From assembly GCF_020735385.1 (NCBI RefSeq), contig NZ_CP085953.1, positions 1,426,001 through 1,490,000 of the forward strand: a DNA stretch of 64,000 nucleotides, read 5' to 3'. The notes under the pieces are model-generated. The model was not told the origin of the DNA and searched no databases. It saw only the letters and a program-made list of their open reading frames with translations. This document shows positions 1-64,000 of this stretch, piece by piece. The stretch is from Granulicatella elegans (GTDB taxonomy: Bacteria; Bacillota; Bacilli; Lactobacillales; Aerococcaceae). Position 1 is the first letter of the stretch. Every line of letters starts with the position of its first letter. A program made the translations under genes and the position numbers.

Positions 1-447
1 TACTTAATGACGATCATGCGTAGAATGATGCTACGAATTACAGATCAATTACGTGAGAAAAACCATGGATTAGCGATTGCAAATGGTGAATCAGTAGGAC
101 AAGTAGCTTCTCAAACATTAGAAAGCATGATTGCGATTAATGATGTTACGAATACACCAATCATACGACCAGTTGCGACAATGGATAAATTAGATATTAT
201 CGCCATTGCACAAGAAATTGATACATTTGAATTATCGATTCAGCCATTTGAAGACTGCTGTACCGTTTTTGCACCACCTAGTCCAAAAACAAAACCAAAA
301 TTAGAAAAAGCAAGAGAGTACGAAGCAAGATTGAATGTTGAAGCATTAGTAGCTAGAGCAGTAGAAAATACAGTAGTAGAAGAAATTACTCCAAACTATG
401 TAGCAGAAGAAGTAGAAAATTCTGTTGAGATGGATGATTTGTTTTAA
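1..447 (+). CDS. thiI: tRNA 4-thiouridine synthase ThiI, C-terminal part (5' truncated by window)
   Basis: The frame is open from base 1, so only about the last 148 residues are visible. They carry the C-terminal half of the ThiI pyrophosphatase-type domain: a [15 protein letters not shown] segment (the family's GES(L/V)GQVASQT signature), then [18 protein letters not shown], the usual end of the domain. ThiI activates uridine-8 of tRNA with ATP and inserts sulfur delivered by a cysteine desulfurase. No rhodanese domain follows, as is usual in Lactobacillales; instead there is an acidic tail. A strong terminator follows. Identity is firm; the start and upstream partner (normally a NifS-like desulfurase) lie outside the window. 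Confidence 0.93.
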
Positions 448-450
448 TAG

Positions 451-488
451 AAAAAGAGGCAGGCGGAAAACGCCTGTCTCTTTTTTCT
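451..488. terminator. Bidirectional terminator between thiI and the amidase gene
   Basis: A GAGGCAGGCG / CGCCTGTCTC stem with a GAAAA-type loop is flanked by an A-run on the left and a T-run on the right, so it can end both the rightward thiI transcript and the leftward amidase transcript, which converge here. Confidence 0.85.
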
Positions 489-489
489 A

Positions 490-1905
490 TTATTGGAAAT
501 ATTCTTTCAAAGCACTTGCGATACTTTTGGCAATATTTTCTTGATATTCCGATGACTCAATTAATTTATTATCATCCGGATTATTTAAATAACCCAATTC
601 TAAAAGAATAGAAGGTTGTTTATTTTCACGTAATACTAAGAAGTTTTGGAATTTTGTTCCTTGGCTCTTTAAGGCTAAATTACGTGCAATATATTTATTC
701 ACAGTTTGTGCTAAGTTTTCACTAGTTGATGTAAAATAATATCCAGTTGTACCTGAGGCATTTGCAGTTGGACCGGAATCAAAGTGTAAACTAATGAAGG
801 CATTTGCTTGTTCTCGATTACTCAATTGAGCACGATTTTCTAAACTAACACTCTTATCAGAGTCACGAGTTAGAATAACAGTTGCTCCTAAATTTTCCAA
901 TTCTTTTTTCAATAATAGAGCAGTTGTTAGCGTATGATCGGCTTCGTGTTTCTCACTAAAAGTAACAACAGCACCTGGATCATCTCCACCGTGACCTGGG
1001 TCAATGACAATCTTAGCATGTTCAATTCCTTGTGGAATTTGTGCATCAGTTTCTACTGCAGCGAAGTTTGCATTCACTAACCAATAGGGTACATAAGCTT
1101 TTTTGCCATTACCAATGGAGACTTTATAAAAATCATTTTCACGATCTTCATAATTAAAAATAGTGCCTGCATTAACAGTGCTTACTCTCTTAGAGAATAA
1201 ATCAGCAGATTCATATAAAGGTGTTTCTTTTAATTTTGTTGAAATCATCTTTTTAGCATCTAAAGTTTGTGGTAATACGGCTTGTAATTTGTATAACTCA
1301 TTCATATGGTCAACAGCATAGTTTAATTGATTATTGTCAACATAACCTTCTTGTCCATTATAGGATACTTTAGAAAAGTTGGACTGTTGATCATCTAATA
1401 AATAGAATGGTTGTCCGAATGGGATTGATGTCACAACTTGTGATGAGCTACTAGCTTCTTTATAAAGTGATACGGGACCACTTGAATGTCCAATCATTAA
1501 ATGAGTTAATAAGACATCTTTTGTAGGCATCCATGCAACTTGTTGATGAAATTGAACTTGTAGCCATTCATCATTTACTTTATGCAGAACGAGTACGTAT
1601 TCCCCTTTTTTTACTTCAGCAATAGGAAATTGTTGAGAATTAGGTTCTTGATACAATTTAACTGAAGTATCACTTTCTACAGCTGCTACTTGAGCAACTT
1701 GAGACTTGTCAAGTTTTTCATTATTTTCATTTTCATCTTCCTCTTGATGATTGGCAACTACAGTTGTTTCATTACGAGTAGAAAATGGAGCTGGATTAGC
1801 ATCTATTAATGGAATAATTGAAAAACCAAAGGCAAGAAGGAAAGCACTAAAACTCATGAAATATTGAACGTTTTTATTACGCATAATTTTTTTAACGTTT
1901 TCCAT
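490..1905 (-). CDS. Secreted N-acetylmuramoyl-L-alanine amidase with SH3-like domains (Amidase_3)
   Basis: A 471-residue exported or membrane-anchored wall hydrolase. A basic start and hydrophobic stretch (about residues 14-35) form an uncleaved anchor or signal peptide. An acidic linker follows, then three SH3b-like segments (about 75-290), then an Amidase_3 catalytic domain (about 297-470). The zinc site is visible: His in DPGHGG, Glu in KHEADH and His in ISLHFD; the catalytic Glu is in LLELGYLNN. The family cleaves the MurNAc-L-Ala bond of peptidoglycan. The gene is monocistronic with its own promoter and converges on thiI. The start has AAAGGAG six bases upstream. It may act in cell separation or turnover; that role is inferred. 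Confidence 0.88.
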   Translation of the reverse strand: MENVKKIMRNKNVQYFMSFSAFLLAFGFSIIPLIDANPAPFSTRNETTVVANHQEEDENENNEKLDKSQVAQVAAVESDTSVKLYQEPNSQQFPIAEVKKGEYVLVLHKVNDEWLQVQFHQQVAWMPTKDVLLTHLMIGHSSGPVSLYKEASSSSQVVTSIPFGQPFYLLDDQQSNFSKVSYNGQEGYVDNNQLNYAVDHMNELYKLQAVLPQTLDAKKMISTKLKETPLYESADLFSKRVSTVNAGTIFNYEDRENDFYKVSIGNGKKAYVPYWLVNANFAAVETDAQIPQGIEHAKIVIDPGHGGDDPGAVVTFSEKHEADHTLTTALLLKKELENLGATVILTRDSDKSVSLENRAQLSNREQANAFISLHFDSGPTANASGTTGYYFTSTSENLAQTVNKYIARNLALKSQGTKFQNFLVLRENKQPSILLELGYLNNPDDNKLIESSEYQENIAKSIASALKEYFQ

Positions 1906-1948
1906 AGGCGCTCCTTTTATAATCCTATTTTAATCTTGTATAAATCTT

Positions 1949-1977
1949 ATTATACCAATTATGAAAGTGTTTGAAAA
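1949..1977 (-). promoter_or_regulatory. Sigma-A promoter of the amidase gene
   Basis: On the minus strand a TTTTCA -35 box is separated by 17 bases from a perfect TATAAT -10 box, about 45 bases before the amidase start. Confidence 0.65.
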
Positions 1978-2037
1978 GTAAAAGATAAGCCTTAACAGTT
2001 GAGGATTTGATGTAAAATTGTTAAAAAGGGTTAATGC

Positions 2038-2066
2038 TTGATGAATCATCATTTGTCACGTAAAAT
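2038..2066 (+). promoter_or_regulatory. Sigma-A promoter of nfo-zur
   Basis: TTGATG and TAAAAT hexamers with a 17-base spacer end 29 bases before the nfo start. No further promoter is evident before the Zur-like gene, so the two genes probably share this one. Confidence 0.6.
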
Positions 2067-2095
2067 AAAAGTGAATTGAATGAGGAGGAAGATAG

Positions 2096-2986
2096 ATGTT
2101 ATTAGGATCTCATGTTTCTATGAGTGGAAAAGAAATGATGTTATTATCTGCAAAAGAAGCAGCTAATTATAAAGCCAATACGATGATGGTGTATACTGGT
2201 GCACCTCAAAATACAAGAAGAAAACCAATTGAAGAATTAATGATTCCACAAGGGCAAGCATTTATGCAAGCAAATGGAATTGAAGAAGTAGTCGTACATG
2301 CTCCTTATATTATTAATTTAGCAAACACGACAAAAGAAGGATATTTAGATTTTGCAATTGAATTTTTAAGAGAAGAAATTCGTCGTGCGGAAGCTATCGG
2401 TGCTAAACAAGTGGTCCTTCATCCAGGTTCTCACGTTGGTGCTGGAGTTGATGTTGGTATTGCGCAAATTGTTAAAGGACTGAATGAAGTTATTGATAAA
2501 AATCAAAAAGTGCAAATTGCTCTTGAAACGATGGCAGGAAAAGGAACTGAATTAGGTCGAACTTTTGAAGAAATTGCTCGTATGATAGACGGTGTTACTT
2601 ATAATGATCGATTATCTGTGACATTGGATACTTGTCATATTCATGATGCAGGGTACAACTTAAAGGAAGATTTTTCAGGAGTATTGACTGAATTTGATAA
2701 AGTGATTGGTTTAGATCGCTTAAAGGTATTGCATATTAATGATTCTAAAAATGTATGTGGAGCACACAAAGACCGTCATGCAAATTTTGGATTTGGAGAA
2801 ATTGGTTTTGATGCTTTAATGCAAGTTGTATCAGAAGAAAAATTTAAAAATATTCCTAAAATTTTAGAAACTCCATATGTTGGGGAAGATAAGAAAAATC
2901 AAAAAGCCCCATATTTATATGAAATCCAAATGATTCGTCAAAATCAATTTGACCCAGATTTATTTTCAAAAATTATTAGTCAGTAA
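2096..2986 (+). CDS. nfo: Deoxyribonuclease IV (AP endonuclease, Nfo)
   Basis: A 296-residue TIM-barrel AP endonuclease of base excision repair that cuts 5' of abasic sites. Metal-binding family motifs appear in order: [53 protein letters not shown] and [10 protein letters not shown], supplying the expected His, Glu and Asp ligands of the trinuclear zinc centre. Length matches the family. GAGGAGGA lies just ahead of the ATG. The Zur-like regulator starts 14 bases after the stop; the nfo-zur neighbourhood also occurs in Bacillus, which supports both calls. Confidence 0.96.
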
Positions 2987-3000
2987 TAGGAGGAAGTTTT

Positions 3001-3642
3001 ATGCCACACAATTACGAACACGAATGTTGTCACCATAACGATAATCATAAAAAAGAATGCTGTCATCACCATGAAGTAGAGCATACGAAACATGAATGCT
3101 GTCACAATCATGGTGAAGAACATTCCCATCATAAGCATGAATGTTGTCATCACGATAAAGAAGCACATCACCATTCAAGTAAAAATGAAAAACAGCACCA
3201 ACACTGTCATTGTCATCATGGGCAAATTGAAAAGGCGATTCAGTTATTAAAGCAAGCAGGATTCAAGTATACGAGTAAACGTGAGAAAATCATTGAAATT
3301 TTTAGTCACGAAGATCGTTATTTATCTGCTAAACAAGTACAACAATTATTAGAAACTGATTTTCCAAATATGAGTTATGATACCATTTATCGTAATTTAT
3401 ATGACTTTACCGACTTAGGTATTTTAGAAACAATGGAATGGAATGGTGAAAAATTATTCCGTTTTGGTTGCAGTCATGAAGGACATCATCATCATTTTAT
3501 TTGTGAAAAATGTGGACGAACAAAAGAAATTGAATTTTGTCCAATGACTTATTTTGAAACACAATTAGAAGGGTGTGAAGTACATTCGCATCGATTTGAA
3601 GTATTTGGATTATGTGAAAAATGTGCCCATGCAGCTTCTTAA
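3001..3642 (+). CDS. zur: Fur-family (Zur-like) metalloregulator with a Cys/His-rich N-terminal extension
   Basis: 213 residues. Residues about 76-213 form a normal Fur-family repressor: winged helix with SKREKIIEIF and YDTIYRNLYDF, then a dimerisation/metal domain with two CxxC pairs (CEKCGRTKE, CEKCAH) that bind structural zinc. Residues 1-75 are unusual: 26 His and 10 Cys, including four CC pairs in ECCH(H/N) repeats at residues 9, 20, 33 and 48. Family members are typically about 140-150 residues, so this is an added domain. AGGAGG six bases upstream of the first ATG and unbroken coding support translation of the extension. The Zur assignment rests on adjacency to nfo and the CxxC pairs; PerR or Fur specificity cannot be excluded. 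A metal store or sensing arm is inference. Confidence 0.85.
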   Translation: MPHNYEHECCHHNDNHKKECCHHHEVEHTKHECCHNHGEEHSHHKHECCHHDKEAHHHSSKNEKQHQHCHCHHGQIEKAIQLLKQAGFKYTSKREKIIEIFSHEDRYLSAKQVQQLLETDFPNMSYDTIYRNLYDFTDLGILETMEWNGEKLFRFGCSHEGHHHHFICEKCGRTKEIEFCPMTYFETQLEGCEVHSHRFEVFGLCEKCAHAAS

Positions 3643-3692
3643 CCCAGAGTCAAAATTGAAATTTTTTCCGGTAAAATTTTTAGTTTATCTAA

Positions 3693-3721
3693 TTGACAAT
3701 TGAGCAAACCTTTTCTATAAT
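3693..3721 (+). promoter_or_regulatory. Consensus sigma-A promoter of rpsU
   Basis: Perfect TTGACA and TATAAT hexamers with an exact 17-base spacer, the strongest promoter match in the window, as expected for a ribosomal protein gene. An untranslated leader of about 75 bases follows. Confidence 0.9.
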
Positions 3722-3803
3722 AAAAAAAGGACATTTCGTTTGTTTGGTTATTCTATTCAAAAGAAAACAGTTACTTTTAATGCTCGGAGGGAGGGAATAG
3801 GAT

Positions 3804-3977
3804 ATGTCAAAAACAGTTGTTCGTAAAAACGAATCACTTGATGATGCTCTTCGTCGCTTCAAACGTACTGTTTCAAAAACTGGTACTTTACAAGAGGCTC
3901 GTAAACGTGAGTTTTATGAAAAACCAAGTGTAAGACGTAAGAAAAAATCAGAGGCAGCTCGTAAACGTAAGTTCTAG
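3804..3977 (+). CDS. rpsU: 30S ribosomal protein S21
   Basis: A short 57-residue gene. The protein starts [19 protein letters not shown] and ends in an Arg/Lys-rich tail ([14 protein letters not shown]), both diagnostic of S21, a small-subunit protein near the anti-Shine-Dalgarno end of 16S rRNA that helps initiation. GGAGGGA lies eight to ten bases before the ATG. It is monocistronic, between a consensus promoter and a terminator. rpsU-yqeY-phoH is a common Firmicutes order. Confidence 0.97.
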
Positions 3978-4004
3978 TCAACTCTGTGTATCATATGACT
4001 AAGT

Positions 4005-4036
4005 AAAGGCTGGGATTTACGTCTCAGTCTTTTTCG
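4005..4036 (+). terminator. rpsU terminator
   Basis: Stem AAGGCTGGGA / TCTCAGTCTT (with G-U pairs) and a TTACG loop, followed by TTTTT. Confidence 0.7.
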
Positions 4037-4057
4037 TATTTTTAAGGAGTGAAAAAC

Positions 4058-4501
4058 ATGAGTTTAAAAGAAATATTAAATAATGATATTAAAACAGCTA
4101 TGAAAGCTAAAGATAAAGAAACTTTAGCAGTATTAAGAATGATTAAAACAGCAGTTCAAGCAGCAGAAATCGATAAAAAAGAAGAATTAAATGCTGAAGA
4201 AGAATTAACGATTTTAGCACGTGAAGCAAAACAACGTCGTGAATCATTAGCAGAATTTGTGAAGGCAGGACGTGATGAATTAGTTGCTAAAACAGAAGTA
4301 GAAATCGAAATTGTAGAACGTTACTTACCAAAACAATTATCAGTAGAAGAAGTAAAAGAAGTTATTGCCACTGTAGCTGAAAAAATTGGTGCAACAACTC
4401 AAAAAGAATTTGGTAAATTAATGGGTGCTGTGATGCAAGAATTAAAAGGAAAAGCAGACGGCAATGTCATTAAAGAACAAGTAAAAGCTCATTTAGGATA
4501 A
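4058..4501 (+). CDS. yqeY: GatB/YqeY domain protein
   Basis: 147 residues, starting MSLKEILNNDIKTAMKAK. I chose the ATG at 4058 over an in-frame GTG at 4049 because the GTG lies inside the AAGGAG ribosome site. The whole protein is the helical YqeY domain, which resembles the tRNA-binding tail of GatB, the amidotransferase that makes Gln-tRNA. Motifs LRMIKTAVQAAEIDKK and the tail GKADGNVIKEQVKAHL fit the family. Its cellular role is poorly defined. A single gene, closed by a terminator. Confidence 0.9.
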   Translation: MSLKEILNNDIKTAMKAKDKETLAVLRMIKTAVQAAEIDKKEELNAEEELTILAREAKQRRESLAEFVKAGRDELVAKTEVEIEIVERYLPKQLSVEEVKEVIATVAEKIGATTQKEFGKLMGAVMQELKGKADGNVIKEQVKAHLG

Positions 4502-4543
4502 TCATACTTTAATAGAGTTTTCTTTCATTCAGAATGAAAGAAA

Positions 4544-4582
4544 TTATACCGTAGAAATTAAATTCTGCGGTATTATTTTTTG
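4544..4582 (+). terminator. yqeY terminator
   Basis: Stem TACCGTAGAA / TTCTGCGGTA followed by TTATTTTTT. A separate perfect inverted repeat, TTCTTTCATTC / GAATGAAAGAA, sits just upstream at 4520-4543. Confidence 0.75.
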
Positions 4583-4632
4583 TATTAGAAAATTTCTCCA
4601 CAATAAATTCATAGATAGAACTGGCTAAAATA

Positions 4633-4641
4633 TGCTATAAT
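4633..4641 (+). promoter_or_regulatory. Extended -10 promoter of the phoH operon
   Basis: TGC directly before a perfect TATAAT gives an extended -10 box. No good -35 box is seen 17 bases upstream. It lies about 32 bases before the phoH start and probably drives phoH through recO. Confidence 0.55.
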
Positions 4642-4673
4642 AATGCTATATACAATAAATGGAGGTTAACAGT

Positions 4674-5639
4674 GTGGCAGAAGAAATCTATAAACAAGCG
4701 TTAGAAATCCAAGATCAACCACAACTTGTTCAATTATTTGGTTCACAGGATCAACATTTGAGATTATTGGAAGAAACGTTTGAAACACTTATTACTCATC
4801 GTGAAGAACAATTGTTAATTTCCGGTGAAGAAGAGTCTGTAAAACAAACGATAATGTTATTAGAACAACTACAAGAATTAATTGGTCGAGGAATTTCTAT
4901 TTCTCAAACAGATATCGTCACAGCGATTAAAATGGCGAAAAGAGGGACATTAGATTATTTCTTAAATTTATATAATGAGGAAATTGGTCGAACATTTTCA
5001 GGCAAACCTATTCGTGCAAAAACATTTGGGCAACAACAATATATTCATGCAATTAAGAAAACGGATATGGTTTTTGGGATTGGACCTGCAGGAACTGGGA
5101 AAACTTTCGTAGCAGTTGTAATGGCAGTTCAAGCTTTGAAAAAAGGTCAAGTCAAGAAAATTATTTTAACACGACCAGCTGTTGAAGCCGGAGAAAACTT
5201 AGGATTTTTACCCGGGGATTTAAAAGAAAAGGTTGATCCATATTTACGTCCGATTTATGATGCGTTATATGCGATTTATGGAGTAGAACATACGAATCGT
5301 TTATTGGAACGAGGAGTGATAGAAGTAGCTCCACTTGCTTATATGCGTGGACGTACATTAGAAGAAGCATTTATTATTTTAGATGAAGCACAAAATACAA
5401 CAAGAGCTCAAATGAAAATGTTCCTAACTCGTTTAGGATTTGGTTCAAAAATGATTATTAATGGGGATAAGACACAAGTAGACTTACCAAAAGGAAGTCA
5501 TATGAGTGGTTTAGTAGATGCTGAAAATAAACTAAAAGGCATTAGCGGTATTTCTTTTGTGGAATTTGATGCATTTGATGTCGTTCGTCATCCATTAGTA
5601 TCAAGTATTATTGATGCCTATTCAGATCAAGGTGAATAA
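4674..5639 (+). CDS. phoH: PhoH family P-loop ATPase
   Basis: 321 residues from the GTG at 4674. An in-frame ATG at 4659 overlaps the GGAGG ribosome site, while the GTG sits eight bases beyond it. Walker A is GPAGTGKTF and Walker B FIILDEAQN; the family element TRPAVEAGENLGFLPGDL lies between them. PhoH is a cytoplasmic ATPase linked to RNA metabolism, often beside ybeY and era as here; the exact reaction is not settled. First gene of a tight operon: pgpH starts 18 bases after the stop. Confidence 0.93.
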   Translation: MAEEIYKQALEIQDQPQLVQLFGSQDQHLRLLEETFETLITHREEQLLISGEEESVKQTIMLLEQLQELIGRGISISQTDIVTAIKMAKRGTLDYFLNLYNEEIGRTFSGKPIRAKTFGQQQYIHAIKKTDMVFGIGPAGTGKTFVAVVMAVQALKKGQVKKIILTRPAVEAGENLGFLPGDLKEKVDPYLRPIYDALYAIYGVEHTNRLLERGVIEVAPLAYMRGRTLEEAFIILDEAQNTTRAQMKMFLTRLGFGSKMIINGDKTQVDLPKGSHMSGLVDAENKLKGISGISFVEFDAFDVVRHPLVSSIIDAYSDQGE

Positions 5640-5657
5640 GTAAGGAGTAAATGAAAA

Positions 5658-7847
5658 ATGAGACAGAAACTACGAAAATTTCAGGAAGTTTTGGGCATTT
5701 TCTATTTGCCCTTGCTTCTTTTTGTAACATTTATTGCATTGTTAGTGATTGGGTATAGCAGTGTGAAGCCAACAACCTACACTGTTGAATTAAATCAAGT
5801 TGCTAAAGAAACAATTCGAGCGCCAAGAACTTTGGAAGATAAAGCTCAAACAGAGAAAAATCAACAAATTGCAATGGATGCTGTCAGTGATGTATTAGTG
5901 TTTGACCAAGAACGATTAACAAAACAATTAACAAATATTCAGCAATTTTTCCAAGCGATTAAATCAGTCGCTTCTAAAGCATCCGCAGAAATTATTAAAA
6001 CAGATCAAAGTAATTCCTCTGAAGAATCTGTGACAAGAGTGGCAACGACTCAAGAAAGAGTTCAATATTTTAAGAAATCACTTGAAAAAGAGAATCAATC
6101 CATTCGTGAGTTTGCAATTTTCATACCGGATAAATATATTTCTCAATTATTACAAGCGAATAATGATCAATTAGCTTCTTATGAGAAGACATTGAAATCA
6201 GTTGTAGAAAAACAAATGAAAAATGCTATTAGTGAAAGTAACGTTACAAAAGCTCAAGAAGAAGCAAAGAAAACTTTATTTTATAGCGACTATTCTGATA
6301 CAGAAAGAGATTTATTAGGACAATTAGTCACTGTTTCGGTTATTGTCAATAATGTGGTGGATAAAGAAGCAACTCAAAAAGCAAAAGATGCCGCTAAAGC
6401 AGCTGTAACACCTGTAAAAATTTTGCAAGGTCAGGTACTGATTCAAGAGGGGCACGTTATCTCAAATCAAGAAATTCGCCTTATTGAGTTATTTGGCTTA
6501 AGGAATGGACAACCAAACTATCATGAATTATTGAGTTATTTGATACTTTTAACAGGAATCATCGTTTTCTTAGCTGTATATTTTTATAAACCTACTGCAT
6601 CTGATAAACAAAATTCTAGTGATACAGCAACAGCTTTAACTGTTTTTAGTTTGATATTTGTTGCTGGGGCATTTCTCTTGAAAATTCTTGCTTTAGTACA
6701 ACAAAGAGGAGTAGAACATATTGGATTAGTATTCCCAATTGCTGGTTTTATTTATCTGTTGTATCGATTAACAAAAAGTTTAAGATTAACGATTTTTTCA
6801 ATTGTATTAATGCCAATTTTTTCATGGTATTATTTTTCTCAGCCAACGAATAGTTTGCACTTAATTTTAACAACAGTATTTCTTTCAATGATTGCATGGA
6901 TTGGAATATTAAACGAAAACTTATGGCAAAATCAATCATGGATGAAACGATTTATGAAATATTTGTTTTATCCTGTGTTATTAGGAATTCCATTTGTATT
7001 TTATAGTAATTATGAATTTCAAACGCAACAAACGATGTTCGTCTTTCTATTTTTAGGATTAAGTGGATTTTTATCATTTCTAATACCAGTCATTTTAATG
7101 CCGTATTTAGCGTATGTATTTGAAGATAGTTCAGTATTATTATGGGCGGAATTATCGAATCCAAATCAGCCGTTATTAAAAGACCTAATTACTCAGGCTC
7201 CTGGAACGTATCACCATAGTTTAATGGTGGCAAATATTTCTGCAAACTGTGTAGAAGCAATTGGTGGCGACTCTCAATTAGCCAGAGTAGCCTGTTATTA
7301 TCATGACATTGGAAAGTTAGAACATCCATTTTTCTTTATTGAGAACTTAGCAGGGCATATGGAATCACCTCATAAACAGTTAAAAGCTGAAGAATCTGCT
7401 CAGATTATTTTTAATCATGTGACAAAAGGGGTCGAAATTTTAACACAACATCAATTCCCTCAAGCAGTCATTGATATATGTGCGCAACATCATGGAACAA
7501 CATTGATGAAATATTTCTATGCTGAAGCATTGAAAAATAATCCGGATGTGAAAGAGGAAGACTTCCGTTATCCAGGACCAAAACCTCAAACAAAAGAGGC
7601 AGCAATTATTAATATCGTGGATAGTGCAGAAGCAGCTACTCGTGCGATGAAAGAACCTACCTTAGAAAAGGTAGAAGCGTTAGTTCATTCGATTATTATG
7701 AATCGACTAGAAGATGAACAATTTATAGAATGTGATATTACGATGAAAGAAATTGCAATTGTAGAAAAAATGATTGTTACTTCTTTAAATGGAACTTTCC
7801 ATTCAAGAATTGAATATCCTACAATCAAAAAACAAGAAACAAAGTAG
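5658..7847 (+). CDS. pgpH: 7TM-HD cyclic-di-AMP phosphodiesterase family protein (PgpH/YqfF)
   Basis: 729 residues: one N-terminal membrane segment (about 17-37), a large extracytoplasmic region (to about 290), seven closely spaced membrane helices (about 290-490), then a cytoplasmic HD domain. HD metal motifs are visible: YHHSLM, YYHDIGKLEHP and CAQHHGTT. This is the architecture of PgpH, which degrades c-di-AMP in Listeria and Bacillus and so affects osmotic and wall homeostasis. TAAGGAG ten bases upstream sets the start. It lies between phoH and ybeY, the usual Firmicutes order. Confidence 0.93.
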   Translation: MRQKLRKFQEVLGIFYLPLLLFVTFIALLVIGYSSVKPTTYTVELNQVAKETIRAPRTLEDKAQTEKNQQIAMDAVSDVLVFDQERLTKQLTNIQQFFQAIKSVASKASAEIIKTDQSNSSEESVTRVATTQERVQYFKKSLEKENQSIREFAIFIPDKYISQLLQANNDQLASYEKTLKSVVEKQMKNAISESNVTKAQEEAKKTLFYSDYSDTERDLLGQLVTVSVIVNNVVDKEATQKAKDAAKAAVTPVKILQGQVLIQEGHVISNQEIRLIELFGLRNGQPNYHELLSYLILLTGIIVFLAVYFYKPTASDKQNSSDTATALTVFSLIFVAGAFLLKILALVQQRGVEHIGLVFPIAGFIYLLYRLTKSLRLTIFSIVLMPIFSWYYFSQPTNSLHLILTTVFLSMIAWIGILNENLWQNQSWMKRFMKYLFYPVLLGIPFVFYSNYEFQTQQTMFVFLFLGLSGFLSFLIPVILMPYLAYVFEDSSVLLWAELSNPNQPLLKDLITQAPGTYHHSLMVANISANCVEAIGGDSQLARVACYYHDIGKLEHPFFFIENLAGHMESPHKQLKAEESAQIIFNHVTKGVEILTQHQFPQAVIDICAQHHGTTLMKYFYAEALKNNPDVKEEDFRYPGPKPQTKEAAIINIVDSAEAATRAMKEPTLEKVEALVHSIIMNRLEDEQFIECDITMKEIAIVEKMIVTSLNGTFHSRIEYPTIKKQETK

Positions 7848-7859
7848 AAAGGAAATATT

Positions 7860-8345
7860 ATGTTTATTGAATTAATAGACGAAACCGAAGTAGTTAAAGA
7901 AGAATATCAAAAATTAGTAGAAGATGTCGTGTCATTTGCGAGTGACTATTTACATTATCCAGAAAATCGTGAATGCTGTATTTCATTTGTTTCAAGTGAA
8001 AGAATTCGTGAGATTAATCGAGATTTTAGAAATATTGATAAAGTAACGGATGTCATTAGTTTTGCTTTAGATGATGAAGATGAAGATATGGATCCAATTA
8101 AAAACTTTATGGCTTCAGACGAAAATTTTGTGACTTCCATCGGGGATATTATTATCTCAGTAGATCGTGCAAAGGAACAAGCAGAAGAATATGGGCATAG
8201 TTTAGAACGTGAATTAGGTTTCTTAGCTTTACATGGCTTTTTACATTTAAATGGTTATGATCATCAAACAGAAGAAGAAGAAAAAGAAATGACAGGCTTG
8301 CAAACAGAAATTTTAACAGCCTATGGTTTAACAAGAAATGCATAA
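7860..8345 (+). CDS. ybeY: Endoribonuclease YbeY
   Basis: 161 residues. The zinc-binding motif HGFLHLNGYDH (HxxxHxxxxxH) near the C-terminus and the preceding VTDVISFALDDE segment are diagnostic. YbeY is a metal-dependent RNase for 16S rRNA 3' end maturation and late ribosome quality control. The 12-base gap from pgpH and 8-base overlap with dgkA indicate translational coupling in the phoH-recO operon. Confidence 0.95.
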   Translation: MFIELIDETEVVKEEYQKLVEDVVSFASDYLHYPENRECCISFVSSERIREINRDFRNIDKVTDVISFALDDEDEDMDPIKNFMASDENFVTSIGDIIISVDRAKEQAEEYGHSLERELGFLALHGFLHLNGYDHQTEEEEKEMTGLQTEILTAYGLTRNA

Positions 8346-8721
8346 ACAAGTTGGAAAAAATCATCATTTCAAACAATCATTGCAACATGCTATTAATGGG
8401 ATTCAAACGGTATTTCAAGATGAGAGAAATTTCAGATTCGATGTTGCAGCAGCTATTTTAGTGGTAATACTAGGAGTCTTATTAAAAATTGAAAGACTAG
8501 AATGGTATTGGATTATATTTTGTATCTTTTTAATGTTTATTTTAGAAATGTTAAATACCGTTGTAGAACAATTAGTCGATTTAATGGTAGAACATAACTA
8601 TTATTTAGCTGCTAAAAAAGCAAAAGATGTAGCTGCAGGCGTTGTATTAATGGGATCTATTTTTGTTCTCTTAATGGCTTCTGTAATTTTTATTCCAAAG
8701 ATTTTACAAATATTTTTATAA
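8338..8721 (+). CDS. dgkA: Undecaprenol/diacylglycerol kinase (DgkA family)
   Basis: 127 residues with three membrane helices after an amphipathic N-terminus. The family signature [13 protein letters not shown] is present, with Glu and Asn for the metal-nucleotide site. In Gram-positives these enzymes mainly phosphorylate undecaprenol, feeding the wall lipid carrier pool. Its ATG lies within the ybeY end, an eight-base overlap, and era starts ten bases downstream. Confidence 0.93.
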
Positions 8722-8731
8722 GGAGAGTCAT

Positions 8732-9640
8732 ATGTCAAAACAATTTAAATCAGGTTTTGTAGCAATTGTTGGTAGACCAAATGTAGGAAAATCTACTTTT
8801 ATGAATTATGTATTAGGGCAAAAAATTGCGATTATGTCGGATAAAGCTCAAACAACACGTAACAAAATTCAAGGGGTTTATACAAATAAAGATTGTCAAA
8901 TCGTCTTTTTAGATACTCCAGGAATTCATAAACCAAAGCATGAACTAGGAAACTTTATGGTGGAGAGTGCTTATTCTGCATTAAAAGAAGTGGATGCTGT
9001 ATTATTTATGGTGAATGCTGCAGAAAAAAGAGGTCCTGGTGATGATTTCATTATTGAAAAATTAAAGAAAATTAAAACACCTGTATTTTTAGTGTTAAAT
9101 AAAATTGATTTAATTTCTCCAGATGAATTATTAGACCGAGTTGAATCGTATCAAGAAACGATTCCATTTGCTGGAATTATTCCAATTTCAGTTTTACAAG
9201 GAAATAATGTTCAAGAATTGATGACAACTTTAACAAATCATTTACCAGAAGGTCCTCAATATTATCCAAGTGATCAAATTACAGATCATCCTGAATACTT
9301 CGTTGTATCTGAGTTAATTCGTGAGAAAATCTTACATTTAACAAAAGAAGAAATTCCTCACTCAGTAGCCGTTACTGTAGATAAAATGCAAAAAGATGAG
9401 TATGATAAAGTACATGTTTATGCCAATATTATTGTGGAACGTCCAACCCAAAAAGGAATTATCATCGGTAAAGGTGGTAAATTACTGAAAGAAATTGGTG
9501 TTAGAGCAAGAAAAGATATCGAACAATTACTAGGAAATAAAGTATATTTAGAATTATGGGTTAAAGTAGAAAAAGATTGGCGTAAGAAAAAAAGCCACTT
9601 ACAAGACTTTGGCTATCGTACAACAGACTATAAAGATTAA
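8732..9640 (+). CDS. era: GTPase Era
   Basis: 302 residues. GTPase motifs: GRPNVGKST (G1), TTRNKI (G2), DTPG (G3) and NKID (G4). The C-terminal KH domain has [15 protein letters not shown] for binding the 3' end of 16S rRNA. Era checks 30S assembly at the membrane-cytosol boundary. AGGAGAG stands seven bases ahead of the ATG. The ybeY-dgkA-era-recO order supports a shared ribosome-maturation/repair operon. Confidence 0.97.
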
Positions 9641-9649
9641 GGTGAATTT

Positions 9650-10444
9650 ATGGAATACTTTCAAAAGTTTACCGGCATTGTTTTATTCCGACAAGAATAT
9701 AAAGAACATGATATGATTGTTAAGATTTTCTCTCGAGAGTTTGGGAAGCAAATGTTCTTTGTAAGAAATTTACAACGCTCGAGCCATCCTTTATCTGCAG
9801 CAACGTTACCATTTACGAGAGCTGTTTTTATCGGAACCATTCATCAAAATGGCTTTAGTTTTATAAGGGAATGCCTTGAAGTACAAAACCATCGACGTAT
9901 TTATGAACAAATTGAAGTTCAAGCGGTTATGACGTATATGATGCAATTAGTCGATGCTGTGATGGAAGATCGTATCGTAAATACAGAGTTGTATGATTTA
10001 TTAGAAAATTGCATTCGTGCAGTAGAAAATGATTTAGATCCATTTATTTTAATGCATTATTTTGAATTGAAAATGTTAAAATATTTTGGGGTTGCGTTTC
10101 AATGGCAACAGTGTTGTTTTTGCGAAGAGTCGGTCGGACCATTTGATATTTCGTTGAAACATCATGGATTATTCTGTTCGAAACATTTTGAGAAAGATGA
10201 AAAGAGATTACAGTTAAATCCAAAAGCTGTTCATATTGCCAGAATTCTTGTTGCTATGAAATCTCCCTTGCGAATTCAATCATTGAGTCTATCTTCAGAA
10301 ACAAAAGCTGATTTAAAAAGGTTATGCGATTCATTGATGGATGAATATGTAGGGATTCGATTGAAAGGTAAAAAATTTATTGACAAAATGGAAGATTGGC
10401 AACAACAATTACAAATTCGTCGAAATAAAACAGAAGAAAAATGA
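9650..10444 (+). CDS. recO: DNA repair protein RecO
   Basis: 264 residues: an N-terminal OB fold (about 1-80; GIVLFRQEYKEHDMIVKIF) and a helical C-terminal domain with a Cys cluster (CCFCEESVG ... LFCSKH) like the zinc-binding part of Gram-positive RecO. RecO loads RecA onto SSB-coated single strands with RecR. It starts nine bases after era and is the last gene of the operon before a terminator. Confidence 0.94.
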   Translation: MEYFQKFTGIVLFRQEYKEHDMIVKIFSREFGKQMFFVRNLQRSSHPLSAATLPFTRAVFIGTIHQNGFSFIRECLEVQNHRRIYEQIEVQAVMTYMMQLVDAVMEDRIVNTELYDLLENCIRAVENDLDPFILMHYFELKMLKYFGVAFQWQQCCFCEESVGPFDISLKHHGLFCSKHFEKDEKRLQLNPKAVHIARILVAMKSPLRIQSLSLSSETKADLKRLCDSLMDEYVGIRLKGKKFIDKMEDWQQQLQIRRNKTEEK

Positions 10445-10455
10445 AATGACTAACA

Positions 10456-10497
10456 AAGGAGAAGGGCGATAGAATAAAAATCTATCCTCTTTTTTTG
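10456..10497 (+). terminator. Terminator of the phoH-recO operon
   Basis: An imperfect hairpin with core GATAG / CTATC, flanked by purine- and pyrimidine-rich arms, ends in seven T residues. Confidence 0.6.
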
Positions 10498-10589
10498 TGC
10501 ACAATTAATCTAGTTTTCTCAGTAGATTATTAGAATTTATACCGTTTTCGTGATACACTAATTAGGATGAAATAAAACGGAGGTATGAG

Positions 10590-11186
10590 ATGTACGAGTA
10601 TTTAAAAGGAGAATTAGTGGTAGTTCAGCCAACCTATATTGTCGTAGAAAATTATGGAATTGGGTATCAAATTATGTTTGCCAATCCTTATCGTATCCAA
10701 TCAAAATTGAATGAAGTCATTCGAGTAGAGCTTCAACAAATTGTTCGAGAAGATTCAATTACATTGTATGGTTTTTTAAGTGATGAAGAAAAAGAATTAT
10801 TCCAAAAATTAATTAGTGTTTCTGGAATTGGACCTAAAAGTGCAGTATCCATTTTAGCAAATGATGATGTGAATGGTTTTATTCAAGCAGTAGAATCAGG
10901 CAATATTACATATTTAACAAAATTTCCGGGAGTGGGTAAGAAAACTGCTCAACAAATTGTATTAGATTTAAAAGGAAAATTCACGAATATTGTTGTGGAA
11001 GAAGTAGCTACTCCAAAAGTAGAGACAACAACTGGGGTTAAACACTTAGAAGAAGCAAGAGAAGCATTATTAGGATTAGGATATTCTACCAAAGAAATTA
11101 CAAAAGTTTGGAAAGAGTTAGAAACAGCAGCTCCTCAAACAACGCAAGAAGCATTATCCATTGCCTTTAAATTATTGATGAAATAG
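10590..11186 (+). CDS. ruvA: Holliday junction branch migration protein RuvA
   Basis: 198 residues: N-terminal OB domain ([20 protein letters not shown]), two helix-hairpin-helix motifs ([13 protein letters not shown] and [16 protein letters not shown]), and a C-terminal RuvB-contact domain ([16 protein letters not shown]). It binds four-way junctions and recruits RuvB. GGAGG lies seven bases before the ATG. An extended -10-like TGATACACT lies about 30 bases upstream. ruvB starts 14 bases after the stop. Confidence 0.97.
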
Positions 11187-11200
11187 AAAGGAAGACTTGT

Positions 11201-12199
11201 GTGGAAAAACATCGATTTGTAGATGGTAGTCCCTTAGATGAACAAGAAGTGTCAACGGAATTATCATTACGACCGCAAAATTTACAACAATATATTGGTC
11301 AGCAAAAAGTAAAAGAAGAGTTATCCATTTATATTCAAGCAGCTCGTAGCAGGCAAGAAGCTTTGGATCATGTCTTATTATATGGCCCCCCTGGATTAGG
11401 GAAGACGACTCTAGCAATGGTGATTGCTAATGAATTAGAAGTAGGAATTAAAACAACGAGTGGACCAGCCATTGAACGACCTGGAGATTTAGTCGCTTTA
11501 TTAAATGATTTAAATGCTGGAGATGTATTGTTTATTGATGAAATTCATCGATTACCTCGTGTAGTAGAAGAAATGCTCTACTCTGCAATGGAAGATTTCT
11601 TTGTGGATATTGTGGTAGGACAAGGACCCACGGCTCATCCCGTTCATTTTCCATTACCTCCTTTCACTTTAGTGGGAGCAACAACTCGTGCGGGTGCCTT
11701 ATCTGCTCCATTAAGGGATCGTTTTGGAATTGTGTCCCATATGGAATATTATGATGAACAATCATTAACAGAAATTGTGAAGCGAACAGCTAGTGTATTT
11801 GAAAGTGAGATTCATGAAGAAGCAGCTCGAGAGGTTGCTCTTCGGTCAAGAGGAACGCCTCGTATTGCCAATCGATTATTAAAACGTGTGCGTGATTTTT
11901 CTCAAGTATATGAAGAAGGTGCCATTTCAAAAGAAATTACGCAAAAAGCGCTCAAAGTCCTTCAAGTAGATGAAAAAGGATTAGATGCGATTGATCGTAA
12001 ATTATTAAATGCGATGATTGATTTATATGATGGTGGGCCAGTAGGATTAGGAGCGATTGCTGCCAATATTTCTGAAGATGCTGAAACAATCGAAGATATG
12101 TATGAACCGTATTTATTACAAATTGGATTTATGAAGCGAACTTCAAGAGGAAGAATGGTAACACCAGAAGCTTATGTTCATTTGAACAGAAGATATTAG
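11201..12199 (+). CDS. ruvB: Holliday junction ATP-dependent helicase RuvB
   Basis: 332 residues from a GTG start with AAAGGA upstream. AAA+ motifs: Walker [10 protein letters not shown], Walker B FIDEIHRL, sensor GATTRAG and RDRFGI with the arginine finger. The C-terminal winged helix contains the family segment [11 protein letters not shown]. The hexamer drives branch migration on RuvA-bound junctions. Operon ruvA-ruvB-queA, as in many Firmicutes; no ruvC is present, but the usual Gram-positive resolvase RecU is encoded at 37.9-38.5 kb. Confidence 0.97.
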
Positions 12200-12218
12200 A
12201 TAGAAAGATGGAATAAGA

Positions 12219-13256
12219 ATGAATTATACAACTCAAGATTTTGATTTTGAATTACCAGAAGAACTGATTGCTCAAACACCGTTGAAAGATCGGACTTCAT
12301 CACGTTTATTAGTCGTTAATAAAACAGAACATAGTGTCATAGATAAACATTTTTCTGAAATTATCGATTATTTAGAAGAAGGTGATACATTAGTTGTCAA
12401 TAATACGAGAGTATTGCCAGCGAGATTATATGGTGAAAAAGAGGGAACAGGCGCTCATATTGAAGTGCTACTATTGCACAATACGCATGGAGATTGTTGG
12501 GAAACTCTTGTAAAGCCAGCTAAAAGAATGAAAGTCGGAACAGTTGTATCCTTTGGTGATGGACGATTAAAGGCAACTGTGACAGAAGAATTAGAGCAAG
12601 GTGGAAGAATGATTGAATTTCAATACGATGGAGTATTTTTAGAAATTTTAGAATCATTAGGTGAAATGCCTTTACCACCGTATATCAAAGAACGATTAGA
12701 AGATCAAGAACGTTATCAAACAGTTTATGCAAAAGAAAATGGTTCTGCAGCTGCTCCAACAGCAGGGTTACATTTTACAAATGAATTAATGGAAAAAATT
12801 CAACAAAAAGGCATTCAAATTGTTCCGATTACCTTACATGTTGGATTAGGCACCTTTAGACCTGTTTCTGTAGATCACTTAGAAGACCATAAAATGCATT
12901 CGGAATATTATCATATTTCAAAAGAAACAGCAGAGGTCATTGCAGAAACAAAGAAAAATGGAAAACGAGTGATTGCGGTTGGGACTACTTCGATTCGTAC
13001 ATTAGAAACAGTAGGGTCCGCTAATCATGGAGAAATTGTTCCAAGTAGTGGATGGACAGATATTTTCATTTCCCCAGGATATGAATTTAAAGTAGTGGAT
13101 GCTTTTATTACGAATTTCCATTTGCCGAAATCAACATTAGTGATGTTAGTGAGCGCTTATTTAGGGCGTGACTTTACATTAGAAGCTTATCATCATGCTA
13201 TTCGTGAACGTTATCGTTTCTTTAGTTTTGGAGATGCTATGTTTGTTCATCGTTAA
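12219..13256 (+). CDS. queA: S-adenosylmethionine:tRNA ribosyltransferase-isomerase QueA
   Basis: 345 residues, a full-length Que[16 protein letters not shown] at the start, [18 protein letters not shown] and [16 protein letters not shown]. It builds epoxyqueuosine on tRNA from SAM after Tgt has inserted preQ1; tgt lies at 44.3 kb. It follows ruvB by 19 bases in the same operon. Confidence 0.96.
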
Positions 13257-13285
13257 ATCTATGATGAAAAATGGAGATGAGAACC

Positions 13286-13876
13286 GTGTCTTTTGAACAG
13301 TTAAAAGAACAAATTATGCAGGATGAAGAAAATCATGTCTTTACAGAACAAGGAATTGAACCATTATTTTGGATTCCGGAAACAGCTAAAATTTTAATTA
13401 TTGGTCAAGCACCAGGATTGAAAGCTCAAGAAAGTCGTAAATTTTTCCTAGATAAAAGTGGAGACCGTTTAAGAGAATGGCTTGGAATTGATGAAATGCT
13501 ATTTTACGAATCAGGATTATTTGCAGTGGTTCCAATGGATTTTTACTATCCTGGAAAAGGAAAAAGTGGAGATAAACCACCTCGAAAAGGATTTGCATCA
13601 AAATGGCATCCATTAGTTTTACCATTATTGAAACAAGTCGAGTGCATCCTGTTAGTTGGATCATATGCACAAAACTATTATCTAAAAGAAACGAAAAAAG
13701 AAAATGTAACTGAAACTGTAAGAAATTACTCTGAATACTTGCCAAACTATTTTCCATTGGTACATCCTTCCCCTTTAAATATAAGGTGGATGAAGAAAAA
13801 TCCATGGTTTGAAGAAGAAGTATTACCAGAATTAAAAATGATTGTAAAAAATATAATAAAAAAGGAGAATGAATGA
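13286..13876 (+). CDS. Uracil-DNA glycosylase superfamily protein
   Basis: 196 residues from GTG 13286; an in-frame ATG at 13271 lies on the apparent GGAG ribosome site, so the GTG fits better. IIGQAPGLKAQES matches motif 1 (GQAPG) and LVHPSPLN matches motif 2 (HPSPxN) of the uracil-DNA glycosylase fold; LLVGSYAQNYYL is a central strand. This distant subgroup is common in Firmicutes and is not the classic Ung. Substrate is therefore uncertain. It is followed by tpx with a four-base overlap, so the two are co-translated. Confidence 0.82.
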   Translation: MSFEQLKEQIMQDEENHVFTEQGIEPLFWIPETAKILIIGQAPGLKAQESRKFFLDKSGDRLREWLGIDEMLFYESGLFAVVPMDFYYPGKGKSGDKPPRKGFASKWHPLVLPLLKQVECILLVGSYAQNYYLKETKKENVTETVRNYSEYLPNYFPLVHPSPLNIRWMKKNPWFEEEVLPELKMIVKNIIKKENE

Positions 13877-14367
13877 TGTTTATTACACGACACAATGCCC
13901 CATATGAATTAAAAGGAGAATTACCAATAGTAGGAGAAAAAGCTCCTCACTTTTCATTAGAATGTATTCATGGAGAAATAAAAACTCCAGAATCATTTGC
14001 TGGAAGAGTAACGTTAATCAGCGTTGTTCCAGATATTAATACTCGAGTTTGCGATATTCAAACAAAATCCTTCCATAAAAAAATGAAAGAACATCCAAGT
14101 ATTCAATTAGTGACGATTAGTAAAAATAACAAAGACGAATTTAAAAATTGGTGTTCGGCAAATGATGTTGCTATGGAAATGTTATGTGATGTTGATTTTA
14201 CATTTGGAGAAGCATATGGTATTTATGTTCCTGAATTAAGCGTAGACCAACGTTCGATTTTTGTACTCGATCAAAATGGAACAATTGTTTATCAAGAAAT
14301 TGTTCAAGAAATGACAGATGAACCAAATTACGATGAAGCCATTCGAGTAGCATTAACTCACTTATAA
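13873..14367 (+). CDS. tpx: Thiol peroxidase (Tpx, atypical 2-Cys peroxiredoxin)
   Basis: 164 residues (or 163 if the adjacent ATG at 13876 is used). The peroxidatic Cys is in INTRVCDIQT, matching the Tpx pattern (D-T-x-V-C), and the resolving Cys is in NWCSAND. Tpx reduces organic peroxides with thioredoxin. AAAGGAG overlaps the end of the glycosylase gene. The middle segment differs from typical Tpx, with an extra Cys in MLCDVDFTFGEAYG. Confidence 0.87.
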   Translation: MMFITRHNAPYELKGELPIVGEKAPHFSLECIHGEIKTPESFAGRVTLISVVPDINTRVCDIQTKSFHKKMKEHPSIQLVTISKNNKDEFKNWCSANDVAMEMLCDVDFTFGEAYGIYVPELSVDQRSIFVLDQNGTIVYQEIVQEMTDEPNYDEAIRVALTHL

Positions 14368-14381
14368 AAGGGGGAGAAATA

Positions 14382-15323
14382 ATGGAAAACGTTAGTTTAT
14401 TTCCACCAATTGAACCTTTTAATGAGTTTTACTTAGAAGTTTCTTCAGCACATCAACTATTTGTGATGGAATCAGGAAATCCAAGTGGAAAGCCGGTCAT
14501 TATTGTTCATGGTGGACCAGGAGGAGGTTCAAGTCCGGTAACCCGTCAATTGTTTAATCCGGAGGTTTACCGTATGATTCAATTTGACCAACGTGGTTGC
14601 GGGAAAAGTGTACCGTTTCTTTCATTAGAGGAGAATACCACGCAACATTTAGTTTCTGATATGGAGAAAATCCGTGAAAAGCTTGGAATTGAAAAATGGA
14701 TTGTGTTCGGTGGAAGTTGGGGGACGACTTTATCTCTTCATTATGCCATCCAATATCCAGAAAGAGTTATGGGATTAATTCTACGTGGGATTTTCTTAGG
14801 GAGACAAGAAGATACTGATTGGTTGTACCAAAAAGGAGCTAGTGATTTCTTCCCAGATCAATTTGCGCCTTATTTGAACCATATTCCAGTTGAAGAACAA
14901 GATGATTTAGTAACAGCTTATTATAAAAGGTTAACTAGTGATGATGCGTCTATCCGTTTAGAAGCTGCTCGTCAATGGGCTAGATGGGAAGGTGGCATTG
15001 TTACCTTATTACCTAGAAAAACTATTGGTGAGGAATCAGACGAAGATATGCTTGCGATAGCCATTATGGAATGTCATTATTTCTACCATCATTGCTTTGT
15101 AGAAGATGATAATTATATTCTTAATCATGCAGATTCATTAAAAGGTATTCCAATTAAAATTGTTCATGGTAGATATGATGTCGATTGCCGTCCAAGTGGG
15201 GCATATGATTTACATCAAAAATTGCCACATGCTGAATTAGTCATTTCTACTGCTGCAGGACATGCACAAATGGAACCATCAACGGTCAAAGAATTAATGA
15301 GATTTGCAAGGGAGTTTGAATAA
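14382..15323 (+). CDS. pip: Proline iminopeptidase (alpha/beta hydrolase, peptidase S33)
   Basis: 313 residues. Oxyanion region HGGPGGGSSP, FDQRGCGKS, nucleophile elbow GGSWGTTLS (Ser), acid in GRYDVDCRP and catalytic His in AAGHAQMEPS: the full set for proline iminopeptidase, which removes N-terminal proline from peptides. GGGGGAG precedes the ATG. No clear terminator follows directly; the next 320 bases are non-coding and mark the left edge of the accessory region. Confidence 0.9.
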   Translation: MENVSLFPPIEPFNEFYLEVSSAHQLFVMESGNPSGKPVIIVHGGPGGGSSPVTRQLFNPEVYRMIQFDQRGCGKSVPFLSLEENTTQHLVSDMEKIREKLGIEKWIVFGGSWGTTLSLHYAIQYPERVMGLILRGIFLGRQEDTDWLYQKGASDFFPDQFAPYLNHIPVEEQDDLVTAYYKRLTSDDASIRLEAARQWARWEGGIVTLLPRKTIGEESDEDMLAIAIMECHYFYHHCFVEDDNYILNHADSLKGIPIKIVHGRYDVDCRPSGAYDLHQKLPHAELVISTAAGHAQMEPSTVKELMRFAREFE

Positions 15324-15472
15324 TTTTCTTTGGAAGTTATTTCTGTATACTGATACAACATTAGGGGATAGTTTAAAATTTTGCTGAATTGTTTGATATG
15401 AATGACAGATAACGCTGGTAATAAAGTAAGCTATTTGATATACTATATTTATATATATAAAGATGAAAGAAG

Positions 15473-15524
15473 TTGACACACAATGAAAAGTATGTACACA
15501 ATTTTTAGACAGACAGACAGACAG
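15473..15524 (+). repeat. TTGACA box followed by an (AGAC)4.5 tetranucleotide tract
   Basis: A TTGACA at 15473-15478 is followed 28 bases later by AGAC repeated four and a half times (15507-15524). It lies in the non-coding stretch 15324-15643 ahead of the surface-protein gene. A matching -10 box is weak (TACACA). Confidence 0.5.
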
Positions 15525-15565
15525 AACTAGCCTTCTGCTTATTTGATAGTATCAATTTTTAATTA

Positions 15566-15597
15566 GCGATAGTATACACTATCGTCATTTTTTATTA
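15566..15597 (+). terminator. Terminator-like hairpin upstream of the surface-protein gene
   Basis: CGATAGT-ATAC-ACTATCG is a perfect seven-base stem, followed by TCATTTTTTATT. It lies 47 bases before the surface-protein start, so it is either the end of the pip transcript or an attenuator in the surface-protein leader. A TATAAT at 15606-15611 downstream could serve as a -10 box for the gene. Confidence 0.5.
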
Positions 15598-15643
15598 AAA
15601 GCAATTATAATAAACTAAGCAAAGTGAGGTAATTGAGGTAATT

Positions 15644-18600
15644 ATGGTTAAAAGAAAGAGAAAATTTAAATTACTTGTATCTATCATATTGGTGTCACTG
15701 CTATTTTTAGGGCATCTGGTTTCAGGATATACAACATTTGCAGACAATCAAGGTGAAAACAATTCTGAGGATAACGAATACAGTCTTAATCTCAGATTGT
15801 TTCGTCCTGATTTTTCTAATTTTGAAAGCATATTTGCAACATACACAAATTATTGGATGCATGACCCTGAACAAAAGGTTTTTGACCAAGATGAATGGGC
15901 ATTAAAAGATTTTCTTGTTGAACATGAGCTTCATATAGAGGGAGAAGCAAATACAGTTGTAAAAAATATGACATATACGGCAGAGATCTACAACTGGGAT
16001 GGAAATATATCCTTTGAAGATATAAAGATTCCATACAACAAGGTAGAAGTAGAATATTATAATAAAGATGACGGAAATCCGGTGGAGCCATATCTACTTC
16101 ATTATGATTTATATCTTAAAAAAGCCGATGGAAAAATGATCCTGAAAATTCCAAGACTTGCACCAAAGGCAACATATACAGGTTCAATCGAAGATGTAAA
16201 ATTGATTATTGTAAAAGAAATTAAAATTGGCGAAGCTGATCCTGAAAGGAACAATGTATATTTAGATGGTGTTTCAGGCGATGATAGCTTAGATGGGAAA
16301 TTGGGCAGAGCTGTCAAATCTTTTGCTCGAGCAAAGGAAATAGCTACTAACAATCAGAAAATAAAGAGAATTATTGTAATTGGTACTACTCGTATAGAAG
16401 GTGAAGTATCATTAGCAGGAACGAATGCAAAGATACTCAGAGGAAAAGATTTTAATGATTATTTGTTCCGTGTAGAGTCTGGAAAAGAAGCCACACTATC
16501 GGATATTGCAGTTGATGGCAATGGAGAAAATAATAAAACAATTGAAAAATCTCTTGTTGAGGTGAATAGTAAAGCAATATTAAATATTAATGATGGCTCA
16601 GTTTTAAAGAATAATCAAATCAAAGCTATCGAAGATACTGCAACGATAGGGGGTGCTATTTATGCGTCATCTGCAACCATAAATATGACGGGTGGAAGCG
16701 TTGAAAACAATCAAGCGACATATGGCGGAGGAATTTATTTAGATAGTTCCACAATGAATTTTTCTGGTGGAACTGTTCAAAATAATAAATCCGATTTAGT
16801 TATAGATAGAAGTGTTTCACCTACTCAATATTATTCAGCTGGTGGTGGAATACTTGCAAATGAGGGATCTACTATAAATATGTCTACCGATGCAAAAGTA
16901 TTAAATAACTATGCACAAGAAATTGGTGGTGGAATCAGCTTAGGTTCTAACCAATGGGGTGCTACAAATGTTCTAAAAATGAGTGGTGGAACAATTGATG
17001 GCAATATAGCGGGTTCAGCTGGTGGTGGAATTTTTGTTCAAGCAAAGTATTTTAGTGGTGGTGCTTCTAAAGCATATATTGATGGAGGTAAAATTACCAA
17101 TAATGAGATGGATGCAAGTGGATATACTGAAAAAATGTTTGGCGGTGGTAGAATCTATGTAAATGGTGCGAATAATAATTATAATGTTCAAGGTGCTAAT
17201 GGTGAGCTTTACCTAAAGAATGTTGTAATCACTGATAATGAATCCATAGAAGAAGGCGCTGGATATGCTTCATGCCCAATATCAAAAACTAAAATTTATG
17301 TGACAAATGGTGCTGCTATCTACGGCAATAAAACGACTTCAAATGTTAATGAAATCTATATATTATGTATGAAAAATCTATGGCTTCATGGTGGTAATCC
17401 TGAATATGATATTTCCAAAAGGATGTTAGGAGGAGTACCATACAACTGGAAAAATGAGGATAATTCTCCTTTAGATGAAAGTAAGCATAAGGGCATTTTA
17501 AGTAAGGATGGAGAATATCTAGGTTTACACACAGATGAGAAAGGTAATGAATTAACTGCAAATCTCAAAAAAGTATTAATTAGTGGTAACAAATCAAAAA
17601 CTAAAGGTGGTGGTATTGGTAGCAATGGTACTGTTACTATAGGTACAGAAGAAACGACAAGTGTATCGGTAGAAAAGAAATGGATAGAGGATAATAACGT
17701 TGATCAAAAGCACCCGGAATCAGTTACGGTTAAATTAATTGCCAATATCGAAAATAAAGAATATGAAATCGAAAGCAGACAATTAAGTGAAGAAAATAAT
17801 TGGAAAACAACTTTTACTGATTTACCTACTAAAGCAGGTGAAAAAGATATAATTTACTCTATAAAGGAAGTTAAAGTAGATGGGTATACTGGGAAAATCA
17901 CAGGAACAGCTAAAGATGGATTTGTAGTAACAAATACAAGAGAAGTAGAAAAAGTATTCGTTGAAGGTGCTAAGACTTGGAACGATAAAAACAATCAAGA
18001 CGGAAAGAGACCAACAGAAATCACAATCAATCTGTTAAAGAACGGAACTAAAGTGGCTACAAAGAAAGTTACCGAAAAAGATGGCTGGAAATGGAAATTT
18101 GAAAATCTTGACAAATATGAAAATGGGGAATTGATCAACTACACAATCGTAGAAGAAAAGGTAGAAGGTTATACAACAGAAGTAGAAGGATATAATGTTA
18201 AGAACTCATACACACCAAGAAAGACAAGTATACAGGTAACAAAGGCTTGGAAAGATGGAAATAACCAAGATAAGAAGAGACCTGATAGTGTAACAATAGA
18301 ATTACTAGCAGACGGAAAAGAAACAGGAAAGAAAGTTGTATTAACAAAAGATAATAACTGGACAGGAAGTTTCACAGACCTTGATGAATACAAAGACGGA
18401 AAGAAAATAGTATATACAGTTAAGGAAAAAGCTGTAGGAAATGGTTATGTAAGTGTTGTTACAGGAACAGCTAAAGATGGATTTGTAGTAACAAATACAA
18501 GAGAAGTAGAAAAAGTATCCGTTGAAGGTGCTAAGACTTGGAACGATAAAAACAATCAAGACGGAAAGAGACCAACAGAAATCACAATCAATCTATTAAA

Positions 18601-19210
18601 GAACGGAACAAAAGTAGCTACAAAGAAAGTTACGGAAAAAGATGGCTGGAAATGGAAGTTTGAAAATCTTGACAAATATGAAAATGGGGAATTGATCAAC
18701 TACACAATCGTAGAAGAAAAGGTAGAAGGTTATACAACAGAAGTAGAAGGATATAATGTTAAGAACTCATACACACCAGGAAAGACAAGTATACAGGTAA
18801 CAAAGGCTTGGAAAGATGGAAATAACCAAGACGGAAAGAGACCTGATAGTGTAACAATAGAATTACTAGCAGACGGAAAAGAAACAGGAAAGAAAGTTGT
18901 ATTAACAAAAGATAATAACTGGACAGGAACTTTCACAGACCTTGATGAATACAAGGCAGGCAAAAAGATTGAATATACAGTCAAGGAAGAAGCTGTAGGA
19001 AATGGTTATACAAGTGTTGTTACAGGAACAGCTAAAGATGGATTTGTAGTAACTAATGTTAGAACACCAAATGTACCGCCTGAAAAACCAAATAAAGAAT
19101 TACCAAAAACAGGAGATGGAATGAATTCATCTTTATATGGGGGGCTTATGTTAACATCAGGTTCTTTGCTGTTACTTATTGGATATATACGCAAAAAATA
19201 TATAAAGTAG
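15644..19210 (+). CDS. LPXTG-anchored surface protein with beta-helix-like region and five Cna-B domains
   Basis: 1188 residues. Signal peptide (about 1-33: KRKRK, hydrophobic core, cleavage near TTFA). A unique domain follows (about 40-270). Residues about 270-640 carry irregular GGGIY / GGSVENN / MSGGTI turns typical of right-handed beta-helix adhesins. Five Cna-B (collagen-binding B-type) domains come next (about 665-1150), each starting like VxKxW and ending VTN, arranged A-B-C-B'-C'. The C-terminus has the sortase signal LPKTG, a hydrophobic helix and RKKYIK. It should be covalently wall-linked and act as an adhesin or stalk; the ligand is unknown. Frequent ATA and AGA codons differ from the neighbouring housekeeping genes, suggesting transfer. 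Confidence 0.9.
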   Translation: MVKRKRKFKLLVSIILVSLLFLGHLVSGYTTFADNQGENNSEDNEYSLNLRLFRPDFSNFESIFATYTNYWMHDPEQKVFDQDEWALKDFLVEHELHIEGEANTVVKNMTYTAEIYNWDGNISFEDIKIPYNKVEVEYYNKDDGNPVEPYLLHYDLYLKKADGKMILKIPRLAPKATYTGSIEDVKLIIVKEIKIGEADPERNNVYLDGVSGDDSLDGKLGRAVKSFARAKEIATNNQKIKRIIVIGTTRIEGEVSLAGTNAKILRGKDFNDYLFRVESGKEATLSDIAVDGNGENNKTIEKSLVEVNSKAILNINDGSVLKNNQIKAIEDTATIGGAIYASSATINMTGGSVENNQATYGGGIYLDSSTMNFSGGTVQNNKSDLVIDRSVSPTQYYSAGGGILANEGSTINMSTDAKVLNNYAQEIGGGISLGSNQWGATNVLKMSGGTIDGNIAGSAGGGIFVQAKYFSGGASKAYIDGGKITNNEMDASGYTEKMFGGGRIYVNGANNNYNVQGANGELYLKNVVITDNESIEEGAGYASCPISKTKIYVTNGAAIYGNKTTSNVNEIYILCMKNLWLHGGNPEYDISKRMLGGVPYNWKNEDNSPLDESKHKGILSKDGEYLGLHTDEKGNELTANLKKVLISGNKSKTKGGGIGSNGTVTIGTEETTSVSVEKKWIEDNNVDQKHPESVTVKLIANIENKEYEIESRQLSEENNWKTTFTDLPTKAGEKDIIYSIKEVKVDGYTGKITGTAKDGFVVTNTREVEKVFVEGAKTWNDKNNQDGKRPTEITINLLKNGTKVATKKVTEKDGWKWKFENLDKYENGELINYTIVEEKVEGYTTEVEGYNVKNSYTPRKTSIQVTKAWKDGNNQDKKRPDSVTIELLADGKETGKKVVLTKDNNWTGSFTDLDEYKDGKKIVYTVKEKAVGNGYVSVVTGTAKDGFVVTNTREVEKVSVEGAKTWNDKNNQDGKRPTEITINLLKNGTKVATKKVTEKDGWKWKFENLDKYENGELINYTIVEEKVEGYTTEVEGYNVKNSYTPGKTSIQVTKAWKDGNNQDGKRPDSVTIELLADGKETGKKVVLTKDNNWTGTFTDLDEYKAGKKIEYTVKEEAVGNGYTSVVTGTAKDGFVVTNVRTPNVPPEKPNKELPKTGDGMNSSLYGGLMLTSGSLLLLIGYIRKKYIK
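17900..19048 (+). repeat. Two tandem 561-bp in-frame repeats encoding Cna-B pairs
   Basis: ACAGGAACAGCTAAAGATGG occurs at 17900, 18461 and 19022, exactly 561 bases (187 codons) apart. The copies 17900-18460 and 18461-19021 are near-identical; a short third start follows. Loss or gain of a unit by recombination would keep the reading frame. Confidence 0.9.
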
Positions 19211-19285
19211 CAATAACTATTAAATAAAACACATTATCTGAGGGGCGACTATATGTAAAATAAAAACCACTAGTTCTGTACTGCA

Positions 19286-19331
19286 CCCCAAAAGTTAGAC
19301 ATGAAAAATCTAACTTTTGGGGTGTTTTTTA
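19286..19331 (+). terminator. Inward terminator hairpin in the left IS3 end
   Basis: The 14-bp stem CCCCAAAAGTTAGA / TCTAACTTTTGGGG uses the terminal repeat itself as its first arm and is followed by TGTTTTTTA. It would stop transcription arriving from the surface-protein gene. Its GGGGTG segment is also the only ribosome-site-like sequence ahead of orfA, so read-through transcripts would hide it in the stem. Confidence 0.65.
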
Positions 19332-19847
19332 ATGAAATTAACTTATGAAGATAAAATAGAAATTTATCAACTAAGAAAACAAGGTGAAAGTTTAAAGAAT
19401 CTTTCAAAGAAATACGATATTGCCGATTCTAATATTAAATACTTAGTTCGATTGATTGATCAATATGGAATAGAAATTGTTAAAAAAGAAAAAAATCGTT
19501 ACTATTCACCAAAACTAAAGCAGGAAATAATGAATAAAGTTCTTTTAGAAGGTCGTTCACAAACAAGTGTGGCTATTGATTATGCACTTCCTAATCGTTC
19601 CCTACTTTCAAATTGGCTAGCACAATATAAGAAAAATGGGTATACTATTGTTGAGAAAACAAGAGGGAGACCAAATTCAATGGGACGTAAGCCAAAGAAA
19701 AAATTAGAAGAAATGACAGAATTAGAACATCTTGAATTAGAAAATCTATACTTAAAGGCGGAAATTGCTGTTCTAAAAAAGTTGAGGGAACTACGATTGA
19801 AGGAGGAAAAAGAGAAAGAAGAAAAACTGAAATTGTTCAAGAATTAA
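19332..19847 (+). CDS. IS3-family transposase OrfA
   Basis: 171 residues from ATG 19332. It is a helix-turn-helix DNA-binding protein ([21 protein letters not shown]) with a second HTH-like unit and a C-terminal Leu/Glu/Lys-rich coiled coil ([20 protein letters not shown]). It binds the terminal repeats. Near its 3' end the heptamer A AAA AAG (19775-19781), in frame, is the classical slippery site for the -1 shift that yields the OrfAB transposase. Confidence 0.9.
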
Positions 19848-19861
19848 TCAATGAATTTCCA

Positions 19862-20695
19862 TTGGATATTCTTCTTAAAGTAATTAATTTAGCTCGTTCA
19901 ACGTACTATTACCATTTAAAACAAATGAACCAACCGGATAAGGATCAACAGCTTAAAGATGAAATACAAGATATTTTTACAGAACATAAGGAAAACTATG
20001 GTTACCGTAGAATTCATTTAGAATTAAGAAATCGTGGCTTTAAAGTGAATCATAAGAAGGTACAACGCTTAATGAAAGCACTTGGTTTAATTGCCCGTAT
20101 TCGTCGTAAACGCAAATATTATTCATACCAAGGAGATGTTGGAAAGAAATCAGATAATCTGATTCAACGTGATTTTGAAGGATCTAAACCAATGGAAAAA
20201 TGTTACACAGATGTAACGGAGTTTGCCATTCCAAGTAGTGAACAGAAACTATATTTATCACCAGTCTTAGATGGATTTAACAGTGAAATTATTGCGTTCA
20301 ATCTTTCTCGTTCACCTAACTTACATCAACTAAAGGCAATGTTAAACGAGGCATTTACAGATGAAAAATACAAAAATACTATTCTCCACAGTGACCAAGG
20401 TTGGCAATACCAGCATGATTCTTATCATCGATTTTTAGAAAGTAAAGATATAAAGCCGTCTATGTCACGTAAGGGGAACAGTGCAGATAATGGTATGATG
20501 GAATCTTTCTTTGGTATTTTGAAATCAGAAATGTTTTATGGATTTGAAAAAGAATTTAAGTCTCTTGAGGAATTAGAGAAAGCTATTATCGATTATATTG
20601 ATTATTACAACAACAAACGTATAAAAATTAAACTGGATGGACTAAGTCCTGTAAATTACAGAATAACTCATTCAAACTCTGCTCGTATTGCTTAA
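19862..20695 (+). CDS. IS3-family transposase OrfB (DDE integrase core)
   Basis: 277 residues as listed from a TTG, but this frame stays open upstream through 19775 and is most likely entered by -1 frameshifting in orfA rather than by its own start. An HTH_21 segment (HKENYGYRRIHLELRNRG) precedes the rve catalytic core with Asp in CYTDVTEF, Asp in LHSDQGWQYQ and Glu in NGMMESFFGILKSE. All three catalytic acids are present. Confidence 0.9.
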   Translation: MDILLKVINLARSTYYYHLKQMNQPDKDQQLKDEIQDIFTEHKENYGYRRIHLELRNRGFKVNHKKVQRLMKALGLIARIRRKRKYYSYQGDVGKKSDNLIQRDFEGSKPMEKCYTDVTEFAIPSSEQKLYLSPVLDGFNSEIIAFNLSRSPNLHQLKAMLNEAFTDEKYKNTILHSDQGWQYQHDSYHRFLESKDIKPSMSRKGNSADNGMMESFFGILKSEMFYGFEKEFKSLEELEKAIIDYIDYYNNKRIKIKLDGLSPVNYRITHSNSARIA

Positions 20696-20739
20696 CTAGT
20701 AAATCTAATTGAAAGTTTAATAATATTTCCAAGAAAAAA

Positions 20740-20826
20740 CGCGCCAAAAATTTTGGCGCGAACCCCCTAGGGGGTTATTCATACATTTTGTTTTATTAAT
20801 CAAAAAGAGACGACTTAAGTCGTCTC
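20740..20826. repeat. Three perfect palindromes in the 3' non-coding part of the IS3 element
   Basis: CGCGCC-AAAAATTTT-GGCGCG (20740-20760), AACCCCCTAGGGGGTT (20761-20776) and GAGACGACTTAAGTCGTCTC (20807-20826) stand between the orfB stop and the right inverted repeat. The first two abut. They may be terminators or protein-binding sites; this tail is longer than usual for the family. Confidence 0.75.
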
Positions 20827-20876
20827 AAAAAAGTCTAACTTTTTGGGGTCACTTCATTCAACTAGTGGTTTTTATT

Positions 20877-21120
20877 AATACTTATTTATAGACTTTTTAT
20901 CATACTCTCTTGGGGAGAGTGTATAAACGGCCTCTCTCAACATATTTTTTATATTAAAAATTGCACTGATTACTCAAATACACAATAATTAATGAAGCGA
21001 TAAAAATGAAAACAACCAGCTTAATTGCTGAAGAGAACTTTTGTGTATGTATCAACTGTTTTGAAACTTCATTCAAGCATCGATATTAAAAGAATCAACT
21101 CTTAGAAGTCGATTTTTTTA
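20877..21120 (+). other. Non-coding stretch after the IS3 element
   Basis: I see no gene here. A small hairpin ACTCTC-TTGG-GGAGAGT lies at about 20904-20920. A terminator-like hairpin AATCAACT-CTTAGA-AGTCGATT followed by seven T residues lies at about 21091-21119 and faces right. Confidence 0.5.
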
Positions 21121-21464
21121 GTGGGTGCATGTGCAATTTCTATCGTGTAATTGTATCAATTTTATAGTTGCAATGAACCATTTTCGGTGTGAATTGTTCG
21201 AAGATATCTTGACATTTTCATTTTGTTTTCTTTTTTGTACACGTAATTGTTTCTTCTTCAGTTTCCTCTTCTGACGTTTCTTGTTGAGACATTTCTTCTT
21301 CCGAATCAAACAAACTCATTTGATTTGGATGTACTGTCATTTTTTTCTGAAGATTTACCGAACAGTTTTTTAAAAATTCTAATTCTTAGTTTTAGGATAG
21401 GTGTATGTTTTTTCCTCTTTTGTGTTTTTTGATGAACGTTTAGTGGCACAATTTGTTTTGTCAT
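21120..21464 (-). pseudogene. Remnant of an IS66-type transposase (TnpC N-terminus)
   Basis: On the minus strand a good ribosome site (GGAGG) precedes ATG 21464. The reading starts MTKQIVPLNVHQ and reaches IFKKLFGKSSEK, the KxLFGxxSEK motif of IS66 TnpC. A frameshift then leads into MTVHPNQMSLFDSEEE, again IS66-like (xQxSLFDExE), followed by an acidic stretch and stops. Nothing of the DDE core is left. Evidence is motif memory only, so the family call is moderate; the frame decay is directly visible. Confidence 0.6.
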
Positions 21465-21578
21465 TTTACTTCCTCCATTTCTACTGCTATAGAAGAAGTT
21501 ACGAACCGATGATAGACACCTTGTTATAGGACGCTTATGTTCGATACGGAAGTTTCTTTTGATGTTTTGGTTAAAATT

Positions 21579-23102
21579 TTAATGAAACAACAATTGTTCT
21601 AGTTCACGTCGTTGTACTTTCATGGTTGCTGTTCTTGGGATTTTTTCGTATTCCATCATAATTGGCTCATTTAGATGAGGTAAGTTTTCAATAGCTTTAA
21701 ACCATAATTCATCTTGGAAGAGTTCTCCATCGGCAATAGCTACAATTGGTTGAGGATAGCCCTGATTATCACGAATAATGACGACTTCTTCTAGGAAGGG
21801 TAGATGGTCTAGTAAATAATCTTCAATAGCTAGTGTACTTTCCAAAGTTTCTACTAGGTCTACTTGACGGTCATGAAGGAGTAATTCACCTTTATCATTG
21901 ATAAGCCCGTAATCACCAGTATCCCACCATTCATCATATACATTTTCTTGGAATCGAGCATCTTCTTTAAAGTACGTTAACGCTCGTCCTTTAGAATATA
22001 ATTGAATGTTTCCTGGTGTATTCGCTGGTAGAAGTGTTCCGTCATTTGTTGCAATTCTTGCTTTTGTAAAATGTTCAAATCCAATCCCCATATTTCGGAT
22101 ATTGATTGCTGGTAATGATTCTAATGTGTGTTTACGAACGATTGCAGGTCCGCATTCACTTTGTCCATATATTTGTAAATAAATACCATTTTTCTCACGA
22201 TTCGTTTTTAAGAAAGTAGCCATCGTTTTTTTATTAATCGCATCAAATGTCGAGTGATAATAGCGAGTATGTTCAAATAAGTCTGGGCGATTTTTAGCCA
22301 ATGTAGCCCATTGAACAAAATTATTCGGATGTGTTTCAATTCCAATTGGTTGGTATTGTTGCAGTAAATGCTCGATATTTTGAATACTAGGATCTTTAAT
22401 CGCTAAATAAGGAAATCCTAAACTCATTAAAGAAGACATTCCAATATTAAAACGAGAGTGTACTGGAGAAATATGGAATGCTAGCAATCCTTTTTCTTCC
22501 ATTTTTGAAAAAATACTTTTTTGGAAAGCAGTTCTCCATCCCATGCTATTAGCAGAGTGTGCAATTAGTTTAGGAATACCGGTTGTACCAGAAGTGTGTG
22601 TCATATAACTAATTTCATTTGGATTAAGAGAAACGAAAGGGGTAATGGTTTCAGTTTGTTCTTGGATATCTTGTATAGAAAGAGCCTTCGCTTTATTCTT
22701 TTCTTGTAAAAGCATCACTTTCTCTGCTGTTTCATCATCATAAATTAACCAAGCATCTTCTAATCGGTCGAAAAATGTATCGATAATGGGAGTAGGAAGA
22801 TGAGCAGAAGTCATGACAGGAATAGCTCCTAAATAAGAGATTGCACAAGCTAACCAATATGTATCGACAGCAGAAGATTTGTATACCATTACCTTTTCTG
22901 TTGCTTTAATTCCTAAACTAACTAATTGGAAGGCACGTTTTTGAATGAATTTCAAACTTTCTTGATACGTAGTTTTTAATCCAATTTCAGGAAAAGCAGA
23001 TAACATTTCATCAATATAAATTTTTTTATCTGGAAAATTAGAACAAGCTTTTTCATAATTTTTGTATAAGTGTAAAGGTTCATGTTCGTATATATTAGGC
23101 AT
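21579..23102 (-). CDS. AMP-binding (acyl-CoA synthetase/ligase-like) enzyme
   Basis: 507 residues of the ANL adenylation superfamily. Motifs in order: THTSGTTGIPK (P-loop-like A3), YGQSECG (A5), WWDTGDYG (A7), a DRQVDLVE hinge (A8-like) and TATMKVQRREL with the catalytic Lys (A10). The family activates carboxylic acids as acyl-AMP and passes them to CoA or a carrier. No carrier protein or thioesterase is adjacent, so the substrate is unknown. GAAAGGA precedes the start. The gene is monocistronic and divergent from sucrose phosphorylase, sharing a 156-base regulatory gap. Confidence 0.8.
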   Translation of the reverse strand: MPNIYEHEPLHLYKNYEKACSNFPDKKIYIDEMLSAFPEIGLKTTYQESLKFIQKRAFQLVSLGIKATEKVMVYKSSAVDTYWLACAISYLGAIPVMTSAHLPTPIIDTFFDRLEDAWLIYDDETAEKVMLLQEKNKAKALSIQDIQEQTETITPFVSLNPNEISYMTHTSGTTGIPKLIAHSANSMGWRTAFQKSIFSKMEEKGLLAFHISPVHSRFNIGMSSLMSLGFPYLAIKDPSIQNIEHLLQQYQPIGIETHPNNFVQWATLAKNRPDLFEHTRYYHSTFDAINKKTMATFLKTNREKNGIYLQIYGQSECGPAIVRKHTLESLPAINIRNMGIGFEHFTKARIATNDGTLLPANTPGNIQLYSKGRALTYFKEDARFQENVYDEWWDTGDYGLINDKGELLLHDRQVDLVETLESTLAIEDYLLDHLPFLEEVVIIRDNQGYPQPIVAIADGELFQDELWFKAIENLPHLNEPIMMEYEKIPRTATMKVQRRELEQLLFH

Positions 23103-23133
23103 AATAACTTCCTTTCAAAAATAGTCTTTATCC

Positions 23134-23162
23134 AGTATACAGGAGAGATATAAAATTTGCAA
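23134..23162 (-). promoter_or_regulatory. Promoter of the AMP-binding gene
   Basis: On the minus strand TTGCAA is separated by 17 bases from TATACT, which has a TG just upstream. It ends about 30 bases before the start codon. Confidence 0.65.
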
Positions 23163-23182
23163 AAAAATTTAAGCATAGCAGT

Positions 23183-23197
23183 ATGCAAACGCTTTAA
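23183..23197 (+). promoter_or_regulatory. cre/LacI-family operator-like site 1
   Basis: ATGCAAACGCTTTAA matches 13 of 15 positions of the CcpA cre consensus WTGNAANCGNWNNCW. It lies between the divergent AMP-binding and sucrose phosphorylase genes. Confidence 0.6.
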
Positions 23198-23216
23198 TTT
23201 TTGGTAAAATATATTT

Positions 23217-23231
23217 ATGCAACCGGTTTAA
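23217..23231 (+). promoter_or_regulatory. cre/LacI-family operator-like site 2
   Basis: ATGCAACCGGTTTAA, also 13 of 15 to the cre consensus and very like site 1, lies 34 bases downstream of it and just ahead of the sucrose phosphorylase ribosome site. It could equally be the operator of a dedicated LacI-type sugar regulator. Confidence 0.6.
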
Positions 23232-23258
23232 TACTGGTACGAATAGGAGTTGATAAAT

Positions 23259-24701
23259 GTGCAAATAAAAAACGAAGCAATGCTGATTACTTATTCAGAT
23301 AGCTTAGGGAAAAACATGAAGGATCTAAAATTTGTTTTAGAAACTTACTTTAAAGAATCAATTGGAGGAGTACATTTACTTCCATTTTTTCCTTCAACAG
23401 GTGATAGAGGATTTGCACCAAGTGATTATACGACAGTTGATCCAGACTTAGGAAGCTGGGAAGATGTCGATGCATTAGGAGAGCAATATTACTTAATGTT
23501 TGATTTTATGATTAATCATATTTCTCGTGAATCAAAATTTTTTCAAGATTTCAAAAAGAATCATGAAAATTCTCCTTATAAAGATATGTTTATTCGTGTG
23601 CATGAATTTTTCCCACCAGGACGTCCAACACAAGAAGATATTGATTTAATTTATAAGAGAAAAGATAAAGCGCCTTTCCAAACAGTTCATTTCGAAGATG
23701 GTACAACAGAAGAAGTATGGAATACATTTGGCGAAGAACAAATTGATTTAGATGTCAAAAAAGAAATTGTAAAAGCATTTATTCGTGAAACGATTAAAGA
23801 TATGGCAAGTCACGGATGTTCTTTAATTCGTTTAGATGCTTTTGCCTATGCTGTGAAAAAATTAGATACAAATGATTTCTTTGTAGAGCCTGAAATTTGG
23901 GATTTATTAGATGAAGTACGTGCAGAAGCTGCTAAATATCAAGTAGAATTATTACCTGAAATTCATGAACATTATTCGATTCAAATGAAAATTGCAAATC
24001 ATGATTATTTCGTTTATGATTTTGCATTACCAATGGTTGTGTTATATTCACTTTATAGTGGGAAATCAAATCGCTTAGCTAATTGGTTAAAAATGAGTCC
24101 AATGAAACAATTTACAACATTAGATACACATGATGGCATTGGTGTTGTAGATGCAAGAGATTTATTAACAGATGAAGAATTAGATTATACTTCAGAACAA
24201 TTGTATAAAGTTGGTGCGAATGTTAAGAGAGTGTATTCTAGTGAGAAATATAATAACTTGGATATTTATCAAATTAATAGTACTTACTATAGTGCATTAG
24301 GAAATGATGATGCCAGTTATTTATTATCAAGAATTTTACAATGCTTTGCTCCAGGAATTCCTCAAATTTATTATGTAGGATTATTAGCTGGAGAAAATGA
24401 TATTGAACTTCTTGAAGCAACAAAAGAAGGACGTAATATTAATCGTCATTACTATACGTTAGAAGAAATTGAAAAAGAAGTTGAACGACCAGTTGTTAAA
24501 CAATTAATATCATTATTACGCTTTAGAAATACTTCAAAAGCATTTGATTTGGAAGGGAAAATTGAAATTTCAACTCCAGATGAATCAACGATTGAAATTG
24601 TTCGTACAAGTGCTGATCAACAAACGAAAGCTCGTCTAGTAGCAAACTTAACAACAAAAGAATTTACGATTGAAGAAAATGGTGTAACCATTCAATTGTA
24701 A
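23259..24701 (+). CDS. gtfA: Sucrose phosphorylase (GH13)
   Basis: 480 residues from GTG 23259 (AGGAG nine bases upstream; an earlier in-frame TTG overlaps that site). The sequence closely follows Streptococcus mutans GtfA as I recall it: [30 protein letters not shown], nucleophile Asp in [10 protein letters not shown], acid/base Glu in LLPEIHEHY and [10 protein letters not shown]. It splits sucrose with phosphate into glucose-1-phosphate and fructose, saving ATP. No sugar transporter or alpha-galactosidase (msm-type operon) is adjacent, so uptake must be encoded elsewhere. Confidence 0.93.
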
Positions 24702-24841
24702 AATAGCAGTTATAAAAATCTGTTTTCAATCTTAATGAAATAATTTTCTTTTAAAAAAATTGTTTTCTCCTATTTACAAAATGAAGAAAATAGGTTATTA
24801 TAATTATGTGATAAAAATAACAAGCAACGGAGGAAATCACA

Positions 24842-27475
24842 GTGACTGAAGAGAAAAAAGTAGTAGACTCTCAAAAAGAAGTGAATGAATTAGTAGAGAA
24901 AGGGCTAGTAGCTTTAGAACAATTTAGATTGCTCAACCAAGAACAAGTTGACTATATTGTAGCTAAAGCATCAGTAGCAGCTCTTGACCAACATGGTGTG
25001 TTAGCAGCACACGCTATCGAAGAAACTGGTCGTGGAGTATTCGAAGATAAAGCGACTAAAAATTTATTTGCATGTGAACACATAGTTCATAATATGCGTC
25101 ATACGAAAACCGTTGGAGTTATTGAAGATGACGAAGTAACAGGTTTAACATTAATCGCAGAACCAGTTGGGGTTGTATGTGGTATTACACCAACAACTAA
25201 CCCAACATCAACAGCAATTTTCAAATCGTTAATTGCATTGAAAACACGTAACCCTATCGTATTCGCATTCCATCCATCAGCTCAAAAGAGTTCAGCTCAT
25301 GCAGCTCAAATCGTTCGTGATGCAGCGATTGCAGCTGGAGCACCTGAAAACTGTATTCAATGGATTGAACACCCATCAATTGAAGCAACAAATGCTTTAA
25401 TGAATCATGATGGAATTGCAACTATCTTAGCAACAGGTGGTAACGCAATGGTTAAAGCTGCTTATTCATGTGGAAAACCTGCTTTAGGGGTAGGCGCTGG
25501 TAACGTACCTGCTTATGTTGAAAAATCAGCAAACATTCGTCAAGCTGCTCACGATATCGTAATGAGTAAATCATTTGATAACGGAATGGTTTGTGCTTCG
25601 GAACAAGCAGCTATTATTGATAAAGAAATTTATGATGAATTTGTAGCAGAATTAAAGAGCTACCACACTTATTTTGTATCTAAAAAAGAAAAAGCATTAC
25701 TTGAAGAGTTCTGCTTTGGAGCAAAAGCTAACAGCAAGAACTGTGCTGGTGCTAAATTAAACGCTAATATCGTAGGTAAACCTGCTGCATGGATTGCAGA
25801 ACAAGCAGGATTCTCAGTTCCAGAAGGAACAAACATTTTAGCAGCTGAATGTAGCGAAGTAGGGGAAAAAGAACCTTTAACTCGTGAAAAATTGTCTCCA
25901 GTCATTGCAATCTTAAAATCAGAATCTCGTGAAGATGGTGTTGAGAAAGCAAGACAAATGGTTGAATTTAATGGTTTAGGACACTCTGCAGCTATTCATA
26001 CAGATGATGCTGATTTAGCAAAAGAATTTGGACGTATTGTTCGTGCGATTCGTGTAATCTGGAACGCTCCATCTACATTTGGTGGTATCGGGGATGTTTA
26101 CAATGCCTTCATTCCATCTCTAACATTAGGTTGCGGTTCTTATGGACGTAACTCAGTTGGTGATAACGTAAGCGTTGTGAATCTATTAAATATCAAAAAA
26201 GTAGGGAGACGTAGAAATAATATGCAATGGTTTAAAGTTCCTTCGAAAATCTATTTCGAACGTGATTCAATTCAATACTTACAAAAAATGAAAAATGTAG
26301 AACGTGTAATGATCGTAACAGACCAACAAATGGTTAACTTAGGATTCTTACAACGTGTCATTGAACAATTAGAATTACGCCCTAACAAAGTACTTTATGA
26401 AGTATTCTCAGATGTTGAACCGGATCCAGACATTACAACAGTTAACCGTGGTGCTGAAATTATGAAATCATTTAAACCAGATACAATCGTAGCTCTTGGT
26501 GGTGGTTCTGTAATGGATGCTGCTAAAGTTATGTGGATGTTCTACGAACAACCTCAAATTGACTTCCGTGATTTAGTACAAAAATTCATGGATATTCGTA
26601 AACGTGCATTCAAATTCCCTGAATTAGGTGAAAAAGCTAAATATGTTGGTATCCCAACAACTTCAGGTACAGGTTCTGAAGTAACTCCATTTGCTGTTAT
26701 TTCTGATAAAGCAAATAACCGTAAATATCCTTTAGCAGACTACTCATTAACTCCAACAATTGCAATTGTTGACCCAGCATTAGTTATGACAGTTCCAGGA
26801 TTTGTTACAGCAGATACAGGTATGGACGTGTTAACTCACGCAGTTGAAGCATATACTTCAACATTAGCGAATGACTACACTGATGGTTTAGCATTACAAG
26901 CAATCAAGTTAGTATTTGAAAACTTAGAAAGTTCAGTTAAAAATGGAGACTTCGTATCAAGAGAAAAAATGCATAATGCTTCTACAATGGCTGGTATGGC
27001 ATTTGCCAATGCATTCCTTGGAATGTCTCACTCAATGGCTCATAAAGTTGGTGGATTCTTCCATACAGTTCACGGACGAACAAATGCAATCTTACTTCCA
27101 TATGTTATCCGTTACAATGGTACTCGTCCAGCTAAAACTTCTACATGGCCTAAATACAACTACTACCGTGCAGATGAAAAATTCCAAGACATTGCTAGAA
27201 TGTTAGGATTACCTTCATCAACTCCTGAAGAAGCAGTAGATGCATTAGCAAAAGCTGTTTATGAATTAGGAGAACGTGTAGGAATTGAAATGAACTTCAA
27301 AGCTCAAGGTATTGATGAAAAAGAATGGAAAGAAACAATCCGTGAAATCGCAATGTTAGCTTATGAAGATCAATGTTCACCAGCGAACCCTCGTTTACCA
27401 ATGGTTGCTCATATGGAAGAAATTCTTGCAGATGCATACTATGGATACAAAGCTCGCCCAGGACGTTTAAAATAA
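24842..27475 (+). CDS. adhE: Bifunctional acetaldehyde-CoA/alcohol dehydrogenase AdhE
   Basis: 877 residues from GTG 24842 with GGAGG upstream. The N-terminal aldehyde dehydrogenase half (about 1-440) has Cys251 in FDNGMVCASEQ. The C-terminal iron alcohol dehydrogenase half (about 455-870) has GGGSVMDAAK for NAD and the iron motif GMSHSMAHKVGGFFHTVHG. It reduces acetyl-CoA to ethanol and regenerates NAD+ in mixed-acid fermentation. It is probably monocistronic; its terminator hairpin has been split by an ISL3-family element. I found no convincing Rex box upstream. Confidence 0.96.
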   Translation: MTEEKKVVDSQKEVNELVEKGLVALEQFRLLNQEQVDYIVAKASVAALDQHGVLAAHAIEETGRGVFEDKATKNLFACEHIVHNMRHTKTVGVIEDDEVTGLTLIAEPVGVVCGITPTTNPTSTAIFKSLIALKTRNPIVFAFHPSAQKSSAHAAQIVRDAAIAAGAPENCIQWIEHPSIEATNALMNHDGIATILATGGNAMVKAAYSCGKPALGVGAGNVPAYVEKSANIRQAAHDIVMSKSFDNGMVCASEQAAIIDKEIYDEFVAELKSYHTYFVSKKEKALLEEFCFGAKANSKNCAGAKLNANIVGKPAAWIAEQAGFSVPEGTNILAAECSEVGEKEPLTREKLSPVIAILKSESREDGVEKARQMVEFNGLGHSAAIHTDDADLAKEFGRIVRAIRVIWNAPSTFGGIGDVYNAFIPSLTLGCGSYGRNSVGDNVSVVNLLNIKKVGRRRNNMQWFKVPSKIYFERDSIQYLQKMKNVERVMIVTDQQMVNLGFLQRVIEQLELRPNKVLYEVFSDVEPDPDITTVNRGAEIMKSFKPDTIVALGGGSVMDAAKVMWMFYEQPQIDFRDLVQKFMDIRKRAFKFPELGEKAKYVGIPTTSGTGSEVTPFAVISDKANNRKYPLADYSLTPTIAIVDPALVMTVPGFVTADTGMDVLTHAVEAYTSTLANDYTDGLALQAIKLVFENLESSVKNGDFVSREKMHNASTMAGMAFANAFLGMSHSMAHKVGGFFHTVHGRTNAILLPYVIRYNGTRPAKTSTWPKYNYYRADEKFQDIARMLGLPSSTPEEAVDALAKAVYELGERVGIEMNFKAQGIDEKEWKETIREIAMLAYEDQCSPANPRLPMVAHMEEILADAYYGYKARPGRLK

Positions 27476-27549
27476 TCGATTAAACAGATATCAAGCGTAG
27501 TAGTTTTTTGGGCTCTTTGTCAAATAGGGTTGATGAAACAATTTTAGTG

Positions 27550-27589
27550 AAGGAATTAAGCAGCGTCAGGTTGCTTAATTCCTTTTTTA
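27550..27589 (+). terminator. Terminator inside the adhE-proximal end of the ISL3 element
   Basis: A perfect 13-bp stem AAGGAATTAAGCA / TGCTTAATTCCTT with a 9-base loop is followed by TTTTTT on the plus strand. It overlaps the 3' end of the transposase gene and would stop rightward transcription from adhE, replacing the terminator that was split. Confidence 0.7.
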
Positions 27590-28875
27590 GTTGTTGGAGT
27601 AAATAGTTTAGACATTAGTAGAATTCTATTTCTAAAATGAGTGAAACTAGTGTAGCCATAAGCGTTTTTTTTAAGTACTTTTATCTTGTTGTTAATCCCT
27701 TCAATAGGTCCATTTGAAAGTGTTGGATACTCACAAGAATTTTGTAAATACGGTAAAAATTTCTTAAATGTTTGGAGAACACGATTTAATCCATCAGACA
27801 GAAGTTTTGGTTGTACACTCATCAATTCTTCTTTAAATTCAATGAAATTTCTCTCTTTAAAAGCTTCTCTTAATTGATGTACTGTTTCATATTCTGGTTT
27901 AAGTGAAGGTACTTCTTGTAATAAATAATCTACAATTCCTTGAGAATGCGTTAACCAATCGAATAATCGGTAATAGCTGTAGTGATAGGATTGAAGGTCA
28001 TCTCGATTTTTTAAGATTAGTTTCCAGTAACGTTTTAATTTATTATAAAGACGTCTGTCTTTATAACGTACTTGATTCATTTTTCTTGTTCTTGTCTTGT
28101 TTAATTCTCTATTTAAAGCTTGAATAATATGGAATGAATCAATAATAATTTTAGCCTTAGGGAATAAATGTTTAATCACTTTAATGTATGGAGCATACAT
28201 ATCAATCGAAATTGTTTTAACATTTAAGCGAGTTTGTAAAGGAAATCGGTTGAAATAACGAACTAAATTCTCCATTTTTCTATCTTGAACAACATCAACA
28301 AGTTGATGAGTAATAGCGTCACAATAAGCAAAACTCATACTAGCTTCAGCGGAGGCTACAGACTTAAATTCATCCCAACACATATGTTCAGGTAACTCAT
28401 TTAAAGGTTTAATTCTAAGAGATTCAGCAGTTTCATTGACAACTCTACGAACAGTATGAACGGAAACATTCATTTCTTTGGCAATATGGGATTCAGAAAC
28501 TGTTTCGCAAGCTTTAACTTTAATTTCATTTTTTACATTTTTAGAAATAAAAGCATTAAGGTCTACAATACTAGTTGTATCAGCAGTAAAACTATGAGAG
28601 CATTCACGGCAGAAGAAACGCTGTTTTCTTAATTTAAGAAAAGCAGGCAATCCAGAAACCGGATTAAGCGTAATTCTAGAAGTACGAGTACCGTTTTTAA
28701 CAATAGAAAAATCACGCTTTACACAACCACACTTAGGGCAAGCATCTGGGCAATAGGTATAGGTAGCGAAGAAAAACAAGCTTTTTTTCTTCTTAAAATA
28801 CCCTTCTTCTACATTATCTTCCCATTTTACATTTTTATCTTTGATTTGTAGCACAACTTCTTGTATAGTAGTCAT
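27556..28875 (-). CDS. ISL3-family transposase
   Basis: 439 residues, full length. N-terminal zinc-finger-like Cys pairs (CPDACPKCG and FFCRECSHSF), an HTH (HIAKEMNVSVHTVRRVV), then the DDE core with TISIDMYAPY, AKIIIDSFHI and the family end GPIEGINNKIKVLKKNAYGY. GGAGATG lies ahead of the ATG. It catalyses cut-and-paste movement of the element. Confidence 0.93.
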   Translation of the reverse strand: MTTIQEVVLQIKDKNVKWEDNVEEGYFKKKKSLFFFATYTYCPDACPKCGCVKRDFSIVKNGTRTSRITLNPVSGLPAFLKLRKQRFFCRECSHSFTADTTSIVDLNAFISKNVKNEIKVKACETVSESHIAKEMNVSVHTVRRVVNETAESLRIKPLNELPEHMCWDEFKSVASAEASMSFAYCDAITHQLVDVVQDRKMENLVRYFNRFPLQTRLNVKTISIDMYAPYIKVIKHLFPKAKIIIDSFHIIQALNRELNKTRTRKMNQVRYKDRRLYNKLKRYWKLILKNRDDLQSYHYSYYRLFDWLTHSQGIVDYLLQEVPSLKPEYETVHQLREAFKERNFIEFKEELMSVQPKLLSDGLNRVLQTFKKFLPYLQNSCEYPTLSNGPIEGINNKIKVLKKNAYGYTSFTHFRNRILLMSKLFTPTTKKGIKQPDAA

Positions 28876-29164
28876 AGGGTTTCATCTCCTCTTAAATAGT
28901 TTAGACGCTTTTAATATAAGGGATGAAGCCCTTTTTGTATACACTAAAATAGGGTTGGTGGATTTTCTCCATCAACCCTATAAATTATAGAACCGTTTTT
29001 TGACTATTACGCTTTTTCTTTATATAAAATTTTACTGATTAGAATCAATACTAATACAGATGTTCAGTTTATTTTAATACAGTTTTGTGGTATACTATTG
29101 GAGGAATAAAAGGTTATTCAATCTTTTAAATAAGTTGTCAGTGAGGATTAAAGGAGGAAACAAT

Positions 29165-29572
29165 ATGACCCCTAATAAAGAGGATTATATCAAGGTAATA
29201 TACAAATTAGGCGGTAATCATGAAATCGTTTCTAATAAGTCAATCACTAAGATGCTTCAAATATCAGCAGCGTCTACAACTGAGATGCTCAATAAGCTAG
29301 TAACAGAAGATTATGTAGTTTATGTAAGATATAAAGGAGCTAGACTGACAGAAAAAGGGATTTTATTTGCTGAACGTTTAATTCGTACACATAAAATATG
29401 GGAAGTATTTTTAGTACAGTCATTAGGATTTTCACCAGATGAAGTTCATGCGCAAGCAGAAGTTTTAGAACATGCCTCTACACCTGAATTGATTAATCGT
29501 TTAGTAGATTTTCTGGATGATCCTACACATTGTCCACATGGAGAAATTATTCCTACAATACATGAAAATTAA
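29165..29572 (+). CDS. mntR: DtxR/MntR-family metal-dependent transcriptional regulator
   Basis: 135 residues from ATG 29165, chosen because AAAGGAGG lies just before it; a longer in-frame start lacks a site. Winged-helix N-terminus (NKEDYIKVIYKLGG, then an SAASTTEMLNKLVTEDYV recognition region) and a helical dimerisation/metal domain with His in RTHKIWEVF and Glu/His in EVLEHAST, placed as in MntR. There is no C-terminal SH3/FeoA domain, so it is the short MntR type, not the roughly 215-residue streptococcal type. It probably represses manganese uptake, but no transporter is adjacent. Confidence 0.82.
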   Translation: MTPNKEDYIKVIYKLGGNHEIVSNKSITKMLQISAASTTEMLNKLVTEDYVVYVRYKGARLTEKGILFAERLIRTHKIWEVFLVQSLGFSPDEVHAQAEVLEHASTPELINRLVDFLDDPTHCPHGEIIPTIHEN

Positions 29573-29609
29573 GCAATGCATGAAATAAATACTGATTTGG
29601 AGGGGAAAT

Positions 29610-30926
29610 ATGTCAACCAAACATCAACGAATTATTGAATACATTGAATCTTTGCCTGTTGGTGAAAAAATTTCTGTCCGTAGTATCGCTAAAAATATGC
29701 AACTAAGCGAAGGTACTGCTTATCGTGCGATTAAAGCAGCAGAAAATTTAGGAGTAGTCTCAACTATTGAACGTGTTGGGACAATTCGAATTGAACGTAA
29801 ATCTAAAGAAAATTTTGAAAAACTTTCTTTTGGTGAAATTGTAAAAATTATCGAAGGGGAAGTATATGGTGGTTCTGAAGGTTTAGATAAAATTTTAAAT
29901 CGATTTGTAATCGGTGCGATGACAGAAGATGCGATGACTCGTTATATTCATCCAGAATCATTAGTGATTATTGGGAATCGTAAAGAAGCTCAATTATTAG
30001 CACTTGAACAAGGGGCAGCTGTATTAATTACAGGAGGATTTACTGCATCAGATGAATTGATTCGTAGATCTGATGAATTAGCAATACCGGTAATTGGAAC
30101 AACTTATGATACATTTACCGTTGCGTCACTGATTAATCGTGCAATGACGGATCAACTGATTAAGAAAAAAATCATAATTGTGTCAGATATTTATACGGAT
30201 TATTCACACACACATTATTTAATGATTGATGATACAGTGGAAGATTATAGAAAAATGAATCACAAAACTGGAAATTCTAGATTTCCTGTTATTAATCATT
30301 CTAATCGTCTTGTAGGAATTGTAACAGCTAAAGACGTTATTGGAAAAAGTGATCATCTTGTTGTTGAAAGAGTGATGACGAAAAATCCAAGCGTGACTAA
30401 ATTGCATGCCAGTGTTGCCAGTGTTGCCCATTCTATGATTTGGAACGGATTAGAAATGCTTCCTGTTGTTCAAGATAATATGGAATTATTAGGTATTATT
30501 TCTAGACAAGATGTGATGAAAGCTATGCAATTAGCGCAACGTCAACCTCAAGTTGGGAATACTTTTGAAGATGATGTAGCTGAAAGTTTAAATGTGTTAG
30601 AAATGGATGCACAACAAGCTAAATTTCAATTTACGGTAACACCTCAAATGACGAATAATTTAGGGATGTTATCATTTGGTGTTCTTTGCGAAGTTGTCAG
30701 TGTAGCATCGAAAGAATTTATTTCTCGTAGTCAAAGAAGAAATGCAGTTATTGAACAATTAGATTTGCATTATTTAAAAATGATTCCAATTGACAGTGAA
30801 ATTGTTTTAAAAATTGAATCCTTAGATAATGGAAGAAAAGTAACAAAATTAGATGTTTCAGTATATCTAGAAAATACACTTGTAGCAAAAGCTGTCATGT
30901 CTAGTCAGTTAATGGAAAGGAATTAA
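29610..30926 (+). CDS. ytoI: YtoI-like regulator: HTH, DRTGG, CBS pair and thioesterase-like fold
   Basis: 438 residues. N-terminal winged helix (SVRSIAKNMQLSEGTAYRAIKAAENLGVV begins near residue 22), a DRTGG domain (about 75-185), two CBS motifs (about 195-310; RFPVINHSNRLVGIVTAKDV-type and MLPVVQDNMELLGIISRQDV-type) and a C-terminal hot-dog/MaoC-like domain (about 320-435). The arrangement matches Bacillus YtoI, whose ligand is not established; CBS pairs usually bind adenine nucleotides. nrnA follows after nine bases, as in Bacillus. Confidence 0.88.
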   Translation: MSTKHQRIIEYIESLPVGEKISVRSIAKNMQLSEGTAYRAIKAAENLGVVSTIERVGTIRIERKSKENFEKLSFGEIVKIIEGEVYGGSEGLDKILNRFVIGAMTEDAMTRYIHPESLVIIGNRKEAQLLALEQGAAVLITGGFTASDELIRRSDELAIPVIGTTYDTFTVASLINRAMTDQLIKKKIIIVSDIYTDYSHTHYLMIDDTVEDYRKMNHKTGNSRFPVINHSNRLVGIVTAKDVIGKSDHLVVERVMTKNPSVTKLHASVASVAHSMIWNGLEMLPVVQDNMELLGIISRQDVMKAMQLAQRQPQVGNTFEDDVAESLNVLEMDAQQAKFQFTVTPQMTNNLGMLSFGVLCEVVSVASKEFISRSQRRNAVIEQLDLHYLKMIPIDSEIVLKIESLDNGRKVTKLDVSVYLENTLVAKAVMSSQLMERN

Positions 30927-30934
30927 TTATTAGA

Positions 30935-31906
30935 ATGAATAAACAAGAATACTTATTAGCGATTGATCAAGAAATTCAAAAGGCGGATTCTATTGTAATT
31001 TTACGACATGAGTTACCTGATCCAGATGCCATTGGTTCTCAAATTGGGTTGAAAAAAATTATTGAAGCAACTTACCCAAATAAAACAGTATATGCTTTAG
31101 GAGAAATGAATGAAGATTTAGCATACATTGGTAAAATGGATGCCGTTTCTCAAGAAGTATTCGAAGCTTCATTAATTATTGTGAATGATACTGCGAATAC
31201 TCCTCGTATTGATTCGCCATATGAAGTAACTCCTTCAGAAGTGATTAAAATTGACCACCATCCTGATAGAGATGTTTATGGAAAAATTTCATACGTTGAT
31301 ACAACTGCTAGTAGTACTAGTGAGATTTTATGTCAATTTGTATTTAGTGAAAATTCACCTTGGAAAGTAAACGAAGAAGTTGCAAATGCGTTATATGCAG
31401 GAATTGTAGGAGATACAGGACGTTTCTTATATCCTGCAACAACAACAGTGACATTTGAAATGGTTTCTAAATTATTAGAGTTCCCAGTAAAAATTTCAGA
31501 AATTGCTTATCATATGATTACGAATCCTGTTTCAGTGAGTCGTTTAGCAGGGTATATTTACCAAAATATGGAAATTTCTGAAAATGGTGTAGCGATTACG
31601 ATTTTAAGTCAAGAACAATTAAAAGAGTTTGGAGTAGAAGAACATCAAACTCATGGAGTCATTTCATTACCGAGTACAGTTGAAGGAGTTCATTGTTGGT
31701 GTCTATTTGTAGAGCAACCAGATGGTACATATCGTTGTAATTTACGTTCAAAAGGACCAATTGTAAATGAAATTGCAGCAAATCATGGAGGTGGAGGTCA
31801 TCCGCTTGCTTCTGGTGCTGTCGTGAAAACATTAGAAGAAGTTCATCAAATGGCAGAAGAACTAAATGAATCTTCTAAAAAATTTCTTGCTGCATTGAAT
31901 AAATAA
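30935..31906 (+). CDS. nrnA: Bifunctional oligoribonuclease / pAp phosphatase NrnA (DHH family)
   Basis: 323 residues. DHH motifs: ILRHELPDPDAIGSQ, NDTANTPRID and IDHHPDRD; the DHHA1 end has GGGGHPLASGA. NrnA degrades nano-RNAs and dephosphorylates 3',5'-pAp, replacing Orn in Firmicutes. It follows ytoI closely. The start context is weak (AAGGAATTAATTATTAGAATG). Confidence 0.94.
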   Translation: MNKQEYLLAIDQEIQKADSIVILRHELPDPDAIGSQIGLKKIIEATYPNKTVYALGEMNEDLAYIGKMDAVSQEVFEASLIIVNDTANTPRIDSPYEVTPSEVIKIDHHPDRDVYGKISYVDTTASSTSEILCQFVFSENSPWKVNEEVANALYAGIVGDTGRFLYPATTTVTFEMVSKLLEFPVKISEIAYHMITNPVSVSRLAGYIYQNMEISENGVAITILSQEQLKEFGVEEHQTHGVISLPSTVEGVHCWCLFVEQPDGTYRCNLRSKGPIVNEIAANHGGGGHPLASGAVVKTLEEVHQMAEELNESSKKFLAALNK

Positions 31907-31925
31907 AGACTTATAGTTGACTTTA

Positions 31926-31974
31926 GTTGGATAGAATAATACAATGGTTATTGAGTTGGATTATTCTATCCAAC
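31926..31974 (+). repeat. Perfect 15-bp inverted repeat between nrnA and rny
   Basis: GTTGGATAGAATAAT and ATTATTCTATCCAAC enclose 19 bases. No T-run follows, so it is a poor terminator candidate. It lies 54 bases before the rny start. Confidence 0.75.
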
Positions 31975-32027
31975 GATTGTTTATGCAATTAATTTTGAAA
32001 AATTAAAAATGAGACGGAGGTGACTCA

Positions 32028-33593
32028 ATGAACTCAGGACTATTAACTGGAGGCCTCGCGATCTTAACTTTAGTAATCGGAATTGTTGCTGGATATTTTG
32101 TTTTCAAATCCAATTATGAGAAAAAAGTTGTAGCTGCTCGTGAATCGGCTGAAATGATTTTAGAAGATGCAAAAAAAGATGCTGACCGATTGAAAAAGGA
32201 AGTATTATTAGAAGCTAAAGAAGAAAATCATAAATATCGTACTGAAGTTGAAAATGAGTTAAAAGAAAGAAGAAATGAAGTTTTACTTCAAGAAAAAAGG
32301 ATGATTCAAAGAGAACAAAATCTTGATCGTAAAGATGAAGTTCTTGAAAAACGTGAACAATCTATTGAAGATAAAGAAAATAAACTTCAAGAGAGAGCAC
32401 AAGTCATGACTGGAAAAGAAGAAGAAATTGACGCTGTGTTATCTGAACAAAAAGCGGAATTAGAACGCATTTCAACGATTAGTCGTGAAGAAGCACAACA
32501 AATTATCATGCAGGAAACACGTGATGAATTAAGACACGAACGTGCTATCATGATAAAAGAAGCTGAACAACGTGCAAAAGATGAAGCAGATAGAGCTGCT
32601 AAAGGAATTATCTTACAAGCCATTCAGCGCTCAGCTGCTGATTTAGTAGCAGAAAATACAGTTACTGTGATGACACTGCCGAATGACGAAATGAAAGGAC
32701 GAATTATCGGACGTGAAGGAAGAAATATTCGTACATTAGAATCATTAACAGGGATTGATTTAATTATCGATGAAACACCAGAAGCTGTAGTACTAAGCGG
32801 ATTTGATCCAATTCGTAGAGAAATTGCTAAAATGACTCTAGAAAAATTAATTGCAGATGGACGTATTCATCCTGCAAGAATTGAAGAAATGGTTGAAAAA
32901 TCTCGTAAAGAAATGGATGAAAGAATTCGTTCGATTGGGGAACAAGCAACATTTGAAGTTGGAATTCATTCATTACATCCAGACTTAATTAAAATTTTAG
33001 GTCGATTATATTTCCGTACAAGTTATGGACAAAATGTTTTAAATCATAGTATTGAAGTTGCTAAACTAGCAGGAATTATGGCTGGTGAGCTTGGAGAAGA
33101 TGTAAATATTGCTAAAAGAGCTGGTTTACTTCATGATTTAGGAAAAGCCTTAGACCATGAAATTGAAGGTTCACATGTTGAAATTGGTGCGGAAATAGCT
33201 CAAAAATATAAAGAAAACAAAATTGTGGTTAATGCGATTGCATCTCACCATGGGGATGTGGAAGCAACCTCGACAATTGCGATATTAGTAGCAGCAGCAG
33301 ATGCTTTATCAGCTGCAAGACCAGGAGCACGTAGTGAATCATTAGAAAACTACATCCGTCGTTTAGAACGCTTAGAAACTATTGCAAATGAACATGAAGG
33401 TGTTGAACGTAGCTTTGCTATTCAAGCAGGTCGTGAAATCCGTGTGATGGTACACCCAGAAAAAATTGATGATGCAAGTTCTATTTTATTAGCACGTGAA
33501 ATTCGTAAACAAATTGAAGAAGAACTACAATATCCAGGACATATTAAGGTTACAGTTATTCGTGAAACAAGAGCTGTAGAGTATGCTAAATAA
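32028..33593 (+). CDS. rny: Ribonuclease Y
   Basis: 521 residues: one N-terminal membrane helix (about 5-25), a long charged coiled coil (about 30-205), a KH domain ([19 protein letters not shown]) and an HD domain with [10 protein letters not shown] and ASHHGDVE. RNase Y is the membrane-bound endonuclease that starts mRNA decay in Firmicutes. GGAGGTGA precedes the ATG. The IS1182-like element begins two bases after its stop codon. Confidence 0.97.
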
Positions 33594-33628
33594 TGAAGAG
33601 GCTGGGCAAAAAGTCTCAAAAATAGAAG

Positions 33629-33672
33629 AAAGCACTATAAAATTCTGAAACAGGATTTTATAGTGCTTTTTA
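33629..33672 (+). terminator. Terminator hairpin in the left end of the IS1182 element
   Basis: AAAGCACTATAAAAT / ATTTTATAGTGCTTT, a perfect 15-bp stem with an 11-base loop, ends in a T-run. It would stop transcription from rny before the transposase. A TATAAT with a TGT just upstream (about 33708) lies beyond it and can drive the transposase. Confidence 0.7.
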
Positions 33673-33749
33673 GTCTTATAAATTAAACATAGGAGTCTAC
33701 CTCTGTTATAATAAGTTTGAATGAAATAAAATAAGAAAGGGTGACTCCT

Positions 33750-35453
33750 ATGTACAAAAATTATACCACACCAACAGATACTTTAGAACTAAATTTTACA
33801 TTAACCGTCCCTAAAAACCACATTGCTCAATTTATTAATCAGTTTGTAGATTCTATTCCAGATTCTATTATCTTTCCTAATACAACATCAAAAATGGGTA
33901 GACCTGCTCATCATCCTCGTATGTTATTAAAAATGATTCTCTTCGCTTATACTCGTTCTACGTATAGTGGTAGAAAAATTGTTCAATTAAATGAAGAAAA
34001 TATTCCGATGCAGTGGCTTTCTCAACAAACTTATGTCTGTTACCATGTTATTAATAATTTTAGAAGTAATGAACAGTTTTCCTCTATCATTAAAAACATT
34101 TTCGTATACTTTACTTTATTACTCCAACACTATCATATTATTGATTCAGATAGTTTATTTATTGATGGTACAAAAGTTCAAGCAGATGCCAATCGTTATT
34201 CATTTGTATGGCGTAAAGCTATTGAAAGATATGATGAAGCTTTAAATGAAAAAATTAGTACATTATATGATCAATTAATTCAAAATCAAGTGAATATTGC
34301 TTTATCAGAAGAAGAAAAAATTACTGAATATGGTGTTCATGCCATGATTGAAGCTACTAATAACTCTCTAGAACAGTTAGAAGAACTCATTGAAGAAGAA
34401 CCTAAACATATTGTTGGTGGTTCTAAAAACAAACAGAAAAAACGCTTGTTAAATTCTTTTAAACGTCAACTTGAAAAAGATTTTCTGCCTCGTAAAGAAA
34501 AATATACGATAGCTAAGGAAACATTTGATAACCGGAATAGTTATTCTAAAACAGATAACGATGCTACTTTTATGTGTATGAAAGAAGATGCCATGAAAAA
34601 TCGAGAATTAAAACCTGGCTATAATCTTCAAATCGCAACGAATCATCAATATGTTTTAGGTTTTGATGTATTTCCTAATCCTACAGATATGCGTACTCTT
34701 AAACCATTTTTAAATTCATTTAAACTATTAGACAAATTTTCTATTATTATTGCGGATGCTGGATACGGTAGTGAAGAAAACTATCAATTGATTCTTGAAG
34801 AGTATGAAAAGACACCTTTGATTCCTTACACAATGTACGAAAAAGAACAAACGAAGAAATTTAAAAATGATCCATCTAATAGACAAAATTGGTATTACAA
34901 TGAAGAGGAAGATTATTATATTGATCATTTAGGTGTAAAATTTAGTTTTAAATATTATTCAACAAGAAACGATAAGAATGGATTTACTCGTAGATTTAAA
35001 GTGTATGAGACAGATTCAATTCAAGAAACAGAAGCATTGGATGAATTAGCGAAAACTCCTACTGGACAACAACGTCAAATCCGTGTAAACCAAGTTTGGG
35101 AATCTTATAAAGAAACGATTAAAGAAGCGTTACATAGTGACCGTGGAAGTAGTATATATGCTCAACGAAAAATTGAAGTTGAGCCAGTTTTCGGTCAAAT
35201 GAAGCGCAATTTTGGCATGCGCAGAACTCATGTTAGAGGTAAAAATGCAGTTCATAATGACATTGGTCTGCTCTTTTTAGGGATGAATTTGCAGAGATTA
35301 AGGAAATATATCTTAAATAATATGAATCAAGGGTGGTTTATCCCCCTTGATTTTACTGAATTTATTAAAAAGCACGTCCTAATTTTGATTTCAGTCAAAA
35401 TCGGGACGTGCTTTCTTCTATTTTTGAGACTTTTTGCCCAGCCTCTTTTATGA
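33750..35453 (+). CDS. IS1182-family transposase
   Basis: 567 residues from ATG 33750 (AAGAAAGGG upstream; a GTG nine bases earlier is possible). Starts MYKNYTTPTDTLELNF; PRMLLKMILFAYTRSTYSGR and the DDE parts DSLFIDGTKVQADAN, IIIADAGYGSEENY and KIEVEPVFGQMKRNFGMRR fit IS1182. The last about 25 codons read through the right-end hairpin and the terminal arm, so the C-terminus varies with the IS end. Confidence 0.9.
   Translation: MYKNYTTPTDTLELNFTLTVPKNHIAQFINQFVDSIPDSIIFPNTTSKMGRPAHHPRMLLKMILFAYTRSTYSGRKIVQLNEENIPMQWLSQQTYVCYHVINNFRSNEQFSSIIKNIFVYFTLLLQHYHIIDSDSLFIDGTKVQADANRYSFVWRKAIERYDEALNEKISTLYDQLIQNQVNIALSEEEKITEYGVHAMIEATNNSLEQLEELIEEEPKHIVGGSKNKQKKRLLNSFKRQLEKDFLPRKEKYTIAKETFDNRNSYSKTDNDATFMCMKEDAMKNRELKPGYNLQIATNHQYVLGFDVFPNPTDMRTLKPFLNSFKLLDKFSIIIADAGYGSEENYQLILEEYEKTPLIPYTMYEKEQTKKFKNDPSNRQNWYYNEEEDYYIDHLGVKFSFKYYSTRNDKNGFTRRFKVYETDSIQETEALDELAKTPTGQQRQIRVNQVWESYKETIKEALHSDRGSSIYAQRKIEVEPVFGQMKRNFGMRRTHVRGKNAVHNDIGLLFLGMNLQRLRKYILNNMNQGWFIPLDFTEFIKKHVLILISVKIGTCFLLFLRLFAQPLL
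35369..35414. terminator. Nested hairpin in the right end of the IS1182 element
   Basis: Outer stem AAAGCACGTCC / GGACGTGCTTT encloses an inner stem ATTTTGA / TCAAAAT. It overlaps the transposase 3' end and, with the terminal arm, can end both the transposase and the leftward pbp1A transcript. Confidence 0.6.
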
Positions 35454-37949
35454 TTAATTGTTTTCTCCAGTTGCCTGTGTTGTTAATTCATTTCTTACAG
35501 GATCTTGGGTCGTTTGCCTATTTTGCTGTGTTGATTGTTGTTGCTTAGGATTTTGTGGGTTTGCTGTTGTGCTAGTTTTTTCTTTTTCCTCTGGCTTAGT
35601 ACTTAACTGAAGTTCATGTGTTACTGGATCAGAAGTTTTATCTTTAATTGTAACAGTTAGACTAATCGTAACAGTTTCACCTGCAATATTTTTGAAGGTA
35701 GCACTTGTTTTATCAACAGTTTGTGTTTGACCTCCAACTGTTATGGTATATTTAGGTTTCTCTTCGTCAGATTTTACAGCATTCCAAGTAATGGTAATTT
35801 CTTTTTTATTAGCATCGTAACTAACATTTAATCCAGTAGGAGGGTCAATTTTTTCTTCTACATATTGTTCAGTTGGTAAGGCTCCTTTGACAAATAATTC
35901 TGTACTTACTTTATCAGATGGAGTTTTATCGGTTGCCAATACTAAAGGATTTGAACCCACAACAATTCTTGAAGAAGTAACACTAGAAGGTTGCTCCCAA
36001 TCTTTAACCGGAGTTTGTTTCATGGCAAAATTCATTAAGTGACCGTAAATCCATTTTGAATAATTGGCTTCAGTTTGAGATAATCCATGACCTTTTGTAT
36101 AAGGATTATCATACCCAGTCCAAACAGAAATGGTGTATGTAGGAGAGTATCCAATAAACCATGAATCTGGAATGACAAATTCATTATCTGAAGCTCCAAT
36201 TTGTTTTCTTTGTTCTGGTGTATAGTTCGTTGAGCCGGTTTTAGCAGCATGTGGAAGATTTCCCATTTTTAAATCATTCGCAAAACCATAAGTGAAAGTA
36301 TCTTTAAGCATATTTGTAATCATATAAGCTGTAGAGTCTTTCATAGCTTGATGTTGTTCAGGTTTAAACTGTAATACTTGTCCGTCACGGGTTGTAATTT
36401 TTGTAACCGTATATGGTTTAGAATAAGTACCATAGTTGGCAAATGCAGAATAGGCTGCAGCCATTTTTAATGGAGATAAGTTTGCTCCAATGGAGTTACT
36501 TTCTACTAAAGATTCTTTTCCATCATTTGTAACAGATAAGTCTAACTTTTTAAGGAAAGCTTGAATATTATCATTTCCAACTGCTTTAAATGTTTGATAG
36601 GCAGGTGTATTACGAGACAATACTAATGCTTTACGCATCGTCATTGTTCCCATATATTGATTATCCCAGTTATTTAATTCAAAACCATTAGAGTATTTTG
36701 TTGGTTTATCGACCATTGTTTGCCCAGTAGAGTAATTTAAGTATTCAATGGCTGGACCGTAATCCATAATTGGTTTAATCGTTGAACCAGTACTTCTATC
36801 GTTTTGAATAGCACGGTTATAAGCTAATAAATTTGTTTGCTTACGACCACCATTAATCGCTCTTACAGCACCTGTGGTAGAGTCTAACATAACAACCGCA
36901 TTTTGTACGTTATCATCTACATATTGAACGTAGCGATTTGTATTCAGAATTTCATATAAATAATTTTGCGCCTGTGAATTAACAGTAGTTTCAATGGTTA
37001 ATCCATCGGAGTAAACATCTAAACCAGTTTTTTCTTTTACTTCATCAGCAACCATTGTTAAAAATGAATCGAAAATTAAACGGTTATCATCATTAGAAAC
37101 TTGTTCGTGCTCTTCTACTAATCCTTCGTCTATAGGAGTCGATTTAGCTTCTTTTAATTGAGCATCTGTTAATTTGCCATTGTCTTTCATAGATTGCAGT
37201 ACAAGGTCACGACGTTCTTTTGCTGCTTCGGGATGAGCATATGGATCATAAGAACTTGGTGCTTGTGGCATCCCGGCTAGTAGGGCTAATTGAGGAATGG
37301 TTAATTCTTTTAATTCTTTTCCAAAATAGTAATTAGCAGCAGTTCCAAATCCATAAGTATTATTCGCCATATATACTTTATTCAAATAATAAGTTAGAAT
37401 TTGCTCTTTTGAAAATTCACGTTCGATTTGTAACGCTAATAAAATTTCTTGGATTTTACGTTTATAAGTTTGATCTTCTTTTTTAGTAGAGAAAACAGAT
37501 AGTTTAATTAATTGTTGAGTAATCGTACTACCACCTTGAGTAATATGCCCTGCACGTAGGTTGCGAACGAAAGAACCAACAATACGAAGTGGATCAATAC
37601 CCATATGAGAATAATAACGTTTATCTTCAATAGAAGTAATTGCGTCTTTTAATCCTTGAGGAACTTCTTCCGGAACAATTAAATCACGATTTTCTCCCCC
37701 TAATTTTGTAATGAGTTCTTGATTCATATCAAGAATTTGTGTTTCTGTAGCTCCTTGTAAGTCAGCTGTTGTAACTTCTGGTGTAGTGGAAGCATAATAG
37801 AAAACTAATCCAGTAAAACAAACAAAGGCAAGTACAAAGATTGAAAATAATGTCATGAATATTTTTTTCCAAACAGATTTATTTTTTTCGTTACTTGTTT
37901 TATTTGTTTTACTGTGTTGTGTACGTCTAGTTTGGCGTGATTCTGGCAT
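35454..37949 (-). CDS. pbp1A: Class A penicillin-binding protein (PBP1A/PonA type)
   Basis: 831 residues from the ATG at 37949, with AGGAGG seven bases upstream (a longer frame has no site). Basic cytoplasmic tail, one membrane helix (about 30-55), a glycosyltransferase-51 domain (EDKRYYSHMGID, GGSTITQQLIKLS) and a transpeptidase domain with SXXK in STGSTIKP, SXN in LSRNTPAYQ and KTG in AAKTGSTNYT. A fibronectin-like segment and a disordered Gln/Thr/Asn-rich tail follow. It polymerises and cross-links peptidoglycan. It follows recU by ten bases, the conserved recU-ponA pair. Confidence 0.95.
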   Translation of the reverse strand: MPESRQTRRTQHSKTNKTSNEKNKSVWKKIFMTLFSIFVLAFVCFTGLVFYYASTTPEVTTADLQGATETQILDMNQELITKLGGENRDLIVPEEVPQGLKDAITSIEDKRYYSHMGIDPLRIVGSFVRNLRAGHITQGGSTITQQLIKLSVFSTKKEDQTYKRKIQEILLALQIEREFSKEQILTYYLNKVYMANNTYGFGTAANYYFGKELKELTIPQLALLAGMPQAPSSYDPYAHPEAAKERRDLVLQSMKDNGKLTDAQLKEAKSTPIDEGLVEEHEQVSNDDNRLIFDSFLTMVADEVKEKTGLDVYSDGLTIETTVNSQAQNYLYEILNTNRYVQYVDDNVQNAVVMLDSTTGAVRAINGGRKQTNLLAYNRAIQNDRSTGSTIKPIMDYGPAIEYLNYSTGQTMVDKPTKYSNGFELNNWDNQYMGTMTMRKALVLSRNTPAYQTFKAVGNDNIQAFLKKLDLSVTNDGKESLVESNSIGANLSPLKMAAAYSAFANYGTYSKPYTVTKITTRDGQVLQFKPEQHQAMKDSTAYMITNMLKDTFTYGFANDLKMGNLPHAAKTGSTNYTPEQRKQIGASDNEFVIPDSWFIGYSPTYTISVWTGYDNPYTKGHGLSQTEANYSKWIYGHLMNFAMKQTPVKDWEQPSSVTSSRIVVGSNPLVLATDKTPSDKVSTELFVKGALPTEQYVEEKIDPPTGLNVSYDANKKEITITWNAVKSDEEKPKYTITVGGQTQTVDKTSATFKNIAGETVTISLTVTIKDKTSDPVTHELQLSTKPEEKEKTSTTANPQNPKQQQSTQQNRQTTQDPVRNELTTQATGENN

Positions 37950-37959
37950 AAAAAACCTC

Positions 37960-38544
37960 CTAAATTTTATCAATCAATTTATCAACTATTGGAATATAAT
38001 CCAAAATGGATTGAACGGTTAATGAAATGGGTTCTCCATATTGTTTAATATACTCTAATGGAATTGATTTTTTATTTTCTTTATTCTCCTTGATAAAGGA
38101 AAGTAAATACTGACTTTCTAATAAATAGTATTCATTTAATGAAGAAAAGTAAAAAATAACAAATACAATTCCACCTTGATAGATACATTCTTCCATATGT
38201 TGTAATTGATGTTCATGTATATTTATCAAAGGAAACGAAGTTTTATTTTTCGTTTCTTTTGCTTCGAAATCAATATAGCATCCACGATAAACTCCATTAT
38301 AGTCTGTTGTAGATGCATGACGATAATAAGCTTCTTTAATCACTGCTGCGCTTCGTTTTGGATAATCTACTTTAACGACTTGAATAGGAGTTGGCTTTTT
38401 ATGGATAACAGCTATTTTTTTTAATCGATAATAATCATTTGTTTGATTCAATAAAGTTTCTAAGAACATTCCACGACTACCATATGAAATAGTAGAAGTT
38501 TGAGTAGAAGAGACTCTTTGTTGTCCTGTTGGGTATTGAATCAT
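37960..38544 (-). CDS. recU: Holliday junction resolvase RecU
   Basis: 194 residues. RecU core: GSRGMFLETLLNQTNDYY, IHKKPTPIQVVKVDYP, STTDYNGVYRGCYIDFEAKE with the catalytic Asp/Glu/Lys set, and FPLINIHEHQLQHM. It cuts the junctions moved by RuvAB and substitutes for RuvC in Firmicutes. GAGGTGAT lies before the ATG; co-transcribed with pbp1A. Confidence 0.95.
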   Translation of the reverse strand: MIQYPTGQQRVSSTQTSTISYGSRGMFLETLLNQTNDYYRLKKIAVIHKKPTPIQVVKVDYPKRSAAVIKEAYYRHASTTDYNGVYRGCYIDFEAKETKNKTSFPLINIHEHQLQHMEECIYQGGIVFVIFYFSSLNEYYLLESQYLLSFIKENKENKKSIPLEYIKQYGEPISLTVQSILDYIPIVDKLIDKI

Positions 38545-38688
38545 AATATCACCTCAAATCTATCCTTATTATACCATTGATTGAACACTAAAAGCTAAAA
38601 TTATTGTTAAAAATGACAACAACTATATTACAATTTTATTTCTAAACAGAATTTTAGAGAATTATTTTTAAAAAATAAACAGAAATAT

Positions 38689-38717
38689 TTTACAATTTTA
38701 CAAAGGTAGTGTAAAAT
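38689..38717 (+). promoter_or_regulatory. Promoter of tig
   Basis: TTTACA and TAAAAT with a 17-base spacer, about 63 bases before the trigger factor ATG. A small CATC/GATG hairpin lies in the leader. Confidence 0.6.
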
Positions 38718-38780
38718 AAATGAGTATGTAAAACCCTCATCGATTTATTTGATGAAGTAAGAATTTTTTGGAGGAAAGCT

Positions 38781-40061
38781 ATGACAGCAAAATTTGAAAA
38801 AATCAACACAAATGAAGTTGTGTTAACATTTGAAATTTCAGAAGAATCAATTAAACAAGGTTTAGAAGTTGCTTTTAACCGTGTGAAAAAGAACTTAAAC
38901 GTTCCTGGTTTCCGTAAAGGTAAAGTAAGTCGCCAAGTCTTTAATAAAATGTATGGTGAAGAAGCATTATATCAAGATGCATTAAACTACTTATTACCAG
39001 ATGCATATGACAATGCAGTAGAAGAAACTGGTATTTTCCCAGTAACTCAACCAAAAATTGATATCGAATCATTAGAAAAAGGTCAACCATGGGTAATTAA
39101 AGCAACTGTAATTGTTAAACCTGAAGTTAAATTAGGTGAATACAAAGGATTAACTGTTGAAAAACAAGATCGTACAGTTTCTGAACAAGATGTAGAAGAT
39201 CGTTTGTTACAAGAACAAGCTAAATTTGCTGAGTTAGTTGTTAAAGAAAGTGCAGCTGAATTAGCAGATACAGTAGTAATCGACTTTGAAGGTTTCTTAG
39301 GTGAAGAAGCATTTGAAGGAGGAAAAGGTGAAAACTACGCATTAGAATTAGGTTCAGGCTCATTCATTCCTGGATTTGAAGATCAATTAGTAGGCGCTAA
39401 AGAAGGCGACAATGTTGAAGTGAAAGTTACATTCCCTGAAGAATACCATGCAGAAAACTTAAAAGGTCAAGATGCTGTATTCAAAGTAACAGTTCACGAA
39501 GTTAAAACTAAAGAATTACCAGAATTAACAGATGAATTCGCTAAGGATGTTGATGATTCAGTTGAAACATTAGCTGAATTAAAAGAAAAATTCCGTAAAG
39601 AATTAGAAGAAGCTAAAGTTGAAGCAGCTGACGAAGCAGTAGCTGACTTAGCATTACGTCAAGCAGTTGCAAATGCTGAAATCGTAGAATTACCAGCTGA
39701 AATGGTTCATGAAGAAGTACAACGTCAAATGCAACACTACTTAAACGACATGCGTCGTAACGGTATTACACCAGAAATGTACTACCAAATCACAGGTACA
39801 ACTGAAGCAGACTTACACCAAATGATGGAAAAAGATGCTGACGTTCGTACAAAAACTAACTTAGTATTAGAACAAATCGTTAAAGATGAAAACATTGAAG
39901 TAACAGATGCTGATGTTGATGCTGAAGTGAAAGAATTAGCCGCTCAATACGGTATGGAAGAAGGAGCTGTTCGTTCAGCTGTTTCAGTTGAAATGTTGAA
40001 AAACGATATCTCAATGAAAAAAGCATTAGCTTTAATTACTGATTCTGCAGTAGAAGCTTAA
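38781..40061 (+). CDS. tig: Trigger factor (ribosome-associated chaperone, PPIase)
   Basis: 426 residues, full length: ribosome-binding N-domain with VPGFRKGKVSR (the GFRxGxxP-type signature loop), an FKBP-like PPIase domain (VVIDFEGFLG ... SGSFIPGFEDQLVG) and a helical C-domain. It receives nascent chains at the exit tunnel. TTGGAGG precedes the ATG. Codon choice is that of a highly expressed gene. tig-clpX adjacency is conserved. Confidence 0.97.
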   Translation: MTAKFEKINTNEVVLTFEISEESIKQGLEVAFNRVKKNLNVPGFRKGKVSRQVFNKMYGEEALYQDALNYLLPDAYDNAVEETGIFPVTQPKIDIESLEKGQPWVIKATVIVKPEVKLGEYKGLTVEKQDRTVSEQDVEDRLLQEQAKFAELVVKESAAELADTVVIDFEGFLGEEAFEGGKGENYALELGSGSFIPGFEDQLVGAKEGDNVEVKVTFPEEYHAENLKGQDAVFKVTVHEVKTKELPELTDEFAKDVDDSVETLAELKEKFRKELEEAKVEAADEAVADLALRQAVANAEIVELPAEMVHEEVQRQMQHYLNDMRRNGITPEMYYQITGTTEADLHQMMEKDADVRTKTNLVLEQIVKDENIEVTDADVDAEVKELAAQYGMEEGAVRSAVSVEMLKNDISMKKALALITDSAVEA

Positions 40062-40076
40062 TATTACAATGACGAG

Positions 40077-40110
40077 AGAACAATCTTGGAAACAGGATTG
40101 TTCTTTTTTA
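40077..40110 (+). terminator. tig terminator
   Basis: AGAACAATC / GATTGTTCT with a 10-base loop, then TTTTTT. Confidence 0.85.
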
Positions 40111-40141
40111 TGGAAAATTTTCATTCTAGGATGGACTTTTC

Positions 40142-40170
40142 TTGTTCAAACTACTCAGATATGCTAATCT
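40142..40170 (+). promoter_or_regulatory. Promoter of clpX
   Basis: TTGTTC, 17 bases, then TAATCT preceded by TGC (extended -10). It lies 40 bases before the clpX start. Confidence 0.5.
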
Positions 40171-40209
40171 ACTATTGTAGTGTCAAAAAATGAAATGGAG
40201 GGTTCTTAG

Positions 40210-41448
40210 TTGTATAAAGATGAACCAAAACATGTCTGTTGTTCATTTTGTGGGAAGTCACAAGAGCAAGTGAAGAAAATTATCGCTGGACCAGATGTTT
40301 TTATTTGTAATGAATGTGTAGATTTATGTAAAGAAATTATTGATGAAGAATTATTAACACAATTTTTTGAAGGTGAAATTACAGTACCCAAACCACAAGA
40401 AATTCGTGAAATTTTAAATGAATACGTGATTGGACAAGACAATGCTAAGAAAGCATTGGCGGTTGCAGTTTATAATCACTATAAACGAATCAATCATTTT
40501 GTGGAAGAAGATGGGGTTGAGTTACAAAAGAGTAATATTTGTTTAATTGGACCAACTGGTTCTGGGAAAACTTACTTAGCTCAATCATTAGCACGTCTAT
40601 TAAACGTACCATTTGCAATTGCAGATGCAACAACATTAACCGAAGCTGGATATGTTGGGGAAGATGTGGAAAATATTTTACTAAAACTTCTTCAAGCAAC
40701 AGATTATGATGTTGAACGTGCACAAAAAGGAATCATTTATATTGATGAAATTGATAAAATCGCACGTAAAAGCGAAAATGTATCCATTACTCGTGATGTA
40801 AGTGGTGAAGGTGTACAACAAGCTTTATTAAAAATTTTAGAAGGAACGATTGCATCAGTTCCTCCTCAAGGTGGACGTAAGCATCCACAACAAGAATTAA
40901 TTCAAATCGATACGACGGATATTTTATTTATTGTTGGTGGAGCTTTTGATGGCATCGAAACAATTATTAAAGAGAGACTAGGAGCTAAAGTCATTGGTTT
41001 TGGTTCTTCAAATAAAAACTTTAGCGAGCATGAAAGTTTAATGCAAATGATTATTCCGGAAGATTTACAAAAGTTTGGATTAATTCCAGAATTTATTGGA
41101 CGTTTACCAATTATTGCAGCATTAGAAAAATTAGAACAAAAAGATTTAGTATCTATTTTAACAAAACCTAAAAATGCATTAGTGAAACAATATCAAAAAC
41201 TATTCTTAATGGATGAAGTTGAATTAGAGTTTGCTCAAGATGCGTTAGATGCAATTGCAACAAAAGCCATTGAACGTAAAACAGGAGCTCGTGGACTTCG
41301 TTCCATTATTGAATCTGTGATGATGGATTTAATGTTTGAAATTCCAAGTAGAGAAGAAGTCTCTAAAGTCATTGTAACAAAAGAGGTTGTAGATAATGAA
41401 GAACAACCAGAGTTGTACAATAAAAAAGGAAAATTATTGAAAGCTTAA
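40210..41448 (+). CDS. clpX: ATP-dependent Clp protease ATP-binding subunit ClpX
   Basis: 412 residues from a TTG start (GGAGG eight bases upstream). N-terminal zinc-binding domain ([11 protein letters not shown] ... [10 protein letters not shown]), then AAA+ with Walker [10 protein letters not shown], Walker [10 protein letters not shown], pore loop GYVGED and GARGLRSI sensor-2. It unfolds substrates and feeds ClpP. Probably co-transcribed with the following transporter and engB. Confidence 0.97.
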
Positions 41449-41464
41449 TTTTAGGAGGAGTTTT

Positions 41465-42739
41465 ATGTCTGCAATTCGTAAGTTTTTTGCAAGTCGATAT
41501 ACGAAAGAAGAATTTTCGTGGATTTTACAAGATTGGGCTAATTCAGTGTATTCATTAATGATTACTACCGCTATTTTTCCAATTTTCTTTAAAACAGTAA
41601 CAACTAATGCAGGAGTAACTGCTGCTAATTCAACCGCTTATTTAAGTTATGCAAACTCAATTGCTACATTTGTCGTTGCAGTGATGGCACCAGTATTAGG
41701 AGCACTAGCAGACTATCGAGGATACCGAAATCCTATGTTCACCATTTCAACGATGGTAGGGGTATTTTCTGTATTAGGAATGATGTTTGCTGGTAGTGAT
41801 CAGTGGATGTTTTTATTAATTTTATATACTATTTCTGCTATTGGATTTTCTGCATCGAATATATTTTATGATAGTTCGATTATGGACGTAACTACGTACG
41901 AAAGAATGGACAGAATTTCTGCTGCAGGATTTGGATATGGTTATATCGGCAGTGTTATTCCATTTGTAGTATTTATGATAATTATGCAATTTTCTCAATT
42001 GCCTGGAGATGTCATTGTTAAAATCGGATTTTTCATTACTGCTGTTTGGTGGTTTGTTTTTACCATTCCATTTTGGAAACATGTAAAACAAAAACACTTT
42101 ATGGAACATGATAAACATCCTGTTTATGACAGTTTTTCACGATTATTTACAACGATTAAACATATTCGTGAACATAAACATGTGTTTTTATTCTTAATTT
42201 CTTATTTCTTCTATATTGATGGAATTGGAACAATTATTAAAATGGCAACAGCCGTCGGTAGTGATGTGGGATTAGATGGAAATAGTTTGATTGTAATATT
42301 ACTAATTGTACAAATTGTAGCATTCCCATTCAGTATTATTTATGGTTATCTAGCAAAGAAAATTGGATCGAAAAACACTGTCTTTTTAGGAATTGCTACT
42401 TATGTGATTATTTGTATTTTAGCAACAGGATTAAAAACTTATACGGATTTCTTATTATTAGCCATTTGTATCGGTACAGCTCAAGGTGGGGTACAATCGA
42501 TTAGTCGTTCTATTTTTGGACAAATTATACCGGCAAATCGTGCGAATGAATTTTTTGGATTTTATAATATTTTTGGAAAATTCTCATCTATTTTAGGAAC
42601 AACATTATTAGGAATCACAGCCCAAATGACGGGTAATTCATTACATGGAGTCTTTTCTCTTATTCTTCTATTCTTAATTGGAGGAGGATTATTATTCTTT
42701 GTTAAAATCAATCCTCAAACAACAGAGGAAGGAGCATAA
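41465..42739 (+). CDS. MFS transporter of the UMF1/Atg22-like family
   Basis: 424 residues with about twelve membrane helices. The start ([19 protein letters not shown]) is the recognisable UMF1-family opening; [10 protein letters not shown] is the loop 2-3 motif. Substrate is unknown; yeast Atg22 exports amino acids from the vacuole, but that cannot be transferred. AGGAGGAG lies before the ATG. It sits inside the normally adjacent clpX-engB pair. Confidence 0.8.
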
Positions 42740-43335
42740 TGATGAAAGTGACAAATGCTGAATTTACGATTAGTGCGGTGGGTCCTAATCAATATCCAAC
42801 GGATCAAAAAGTGGAAATTGCTTTATCGGGTCGTTCAAATGTTGGAAAATCATCTTTTATTAATCGTTTAATTCAACGAAAAAGTTTAGCTAGAACTTCT
42901 AGTAAACCAGGTAAAACTCAGACATTAAACTTTTATCATATTAATGACTTATTTTACTTTGTCGATGTTCCTGGTTATGGATACGCAAAAGTTTCTAAAA
43001 AAGAACGCGAAAAATGGGGAAAAATGATTGAGGAGTACATTACAACTCGTGAAAATCTTGAACTCGTTTTAATCCTCGTTGATTTCCGTCATGAACCTAG
43101 TACAGAAGATGTTCAAATGCGTGAGTTTTTAGAGTATTATGAAATTCCTTATCGAATTATTATGACGAAGTGTGACAAAATACCTCGTGGTAAATGGAAT
43201 AAACATGTGAGTCAAATTCGAAAAGCTTTTGGGAAACCATCGGAAGAATTATTTTTAACATTTTCTTCGGAAACAGGAGAAGGGGTGGAAAAAGCTTGGG
43301 AATGGATTGAATCAATCGTATTAGATGAGGAGTGA
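42739..43335 (+). CDS. engB: Ribosome biogenesis GTPase EngB/YsxC
   Basis: 198 residues (or 197 from the next ATG). G motifs: [31 protein letters not shown] and TKCDK. YsxC is an essential GTPase in 50S assembly. Its start overlaps the preceding stop by one base. The clpX-ysxC neighbourhood is typical of Firmicutes. Confidence 0.95.
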
Positions 43336-43340
43336 ATAGG

Positions 43341-43766
43341 TTGATTGGCTATAAGATAAATGATGCAGTTTCTTTTGAAGAACTATTTCCATTATATGAA
43401 GCAGTAGGATGGACGAATTATACGTCTAATCCAATCATGCTTCAAAATGCGTTAGAACATAGTTTATTGTTATTTTCTGCAAGAGATGAAGAAGGAAAGT
43501 TAATTGGATTTTTAAGAGCAGTAGGAGATGGGTATTCGATTGTTTATATCCAAGATATTATAGTATTGCCTGAGTATCAAAGACAGGGAATTGGTACACA
43601 ATTACTTCGTCAAACACTGGAGTATTTTAATGAGGTGTATCAGATTATTTTAACAACGGATAGTGAATTAAAAACAATCGCATTTTACGAAGCTAATGGA
43701 TTTACAGCTTTGTCTCAATATGGGTGTACTTCTTTTATGGCTAATCCATTATTGCAAGCAAAGTAA
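43341..43766 (+). CDS. GNAT family N-acetyltransferase
   Basis: 141 residues from TTG 43341, eight bases after GAGGAG; an in-frame GTG at 43332 overlaps that site. GNAT fold: IQDIIVLPEYQRQGIGTQLL is motif A with the QRQGIG acetyl-CoA loop, and FYEANGF is motif B. The substrate cannot be told. It follows engB by five bases. Confidence 0.82.
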   Translation: MIGYKINDAVSFEELFPLYEAVGWTNYTSNPIMLQNALEHSLLLFSARDEEGKLIGFLRAVGDGYSIVYIQDIIVLPEYQRQGIGTQLLRQTLEYFNEVYQIILTTDSELKTIAFYEANGFTALSQYGCTSFMANPLLQAK

Positions 43767-43828
43767 AAGCAAGATTTTAGAAATTATGGTAAACTATCAT
43801 CAAGAAATGAAGTTAAAGGATGGGACGT

Positions 43829-44131
43829 ATGAAATTAACAATTGATGAAAAATCACAATTATGGTTTGAAGAAGAAATGGGAGTTTCTAAAGAACGAGGT
43901 GTTCGTTTTTTAGGAAAAGTTTATGGTTGTAGTCCAATTCATGAAGGCTTTTCTTTAGCTGTAGAAGTTGATGCACCAAATAATCCATTTGTTAGTGTCG
44001 AAAAAAATGGGATTACCTATTTTGTTGAAACAGGTGATGAATGGTTTTTCCAAGGACATGATTTAGATGTTGTCTTTGATGAAAAATTAAAAGAACCATC
44101 CTATAGTTATCGTGCCATTCAAACTGCATAA
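43829..44131 (+). CDS. HesB/YneR-like small protein
   Basis: 100 residues from ATG 43829 (AAAGGA eight bases upstream). MKLTIDEKSQLWFEEEMG and FLGKVYGCSPIHEGFSLAVEV resemble the HesB-like YneR group of Firmicutes. The three cysteines of true IscA-type iron-sulfur carriers are missing; only one Cys is visible, so an iron-sulfur role is doubtful. A terminator closes the gene. Confidence 0.65.
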   Translation: MKLTIDEKSQLWFEEEMGVSKERGVRFLGKVYGCSPIHEGFSLAVEVDAPNNPFVSVEKNGITYFVETGDEWFFQGHDLDVVFDEKLKEPSYSYRAIQTA

Positions 44132-44141
44132 TGAAAAATTT

Positions 44142-44185
44142 AACTTCAAAAGTTAGAAACTTTATCTGACTTTTGAAGTTTTTTC
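44142..44185 (+). terminator. Terminator after the HesB-like gene
   Basis: AACTTCAAAAGT / ACTTTTGAAGTT, a perfect 12-bp stem, followed by TTTTC. Confidence 0.8.
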
Positions 44186-44254
44186 GATTATTTGCTCAAA
44201 ATCTTATAAAATATTGGACAAATAGAGCATAGTAAGATACAGTTATATAGTTGA

Positions 44255-45424
<1,170 letters not shown>

Positions 45425-45480
45425 TATTCTTTGGAAAAATTTGATACAGTAGTAATACATTAAATGAAGGAGTGTTAAAA

Positions 45481-45780
45481 ATGAATCAATTAGCATTAAT
45501 GTTACTTTATATTGTAGCTTTAGGAGGAGCTTGGTGGTTTTTTGGTCGTAAAAATCGAGAGCGTACTAAAAAAATACAAGAGCAAATGAATGCTTTGAAA
45601 GCAGGTGACCACATTGTTACGATTGGTGGTTTACATGGAGTTGTTCATTATATTGATACGGATGCACAAACTGTTGAAATCGATTGTGAAGGTGTTTATT
45701 TAACTTTTGAACGTCGTGCGATTCATCATGTTGTTCCAACTGTAGGCGATAGTGGTTTAGCTGTTGCTGATGCAGAATAG
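45481..45780 (+). CDS. yajC: Preprotein translocase subunit YajC
   Basis: 99 residues from ATG 45481 (AAGGAG upstream). One N-terminal membrane helix followed by FGRKNRERTKKIQEQMNALKAGDHIV and GGLHGVV, the YajC core. It is an accessory of the Sec translocon. Confidence 0.92.
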   Translation: MNQLALMLLYIVALGGAWWFFGRKNRERTKKIQEQMNALKAGDHIVTIGGLHGVVHYIDTDAQTVEIDCEGVYLTFERRAIHHVVPTVGDSGLAVADAE

Positions 45781-45795
45781 TGTTTTTGTGTTGGT

Positions 45796-46080
45796 ATGAT
45801 GAATAAGCAAGAGGAATTATTGGAACAGTTTCGTCCTTGGTTAAGTTATAAAATTATTGAATTTATAACTCAGGGATATGAATCGATTTCTAGTTATGAT
45901 ATTGCCACTTATTTTGTGACGTATCGCTGGAAGAAGCAGAAGCCTGAAAATTTGTTTGAACAAATTTATCAGTTGAATCAATTAACGATTAATGATTATT
46001 TTGATTATGAATCGATTATGGCTCAAACTTCAACGGAAATGACATTGGATACGATTGATTTGAGTGATTTGTTAGATTAG
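45796..46080 (+). CDS. ComN-like post-transcriptional regulator
   Basis: 94 residues. EEFRPWL-like opening (EQFRPWLSYKIIEFI), GYESISSYDIATYF and an acidic tail resemble the ComN (YrzD) family, and the position after tgt-yajC matches comN of Bacillus, where it acts on comE mRNA. Function here is inferred from family and position. Two adjacent ATGs are possible starts; the ribosome site is weak. Confidence 0.65.
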   Translation: MMNKQEELLEQFRPWLSYKIIEFITQGYESISSYDIATYFVTYRWKKQKPENLFEQIYQLNQLTINDYFDYESIMAQTSTEMTLDTIDLSDLLD

Positions 46081-46088
46081 GAAATTTT

Positions 46089-46132
46089 AATCGTGAAACG
46101 TAACAACACTGTAATATGGTTGTTACGTTTTT
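46089..46132 (+). terminator. Terminator repeat, copy 1
   Basis: AAACGTAACAAC / GTTGTTACGTTT stem (12 bp) with the loop ACTGTAATATG and a T-run. The same sequence, including the 5' flank AATCGTG, recurs at 51485 and, apart from the flank and one loop base, at 48479. Confidence 0.9.
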
Positions 46133-46317
46133 CTTGGTTTTGTAGTTTAATGAAGTAAAAAGATCCCTAAGTATAGATTTAACATTGTTTTGGTAAACTT
46201 AGAAAAATGCAAACTTTTTAATTAAGAAGTGATAAAATTGAAATAAGAACATTTCGGTTAAATTATTAGAATTTGTTATAGAGTTTTTATTTTTTTAATT
46301 TTTTCTTAATAATTTTA
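46133..46317. other. AT-rich non-coding stretch before the peptide gene
   Basis: Mostly A/T with T-tracts. I see no gene or strong hairpin; it holds the region upstream of the peptide promoter. Confidence 0.5.
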
Positions 46318-46346
46318 TTGCAAAAAAATAAATAATATGTTATATT
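46318..46346 (+). promoter_or_regulatory. Promoter of the secreted-peptide/ABC operon
   Basis: TTGCAA, a 17-base spacer and TATATT preceded by TGT (extended -10). A CTTTCGAAAG palindrome lies a few bases downstream near the expected start of transcription and could be an operator. Confidence 0.65.
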
Positions 46347-46397
46347 GTAAGTGCTTTCGAAAGTGGTTGTATAAATTATAAAAATGAGGTGTATACA

Positions 46398-46661
46398 ATG
46401 AAAAAAATATTAAAAGTAGTATTATTAACTACACTATTGTTTATCGGTCTTTTACAATCAAGAGCTTCTGCTGTTTCAGTTATTAAAAGTTATCGTTATG
46501 ATTGGAATACGTACTTGAAATATAGCGGTAATTACCATAATTATCAGGAGATTGACATTCCTTCTTGGTCTTATTATGAAAGTTATGATGAGTATCCTGT
46601 TGGTGGCGATTGGAATTATGTTCGATACGAAGTGCTTAACCACTATTCTGGTGGATATTAA
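46398..46661 (+). CDS. Small secreted aromatic-rich peptide (bacteriocin-like candidate)
   Basis: 87 residues from ATG 46398 (TGAGGTG six bases upstream). A clear Sec signal peptide: MKKILK, hydrophobic core, cleavage expected after SRASA (residue 25). The predicted mature 62 residues contain 14 Tyr, 3 Trp and no Cys, with blocks such as YSGNYHNYQ and SWSYYESYDEY. There is no double-glycine leader. It heads an operon with an ABC ATPase and permease. The layout recalls lactococcin-972-type loci (Sec-exported peptide plus ABC immunity pair), but I do not recognise the sequence as that family. A bacteriocin, signal or transporter-linked lipoprotein-free ligand are all possible. Confidence 0.7.
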   Translation: MKKILKVVLLTTLLFIGLLQSRASAVSVIKSYRYDWNTYLKYSGNYHNYQEIDIPSWSYYESYDEYPVGGDWNYVRYEVLNHYSGGY

Positions 46662-46697
46662 ATGATAAGTTAGTTTTTATAGGAAGGAGAGTTTTAT

Positions 46698-47291
46698 ATG
46701 ATTACACTTAGTAATGTTACCATAAAAACACGACAAACCATTATCGAAAATATTGATTTTACTTTTAATAAGGGAAAGGTTTATGGGATTGTTGCTATAA
46801 ATGGGTCTGGAAAAACAACATTGTTTCGTGCTATAAGTCAGTTAATACCAGTAAATAGTGGAAATATAACAACTCTTTCTTCCTTTTTTTATTATGAAAA
46901 TATAGAATGGTTCGATTTGAATTTAAGTGGAATTGACTATTTAAATTATATAAAAAATATCTGGAAATCAACTCAAAGTTTAAATGATGAAATAGATTTC
47001 TGGGAAATGAATGATTTTATTTATCTTCCAATTCGTAAATATTCATTAGGAATGAAACAACGATTATTAATTGCAATGTATTTTATTAGTCAAGCAGAAT
47101 GTTGGCTAATGGATGAAATAACAAATGGATTAGATGAATATTTTCGTACTAAATTTTTTAACAGAATCGATAAATTAAATAGGGAAAATCACCTCATTAT
47201 TTTAACTTCTCACTATAAAGAGGATTTAAGTAAAGTTTGTGATAAGCTTTTAACGATTGAAAATGGTGAAATTAAAGAGGGACAACTATGA
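46698..47291 (+). CDS. ABC transporter ATP-binding protein of the peptide cassette
   Basis: 197 residues, a compact ATPase. Walker A is INGSGKTT, the signature is YSLGMKQRL (degenerate LSGGQ), Walker B CWLMDEITNGLD and the switch His is in LTSHYKED. It lies 36 bases after the peptide gene with AGGAAGGAG upstream, and overlaps the permease by four bases (ATGA). With the permease it probably exports the peptide or gives immunity to it. Confidence 0.88.
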   Translation: MITLSNVTIKTRQTIIENIDFTFNKGKVYGIVAINGSGKTTLFRAISQLIPVNSGNITTLSSFFYYENIEWFDLNLSGIDYLNYIKNIWKSTQSLNDEIDFWEMNDFIYLPIRKYSLGMKQRLLIAMYFISQAECWLMDEITNGLDEYFRTKFFNRIDKLNRENHLIILTSHYKEDLSKVCDKLLTIENGEIKEGQL

Positions 47292-48469
47292 AACAATTAT
47301 TTATATTTTTATTTAAAAAAATTTTAAAAAGTCGTTTAAACATAGCAATTATTATCTTATTAACAATATGTCTTAGTGTTTCTTTTTATTTCAATAGTCA
47401 AACAGCACAACATCTTACCTTAGAAAATCGCTTAGAAACACATATTACAGAGAATGAAAAAGCAATCCAAAAAAATGAAGAAAAATTATCTACACTGAAC
47501 GACACTTTATCTGACGAATATCAGTTTGCAAAAAATAATTTAGAATTACAAAAAGAACTATTGAAACAAAGAAATCAAATTCTTTCGTTATTAGAACAAC
47601 AAAATTGGAAAGAAGCTTATTTCTTACAATGGAAAAACGAAGAAAGAAATTATGAAATTGTTTCGAAACAAGATTACAGTAGTACTGAGTTAAAAGTGGC
47701 TATTAATCTAGAAAAGGAAGTCTATAAATCCTTGTACCCACTTAACATAAAAGCTCATAACTTAGATTTTCCAACTTATGGTATTGATCAAATTGTATGG
47801 GTATCAAGTGCGATAATTCCAACATTATTTTTAATTTCAATTATTTTCTTAATAACTCAGTTGTTTACAGATAGGTATAAAGATGGTTTAGATACATCAA
47901 TATTACTCCCTTTTTCAAGAGTGAAGTATGCGATTTGTACGCTTGGAGTAGGATTGAGTTATGTAAGTTTATTATATATCGGGCTTTGTATTTTTTCTTT
48001 ATTATCAGGTATTTTTAACAATGGTTTTGGCAGGTTGGATTATCCATATCCAATATTAGATGTTGTAAGTCAGAATGTGTCTATTGTTAAAATACAAGAT
48101 ATATTATTCCATAGTTTAATGTTAAATTTTTTAACGTTTATTGTGATTGTTGAAGTTGTTTATTTAGTTAGTTTATTTTTAAAACAAAAAACAGTTTCCT
48201 TATTTATTTCATTAATTCTGATTGTTGGGTTAATTTTTGGAACAAATGCCATTCAACCTCTTCAAAAATATGCACATATTATTCCATTTACATATATACG
48301 TGCAGTTGACATATTATCTGGAAGATTTCCAATAAGGATTCAAAATGTTAATTTGAATGGGGATTTTGGGATAATGATTCTTCCTTTATTCATAGTCATC
48401 TTGTTTATTTTAATTATATTTTTTGAAAAATTTGATACTATGTCTGTAAAGAAATTATGGAACAAATAA
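47288..48469 (+). CDS. ABC-2-like permease of the peptide cassette
   Basis: 393 residues. One helix (about 17-37), a 120-residue extracytoplasmic, coiled-coil-like Glu/Lys/Gln-rich region, then about five further helices (from about 170 to 380). This resembles ABC-2-type permeases of bacteriocin and lantibiotic immunity transporters. No protease or peptidase domain is present. Terminator copy 2 follows the stop by nine bases. Confidence 0.8.
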   Translation: MKQLFIFLFKKILKSRLNIAIIILLTICLSVSFYFNSQTAQHLTLENRLETHITENEKAIQKNEEKLSTLNDTLSDEYQFAKNNLELQKELLKQRNQILSLLEQQNWKEAYFLQWKNEERNYEIVSKQDYSSTELKVAINLEKEVYKSLYPLNIKAHNLDFPTYGIDQIVWVSSAIIPTLFLISIIFLITQLFTDRYKDGLDTSILLPFSRVKYAICTLGVGLSYVSLLYIGLCIFSLLSGIFNNGFGRLDYPYPILDVVSQNVSIVKIQDILFHSLMLNFLTFIVIVEVVYLVSLFLKQKTVSLFISLILIVGLIFGTNAIQPLQKYAHIIPFTYIRAVDILSGRFPIRIQNVNLNGDFGIMILPLFIVILFILIIFFEKFDTMSVKKLWNK

Positions 48470-48478
48470 TTGAGTATA

Positions 48479-48518
48479 AAACGTAACAACACTGTAATAC
48501 GGTTGTTACGTTTTTTTA
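48479..48518 (+). terminator. Terminator repeat, copy 2
   Basis: AAACGTAACAAC / GTTGTTACGTTT with loop ACTGTAATACG and seven or more T residues. The 3' flank (TATATCAAATTTGTATA) is also similar to that of copy 3. Confidence 0.9.
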
Positions 48519-48594
48519 TATCAAATTTGTATATAGGATAAGTTATCGTTTGTTGCACTTGACTTGACAATTCACGGAATATTTTTATTTACTT

Positions 48595-48663
48595 GACTTA
48601 TGATATAATAGCAGACGGATGCCAGCAAACCCGCGGTTTCATGATCTGCTATTATAATAAGTC
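48595..48663. repeat. Long imperfect hairpin upstream of the metal ATPase
   Basis: GACTTATGATATAATAGCAGA (48595-48615) pairs with TCTGCTATTATAATAAGTC (48645-48663), a stem of about 19 bp with one two-base bulge. The roughly 29-base loop is GC-richer and holds a smaller AAACC-CGC-GGTTT hairpin. A TATAAT with TGA upstream lies in the left arm. It could be a structured leader, a small inverted-repeat element or an attenuator. Confidence 0.65.
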
Positions 48664-48676
48664 ATTTATTTTTTTA

Positions 48677-48706
48677 TTGACATATGAATAAATATTCATG
48701 TATAAT
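48677..48706 (+). promoter_or_regulatory. Promoter with ArsR/SmtB-like operator for the P1B-4 ATPase
   Basis: Perfect TTGACA and TATAAT hexamers with an 18-base spacer. The spacer contains ATGAATA-AA-TATTCAT, a perfect inverted repeat of the form bound by ArsR/SmtB metal sensors such as CzrA and CadC, so a bound repressor would block the promoter. No ArsR-type gene is in the window. Confidence 0.75.
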
Positions 48707-48732
48707 CAATTTAGTAAGAAAGGGAGTGGAGT

Positions 48733-50859
48733 ATGAAACATCAATTTAAAGCTTTAGAAGAATTTATGGAAGTTTTTAAACTAAAATATCATCAATTATT
48801 GAATGGAAGAGCAACTGAAGAATCACATCATCATGAAGAACGCTCTGATGAACTGGAAGAACAGCACAGTCATCATCACACTCATGAACACGGGAAACAT
48901 CACCACCATCATGAACATCACCAAGATGCCCATTGCCATCATAATCATGATTCTCATGAACATCATTCTCATACTCATTGTGGAAGTTGTTCTGGTCACC
49001 ATCATCATGAAATTTCTTGGCAACGTTGGGTTCTTGCTATTGGAATGTTTATAGGAGCATTGATTTTAGAAAGAAGTGTAGGATGGATTGCGAATGCTTT
49101 ATTCCTTTTAACGATTGCTTTTATTGGGAAAGAAATCATTGCTGAAGGCATTATGGATACAATACAGGAGACTAAACAATTTAAACAGTTTCGTCCAAAT
49201 GTTCATTTACTGATGACACTTGCTGCTCTTGGAGCAATTTTTATTGGAAAATTTGAAGAAGCAGCAATGCTAATTGTTATTTTTACGATTGCTCATTCAC
49301 TTGAAGAATATGTAGAAAAGAAAAGTCGTAAAGATATGACTCAATTATTACAATTGCAACCAAAAGTTGCATTAAAACAAATGAGTCATGGACATTTTGA
49401 GGAAGTGGATGCATCTTCTTTAGAAATTGGAGATATTATTCAAGTATTGAATGGAAGTCAAATTTCAGCAGATGGAATGATTATTGAAGGAATGTCTTCT
49501 GTTAATCAAGCTTCTGTAACTGGTGAATCTATTCCAGTTGAAAAAGAAGTAGGGAATGAAGTATTTGCTGGAACTTTAAATCTGACACAAACATTGCTGG
49601 TTAAGGTTACTAAAAAACAACAAGATAGTGTACTTGGAAAGATTATTACTTTAGTGCAAGAAGCCGGTCAATCATTAACTCGTACGGGAAGTTTTTTAAA
49701 GAAATGGGAACCAGTCTATGTCACAATCGTATTGGCTTTATTCCCTGTTGTATTAGCGATCGGAATTCTATTTTTAAACTGGGATTTCTTAACAGCTTTT
49801 TATCGTGGAATGGTTTATTTAATTGCCGTATCTCCATGTGCACTAGCCGCTAGTGCAACACCGGTAACAGTAGCTGCTATTTCAACTTTATCTAGAAAAG
49901 GAATCTTTATTAAATCTGGAGCTTCTTTAGAAAAAATGTCTGAAGTTGAAGCGATTGCTTTTGATAAAACTGGTACACTTACAAATGGAACACCGAAAGT
50001 TGTGTCCAAAGTAATGGATAAAGATCGTGAATTTGAATTATATTCCATTCTTGTATCGATGGAGAGAAAAGTAAATCATCCATTAGCCTTTGCAATCGTA
50101 GAATCTGGATTAGCTTATCCTACTTATTCATTATCTGTTATACCAAAAGTAGGAATTGGATTAGAAGCAACTTATAGAAATCGCACGTATCGTGTTGGAA
50201 AACCTTCTAGTTTCGCTACATTAGGAAAATATGCAGAAATTGTTGAACAGTGGATGAATGAAGGGAAAACCGTTGTAGTTTTGAGTGAAGACCATTTAGT
50301 AGTTGGAGCAGTAGCGCTATTAGATACTCCAAAAGAAAAAGCAAAACAAGTGATTGATTATTTCAAACAAGAAAATATTCAAACGATGCTTTTAACGGGA
50401 GATTCTATTCAAACGGCTGAGGCAATTGCTAACGAATTAGAAGTGGATGAAGTTAGAGCCAATGTATTACCAGAAGAAAAAGCAAATACTCTAAAAGAGT
50501 GGACCATGAAATATCCGACAATTGCAATGGTAGGAGATGGTATTAATGATGCACCAGCATTAGTGAGTGCAGAAGTTGGGATTGCAATGGGAAAAGGAAC
50601 TGATGTTGCAATGGAATCAAGTGATATTGTATTAATGACTAGTCAATTAGATTCTTTAAAAACATTACATAAAGTTTCAAAATTAATGATGACCGTTACA
50701 AAGCAAAACTTACTTTTTTCACTATTTATTGTAATTTTATTAGTGATTTTAAATTTTCTAGGATGGAGTGATCTAACTCTTGGAGTCATTCTTCACGAAG
50801 GAAGTACAGTAGTAGTGCTATTACATGCATTAAGGTTAATTTTTACGCCAATTGAATAA
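48733..50859 (+). CDS. P1B-4-type heavy-metal efflux ATPase with His-rich N-terminus
   Basis: 708 residues. Residues about 32-93 hold 29 His plus a CGSC, a likely metal-binding tail in place of an HMA domain. The P-type core has TGES (actuator), the SPC motif in VSPCALAASATP (helix 6), phosphorylation motif DKTGTLT, HP in NHPLAFAI, GDGINDAP, and HEGSTVVVLLHALRL in the last helices. SPC plus HEGxT define group P1B-4, which exports Fe2+, Co2+ or Zn2+ (PfeT/ZosA, CtpD). The exact metal cannot be read from sequence. GAAAGGGAG precedes the ATG. Confidence 0.88.
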   Translation: MKHQFKALEEFMEVFKLKYHQLLNGRATEESHHHEERSDELEEQHSHHHTHEHGKHHHHHEHHQDAHCHHNHDSHEHHSHTHCGSCSGHHHHEISWQRWVLAIGMFIGALILERSVGWIANALFLLTIAFIGKEIIAEGIMDTIQETKQFKQFRPNVHLLMTLAALGAIFIGKFEEAAMLIVIFTIAHSLEEYVEKKSRKDMTQLLQLQPKVALKQMSHGHFEEVDASSLEIGDIIQVLNGSQISADGMIIEGMSSVNQASVTGESIPVEKEVGNEVFAGTLNLTQTLLVKVTKKQQDSVLGKIITLVQEAGQSLTRTGSFLKKWEPVYVTIVLALFPVVLAIGILFLNWDFLTAFYRGMVYLIAVSPCALAASATPVTVAAISTLSRKGIFIKSGASLEKMSEVEAIAFDKTGTLTNGTPKVVSKVMDKDREFELYSILVSMERKVNHPLAFAIVESGLAYPTYSLSVIPKVGIGLEATYRNRTYRVGKPSSFATLGKYAEIVEQWMNEGKTVVVLSEDHLVVGAVALLDTPKEKAKQVIDYFKQENIQTMLLTGDSIQTAEAIANELEVDEVRANVLPEEKANTLKEWTMKYPTIAMVGDGINDAPALVSAEVGIAMGKGTDVAMESSDIVLMTSQLDSLKTLHKVSKLMMTVTKQNLLFSLFIVILLVILNFLGWSDLTLGVILHEGSTVVVLLHALRLIFTPIE

Positions 50860-50869
50860 TCATGAAAAT

Positions 50870-50884
50870 GTTTGATATTCAAAC
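50870..50884 (+). promoter_or_regulatory. FabT-type operator
   Basis: GTTTGATATTCAAAC is a perfect palindrome around a central base and fits the FabT box TTTGA-nnn-TCAAA known from streptococcal fab promoters. It sits 16 bases before the fabT remnant, as expected for autoregulation. Confidence 0.7.
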
Positions 50885-50900
50885 TAATTAGTAGAAAGGA

Positions 50901-51486
50901 ATGGAAACAACTCTAGAGAAAATTAATGAGTATTTGGTAGACGTCCTTAATCAAATGCTTGATATTGAAGAATCTTCATTGGCGCAAAGTCAATTTAAAG
51001 ATTTATCCATTAAAGAAATGCATGCCATTGAAGCAATTGGTATGTACCATGAACATACAACAACAGAAGTTGCCAATACATTAAATGTAACGGTTGGGAC
51101 GCTAACAGTAGCAGTTAATGTACTAGTGAAGAAAGGATATGTTGTACGCTTAAAAGAGATTTCAGTTACAGTTATTGGAATGCAAAAAGGTCATACGTTA
51201 CAAGAAAATATCGAGCGAAATTTTGGGCAAGTTCATCCAGAAGGATTTGCTTCGATTTTGTGGAAAGATAGTAAAAAAGCTGAACAAGCAAGTGAATTAA
51301 TGAAGTTTACAAGTAAGAAATTAATGAAAGAAGGAATTGTCGATAAAATTATTTTAGAGAAAAACCGTTCGTTAAAAAATAGCGACAGAACTTCAAACTA
51401 CTTTATTGGTATCTTTAAAAGAATGGCGTACCAAATCAAAAGAGGAACTAGTAAGCCAACGCTTAGAAAAATTTAGAAAATACTAA
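50901..51486 (+). pseudogene. fabT'-accA' fusion scar, relic of the fatty-acid-synthesis cluster
   Basis: The 191-residue frame from ATG 50901 is a chimera. Residues 1-84 are the MarR-type DNA-binding half of FabT (KINEYLV, FKDLSIKEMHAIEAIGM, VTVGTLTVAVNVLVKKGYV). From residue about 87 it is AccA: VTVIGMQKGHTLQENIERNF then HPEG, jumping directly to FASILWKDSKKAEQASELMK, which in intact AccA lies over 100 residues later after a second PEG. After residue about 155 the frame shifts near an A6 tract; the +1 frame gives the AccA tail (EELVSQRLEKFRKY) and stops at 51486. So there are two deletions and a frameshift. AAAGGA abuts the ATG, a poor start. Confidence 0.85.
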
Positions 51487-51530
51487 TCGTGAAACGTAAC
51501 AACACTGTAATATGGTTGTTACGTTTTTTT
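51485..51530 (+). terminator. Terminator repeat, copy 3
   Basis: Same stem and loop as copy 1 and the same AATCGTG flank, directly after the accA remnant stop, so it was probably the original terminator of the fab cluster. Confidence 0.9.
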
Positions 51531-51577
51531 TATATAGAATTTGTATAATGAAGAATACTATGAGAAAAGTGTGGTGA

Positions 51578-52678
51578 ATGGATCTGGATAAGCGATTAAG
51601 AAAAAATATTGTCATTACGGGAGTAGTAGGTCTATTATTGACACATTCTCCTATATCCATACATGCACAAGAAATCTCTCAAGAATCCATTCTTCAATTA
51701 GAGCAAGAGCTTTCTCAAAAATTAAATTTTGCTAATGAGAAATATCGTCAAGTTGCAACATTAAAGAACGATTTAAAGGAGTTAGCATCCAATCAAGCGT
51801 TATTAGAACAACAAATTAATCAACAACAAGAAAAATTAGTGGAGAAAGAATCAGTTGTGAAACAACGTTTATTAGCATTGCAGTCAAGTGGTATTGTTTA
51901 TCAACGGTTTATTCAACTGGTTCAGGCAGCGAGTATTTCTGATTTTTTCCATCGCTTTTTTACGATTCAAGAGTTATTCAAAGCAGATATTTTAACAATA
52001 CGAAACTATAAACAAGAAGTTCATTCATTAGTCATTTCAAAACAAGAATTAAAAGAGAATGAAGATAGTTTATTAAAAAAACAGCAAGATTTACAAACAG
52101 AATCTACTTTATATGAAGAAAGTATTCAAGTTTTAAAACAAAATCTTTCTACTAATAAAGAAGCATTGTTAGCAATTCGTGAAAAAGTAAAACAGTCGAG
52201 TGAAAATGAAGAACCAACCACTCATCACTCTCCTAGTGAAAGTAAAAAAGAAGAAAAGGTTAAAGAGTCTTCTATTGAAAATTCTAAAGAAACCACTTCA
52301 GCAACAGGTAAGAAATCTCTTGAAAATCAACAGCTAAACCAATCTTCTTCAAAGAGTAAAACAGTAACTAGTGAAACAAATTCTAGTTCTGTTGGAAAAG
52401 AATTTGTTGCAGAAGCAACAGCCTATTCTTATAAACAACCTGGGCTAAATAATTATACAGCAATGGGCATTGATTTAAGACAAAATCCTAATGTCATTGC
52501 AGTAGATCCCACTCAAATTCCATTAGGAACTTTAGTGGAAGTTCCAGGGTATGGAATTGCGATTGCTGGAGATACAGGTGCAGATATTAAAGGAAATCGA
52601 ATTGATTTACATTATCCTGAAGTACAGCAAGCAATGGATTTTGGAAGAAAAAAGATTACGATAAAAGTGATGAATTAA
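51578..52678 (+). CDS. Secreted coiled-coil protein with C-terminal 3D domain
   Basis: 366 residues. Signal peptide (about 1-31, ending IHAQE), a long coiled coil (about 32-205), a Ser/Glu/Lys/Thr-rich linker (about 210-275) and a C-terminal 3D domain (about 280-366) with ATAYSY, AVDPTQIPLGT and the Asp-rich DTGADIKGNRIDL. Such RlpA/MltA-like 3D domains occur in wall-acting enzymes (for example YocH-type) in Firmicutes. It resembles PcsB/Sps-like wall-remodelling proteins in layout. The ribosome site is weak. A TATAAT at 51544-51549, just beyond terminator copy 3, may be its -10 box. Confidence 0.82.
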   Translation: MDLDKRLRKNIVITGVVGLLLTHSPISIHAQEISQESILQLEQELSQKLNFANEKYRQVATLKNDLKELASNQALLEQQINQQQEKLVEKESVVKQRLLALQSSGIVYQRFIQLVQAASISDFFHRFFTIQELFKADILTIRNYKQEVHSLVISKQELKENEDSLLKKQQDLQTESTLYEESIQVLKQNLSTNKEALLAIREKVKQSSENEEPTTHHSPSESKKEEKVKESSIENSKETTSATGKKSLENQQLNQSSSKSKTVTSETNSSSVGKEFVAEATAYSYKQPGLNNYTAMGIDLRQNPNVIAVDPTQIPLGTLVEVPGYGIAIAGDTGADIKGNRIDLHYPEVQQAMDFGRKKITIKVMN

Positions 52679-52680
52679 GA

Positions 52681-52712
52681 AGAATTTCAGATTAAATCTG
52701 GAATTCTTTTTT
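52681..52712 (+). terminator. Terminator after the 3D-domain gene
   Basis: AGAATTTCAGATT / AATCTGGAATTCT (one G-U pair) followed by TTTTTT. Confidence 0.8.
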
Positions 52713-52781
52713 GTTAACATAAGTTTTATAAAAAAATATTTTTTAAATGTGATGATTTGTTAACATTAAACCGAAAACTCT

Positions 52782-52809
52782 TTGATAAACTTGTAACTGA
52801 ATTTATAAA
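52782..52809 (+). promoter_or_regulatory. Promoter of the methyltransferase-importer operon
   Basis: TTGATA, 16 bases, TATAAA, ending 26 bases before the first methyltransferase start. Confidence 0.5.
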
Positions 52810-52835
52810 AGTAAGATGAAAAGGGAGTAACAAAT

Positions 52836-53612
52836 GTGAACCTGTTAGAAGAAATACAAAACTATTGGAATCATCGATATACAGGATATTCCAAAGTGAA
52901 TCAAAAAGAATTAGAAGGAATTCAAAGAAAAAGATGGAAAGAAGAATTGAAGCGATTGTTACCAGCTAATCCAAATCTTAAAGTATTAGATATAGGGACA
53001 GGCCCCGGTTTTTTTTCAATTATTTTAGAAGAATTAGGTTATACAACTATAACAGGTATTGATGTTTCCGATAAAATGCTAGAAGTTGCCAAAGAGAATA
53101 TTCAAAAATATGGCAAAGAACATTCAAGTATACAACTCATTCAAATGGATGCACAAAAGCTAGAGTTTAAACCAGAAAGTTTTGATATCATTGTAAGCCG
53201 AAATTTAACTTGGAATTTAGAAAAACCACAACAAGCTTATTCAGAATGGTTAAGAGTCTTGAAACCAAATGGAAGATTATTTATTTTTGATGCTAATTGG
53301 TATGCGTTTCTTCAAAATGAATCATTAGAAAAAGAGTTTGAAGAAAAACGTAAAAAAGCTATTGAAGAGAAGTTAGAAGATTATTGGCAAGGTGAAGGTG
53401 TTAATGAGGAAAAAATGAATTGGATTGTTGAGCAATTACCTTTGACGTATCAACAAAGACCGCAATGGGATAGGAATTATTTTTTGTCACAGAAAGGTAT
53501 TTCAGTAGAAACAGAAGAAAACTTTGGAGATTTGGTGTGGGATTATGAAGAACAATTAAATTATGGTGCAACACCAATGTTTTGTATCAAAGTCGTAAAG
53601 GAGGATGTGTAA
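52836..53612 (+). CDS. Class I SAM-dependent methyltransferase 1
   Basis: 258 residues from a GTG (GGGAG eight bases upstream). Motif I VLDIGTGPGFFS, acidic Asp in TGIDVSDKML, motif II MDAQKLEFKPESFDIIVSRN and the post-motif WLRVLKPNGRLFI. Substrate unknown. It is paralogous to the next gene: both open with an NYWxxR segment and share SRN/ARN(L/V)TW(N/T)L and RPQWDxxY(F/L)L. First gene of a six-gene operon with an Opp/Nik-type importer. Confidence 0.88.
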   Translation: MNLLEEIQNYWNHRYTGYSKVNQKELEGIQRKRWKEELKRLLPANPNLKVLDIGTGPGFFSIILEELGYTTITGIDVSDKMLEVAKENIQKYGKEHSSIQLIQMDAQKLEFKPESFDIIVSRNLTWNLEKPQQAYSEWLRVLKPNGRLFIFDANWYAFLQNESLEKEFEEKRKKAIEEKLEDYWQGEGVNEEKMNWIVEQLPLTYQQRPQWDRNYFLSQKGISVETEENFGDLVWDYEEQLNYGATPMFCIKVVKEDV

Positions 53613-54343
53613 TGACACCAGAACAAACGATACAAGAACGTGTTAAAAATTATTGGACAAATCGAAGCTCTTCTTTTCTTGAACAACGAATAAGAGAATT
53701 TCATAGTCCATTAAAAGATCGATGGATTACCGAATTTAAAAAATATTTACCACAAGAAAAATCATTAAAAATTTTAGATATTGGTTGTGGAACAGGATTC
53801 TTTACAGGCATTTTAAGTCAATTAGGTCATGAAGTAATAGGGATTGATTTAACAAAGGAAATGATACATTCAGCTACTGTTTTTGCTAAACAAGAAAAGT
53901 TTGATGCGCAATTTTTAGTCATGGATGCTCAAAATTTAGGATTTGCTGATGCAAGCTTTGATATTGTTATTGCAAGAAATGTCACTTGGACATTGCCAGA
54001 TGTTCCAAAAGCTTATCGTGAATGGCTTCGAGTATTAAAAAAAGGTGGATTACTCATAAATATTGATGGAAATTATGGTGCTTCGAGCATGACAGATACG
54101 AGTCATTTACCACAGCATCATGCTCATCATCATTTAAGCAAAGATACTTTAACAGAATGCGAAATGATTCAAAGAAGCTTATCCATTTCTAGTGAAGTAC
54201 GACCTCAATGGGATGTGCACTATTTATTAAATCAAGAAGTGGAATCTTTGCAAATTGATCGATCAATTAGCCAAAGGATTTATCTAGAAAAAGATGAATT
54301 TTATAATCCAACACCTTTATTCTTACTATGTGCTAAAAAGTAA
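53612..54343 (+). CDS. Class I SAM-dependent methyltransferase 2
   Basis: 243 residues from ATG 53612 with AAAGGAGG upstream, overlapping the previous stop by one base. Motif I ILDIGCGTGFFTG, then VIGIDLTKEMI and MDAQNLGFADASFDIVIARN. A His cluster (LPQHHAHHHLS) in the variable region could bind a metal but is not part of the SAM fold. It is a paralogue of methyltransferase 1; tight coupling suggests that both act on one pathway, perhaps on the imported ligand. Confidence 0.88.
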   Translation: MTPEQTIQERVKNYWTNRSSSFLEQRIREFHSPLKDRWITEFKKYLPQEKSLKILDIGCGTGFFTGILSQLGHEVIGIDLTKEMIHSATVFAKQEKFDAQFLVMDAQNLGFADASFDIVIARNVTWTLPDVPKAYREWLRVLKKGGLLINIDGNYGASSMTDTSHLPQHHAHHHLSKDTLTECEMIQRSLSISSEVRPQWDVHYLLNQEVESLQIDRSISQRIYLEKDEFYNPTPLFLLCAKK

Positions 54344-54356
54344 GGAGTGGAAGTAA

Positions 54357-55292
54357 ATGATTAAAGTAATGAAAAGACTTTTAACCATATGTATACTTTT
54401 TGTTGGCATTTCATTTTTTGTGTTTTTACTCATTCATATAGCACCTAGTGATCCAGCATCTGTAAAAATGTCAGCTGGAACAGGGAGAGTTTCCACAGAG
54501 GCTCTTGCACTCATGCGTGAGGAAATGGGACTCAATCAACCTTTACTAGTACAATATGGAAATTGGCTTTTTAAATTTCTTCAAGGAGATTTTGGGAAGA
54601 GTTTAATGTCAGATATACAAACAGAGAAATTAATGATTCCAGCAGTTATGAATACGATTCAATTAGCAGTGATAACATTAATGGTTTCACTAGGAATCTC
54701 AATTCCTTTGTCTATATTTTTTGTACGATGTCAAAACCGGATTGTAAAATCACTCTTGCAATTGATTCTATTTTTCAAAATGTCATTGCCATCTTTCGTG
54801 ATTGGTTATTTTTTAATGTATGTATTTAGTGTTCAATTAAAATGGGTTCCATTACTAGCAAAACAAGGTGGTATTGGTTTAATCTTACCGATTATTACGA
54901 TTGTTATTCCAGTGAGTGCAAAATTTATTCAACAATTTTCAGCGTTGTTAGAACAAGAATTGCAACAGGAATATGTTAAAGTGCTTTATTACCGTGGAAT
55001 GGAAGAGTCAAAAATCTTTCAACGTCATTTAATGAAAAATATATTTCCTACAATGGTGACGATTATTTTACTATCGTTTGGTTCTTTAATGGCGGGTGTC
55101 GTTGTAGTTGAAACCATTTTTTATTGGCCAGGAATTGGGAAGTTATTAATGGATAGCATTAGTTCGAGAGATTATCCACTCGTACAAATGATTGTTGTAT
55201 GTATAAGTTTTTTTTATTTATTGCTCACTCAAGTATCTGATGGATTACAAAATAGAACAGATACTCGTATTAAAGGTGGTGAGTGGCCATGA
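54357..55292 (+). CDS. Opp/Nik-type ABC importer permease 1 (NikB-like)
   Basis: 311 residues with six membrane helices. HIAPSDPA near the N-terminus (the HxxPGDP-like element of the OppB/DppB/NikB group) and the EAA loop region (QEYVKVLYYRGMEESKIFQRH). Forms the channel with the next gene. AAGGAG precedes the ATG. Confidence 0.9.
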   Translation: MIKVMKRLLTICILFVGISFFVFLLIHIAPSDPASVKMSAGTGRVSTEALALMREEMGLNQPLLVQYGNWLFKFLQGDFGKSLMSDIQTEKLMIPAVMNTIQLAVITLMVSLGISIPLSIFFVRCQNRIVKSLLQLILFFKMSLPSFVIGYFLMYVFSVQLKWVPLLAKQGGIGLILPIITIVIPVSAKFIQQFSALLEQELQQEYVKVLYYRGMEESKIFQRHLMKNIFPTMVTIILLSFGSLMAGVVVVETIFYWPGIGKLLMDSISSRDYPLVQMIVVCISFFYLLLTQVSDGLQNRTDTRIKGGEWP

Positions 55293-56074
55293 TAAATAAG
55301 AAAAAATGGAGAATTGAAATTATTATTTTAGTAGTTGTATTACTATTGTGTAGTACATTATGTTTAAATTACGAAACAATGAATGCCAATGATTTGTTAA
55401 ATCCACCAAATTCTCGTCATTGGTTTGGTACGGATGATTTTGGTCGTGATGTTTTTATTCGAGTGATTGTAGGAGCTAGATATTCGATTGGAGCTTCTCT
55501 GTTTATTGTTGGATTATCTTATTTAGGGGGAATGCTTTTAGGAGGACTAGCGGGAGTATTTGGTGGATGGATCGACAGAATCATAACAAATATGGTAGAT
55601 ATTTTATTAGCCATTCCTAGTTTACTCATTGCCATTACGGTAGCTGGAGTATTAGGGGGAGGGTTAAGAAATGGCGTCATTGCTCTTGTCATTAGTTATT
55701 TGCCGTATTATGCCAAATTAACAAGAGGAGAAATTCGTAATATTAAAGTTCGAGAATATGTCACCGTAATGTATATGCAAGGAGCTCCATTATGGTATCG
55801 GATGATTATAATTTTAAAAAATATCCAACTACCATTAGTGACGTATATGATGGTCAATATTTCGAGTACTATCTTAAGTTTAGCAACTTTATCTTTTTTA
55901 GGGATAGGTGTAAAAGTTCCTCAACCAGAATGGGGAGCAATGCTAAATGAAGGAAGATTATCGTTTGAACAAGCACCATGGTTAATGATTGCACCAGGAC
56001 TTGCAATTACGATAACGATTATTATATTTAACGGAATTCACAATTGGATTCAACAGAAGAAAGGGAGAAAATGA
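55289..56074 (+). CDS. Opp/Nik-type ABC importer permease 2 (NikC-like)
   Basis: 261 residues from ATG 55289, overlapping the first permease by four bases. It has GTDDFGRDVFIRVIVGARYS, the hallmark of OppC/DppC/NikC, and an EAA loop (REYVTVMYMQGAPLWYRMI). Five or six helices. Partner of permease 1. Confidence 0.9.
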   Translation: MINKKKWRIEIIILVVVLLLCSTLCLNYETMNANDLLNPPNSRHWFGTDDFGRDVFIRVIVGARYSIGASLFIVGLSYLGGMLLGGLAGVFGGWIDRIITNMVDILLAIPSLLIAITVAGVLGGGLRNGVIALVISYLPYYAKLTRGEIRNIKVREYVTVMYMQGAPLWYRMIIILKNIQLPLVTYMMVNISSTILSLATLSFLGIGVKVPQPEWGAMLNEGRLSFEQAPWLMIAPGLAITITIIIFNGIHNWIQQKKGRK

Positions 56075-57588
56075 TGAAATTAAAAAATATGTTATTAACC
56101 ATTGCAGCAGCAGTATTAGTGGGATGTGCACCTGTACAGCCAACCTCTCAACAACAAGAAAGTTCGCAAAATTCAACGTTTAAAATTGGATATTCTCAAT
56201 TTACTGCAGGAATTGACCCCGCAAAAGATTGGGAAGGTTGGTATACGATTCGGTTTGGGATTGGTGAAACATTATTCCGTTTAACAAAGGATTTTGATGT
56301 AGAACCATGGTTAGCATCCTCTTATAAGATGATTGATGATCAAACATGGGAAATTCATTTAAAAGAAAACCTTACATTTTCAAATGGAAATCCTGTGACT
56401 AGTGATGCGGTTATTGCTAGCCTTCAAAGAGTAGGAGAAAACCATAAGTCAGGTAAAATTTTTAAAACAGCTACTTATACAGTACAGGATGCATTAACGT
56501 TTACAGTAAAAACTGAAAAAACAAGTCCTCAATTTATTCATGAATTAGTGGATGCAAAAACAGCTATTGTAGATGTAACTAGCACGGACAAAATAATAGG
56601 AACTGGTCCTTATGAAGTGACAGAGTTCAAACCAAATGATTCCATTTCATTAACGGCTTCGACTCATTATTGGGATGGCAATGCTTCGATTAAGGAAGTT
56701 CATTATCAATTAATTCCAGACCAAAAAACATTGGAATTAGCGATTAAATCAAAAGAGGTAGATGGTGGATTAGATTTAAATGATGATGTTGCTGATTCAT
56801 TAATGAAAGATTCTTCTGTTCAAGTATATAATCAACCAAGTACGAGAACGTACCATTTAGAATTGAATAAAGCAAGATTACAAGATAAAAAAGTTCGTCA
56901 AGCGATTTTACATGCGATTAATAAACAAGAATTGACACAAGACTTCTTAAAAGGTCATGTCACTCCTGCAGACGGTGCCTTTTTAGATTCTAGTATTTAT
57001 TCAAGTGGTACATTTGCTAATAAACAATACCAACCAGAATTGACGACAAAATTATTAGCAGAAGCTGGCTATAAAACTAAAAATGCAGATGGTATTTTAG
57101 TGAATGCTCAAAATGAGCCATTACAAATTGTTCTAAAAACTTATAAGAGATTAGCCAATAAAAAAATTGCTACAGCTTTGCAACAACAATTCAAACAAGT
57201 GGGGATTGATTTGAAAATTGATATTCGAGAAAAAGTCGACGGATTAAATCAATTAGATTATGACATTGCATTAGCTTCAGCATTAACATTGCCAACGGGA
57301 GATCCTCATTATTTCCTAAATGCAACTTTATCTAGTGAAGGGGCTTTGAATTATGTGAAAAATTCAGATTCATGGTTAGATGAAAAAATTTCTAACTTAG
57401 CTCATGAAGTAGATACCGATAAAATTCGTAGTGAAGTGGCAGAAATTCAAGATTATGCAAGAGATGAAGCAGTGGTTGATTATATTGGATTTGTTAACTT
57501 ACATGGGGCAATGAACAATTATATTCATCATTTTGAACTTTCTCCATCTGATTTTTATCATATTACGAATAAATTGGTAAAAGACTAA
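56074..57588 (+). CDS. Substrate-binding lipoprotein (NikA/OppA family)
   Basis: 504 residues from ATG 56074 (AAGGGAG six bases upstream; ATG 56071 is also possible). Lipoprotein signal with lipobox LVGC, then an SBP_bac_5 fold: ETLFRLTKDFDVEPWLASS near residue 60, TGPYEVTEFKPNDSISL and VRQAILHAINKQEL. The short length and opening resemble NikA-type nickel/metallophore binders more than large oligopeptide binders, but the ligand cannot be fixed by reading alone. Confidence 0.85.
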   Translation: MKLKNMLLTIAAAVLVGCAPVQPTSQQQESSQNSTFKIGYSQFTAGIDPAKDWEGWYTIRFGIGETLFRLTKDFDVEPWLASSYKMIDDQTWEIHLKENLTFSNGNPVTSDAVIASLQRVGENHKSGKIFKTATYTVQDALTFTVKTEKTSPQFIHELVDAKTAIVDVTSTDKIIGTGPYEVTEFKPNDSISLTASTHYWDGNASIKEVHYQLIPDQKTLELAIKSKEVDGGLDLNDDVADSLMKDSSVQVYNQPSTRTYHLELNKARLQDKKVRQAILHAINKQELTQDFLKGHVTPADGAFLDSSIYSSGTFANKQYQPELTTKLLAEAGYKTKNADGILVNAQNEPLQIVLKTYKRLANKKIATALQQQFKQVGIDLKIDIREKVDGLNQLDYDIALASALTLPTGDPHYFLNATLSSEGALNYVKNSDSWLDEKISNLAHEVDTDKIRSEVAEIQDYARDEAVVDYIGFVNLHGAMNNYIHHFELSPSDFYHITNKLVKD

Positions 57589-59015
57589 TGGGAAAAACAG
57601 TTTTTGACGTTAAACAATTAAATGCTTCATATGGAAAAGAACTAGTCCTTAAAAATTTAGACTTTTCAATTGCAGAAGGCGAAGTTATTGGGATTATTGG
57701 TGAGTCTGGAATTGGAAAATCGACTTTTTTAGAATGTATTCTTGGAAATATTCATCAAAAAGTAATAATGAATGCGACTGAAATGAAGCTTTTAGAAGAA
57801 AACTGGTTGAATTTAGAAAGTAAAAAAAGAAGAGAATATTTGAGGCAAGATATTGGCATTATTTTTCAAAATGGACAACATAGTTTGGACCCGTTATTTA
57901 CAATTGGTCAACAGTTGGAAGAATTAATGGTACAATCAGAACCACAAAAAATAATCGAAACTCTGAAAATGCTTCAATTAGAAGAAAAGGTGTTGCACTT
58001 ATATCCTCACGAATTATCTGGAGGAATGTTGCAAAGAGTTATGATTGCAATGGCTTTTATCAATCAGCCGAAATTAATTATTGCTGATGAACCCTTTAGT
58101 GCATTAGACGCTCCTTTGCAAATGGAAATGATGAAACTAATCGTTACTGTTGCTAAGCATCATAAAGTAGCAACCATTATGGTGACACATCAACAAGAAT
58201 TAGCCTATCAATTTTGTACGAAAGTGTTGACTTTAGAAGAGGGACATTTTGTAGAAAAAGAGGAAGCACTACAAGAAAGAATTCCATTTGTTCGAGGCAC
58301 TGCTGTCGAAAAAGAAGTATTTTTCCAATTGAAAAATGTATCCAATCATTATCAAAGTAATGATGCGATTCTTCAAAGCATTACGGTCGATATTCCAAAA
58401 TACAAAGTAACCGGAATAATGGGTCATTCAGGAGCTGGAAAGACAACTCTTGCAAAGATTTTATCAGGCTTTATTCCATACGAAGGCAAAATTGAGATTG
58501 AAGGAAAAGAATTAGGAGAATTATTGATTCATGAAAAACAAAGTTATTACAGAAAAGTTCAATATTTATTCCAAAATAGCTTGTTATCTTTTAATCCGAA
58601 TCAAACGATTTTGAAAAGCTTGGAAGAACCGTTAAGATTTATGCGAAAAATAAAATGTCGTCTGGAACGAATTCGAATGATACAGGAATTATTTACAAGC
58701 CTAGAGTTAGAATTCGATTGGTTAGAAAAATATCCTCATCAATTATCTGGAGGACAATGTCAAAGATGTGTGATTGCAAGAGCTGTTTTAGCGCAACCTG
58801 AGTGCTTGATTTGTGATGAAATAACAAGTTCACTAGATGATGCGAATCAAGAAAAGGTTATAAAAGTGTTACAAAAAATTCAAGAAGAAACAAATATGAC
58901 GATACTTTTTATTAGTCATAATCAGTCGTTAATTGAATCGTTTTGCTCGAATGTTATTGTGTTAACAAAAGGGCGAGTGATGGATAGTTTTGATTTAGAA
59001 AAAATATCTGAATGA
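57588..59015 (+). CDS. Fused double ABC ATPase (NikD-NikE-like)
   Basis: 475 residues with two complete ABC domains. First (about 1-225): GESGIGKST, LSGGMLQRV, LIIADEPFSALD. Second (about 240-475): GHSGAGKTT, LSGGQCQRC, CLICDEITSSLD. Most Opp/Nik systems use two separate ATPases; here they are one chain. The ATG overlaps the lipoprotein stop by one base. Last gene of the operon. Confidence 0.9.
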   Translation: MGKTVFDVKQLNASYGKELVLKNLDFSIAEGEVIGIIGESGIGKSTFLECILGNIHQKVIMNATEMKLLEENWLNLESKKRREYLRQDIGIIFQNGQHSLDPLFTIGQQLEELMVQSEPQKIIETLKMLQLEEKVLHLYPHELSGGMLQRVMIAMAFINQPKLIIADEPFSALDAPLQMEMMKLIVTVAKHHKVATIMVTHQQELAYQFCTKVLTLEEGHFVEKEEALQERIPFVRGTAVEKEVFFQLKNVSNHYQSNDAILQSITVDIPKYKVTGIMGHSGAGKTTLAKILSGFIPYEGKIEIEGKELGELLIHEKQSYYRKVQYLFQNSLLSFNPNQTILKSLEEPLRFMRKIKCRLERIRMIQELFTSLELEFDWLEKYPHQLSGGQCQRCVIARAVLAQPECLICDEITSSLDDANQEKVIKVLQKIQEETNMTILFISHNQSLIESFCSNVIVLTKGRVMDSFDLEKISE

Positions 59016-59050
59016 AAATTAAAAAAGATTTTAAAATAGAATATATTATT

Positions 59051-59091
59051 TGAGAATCCTTTACTAATAAAATGGTAGGGATTTTCATTTT
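59051..59091 (+). terminator. Possible terminator of the importer operon
   Basis: An imperfect hairpin GAGAATCCTTTAC / GTAGGGATTTTC ends in CATTTTAC. The stem has mismatches, so the call is tentative. Confidence 0.4.
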
Positions 59092-59131
59092 ACAAAATAT
59101 TAAAGATATTCGACGAATTTTATTAGATTAT

Positions 59132-59139
59132 GATATAAT
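59132..59139 (+). promoter_or_regulatory. Extended -10 promoter of the glycosyltransferase pair
   Basis: TGA before a perfect TATAAT; no good -35 box. It lies 35 bases before the TTG start. Confidence 0.5.
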
Positions 59140-59174
59140 ACTTGTACATTATGATACATTTAGGGGGATGTTCA

Positions 59175-60614
59175 TTGAAATTTAAAAAGGATTTTTTCAT
59201 TGGTAATTTTGTATCCTTTGTTTTAATGATAATAGTTTGGTTATCAATGACGACAAGTGTTCGAAAAGGTTTAGCACTTTATGATGCAAGTATATTTGAA
59301 TATTTTGGATATGCGATGAATCATGGTCAAGTAATGTATACTAATTTATTTGATCATAAAGGACCATTTATTTTTATTTTTAATGCTTTAGGCTACTTTA
59401 TCGCAGGACCATTAGGGATAAAAGCATTATATTTATTGTGTATATATTTATTTTTTTATTGGTCTTATCGTATCTCACGATTATTTTCGGATAAAACCAT
59501 TTCTATATTGGTTAATGTTATTGTGTTTATTATTTTTGAAAAGTATTTTGAAGGTGGATGGGGATTAGAAGGTTATATTTTACCTTGTATCAGTTATTCT
59601 TTATATGTATTTTTAAACTATTCATTAACTTGTAAAATTAAACCAATGGAAGTTGTACTAAATGGTTTATTTTTCTCTATTGTATTTTTTACAAAAGCTA
59701 ATATGGTAGGAATGTGGTTATTTTTTACTTTATACATTACTGTAAATTTAGTCTATCAAAAAAAGTATAAAGACTTAATTCAATTAATAGGATTATTTTT
59801 AAGTGGAATTCTTCTAATTCTTGTGCCATTATTTTTATATTTAATGATGAATGGTGCATTAACTGATATGTTTTATCAGTCGTTTATTGTAAATATGATT
59901 TATTCGAAACAACCGAGTGAGTATTCGTTAAAAGAAGTAATCGAATGGTATTTATTTCAAACCAATTATCTACAAATTAACTTATTCATTGTATTATCTA
60001 GCCTACTAGCATTAAAAAAATATCATTGGAAAGTCATTGCTTATAATCTATTAGTGATTTTTTGTATTGTGGTTGCATTAGTTTCAAAGAGAACATATTT
60101 CCATTATTTATTAGTGTTGATTCCATTATATGTACCTTATATTAGTATTTTTATGGAGCATTTTAACAGTTATTTATCAAAATATGGAATTGTGATATTA
60201 CTAATTGGAATGTGTATCATTTATTATCATCCTTTAAAGGAAATAAAAGATAATATTTCACATCGTTATCAAGACTTGTCTGTTAATGAGAGAGAAGTAG
60301 CTAACTATATTCGTACTCATACATATAATGACGATAGAATTTATTCCCATAGAATGAATGGAATTATTTATTTAGAAAGTGATCGATTAGCTAGTACAAA
60401 ATTTTTCTTTATTCCATCGTTAAAGGATGAAACACCTTTAATTGATGATTTTAAAAATTCTATCCTAAATAATCCACCGAAATATATTGTTTTTGATTCA
60501 AGATGGGATTATCGTAGATTAACAGATGAATTTATTAAAGAATATATAAAAGAATACTATGATTTTGAAAAAGAAATTGAAAGTATGAGTATTTATAAAT
60601 TTAAAAATAATTAA
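59175..60614 (+). CDS. Multi-spanning membrane glycosyltransferase (GT39/GT-C-like)
   Basis: 479 residues from TTG 59175, chosen for AGGGGGA six bases upstream; ATG 59151 is an alternative but lies before that site. About ten to twelve membrane helices. The first outer loop has FEYFGYAMNHGQVMYTNLFDHKGP, whose DHKGP motif marks a family of Gram-positive GT-C-like proteins using polyprenyl-phosphate sugars. The C-terminal soluble part ends at residue 479. It probably transfers a sugar to a wall polymer or protein outside the membrane. Confidence 0.75.
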   Translation: MKFKKDFFIGNFVSFVLMIIVWLSMTTSVRKGLALYDASIFEYFGYAMNHGQVMYTNLFDHKGPFIFIFNALGYFIAGPLGIKALYLLCIYLFFYWSYRISRLFSDKTISILVNVIVFIIFEKYFEGGWGLEGYILPCISYSLYVFLNYSLTCKIKPMEVVLNGLFFSIVFFTKANMVGMWLFFTLYITVNLVYQKKYKDLIQLIGLFLSGILLILVPLFLYLMMNGALTDMFYQSFIVNMIYSKQPSEYSLKEVIEWYLFQTNYLQINLFIVLSSLLALKKYHWKVIAYNLLVIFCIVVALVSKRTYFHYLLVLIPLYVPYISIFMEHFNSYLSKYGIVILLIGMCIIYYHPLKEIKDNISHRYQDLSVNEREVANYIRTHTYNDDRIYSHRMNGIIYLESDRLASTKFFFIPSLKDETPLIDDFKNSILNNPPKYIVFDSRWDYRRLTDEFIKEYIKEYYDFEKEIESMSIYKFKNN

Positions 60615-60623
60615 GGAGTTTCA

Positions 60624-61616
60624 ATGAAGAAAAAGCCAATCTTATATATAGTTATTCCATGTTTTAATGAAGAAAAAGTTTTACCTTTTACCAATGTGAG
60701 TTTTAAAGATAAAATTCAAGAATTGGTAGAAAAAGAAATCATTTCTCAACAATCAAGAGTGATGTATGTGAATGATGGAAGTACTGATGATACGTGGAAT
60801 TTAATAGAAGAATATTTAAATAATGAGTTCGTTGTTGGAATTAGCCAAAGTAGAAATCGTGGACACCAAAGTAGTGTTTTAGCAGGACTATTCGAGGCTA
60901 AAACATTTGCAGACGTAGTTATTACCATTGATGCCGATGGACAAGATGATATTCATTGTGTAAATAAAATGCTAGAAGCTTATGAAAAAGGTTCTGAAAT
61001 TGTATATGGAGTAAGAGAAAATAGAGAAACAGATACATTTTTTAAAAGATTTACAGCGGAAAGTTTTTATCGTTTAATGAGCTTTTTTGGTGCTGAAATT
61101 ATATTTAATCATGCAGATTATCGTTTGATGAGTAAACGATTTATTGAAGAATTAAGTAAATATAAAGAAGTTAACTTATTTTTAAGAGGAATTGTGCCTT
61201 TAGTTGGTTTTCAATACTCGATTGTAACTTATAAACGAGAAGAAAGAATCGCAGGAGAGAGTCATTATCCACTTTCTAAAATGGTTAAATTAGCAGTTGA
61301 TGGTATTACAAGTTTATCTGTAAAGCCTATTCGTATGATTACTATTTTAGGAGTTTGTACATCATTTTTTAGTTTTCTACTAATTGTTTGGGTTCTATGG
61401 ACTAAATTTACAGGAGAAAGTGTTGCAGGATGGGCTAGTACCTATGCTATTGTTAGCTTATTAGGGGGAGTACAACTCATTAGTTTAGGGGTTATTGGTG
61501 AATATATAGGAAAGATTTATTTAGAAACTAAAAACAGACCCAGATATATTATTTCTAAAAGAACATATGAAGAAAACAATAGTAGTGAATACAGAGATGG
61601 TTTATTTAATGAATAA
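60624..61616 (+). CDS. GT2 polyprenyl-phosphate glycosyltransferase (GtrB/CsbB-like)
   Basis: 330 residues. A GT-A domain (about 1-235) with VIPCFNEEKVLPF, YVNDGSTDDTW, DADGQDD (metal site) and AESFYRLMSFFG, then two membrane helices (about 235-300). This is the form of enzymes that make undecaprenyl-phosphate-sugar on the inner face. With the GT-C-like partner it forms a standard two-step extracytoplasmic glycosylation module; a flippase would be a third part and is not seen here. Confidence 0.9.
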   Translation: MKKKPILYIVIPCFNEEKVLPFTNVSFKDKIQELVEKEIISQQSRVMYVNDGSTDDTWNLIEEYLNNEFVVGISQSRNRGHQSSVLAGLFEAKTFADVVITIDADGQDDIHCVNKMLEAYEKGSEIVYGVRENRETDTFFKRFTAESFYRLMSFFGAEIIFNHADYRLMSKRFIEELSKYKEVNLFLRGIVPLVGFQYSIVTYKREERIAGESHYPLSKMVKLAVDGITSLSVKPIRMITILGVCTSFFSFLLIVWVLWTKFTGESVAGWASTYAIVSLLGGVQLISLGVIGEYIGKIYLETKNRPRYIISKRTYEENNSSEYRDGLFNE

Positions 61617-61758
61617 AAAATTTATCATCAAAATTTAACATTTCTATTCACATTACTGTTAAGTGCAAATTAAACTGAGCCGAAATATCCTAATTTGTAA
61701 CATTAATTGGATAGTACCACTTGTTTATGACGGATGACAGCGTCAATGGTTCTCTCAA

Positions 61759-61788
61759 TTGACTGAGAAGCGTTATAAAGAGTATAAT
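61759..61788 (+). promoter_or_regulatory. Promoter with overlapping inverted repeats for the small-ORF locus
   Basis: TTGACT, 18 bases, TATAAT. Upstream, GACGGATGACAGCGTC is a small hairpin and GTCAA...TTGAC brackets the -35 box. The arrangement resembles autoregulated toxin-antitoxin promoters, but that is a guess. Confidence 0.5.
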
Positions 61789-61828
61789 ATAGATAATTAT
61801 TATGGTAAATTAAATAGGAGGTTTAGAT

Positions 61829-61996
61829 ATGGCTACAATTAGTATTACTCGTGAGATAGTTTTTACTGAAGAAGATTTGAAAAAAATTAAGCAATCAGCT
61901 CCAACTAAAAAATTCCTAGATGCTATTAAGAAATCTTCTAAACCAGTTGAAAGACCAAATAGGACAGAAGGCAGATTTGATGCTTACCTCAGATGA
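61829..61996 (+). CDS. Small hypothetical protein (possible antitoxin-like)
   Basis: 55 residues from ATG 61829 with AGGAGG seven bases upstream. Charged, starting MATISITREIVFTEEDLKKI, with no cysteine or membrane segment. I do not recognise the family. Its position before a GNAT-type remnant suggests the first gene of a toxin-antitoxin-like pair. It may itself be shortened: the overlapping frame continues to look protein-like after this stop. Confidence 0.5.
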   Translation: MATISITREIVFTEEDLKKIKQSAPTKKFLDAIKKSSKPVERPNRTEGRFDAYLR

Positions 61997-62129
61997 TTTA
62001 GTTATGACCCCATTAAAAGAGTTCTACAAGGATGTCATCTACAATACTATGTGGAAAAAATGGATTGAAGATGGAAGGCTAAATCCATCTAATGAAAAAA
62101 GTGTTAATCATTTTAAAGAAGAAACCTAA
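61920..62129 (+). pseudogene. Overlapping small frame, probably the displaced continuation of the preceding ORF
   Basis: A 69-codon frame overlaps the 55-residue gene with no ribosome site of its own. From about codon 18 it reads DLMLTSDDLVMTPLKEFYKD and MWKKWIEDGRLNPSNEK, which looks like real protein. A frameshift near 61960-61990 would join it to the upstream ORF. It ends at TAA 62127, in frame with the GNAT remnant that follows. Confidence 0.4.
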
Positions 62130-62667
62130 TTAGCTCTTTCTAATCTGGTAATAGAAGAGTTTGATTTTAATGGAAACCAAGATATGCTTGATTATTTTTC
62201 TAAATTAGCTATAAAGGATGAGTTGGATAATAAGACACGTTCGTTTATTGTGGAAGCGCCGAATTCTTCTAGTGATTTGCTTGGAGTTTTCTCTCTAACA
62301 TTGAAAGTTGTTAAAATGGATGACTTATCAAATAGTCAAAAGAAGAAGCTTTTGAGCAGTGGAAAGCGTTCTGCAGCAAAACATATTTCAGAAATTCCAG
62401 CTATTCTAATAGCCCAATTCGGAAAAAAACTATAAAGCTGATAAGAGAATCAGTGGTGATGAATTGATGAATTTAGTTCTTACTCAAATTCAAAAAGCTC
62501 GGAAGATTATTGGTGGACAGACTATTGTGTTGGATAGTGTAAACCATGATAAGGTAATCAATTTTTATGAGAGTTTTGGTTTTACTAAATATGGTTCGAT
62601 AGTAAGTGATGAAAATCAATCTTTTCAGCCGATGGCATTAGACTTGACTAAGCTTGAGAATTCGTAA
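62130..62667 (+). pseudogene. GNAT-family acetyltransferase gene broken at an A7 tract
   Basis: Two frames form one GNAT-like protein. The first reads LVIEEFDFNGNQDMLDYF through AAKHISEIPAILIAQFGK; at seven A residues (62423-62429) it runs into a stop. Removing one A continues as NYKADKRISGDELMNL to GGQTIVLDSVNHDKVINFYE and SFGFTKYGS, the motif-B end of GNAT. No start codon with a ribosome site is evident; the frame is separated from the upstream ORF only by a TAA. It resembles GNAT toxins of TA systems in size and context, which remains an inference. Confidence 0.6.
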
Positions 62668-62709
62668 TGCTGTTGTTTTGCTTTTTAACACTTTATAGAA
62701 TCAAAAAGG

Positions 62710-62752
62710 CTCCTAAACCTTGTTACGACAACGTTTTAGGAGTTTATTTTCT
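62710..62752 (+). terminator. Terminator after the GNAT remnant
   Basis: CTCCTAAAC / GTTTTAGGAG hairpin with a 14-base loop, then TTTATTTTC. Confidence 0.65.
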
Positions 62753-63095
62753 TTTTTTAAAATGCGTACTTTTTACTGCTATGTAAATTTTTAACATGAA
62801 GAATACTAATTAAAAGTACAAATAAGAGAAGTGAAAAAGCTAAATATAGTTAGATATAACAGAAGACCCAGCAAAGGTTGGAACGCTTTCGTAATCTCGT
62901 TCTTCCACTATTGGTAGATAAGTCATTAGTATATTCATACAAGATGTAACGTAGGAAAAAATAAAATTGCGAATTCTGTTTTTTTTAAATTATAACATTG
63001 AATGGAGCATATTATTTGGCATATTTTTACGTGTGTTTAATTGTGACATTATCACTTGTGTTTGACACAAAATTTAACAATTCAATCCACATCAC
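62753..63095. other. Non-coding stretch before the hisS T-box
   Basis: I see no gene here on either strand. It is A/T-rich apart from about 62860-62930, which is more balanced and may be a decayed coding remnant. Confidence 0.4.
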
Positions 63096-63124
63096 TTGAC
63101 AAATTGTCAACTTTTTAGTAAATT
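63096..63124 (+). promoter_or_regulatory. Promoter of hisS
   Basis: Perfect TTGACA, 17 bases, TAAATT. The -35 box lies in a perfect 15-base palindrome TTGACAAATTGTCAA (63096-63110). Confidence 0.65.
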
Positions 63125-63134
63125 AGTATCAATT

Positions 63135-63366
63135 TCATAGGAAATCCATTGAAGGAGCTAAGTAGATTCGCAGCAATTAGAGAGAGAAATCATGGCTGAA
63201 AGTTTCTCAAAAGACTGAGAGAATTGAAAGACACTCTGGAGGAGAATAATGCAAAGTTATTCCGGTAAAATAGCCGTTATTTAGTAGAGGAATAGAGAAA
63301 ACTCTGTTCAAATTTAGGTGGTACCACGAAATAATCGTCCTGACTCATTGAGTCAGGATTTTTTTA
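63135..63366 (+). promoter_or_regulatory. T-box riboswitch of hisS
   Basis: The leader carries the invariant T-box core AGGTGGTACCACG (63316-63328), a Stem I region with GAGAGA-rich arms, and a terminator CCTGACTC-ATT-GAGTCAGG followed by seven T residues (63339-63365). A CAC His codon in GACACTCTGG (about 63230-63240) is the likely specifier. Uncharged tRNA-His would stabilise the antiterminator and let transcription reach hisS. Confidence 0.92.
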
Positions 63367-63398
63367 CATATTTTTTATACATAGAAAGTAGGGATAAA

Positions 63399-64000
63399 AT
63401 GATTCAAAAACCAAAAGGAACAGCCGATTTATTACCAGAGGAAATAAAGATTTGGCATTATATTGAAGAAACAGCTCGCATCATTTTAGGTGATTATCAA
63501 TTTGAAGAAATGCGTACACCAATGTTTGAAAGCTATGAATTATTTAGCCGAGGTGTAGGTGATACTTCAGATATCGTTTCAAAAGAAATGTATGATTTTT
63601 ATGACAAGGGTAACCGTCATATTACATTACGTCCAGAAGGAACTGCAGCTATCGTTCGTGCATATGTAGAAAATAAATTATTTGGTCCAGAACATAAGAA
63701 ACCTTATAAAGTATATTATATGGCACCAATGTTCCGTTATGAACGTCCACAATCAGGTCGTTTAAGACAATTCCACCAATTAGGGGTAGAAGTATTTGGT
63801 TCAACAAATCCAGCAACAGATGTTGAGACTATTGCAATGGCATGGGATTTATTAAAAGAACTTGGTTTGTCAAATATGCGCTTAGTGATTAATTCTCTTG
63901 GTAAAACAGCTGATCGTATTGCATACCGCCAAGCTTTAATTGATTATTTAGAACCATTTACAGAAGAATTAAGTGAAGATTCAAAAAATCGTCTTCATAA
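63399..64000 (+). CDS. hisS: Histidyl-tRNA synthetase, N-terminal part (3' truncated by window)
   Basis: The first 200 codons are present and the frame is open to the window end. [15 protein letters not shown] opening, motif 2 [20 protein letters not shown], and [14 protein letters not shown] for ATP/His binding, all of class II HisRS. It charges tRNA-His. AGTAGGGA lies before the ATG, and the T-box upstream confirms the assignment. The rest of the enzyme and probably aspS lie outside the window. Confidence 0.96.

Follow-up and report, generated by a model that had tools for sequence, protein, structure and literature searches.

Very Probable Deletion Scar of the FabT-Regulated FASII Operon in a Granulicatella Genome

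A 64,000-nucleotide stretch of a Granulicatella genome (the window) contains an open reading frame that starts as FabT and continues as AccA. In Enterococcus faecalis, these two proteins are described as encoded by the first and last genes of a twelve-gene operon (PMC13046290). Has the operon between them been lost, does the bacterium retain FASII elsewhere, and could the fused frame still serve as a regulator? We consider it very probable that the locus is a decaying deletion scar of the FASII operon, in a bacterium that has kept the uptake route and makes its membranes from exogenous fatty acids.

RESULTS

A single open frame joins the start of fabT to parts of accA

The window spans positions 1,426,001 to 1,490,000 of the single contig (1,890,620 bases) of a 99.5% complete Granulicatella genome, G000. 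The best relative of the fusion locus was that of G. elegans ATCC 700633 (genome G006, fab locus L002), with 93% over residues 1 to 86. In nucleotide alignments the window and L002 were 91.9% identical over 7,446 columns and 92.3% identical over 1,931 columns, and since the shared DNA is thus ~92% identical, the genome of the window is near G. elegans ATCC 700633 but distinct from it. The locus comprises the following features, in window coordinates.

48733 to 50859, plus strand: P-type (E1-E2) ATPase gene (Pfam E1-E2_ATPase, E 1.5e-43), syntenic with L002 7597-9864; the upstream neighbor of fabT in G. elegans too
50860 to 50900, plus strand: collapsed fab promoter region, 41 nt long (G. elegans: 136 nt) and without the -35, the -10 and two of the three operator-like sites
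50871 to 50883, unstranded: sole remaining FabT-type palindrome, TTTGATATTCAAA, from comparison with relatives
50901 to 51157, plus strand: fabT remnant (TransRegFabT), residues 1 to about 86 of 154; 93.2% nucleotide identity to L002 9965-10257
51150 to 51157, unstranded: junction 1, microhomology TTAAAAGA (8 bp), joining L002 10250 to 18959; 8,709 bp missing
51158 to 51244, plus strand: accA remnant, 5' part; 89.8% nucleotide identity to L002 18956-19053
51236 to 51244, unstranded: junction 2, microhomology TCCAGAAGG (9 bp); 279 bp missing inside accA
51245 to 51481, plus strand: accA remnant, 3' part, with a 2-nt frameshift near 51373; 91.9% nucleotide identity to L002 19324-19571; stop of the frame at 51476
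51482 to 51528, plus strand: rearrangement breakpoint and terminator-like hairpin, matching G006 near 824.8 kb; the fold of 51491-51527 has -15.6 kcal/mol, z -4.38

The frame at 50901-51476 encodes 191 amino acids, FabT residues 1 to about 86 followed by AccA. The initial annotation had read the locus as the start of FabT, AccA in the same frame and the AccA tail in a shifted frame; this is what we see, and each half matches its own profile. Residues 9 to 86 match the NCBIfam model TransRegFabT with E 2.1e-29 (profile positions 1 to 78 of 138; 102.6 bits versus a cut-off of 200), and the remainder matches the AccA models PRK12319.1 (E 4.7e-23) and TIGR00513 (E 1.2e-17) in two stretches, as well as Pfam ACCA (E 1.3e-20). 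The AccA portion thus consists of two fragments (82.1 bits versus a cut-off of 406), and a full-length carboxyltransferase alpha chain is absent. Alignment to G. elegans covered fabT over 50866-51157, the 5' part of accA over 51147-51244 and its 3' part over 51236-51481. When the fusion protein was used as a query against 37 genomes, 28 had a match, and only the genome of the window had both parts in one match.

Two deletions at short repeats separate the locus from an intact operon

The fabT...accA cluster order given initially is present intact at the syntenic site of the nearest relative. In L002, tgt, yajC, a small gene and the same P-type ATPase gene that precedes fabT in the window are followed by fabT-fabH-acp-fabK-fabD-fabG-fabF-accB-fabZ-accC-accD-accA (the gene names are our own assignments from translations). 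The other Granulicatella genomes compared were G001, G003, G004 and G005, with the additional loci L003, L004 and L005, of which L004 repeats G001 and L005 repeats G005.

Nucleotide identity to L002 flanks each junction, bearing out the proposal that a deletion of roughly ten genes had fused fabT to accA. The 8,709 bp lost relative to L002 comprise the end of fabT, ten whole genes (fabH, acp, fabK, fabD, fabG, fabF, accB, fabZ, accC and accD) and the start of accA. The 279-bp deletion inside accA is additional to what had been reported earlier, and in the alignment to L002 the frameshift appears as a 2-nt gap near 51373. For random breakpoints in the same genes, the chance of such shared lengths is 5e-4 for 8 bp and 3e-4 for 9 bp; both junctions therefore look like deletions at short direct repeats.

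The promoter is gone and one operator-like palindrome remains

Four relatives (L002, G001, G004 and G005) have a promoter of the form TTGACA-17/18-TATANT, the -35 of which lies within one TTTGA-N3-TCAAA site, and two further such sites lie at the -10 and just downstream of it. L003 has the same three sites, and a fourth is found farther upstream in G001 and G004. A promoter with overlapping operator sites, the arrangement taken to mark FabT repression, is absent from the window: our promoter scan of 50700-51600 listed no forward promoter-like site, while L002 gives an 11-of-12 match. The palindrome initially described as intact is indeed present, but it is the lone survivor of at least three ancestral sites and its promoter has been lost. 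Of the sites ahead of the intact G. elegans fabT, the one closest to the start codon has the identical sequence and likewise lies at -30. The bare pattern TTTGANNNTCAAA has 0.89 chance occurrences expected per window; because the pattern by itself is not rarer than chance, the meaning of the palindrome rests on its position and its identity with relatives.

Two further differences were found around the former promoter. The AGGAG ahead of the start codon in L002 is AGTAG in the window, and the hairpin with a T run that follows the ATPase gene in L002 (9868-9920; -16.1 kcal/mol, z -3.86), which folding detects and a simple hairpin scan omits, is absent from the window. Since the promoter, two sites and this hairpin are gone, the scar is probably silent, or else transcribed by read-through from the ATPase gene.

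Genome-wide counts of the exact palindrome pattern are 9 for G000, 17 for G006, 18 for G004 and nine for G003. Sites outside the fab locus fall within open reading frames in 8 of 8 cases in G000, 13 of 13 in G006 and 10 of 14 in G004, and the idea of a surviving FabT regulon in G000 was dropped in view of the first of these counts. In G004, where FASII is intact, one of the four sites outside open reading frames (G004:C1:1373804) precedes a DegV/FakB-family gene by ~50 bp, and FabT control of uptake is possible there.

The fused frame is most likely a pseudogene

All four intact Granulicatella FabT rows compared have the wing motif DRRIV-LGLT. In the fusion, this wing and everything C-terminal to it (the dimer and ligand helices) are replaced by AccA sequence, so that the complete winged helix initially ascribed to the fused frame does not hold. 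With the wing and the C-terminal helices missing, the fusion is unlikely to be a working repressor. Its predicted structure is poor (mean pLDDT 42.5, from a five-row alignment) and supports neither a functional nor a dead reading.

We compared codon changes with G. elegans, polarizing them by three outgroups. In the accA remnant (71 codons), six nonsynonymous changes and one synonymous change fell on the branch of the window, versus none and six on the G. elegans branch (p 0.0047). For a further six differences (one nonsynonymous, five synonymous) polarization was not possible; the p value becomes 0.0017 if all are assigned to G. elegans, 0.044 if all are assigned to the window's own branch and 0.17 under the least favorable split. 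The fabT remnant (83 codons) has no excess (two nonsynonymous and four synonymous versus one and four, p 1.0; two and four unassigned), and the 30-codon tail past the frameshift has no changes on its own branch versus one of each kind on that of G. elegans (four nonsynonymous and one synonymous unassigned). The excess in accA is small and varies with how those six are assigned; it suggests relaxed constraint on that remnant.

The dN/dS values to G. elegans are 0.10 for the fabT piece, 0.055 for the 5' part of accA and 0.23 for its 3' part, and ten flanking genes range from 0.012 to 0.172. As these values are still low, most of the divergence seems to predate the loss of FASII, and compared with the split from G. 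elegans the loss would be recent. Judged from the sequence, the 191-codon frame is most likely incidental, and the locus a pseudogene.

The remainder of the genome lacks FASII condensing enzymes and encodes the uptake route

Profiles for the FabH C-terminal domain and for ketoacyl synthases gave only weak partial matches across the whole of G000 (21.8 and 22.5 bits), both to one open reading frame, an acetyl-CoA acetyltransferase (thiolase) by NCBIfam and Pfam. A 2,754-residue concatenated query running from FabH to AccD picked up the complete cluster in the genome it was taken from, G006, and also in G004, which served as an independent positive control; it revealed no cluster in G000. Its only four matches there were a 1,148-residue pyruvate carboxylase (PYC_OADA domain), two SDR proteins (34% and 26% identity) and another ACP. 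By this one close-homology query, FabD, FabK, FabZ, AccB, AccD and a stand-alone AccC are absent from G000. A distant FabG may be among the two SDR proteins; as Lactobacillus johnsonii is reported to retain FabG (PMC11625735), its presence does not decide membership among FASII-less bacteria. Since the scar was the sole match of the fusion query in G000 at E values up to 0.001, there appears to be no other AccA. The earlier suggestion that the whole cluster had been lost, and not merely a second copy of it, is thus upheld by the profile and query searches of this one-contig genome.

In the Firmicutes pathway for exogenous fatty acids, FakAB produces acyl-phosphate, which PlsY uses directly, and PlsX transfers the acyl group to ACP for the second acylation. 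G000 encodes FakA, three DegV/FakB-family proteins, PlsX, PlsY and ACP. Its FakA matches the NCBIfam FakA model with E 4e-216, under the equivalog cut-off, and passes the YloV cut-off; all three DegV proteins pass TIGR00762 and none reaches the FakB1 equivalog cut-off. The ACP scores above several cut-offs and is encoded ~103 kb from plsX, and a second, weaker ACP-like protein is found at 909,423. From the loss of FASII together with the kept uptake genes, and by analogy with the FASII-less lactobacilli discussed below, the strain should be a fatty acid auxotroph.

We also considered pyruvate carboxylase as a mark of FASII-less Granulicatella. This idea was dropped, as PYC/OADA matches turned up in 45 of 60 relatives and the FASII-bearing G005 has a full-length copy. 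G006 (90% complete) has no pyc match and likewise no plsX or fakA match, both of which lie within 0.1 Mb of pyc in G000; together with the copy in G005 and the count among relatives, this indicates an assembly gap.

An inversion ends next to the accA remnant

The terminator that had been placed after the AccA tail exists as a hairpin at 51491-51527, but it is not accA's own, for it matches the hairpin upstream of the G. elegans 3D-domain gene. The simple hairpin scan omitted it and gave 51225-51252, inside the accA remnant. In G001 and G004, pepP follows accA, and in G. elegans a small two-gene unit intervenes (in G005, accA and pepP are on separate contigs). In G000, pepP is on the opposite strand at a distance of ~173 kb, and the gene that comes after the scar is the 3D-domain gene, which in G. 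elegans is ~173 kb from accA. These arrangements make an inversion of 173 kb between G000 and G. elegans probable, with one breakpoint no more than about 10 bp from the accA stop. The ends of the inversion fall at window positions 51481-51490 and near 1,650.8 kb of G000 (L078 5807-5933); ~6.6 kb present in G. elegans at the latter end is missing there in G000. The two-gene unit between accA and pepP of G. elegans (L051 12982-13775), at the site of the inversion end of G000, presumably resembles HicA/HicB, and its larger protein had no Pfam match.

Three nearly identical 27-bp hairpins (GTAACAAC...GTTGTTAC) lie within a 5.4-kb part of the window, at 46100, 48483 and 51496. Those at 46.1 and 51.5 kb have a longer identical flank in common; at the location of the former, G. 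elegans has nothing corresponding to the region. Positions 46694-48533, which lie between the P-type ATPase gene and the yajC side, carry an ABC-transporter ATPase gene followed by a membrane-protein gene (no Pfam match). This pair is absent there in G. elegans and is 74.6% identical to a pair that G. elegans carries beside its 3D-domain gene (L079); the neighboring DNA is mostly 90 to 95% identical to G. elegans, and the pair is perhaps a paralogue or acquired.

FASII loss seems recurrent among relatives

Thirteen of 60 genomes, that of the window included, have no full-length FabF-type match to the ketoacyl-synthase profile (partial at E 3e-8 or worse, or none). Within the family the figure is 9 of 36 genomes, and within the genus 2 of 7, some of them drafts. 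Apart from the two Granulicatella, the eleven genomes concerned (G007, G011, G013, G020, G022, G034, G035, G039, G043, G047 and G050) belong to nine other genera of the order, again with some drafts, and FASII loss seems recurrent. For the other Granulicatella, G003, the genome is a draft, which makes the loss less certain there. Its contig with pepP and tgt has no similar scar and no fab remnant beyond a distant SDR. PepP of G000 is 98% identical to that of G. elegans and 74% to that of G003. Because G000 groups with the FASII-bearing G. elegans and G003 lacks a matching scar, the two losses look independent.

DISCUSSION

The events at this locus can be pictured as follows. The common ancestor with G. 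elegans would have had a FabT-regulated twelve-gene operon behind the P-type ATPase gene. One deletion at a short repeat would have started near codon 84 of fabT and extended to near codon 51 of accA, taking out 8.7 kb, and a further such deletion would have taken 279 bp more of accA. Also lost would have been the promoter, along with two FabT-type sites out of three, and a 2-nt gap would have shifted the frame, with no order implied among these events. Relaxed selection would be the cause of the decay. Membranes would then be built from exogenous fatty acids, by way of FakAB, acyl-phosphate and PlsY, with PlsX supplying ACP for the second acylation.

Three other explanations were weighed against this one. 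That the fused frame yields a residual DNA-binding protein, still functional at its own operator, might be argued from the retained helix-turn-helix region, the frame open to 191 codons, the one palindrome still ahead of it and the fabT part free of visible relaxation. However, its wing and C-terminal part have been replaced by AccA, the promoter scan lists no forward site, its would-be fab targets are gone and the eight other exact sites in G000 all lie inside open reading frames, which makes this very improbable. Equally hard to credit is a second or acquired FASII set, with the scar as a duplicate relic: some relatives (G037, G041 and G059) do have two full-length FabF-type genes, yet the FabF and FabH profiles and the concatenated query found none in the one-contig genome.

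For a deletion that exists only in the assembly, or that arose in culture on rich laboratory medium, it speaks that the scar is known from one genome only. Two separate deletions, a frameshift and promoter loss at one locus are nevertheless unlike a single misjoin, and the excess of amino acid changes in accA, if real, requires evolutionary time; we regard such an artifact as highly unlikely. The decaying operon scar in a bacterium living on exogenous fatty acids is therefore our strongly preferred reading. A bolder view is that FASII loss is ongoing and repeated in Granulicatella and that this lineage was caught midway, the operon having been shut by host fatty acids via FabT, with promoter collapse first and microhomology deletions afterwards. 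We think this rather doubtful; if true, the locus would be a stepwise record of a bacterium becoming dependent on outside lipids.

Bacteria able to live on outside fatty acids escape FASII drugs. A genus with one operon-bearing species and a close relative devoid of the operon would be a natural experiment, for which the predictions are a growth requirement, readable decay and indifference to FASII inhibitors. FASII enzymes are described as being pursued as antibiotic targets (PMC5059476).

Known systems frame the locus from several sides. Full-length G. elegans FabT matches PDB 6jbx ("Fatty acid biosynthesis transcriptional regulator"), which we take to be FabT from Streptococcus pneumoniae, over residues 6 to 145 (E 2.2e-45), whereas the fusion retains only about the first 86 residues. 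The intact Granulicatella relatives share the twelve genes fabT...accA and the TTTGA-N3-TCAAA promoter sites with the FabT-regulated FASII operon outlined for Enterococcus, Streptococcus and Lactococcus (PMC13046290), in contrast to the window, where the promoter, ten of the genes and all but one of the three sites are missing. Among the titles and abstract openings of open-licence papers, we found no description of FASII loss in Granulicatella; in lactobacilli it is already known. L. johnsonii is summarized as lacking nearly all FASII genes, having ACP beside plsX and requiring fatty acids (PMC6509188 and PMC11625735), and vaginal lactobacilli as having been shown to be fatty acid auxotrophs (PMC11429459). 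Like them, G000 has lost its FASII genes and kept a FakAB-PlsX type route and ACP. Unlike in L. johnsonii, where acp is reported beside plsX, the better ACP of G000 is encoded far from that gene, and unlike the FASII-less lactobacilli as described, G000 has a scar that can still be read and a close relative with the operon intact. FASII loss is of a kind already known in Lactobacillales, and G000 is a further, unusually legible case of it.
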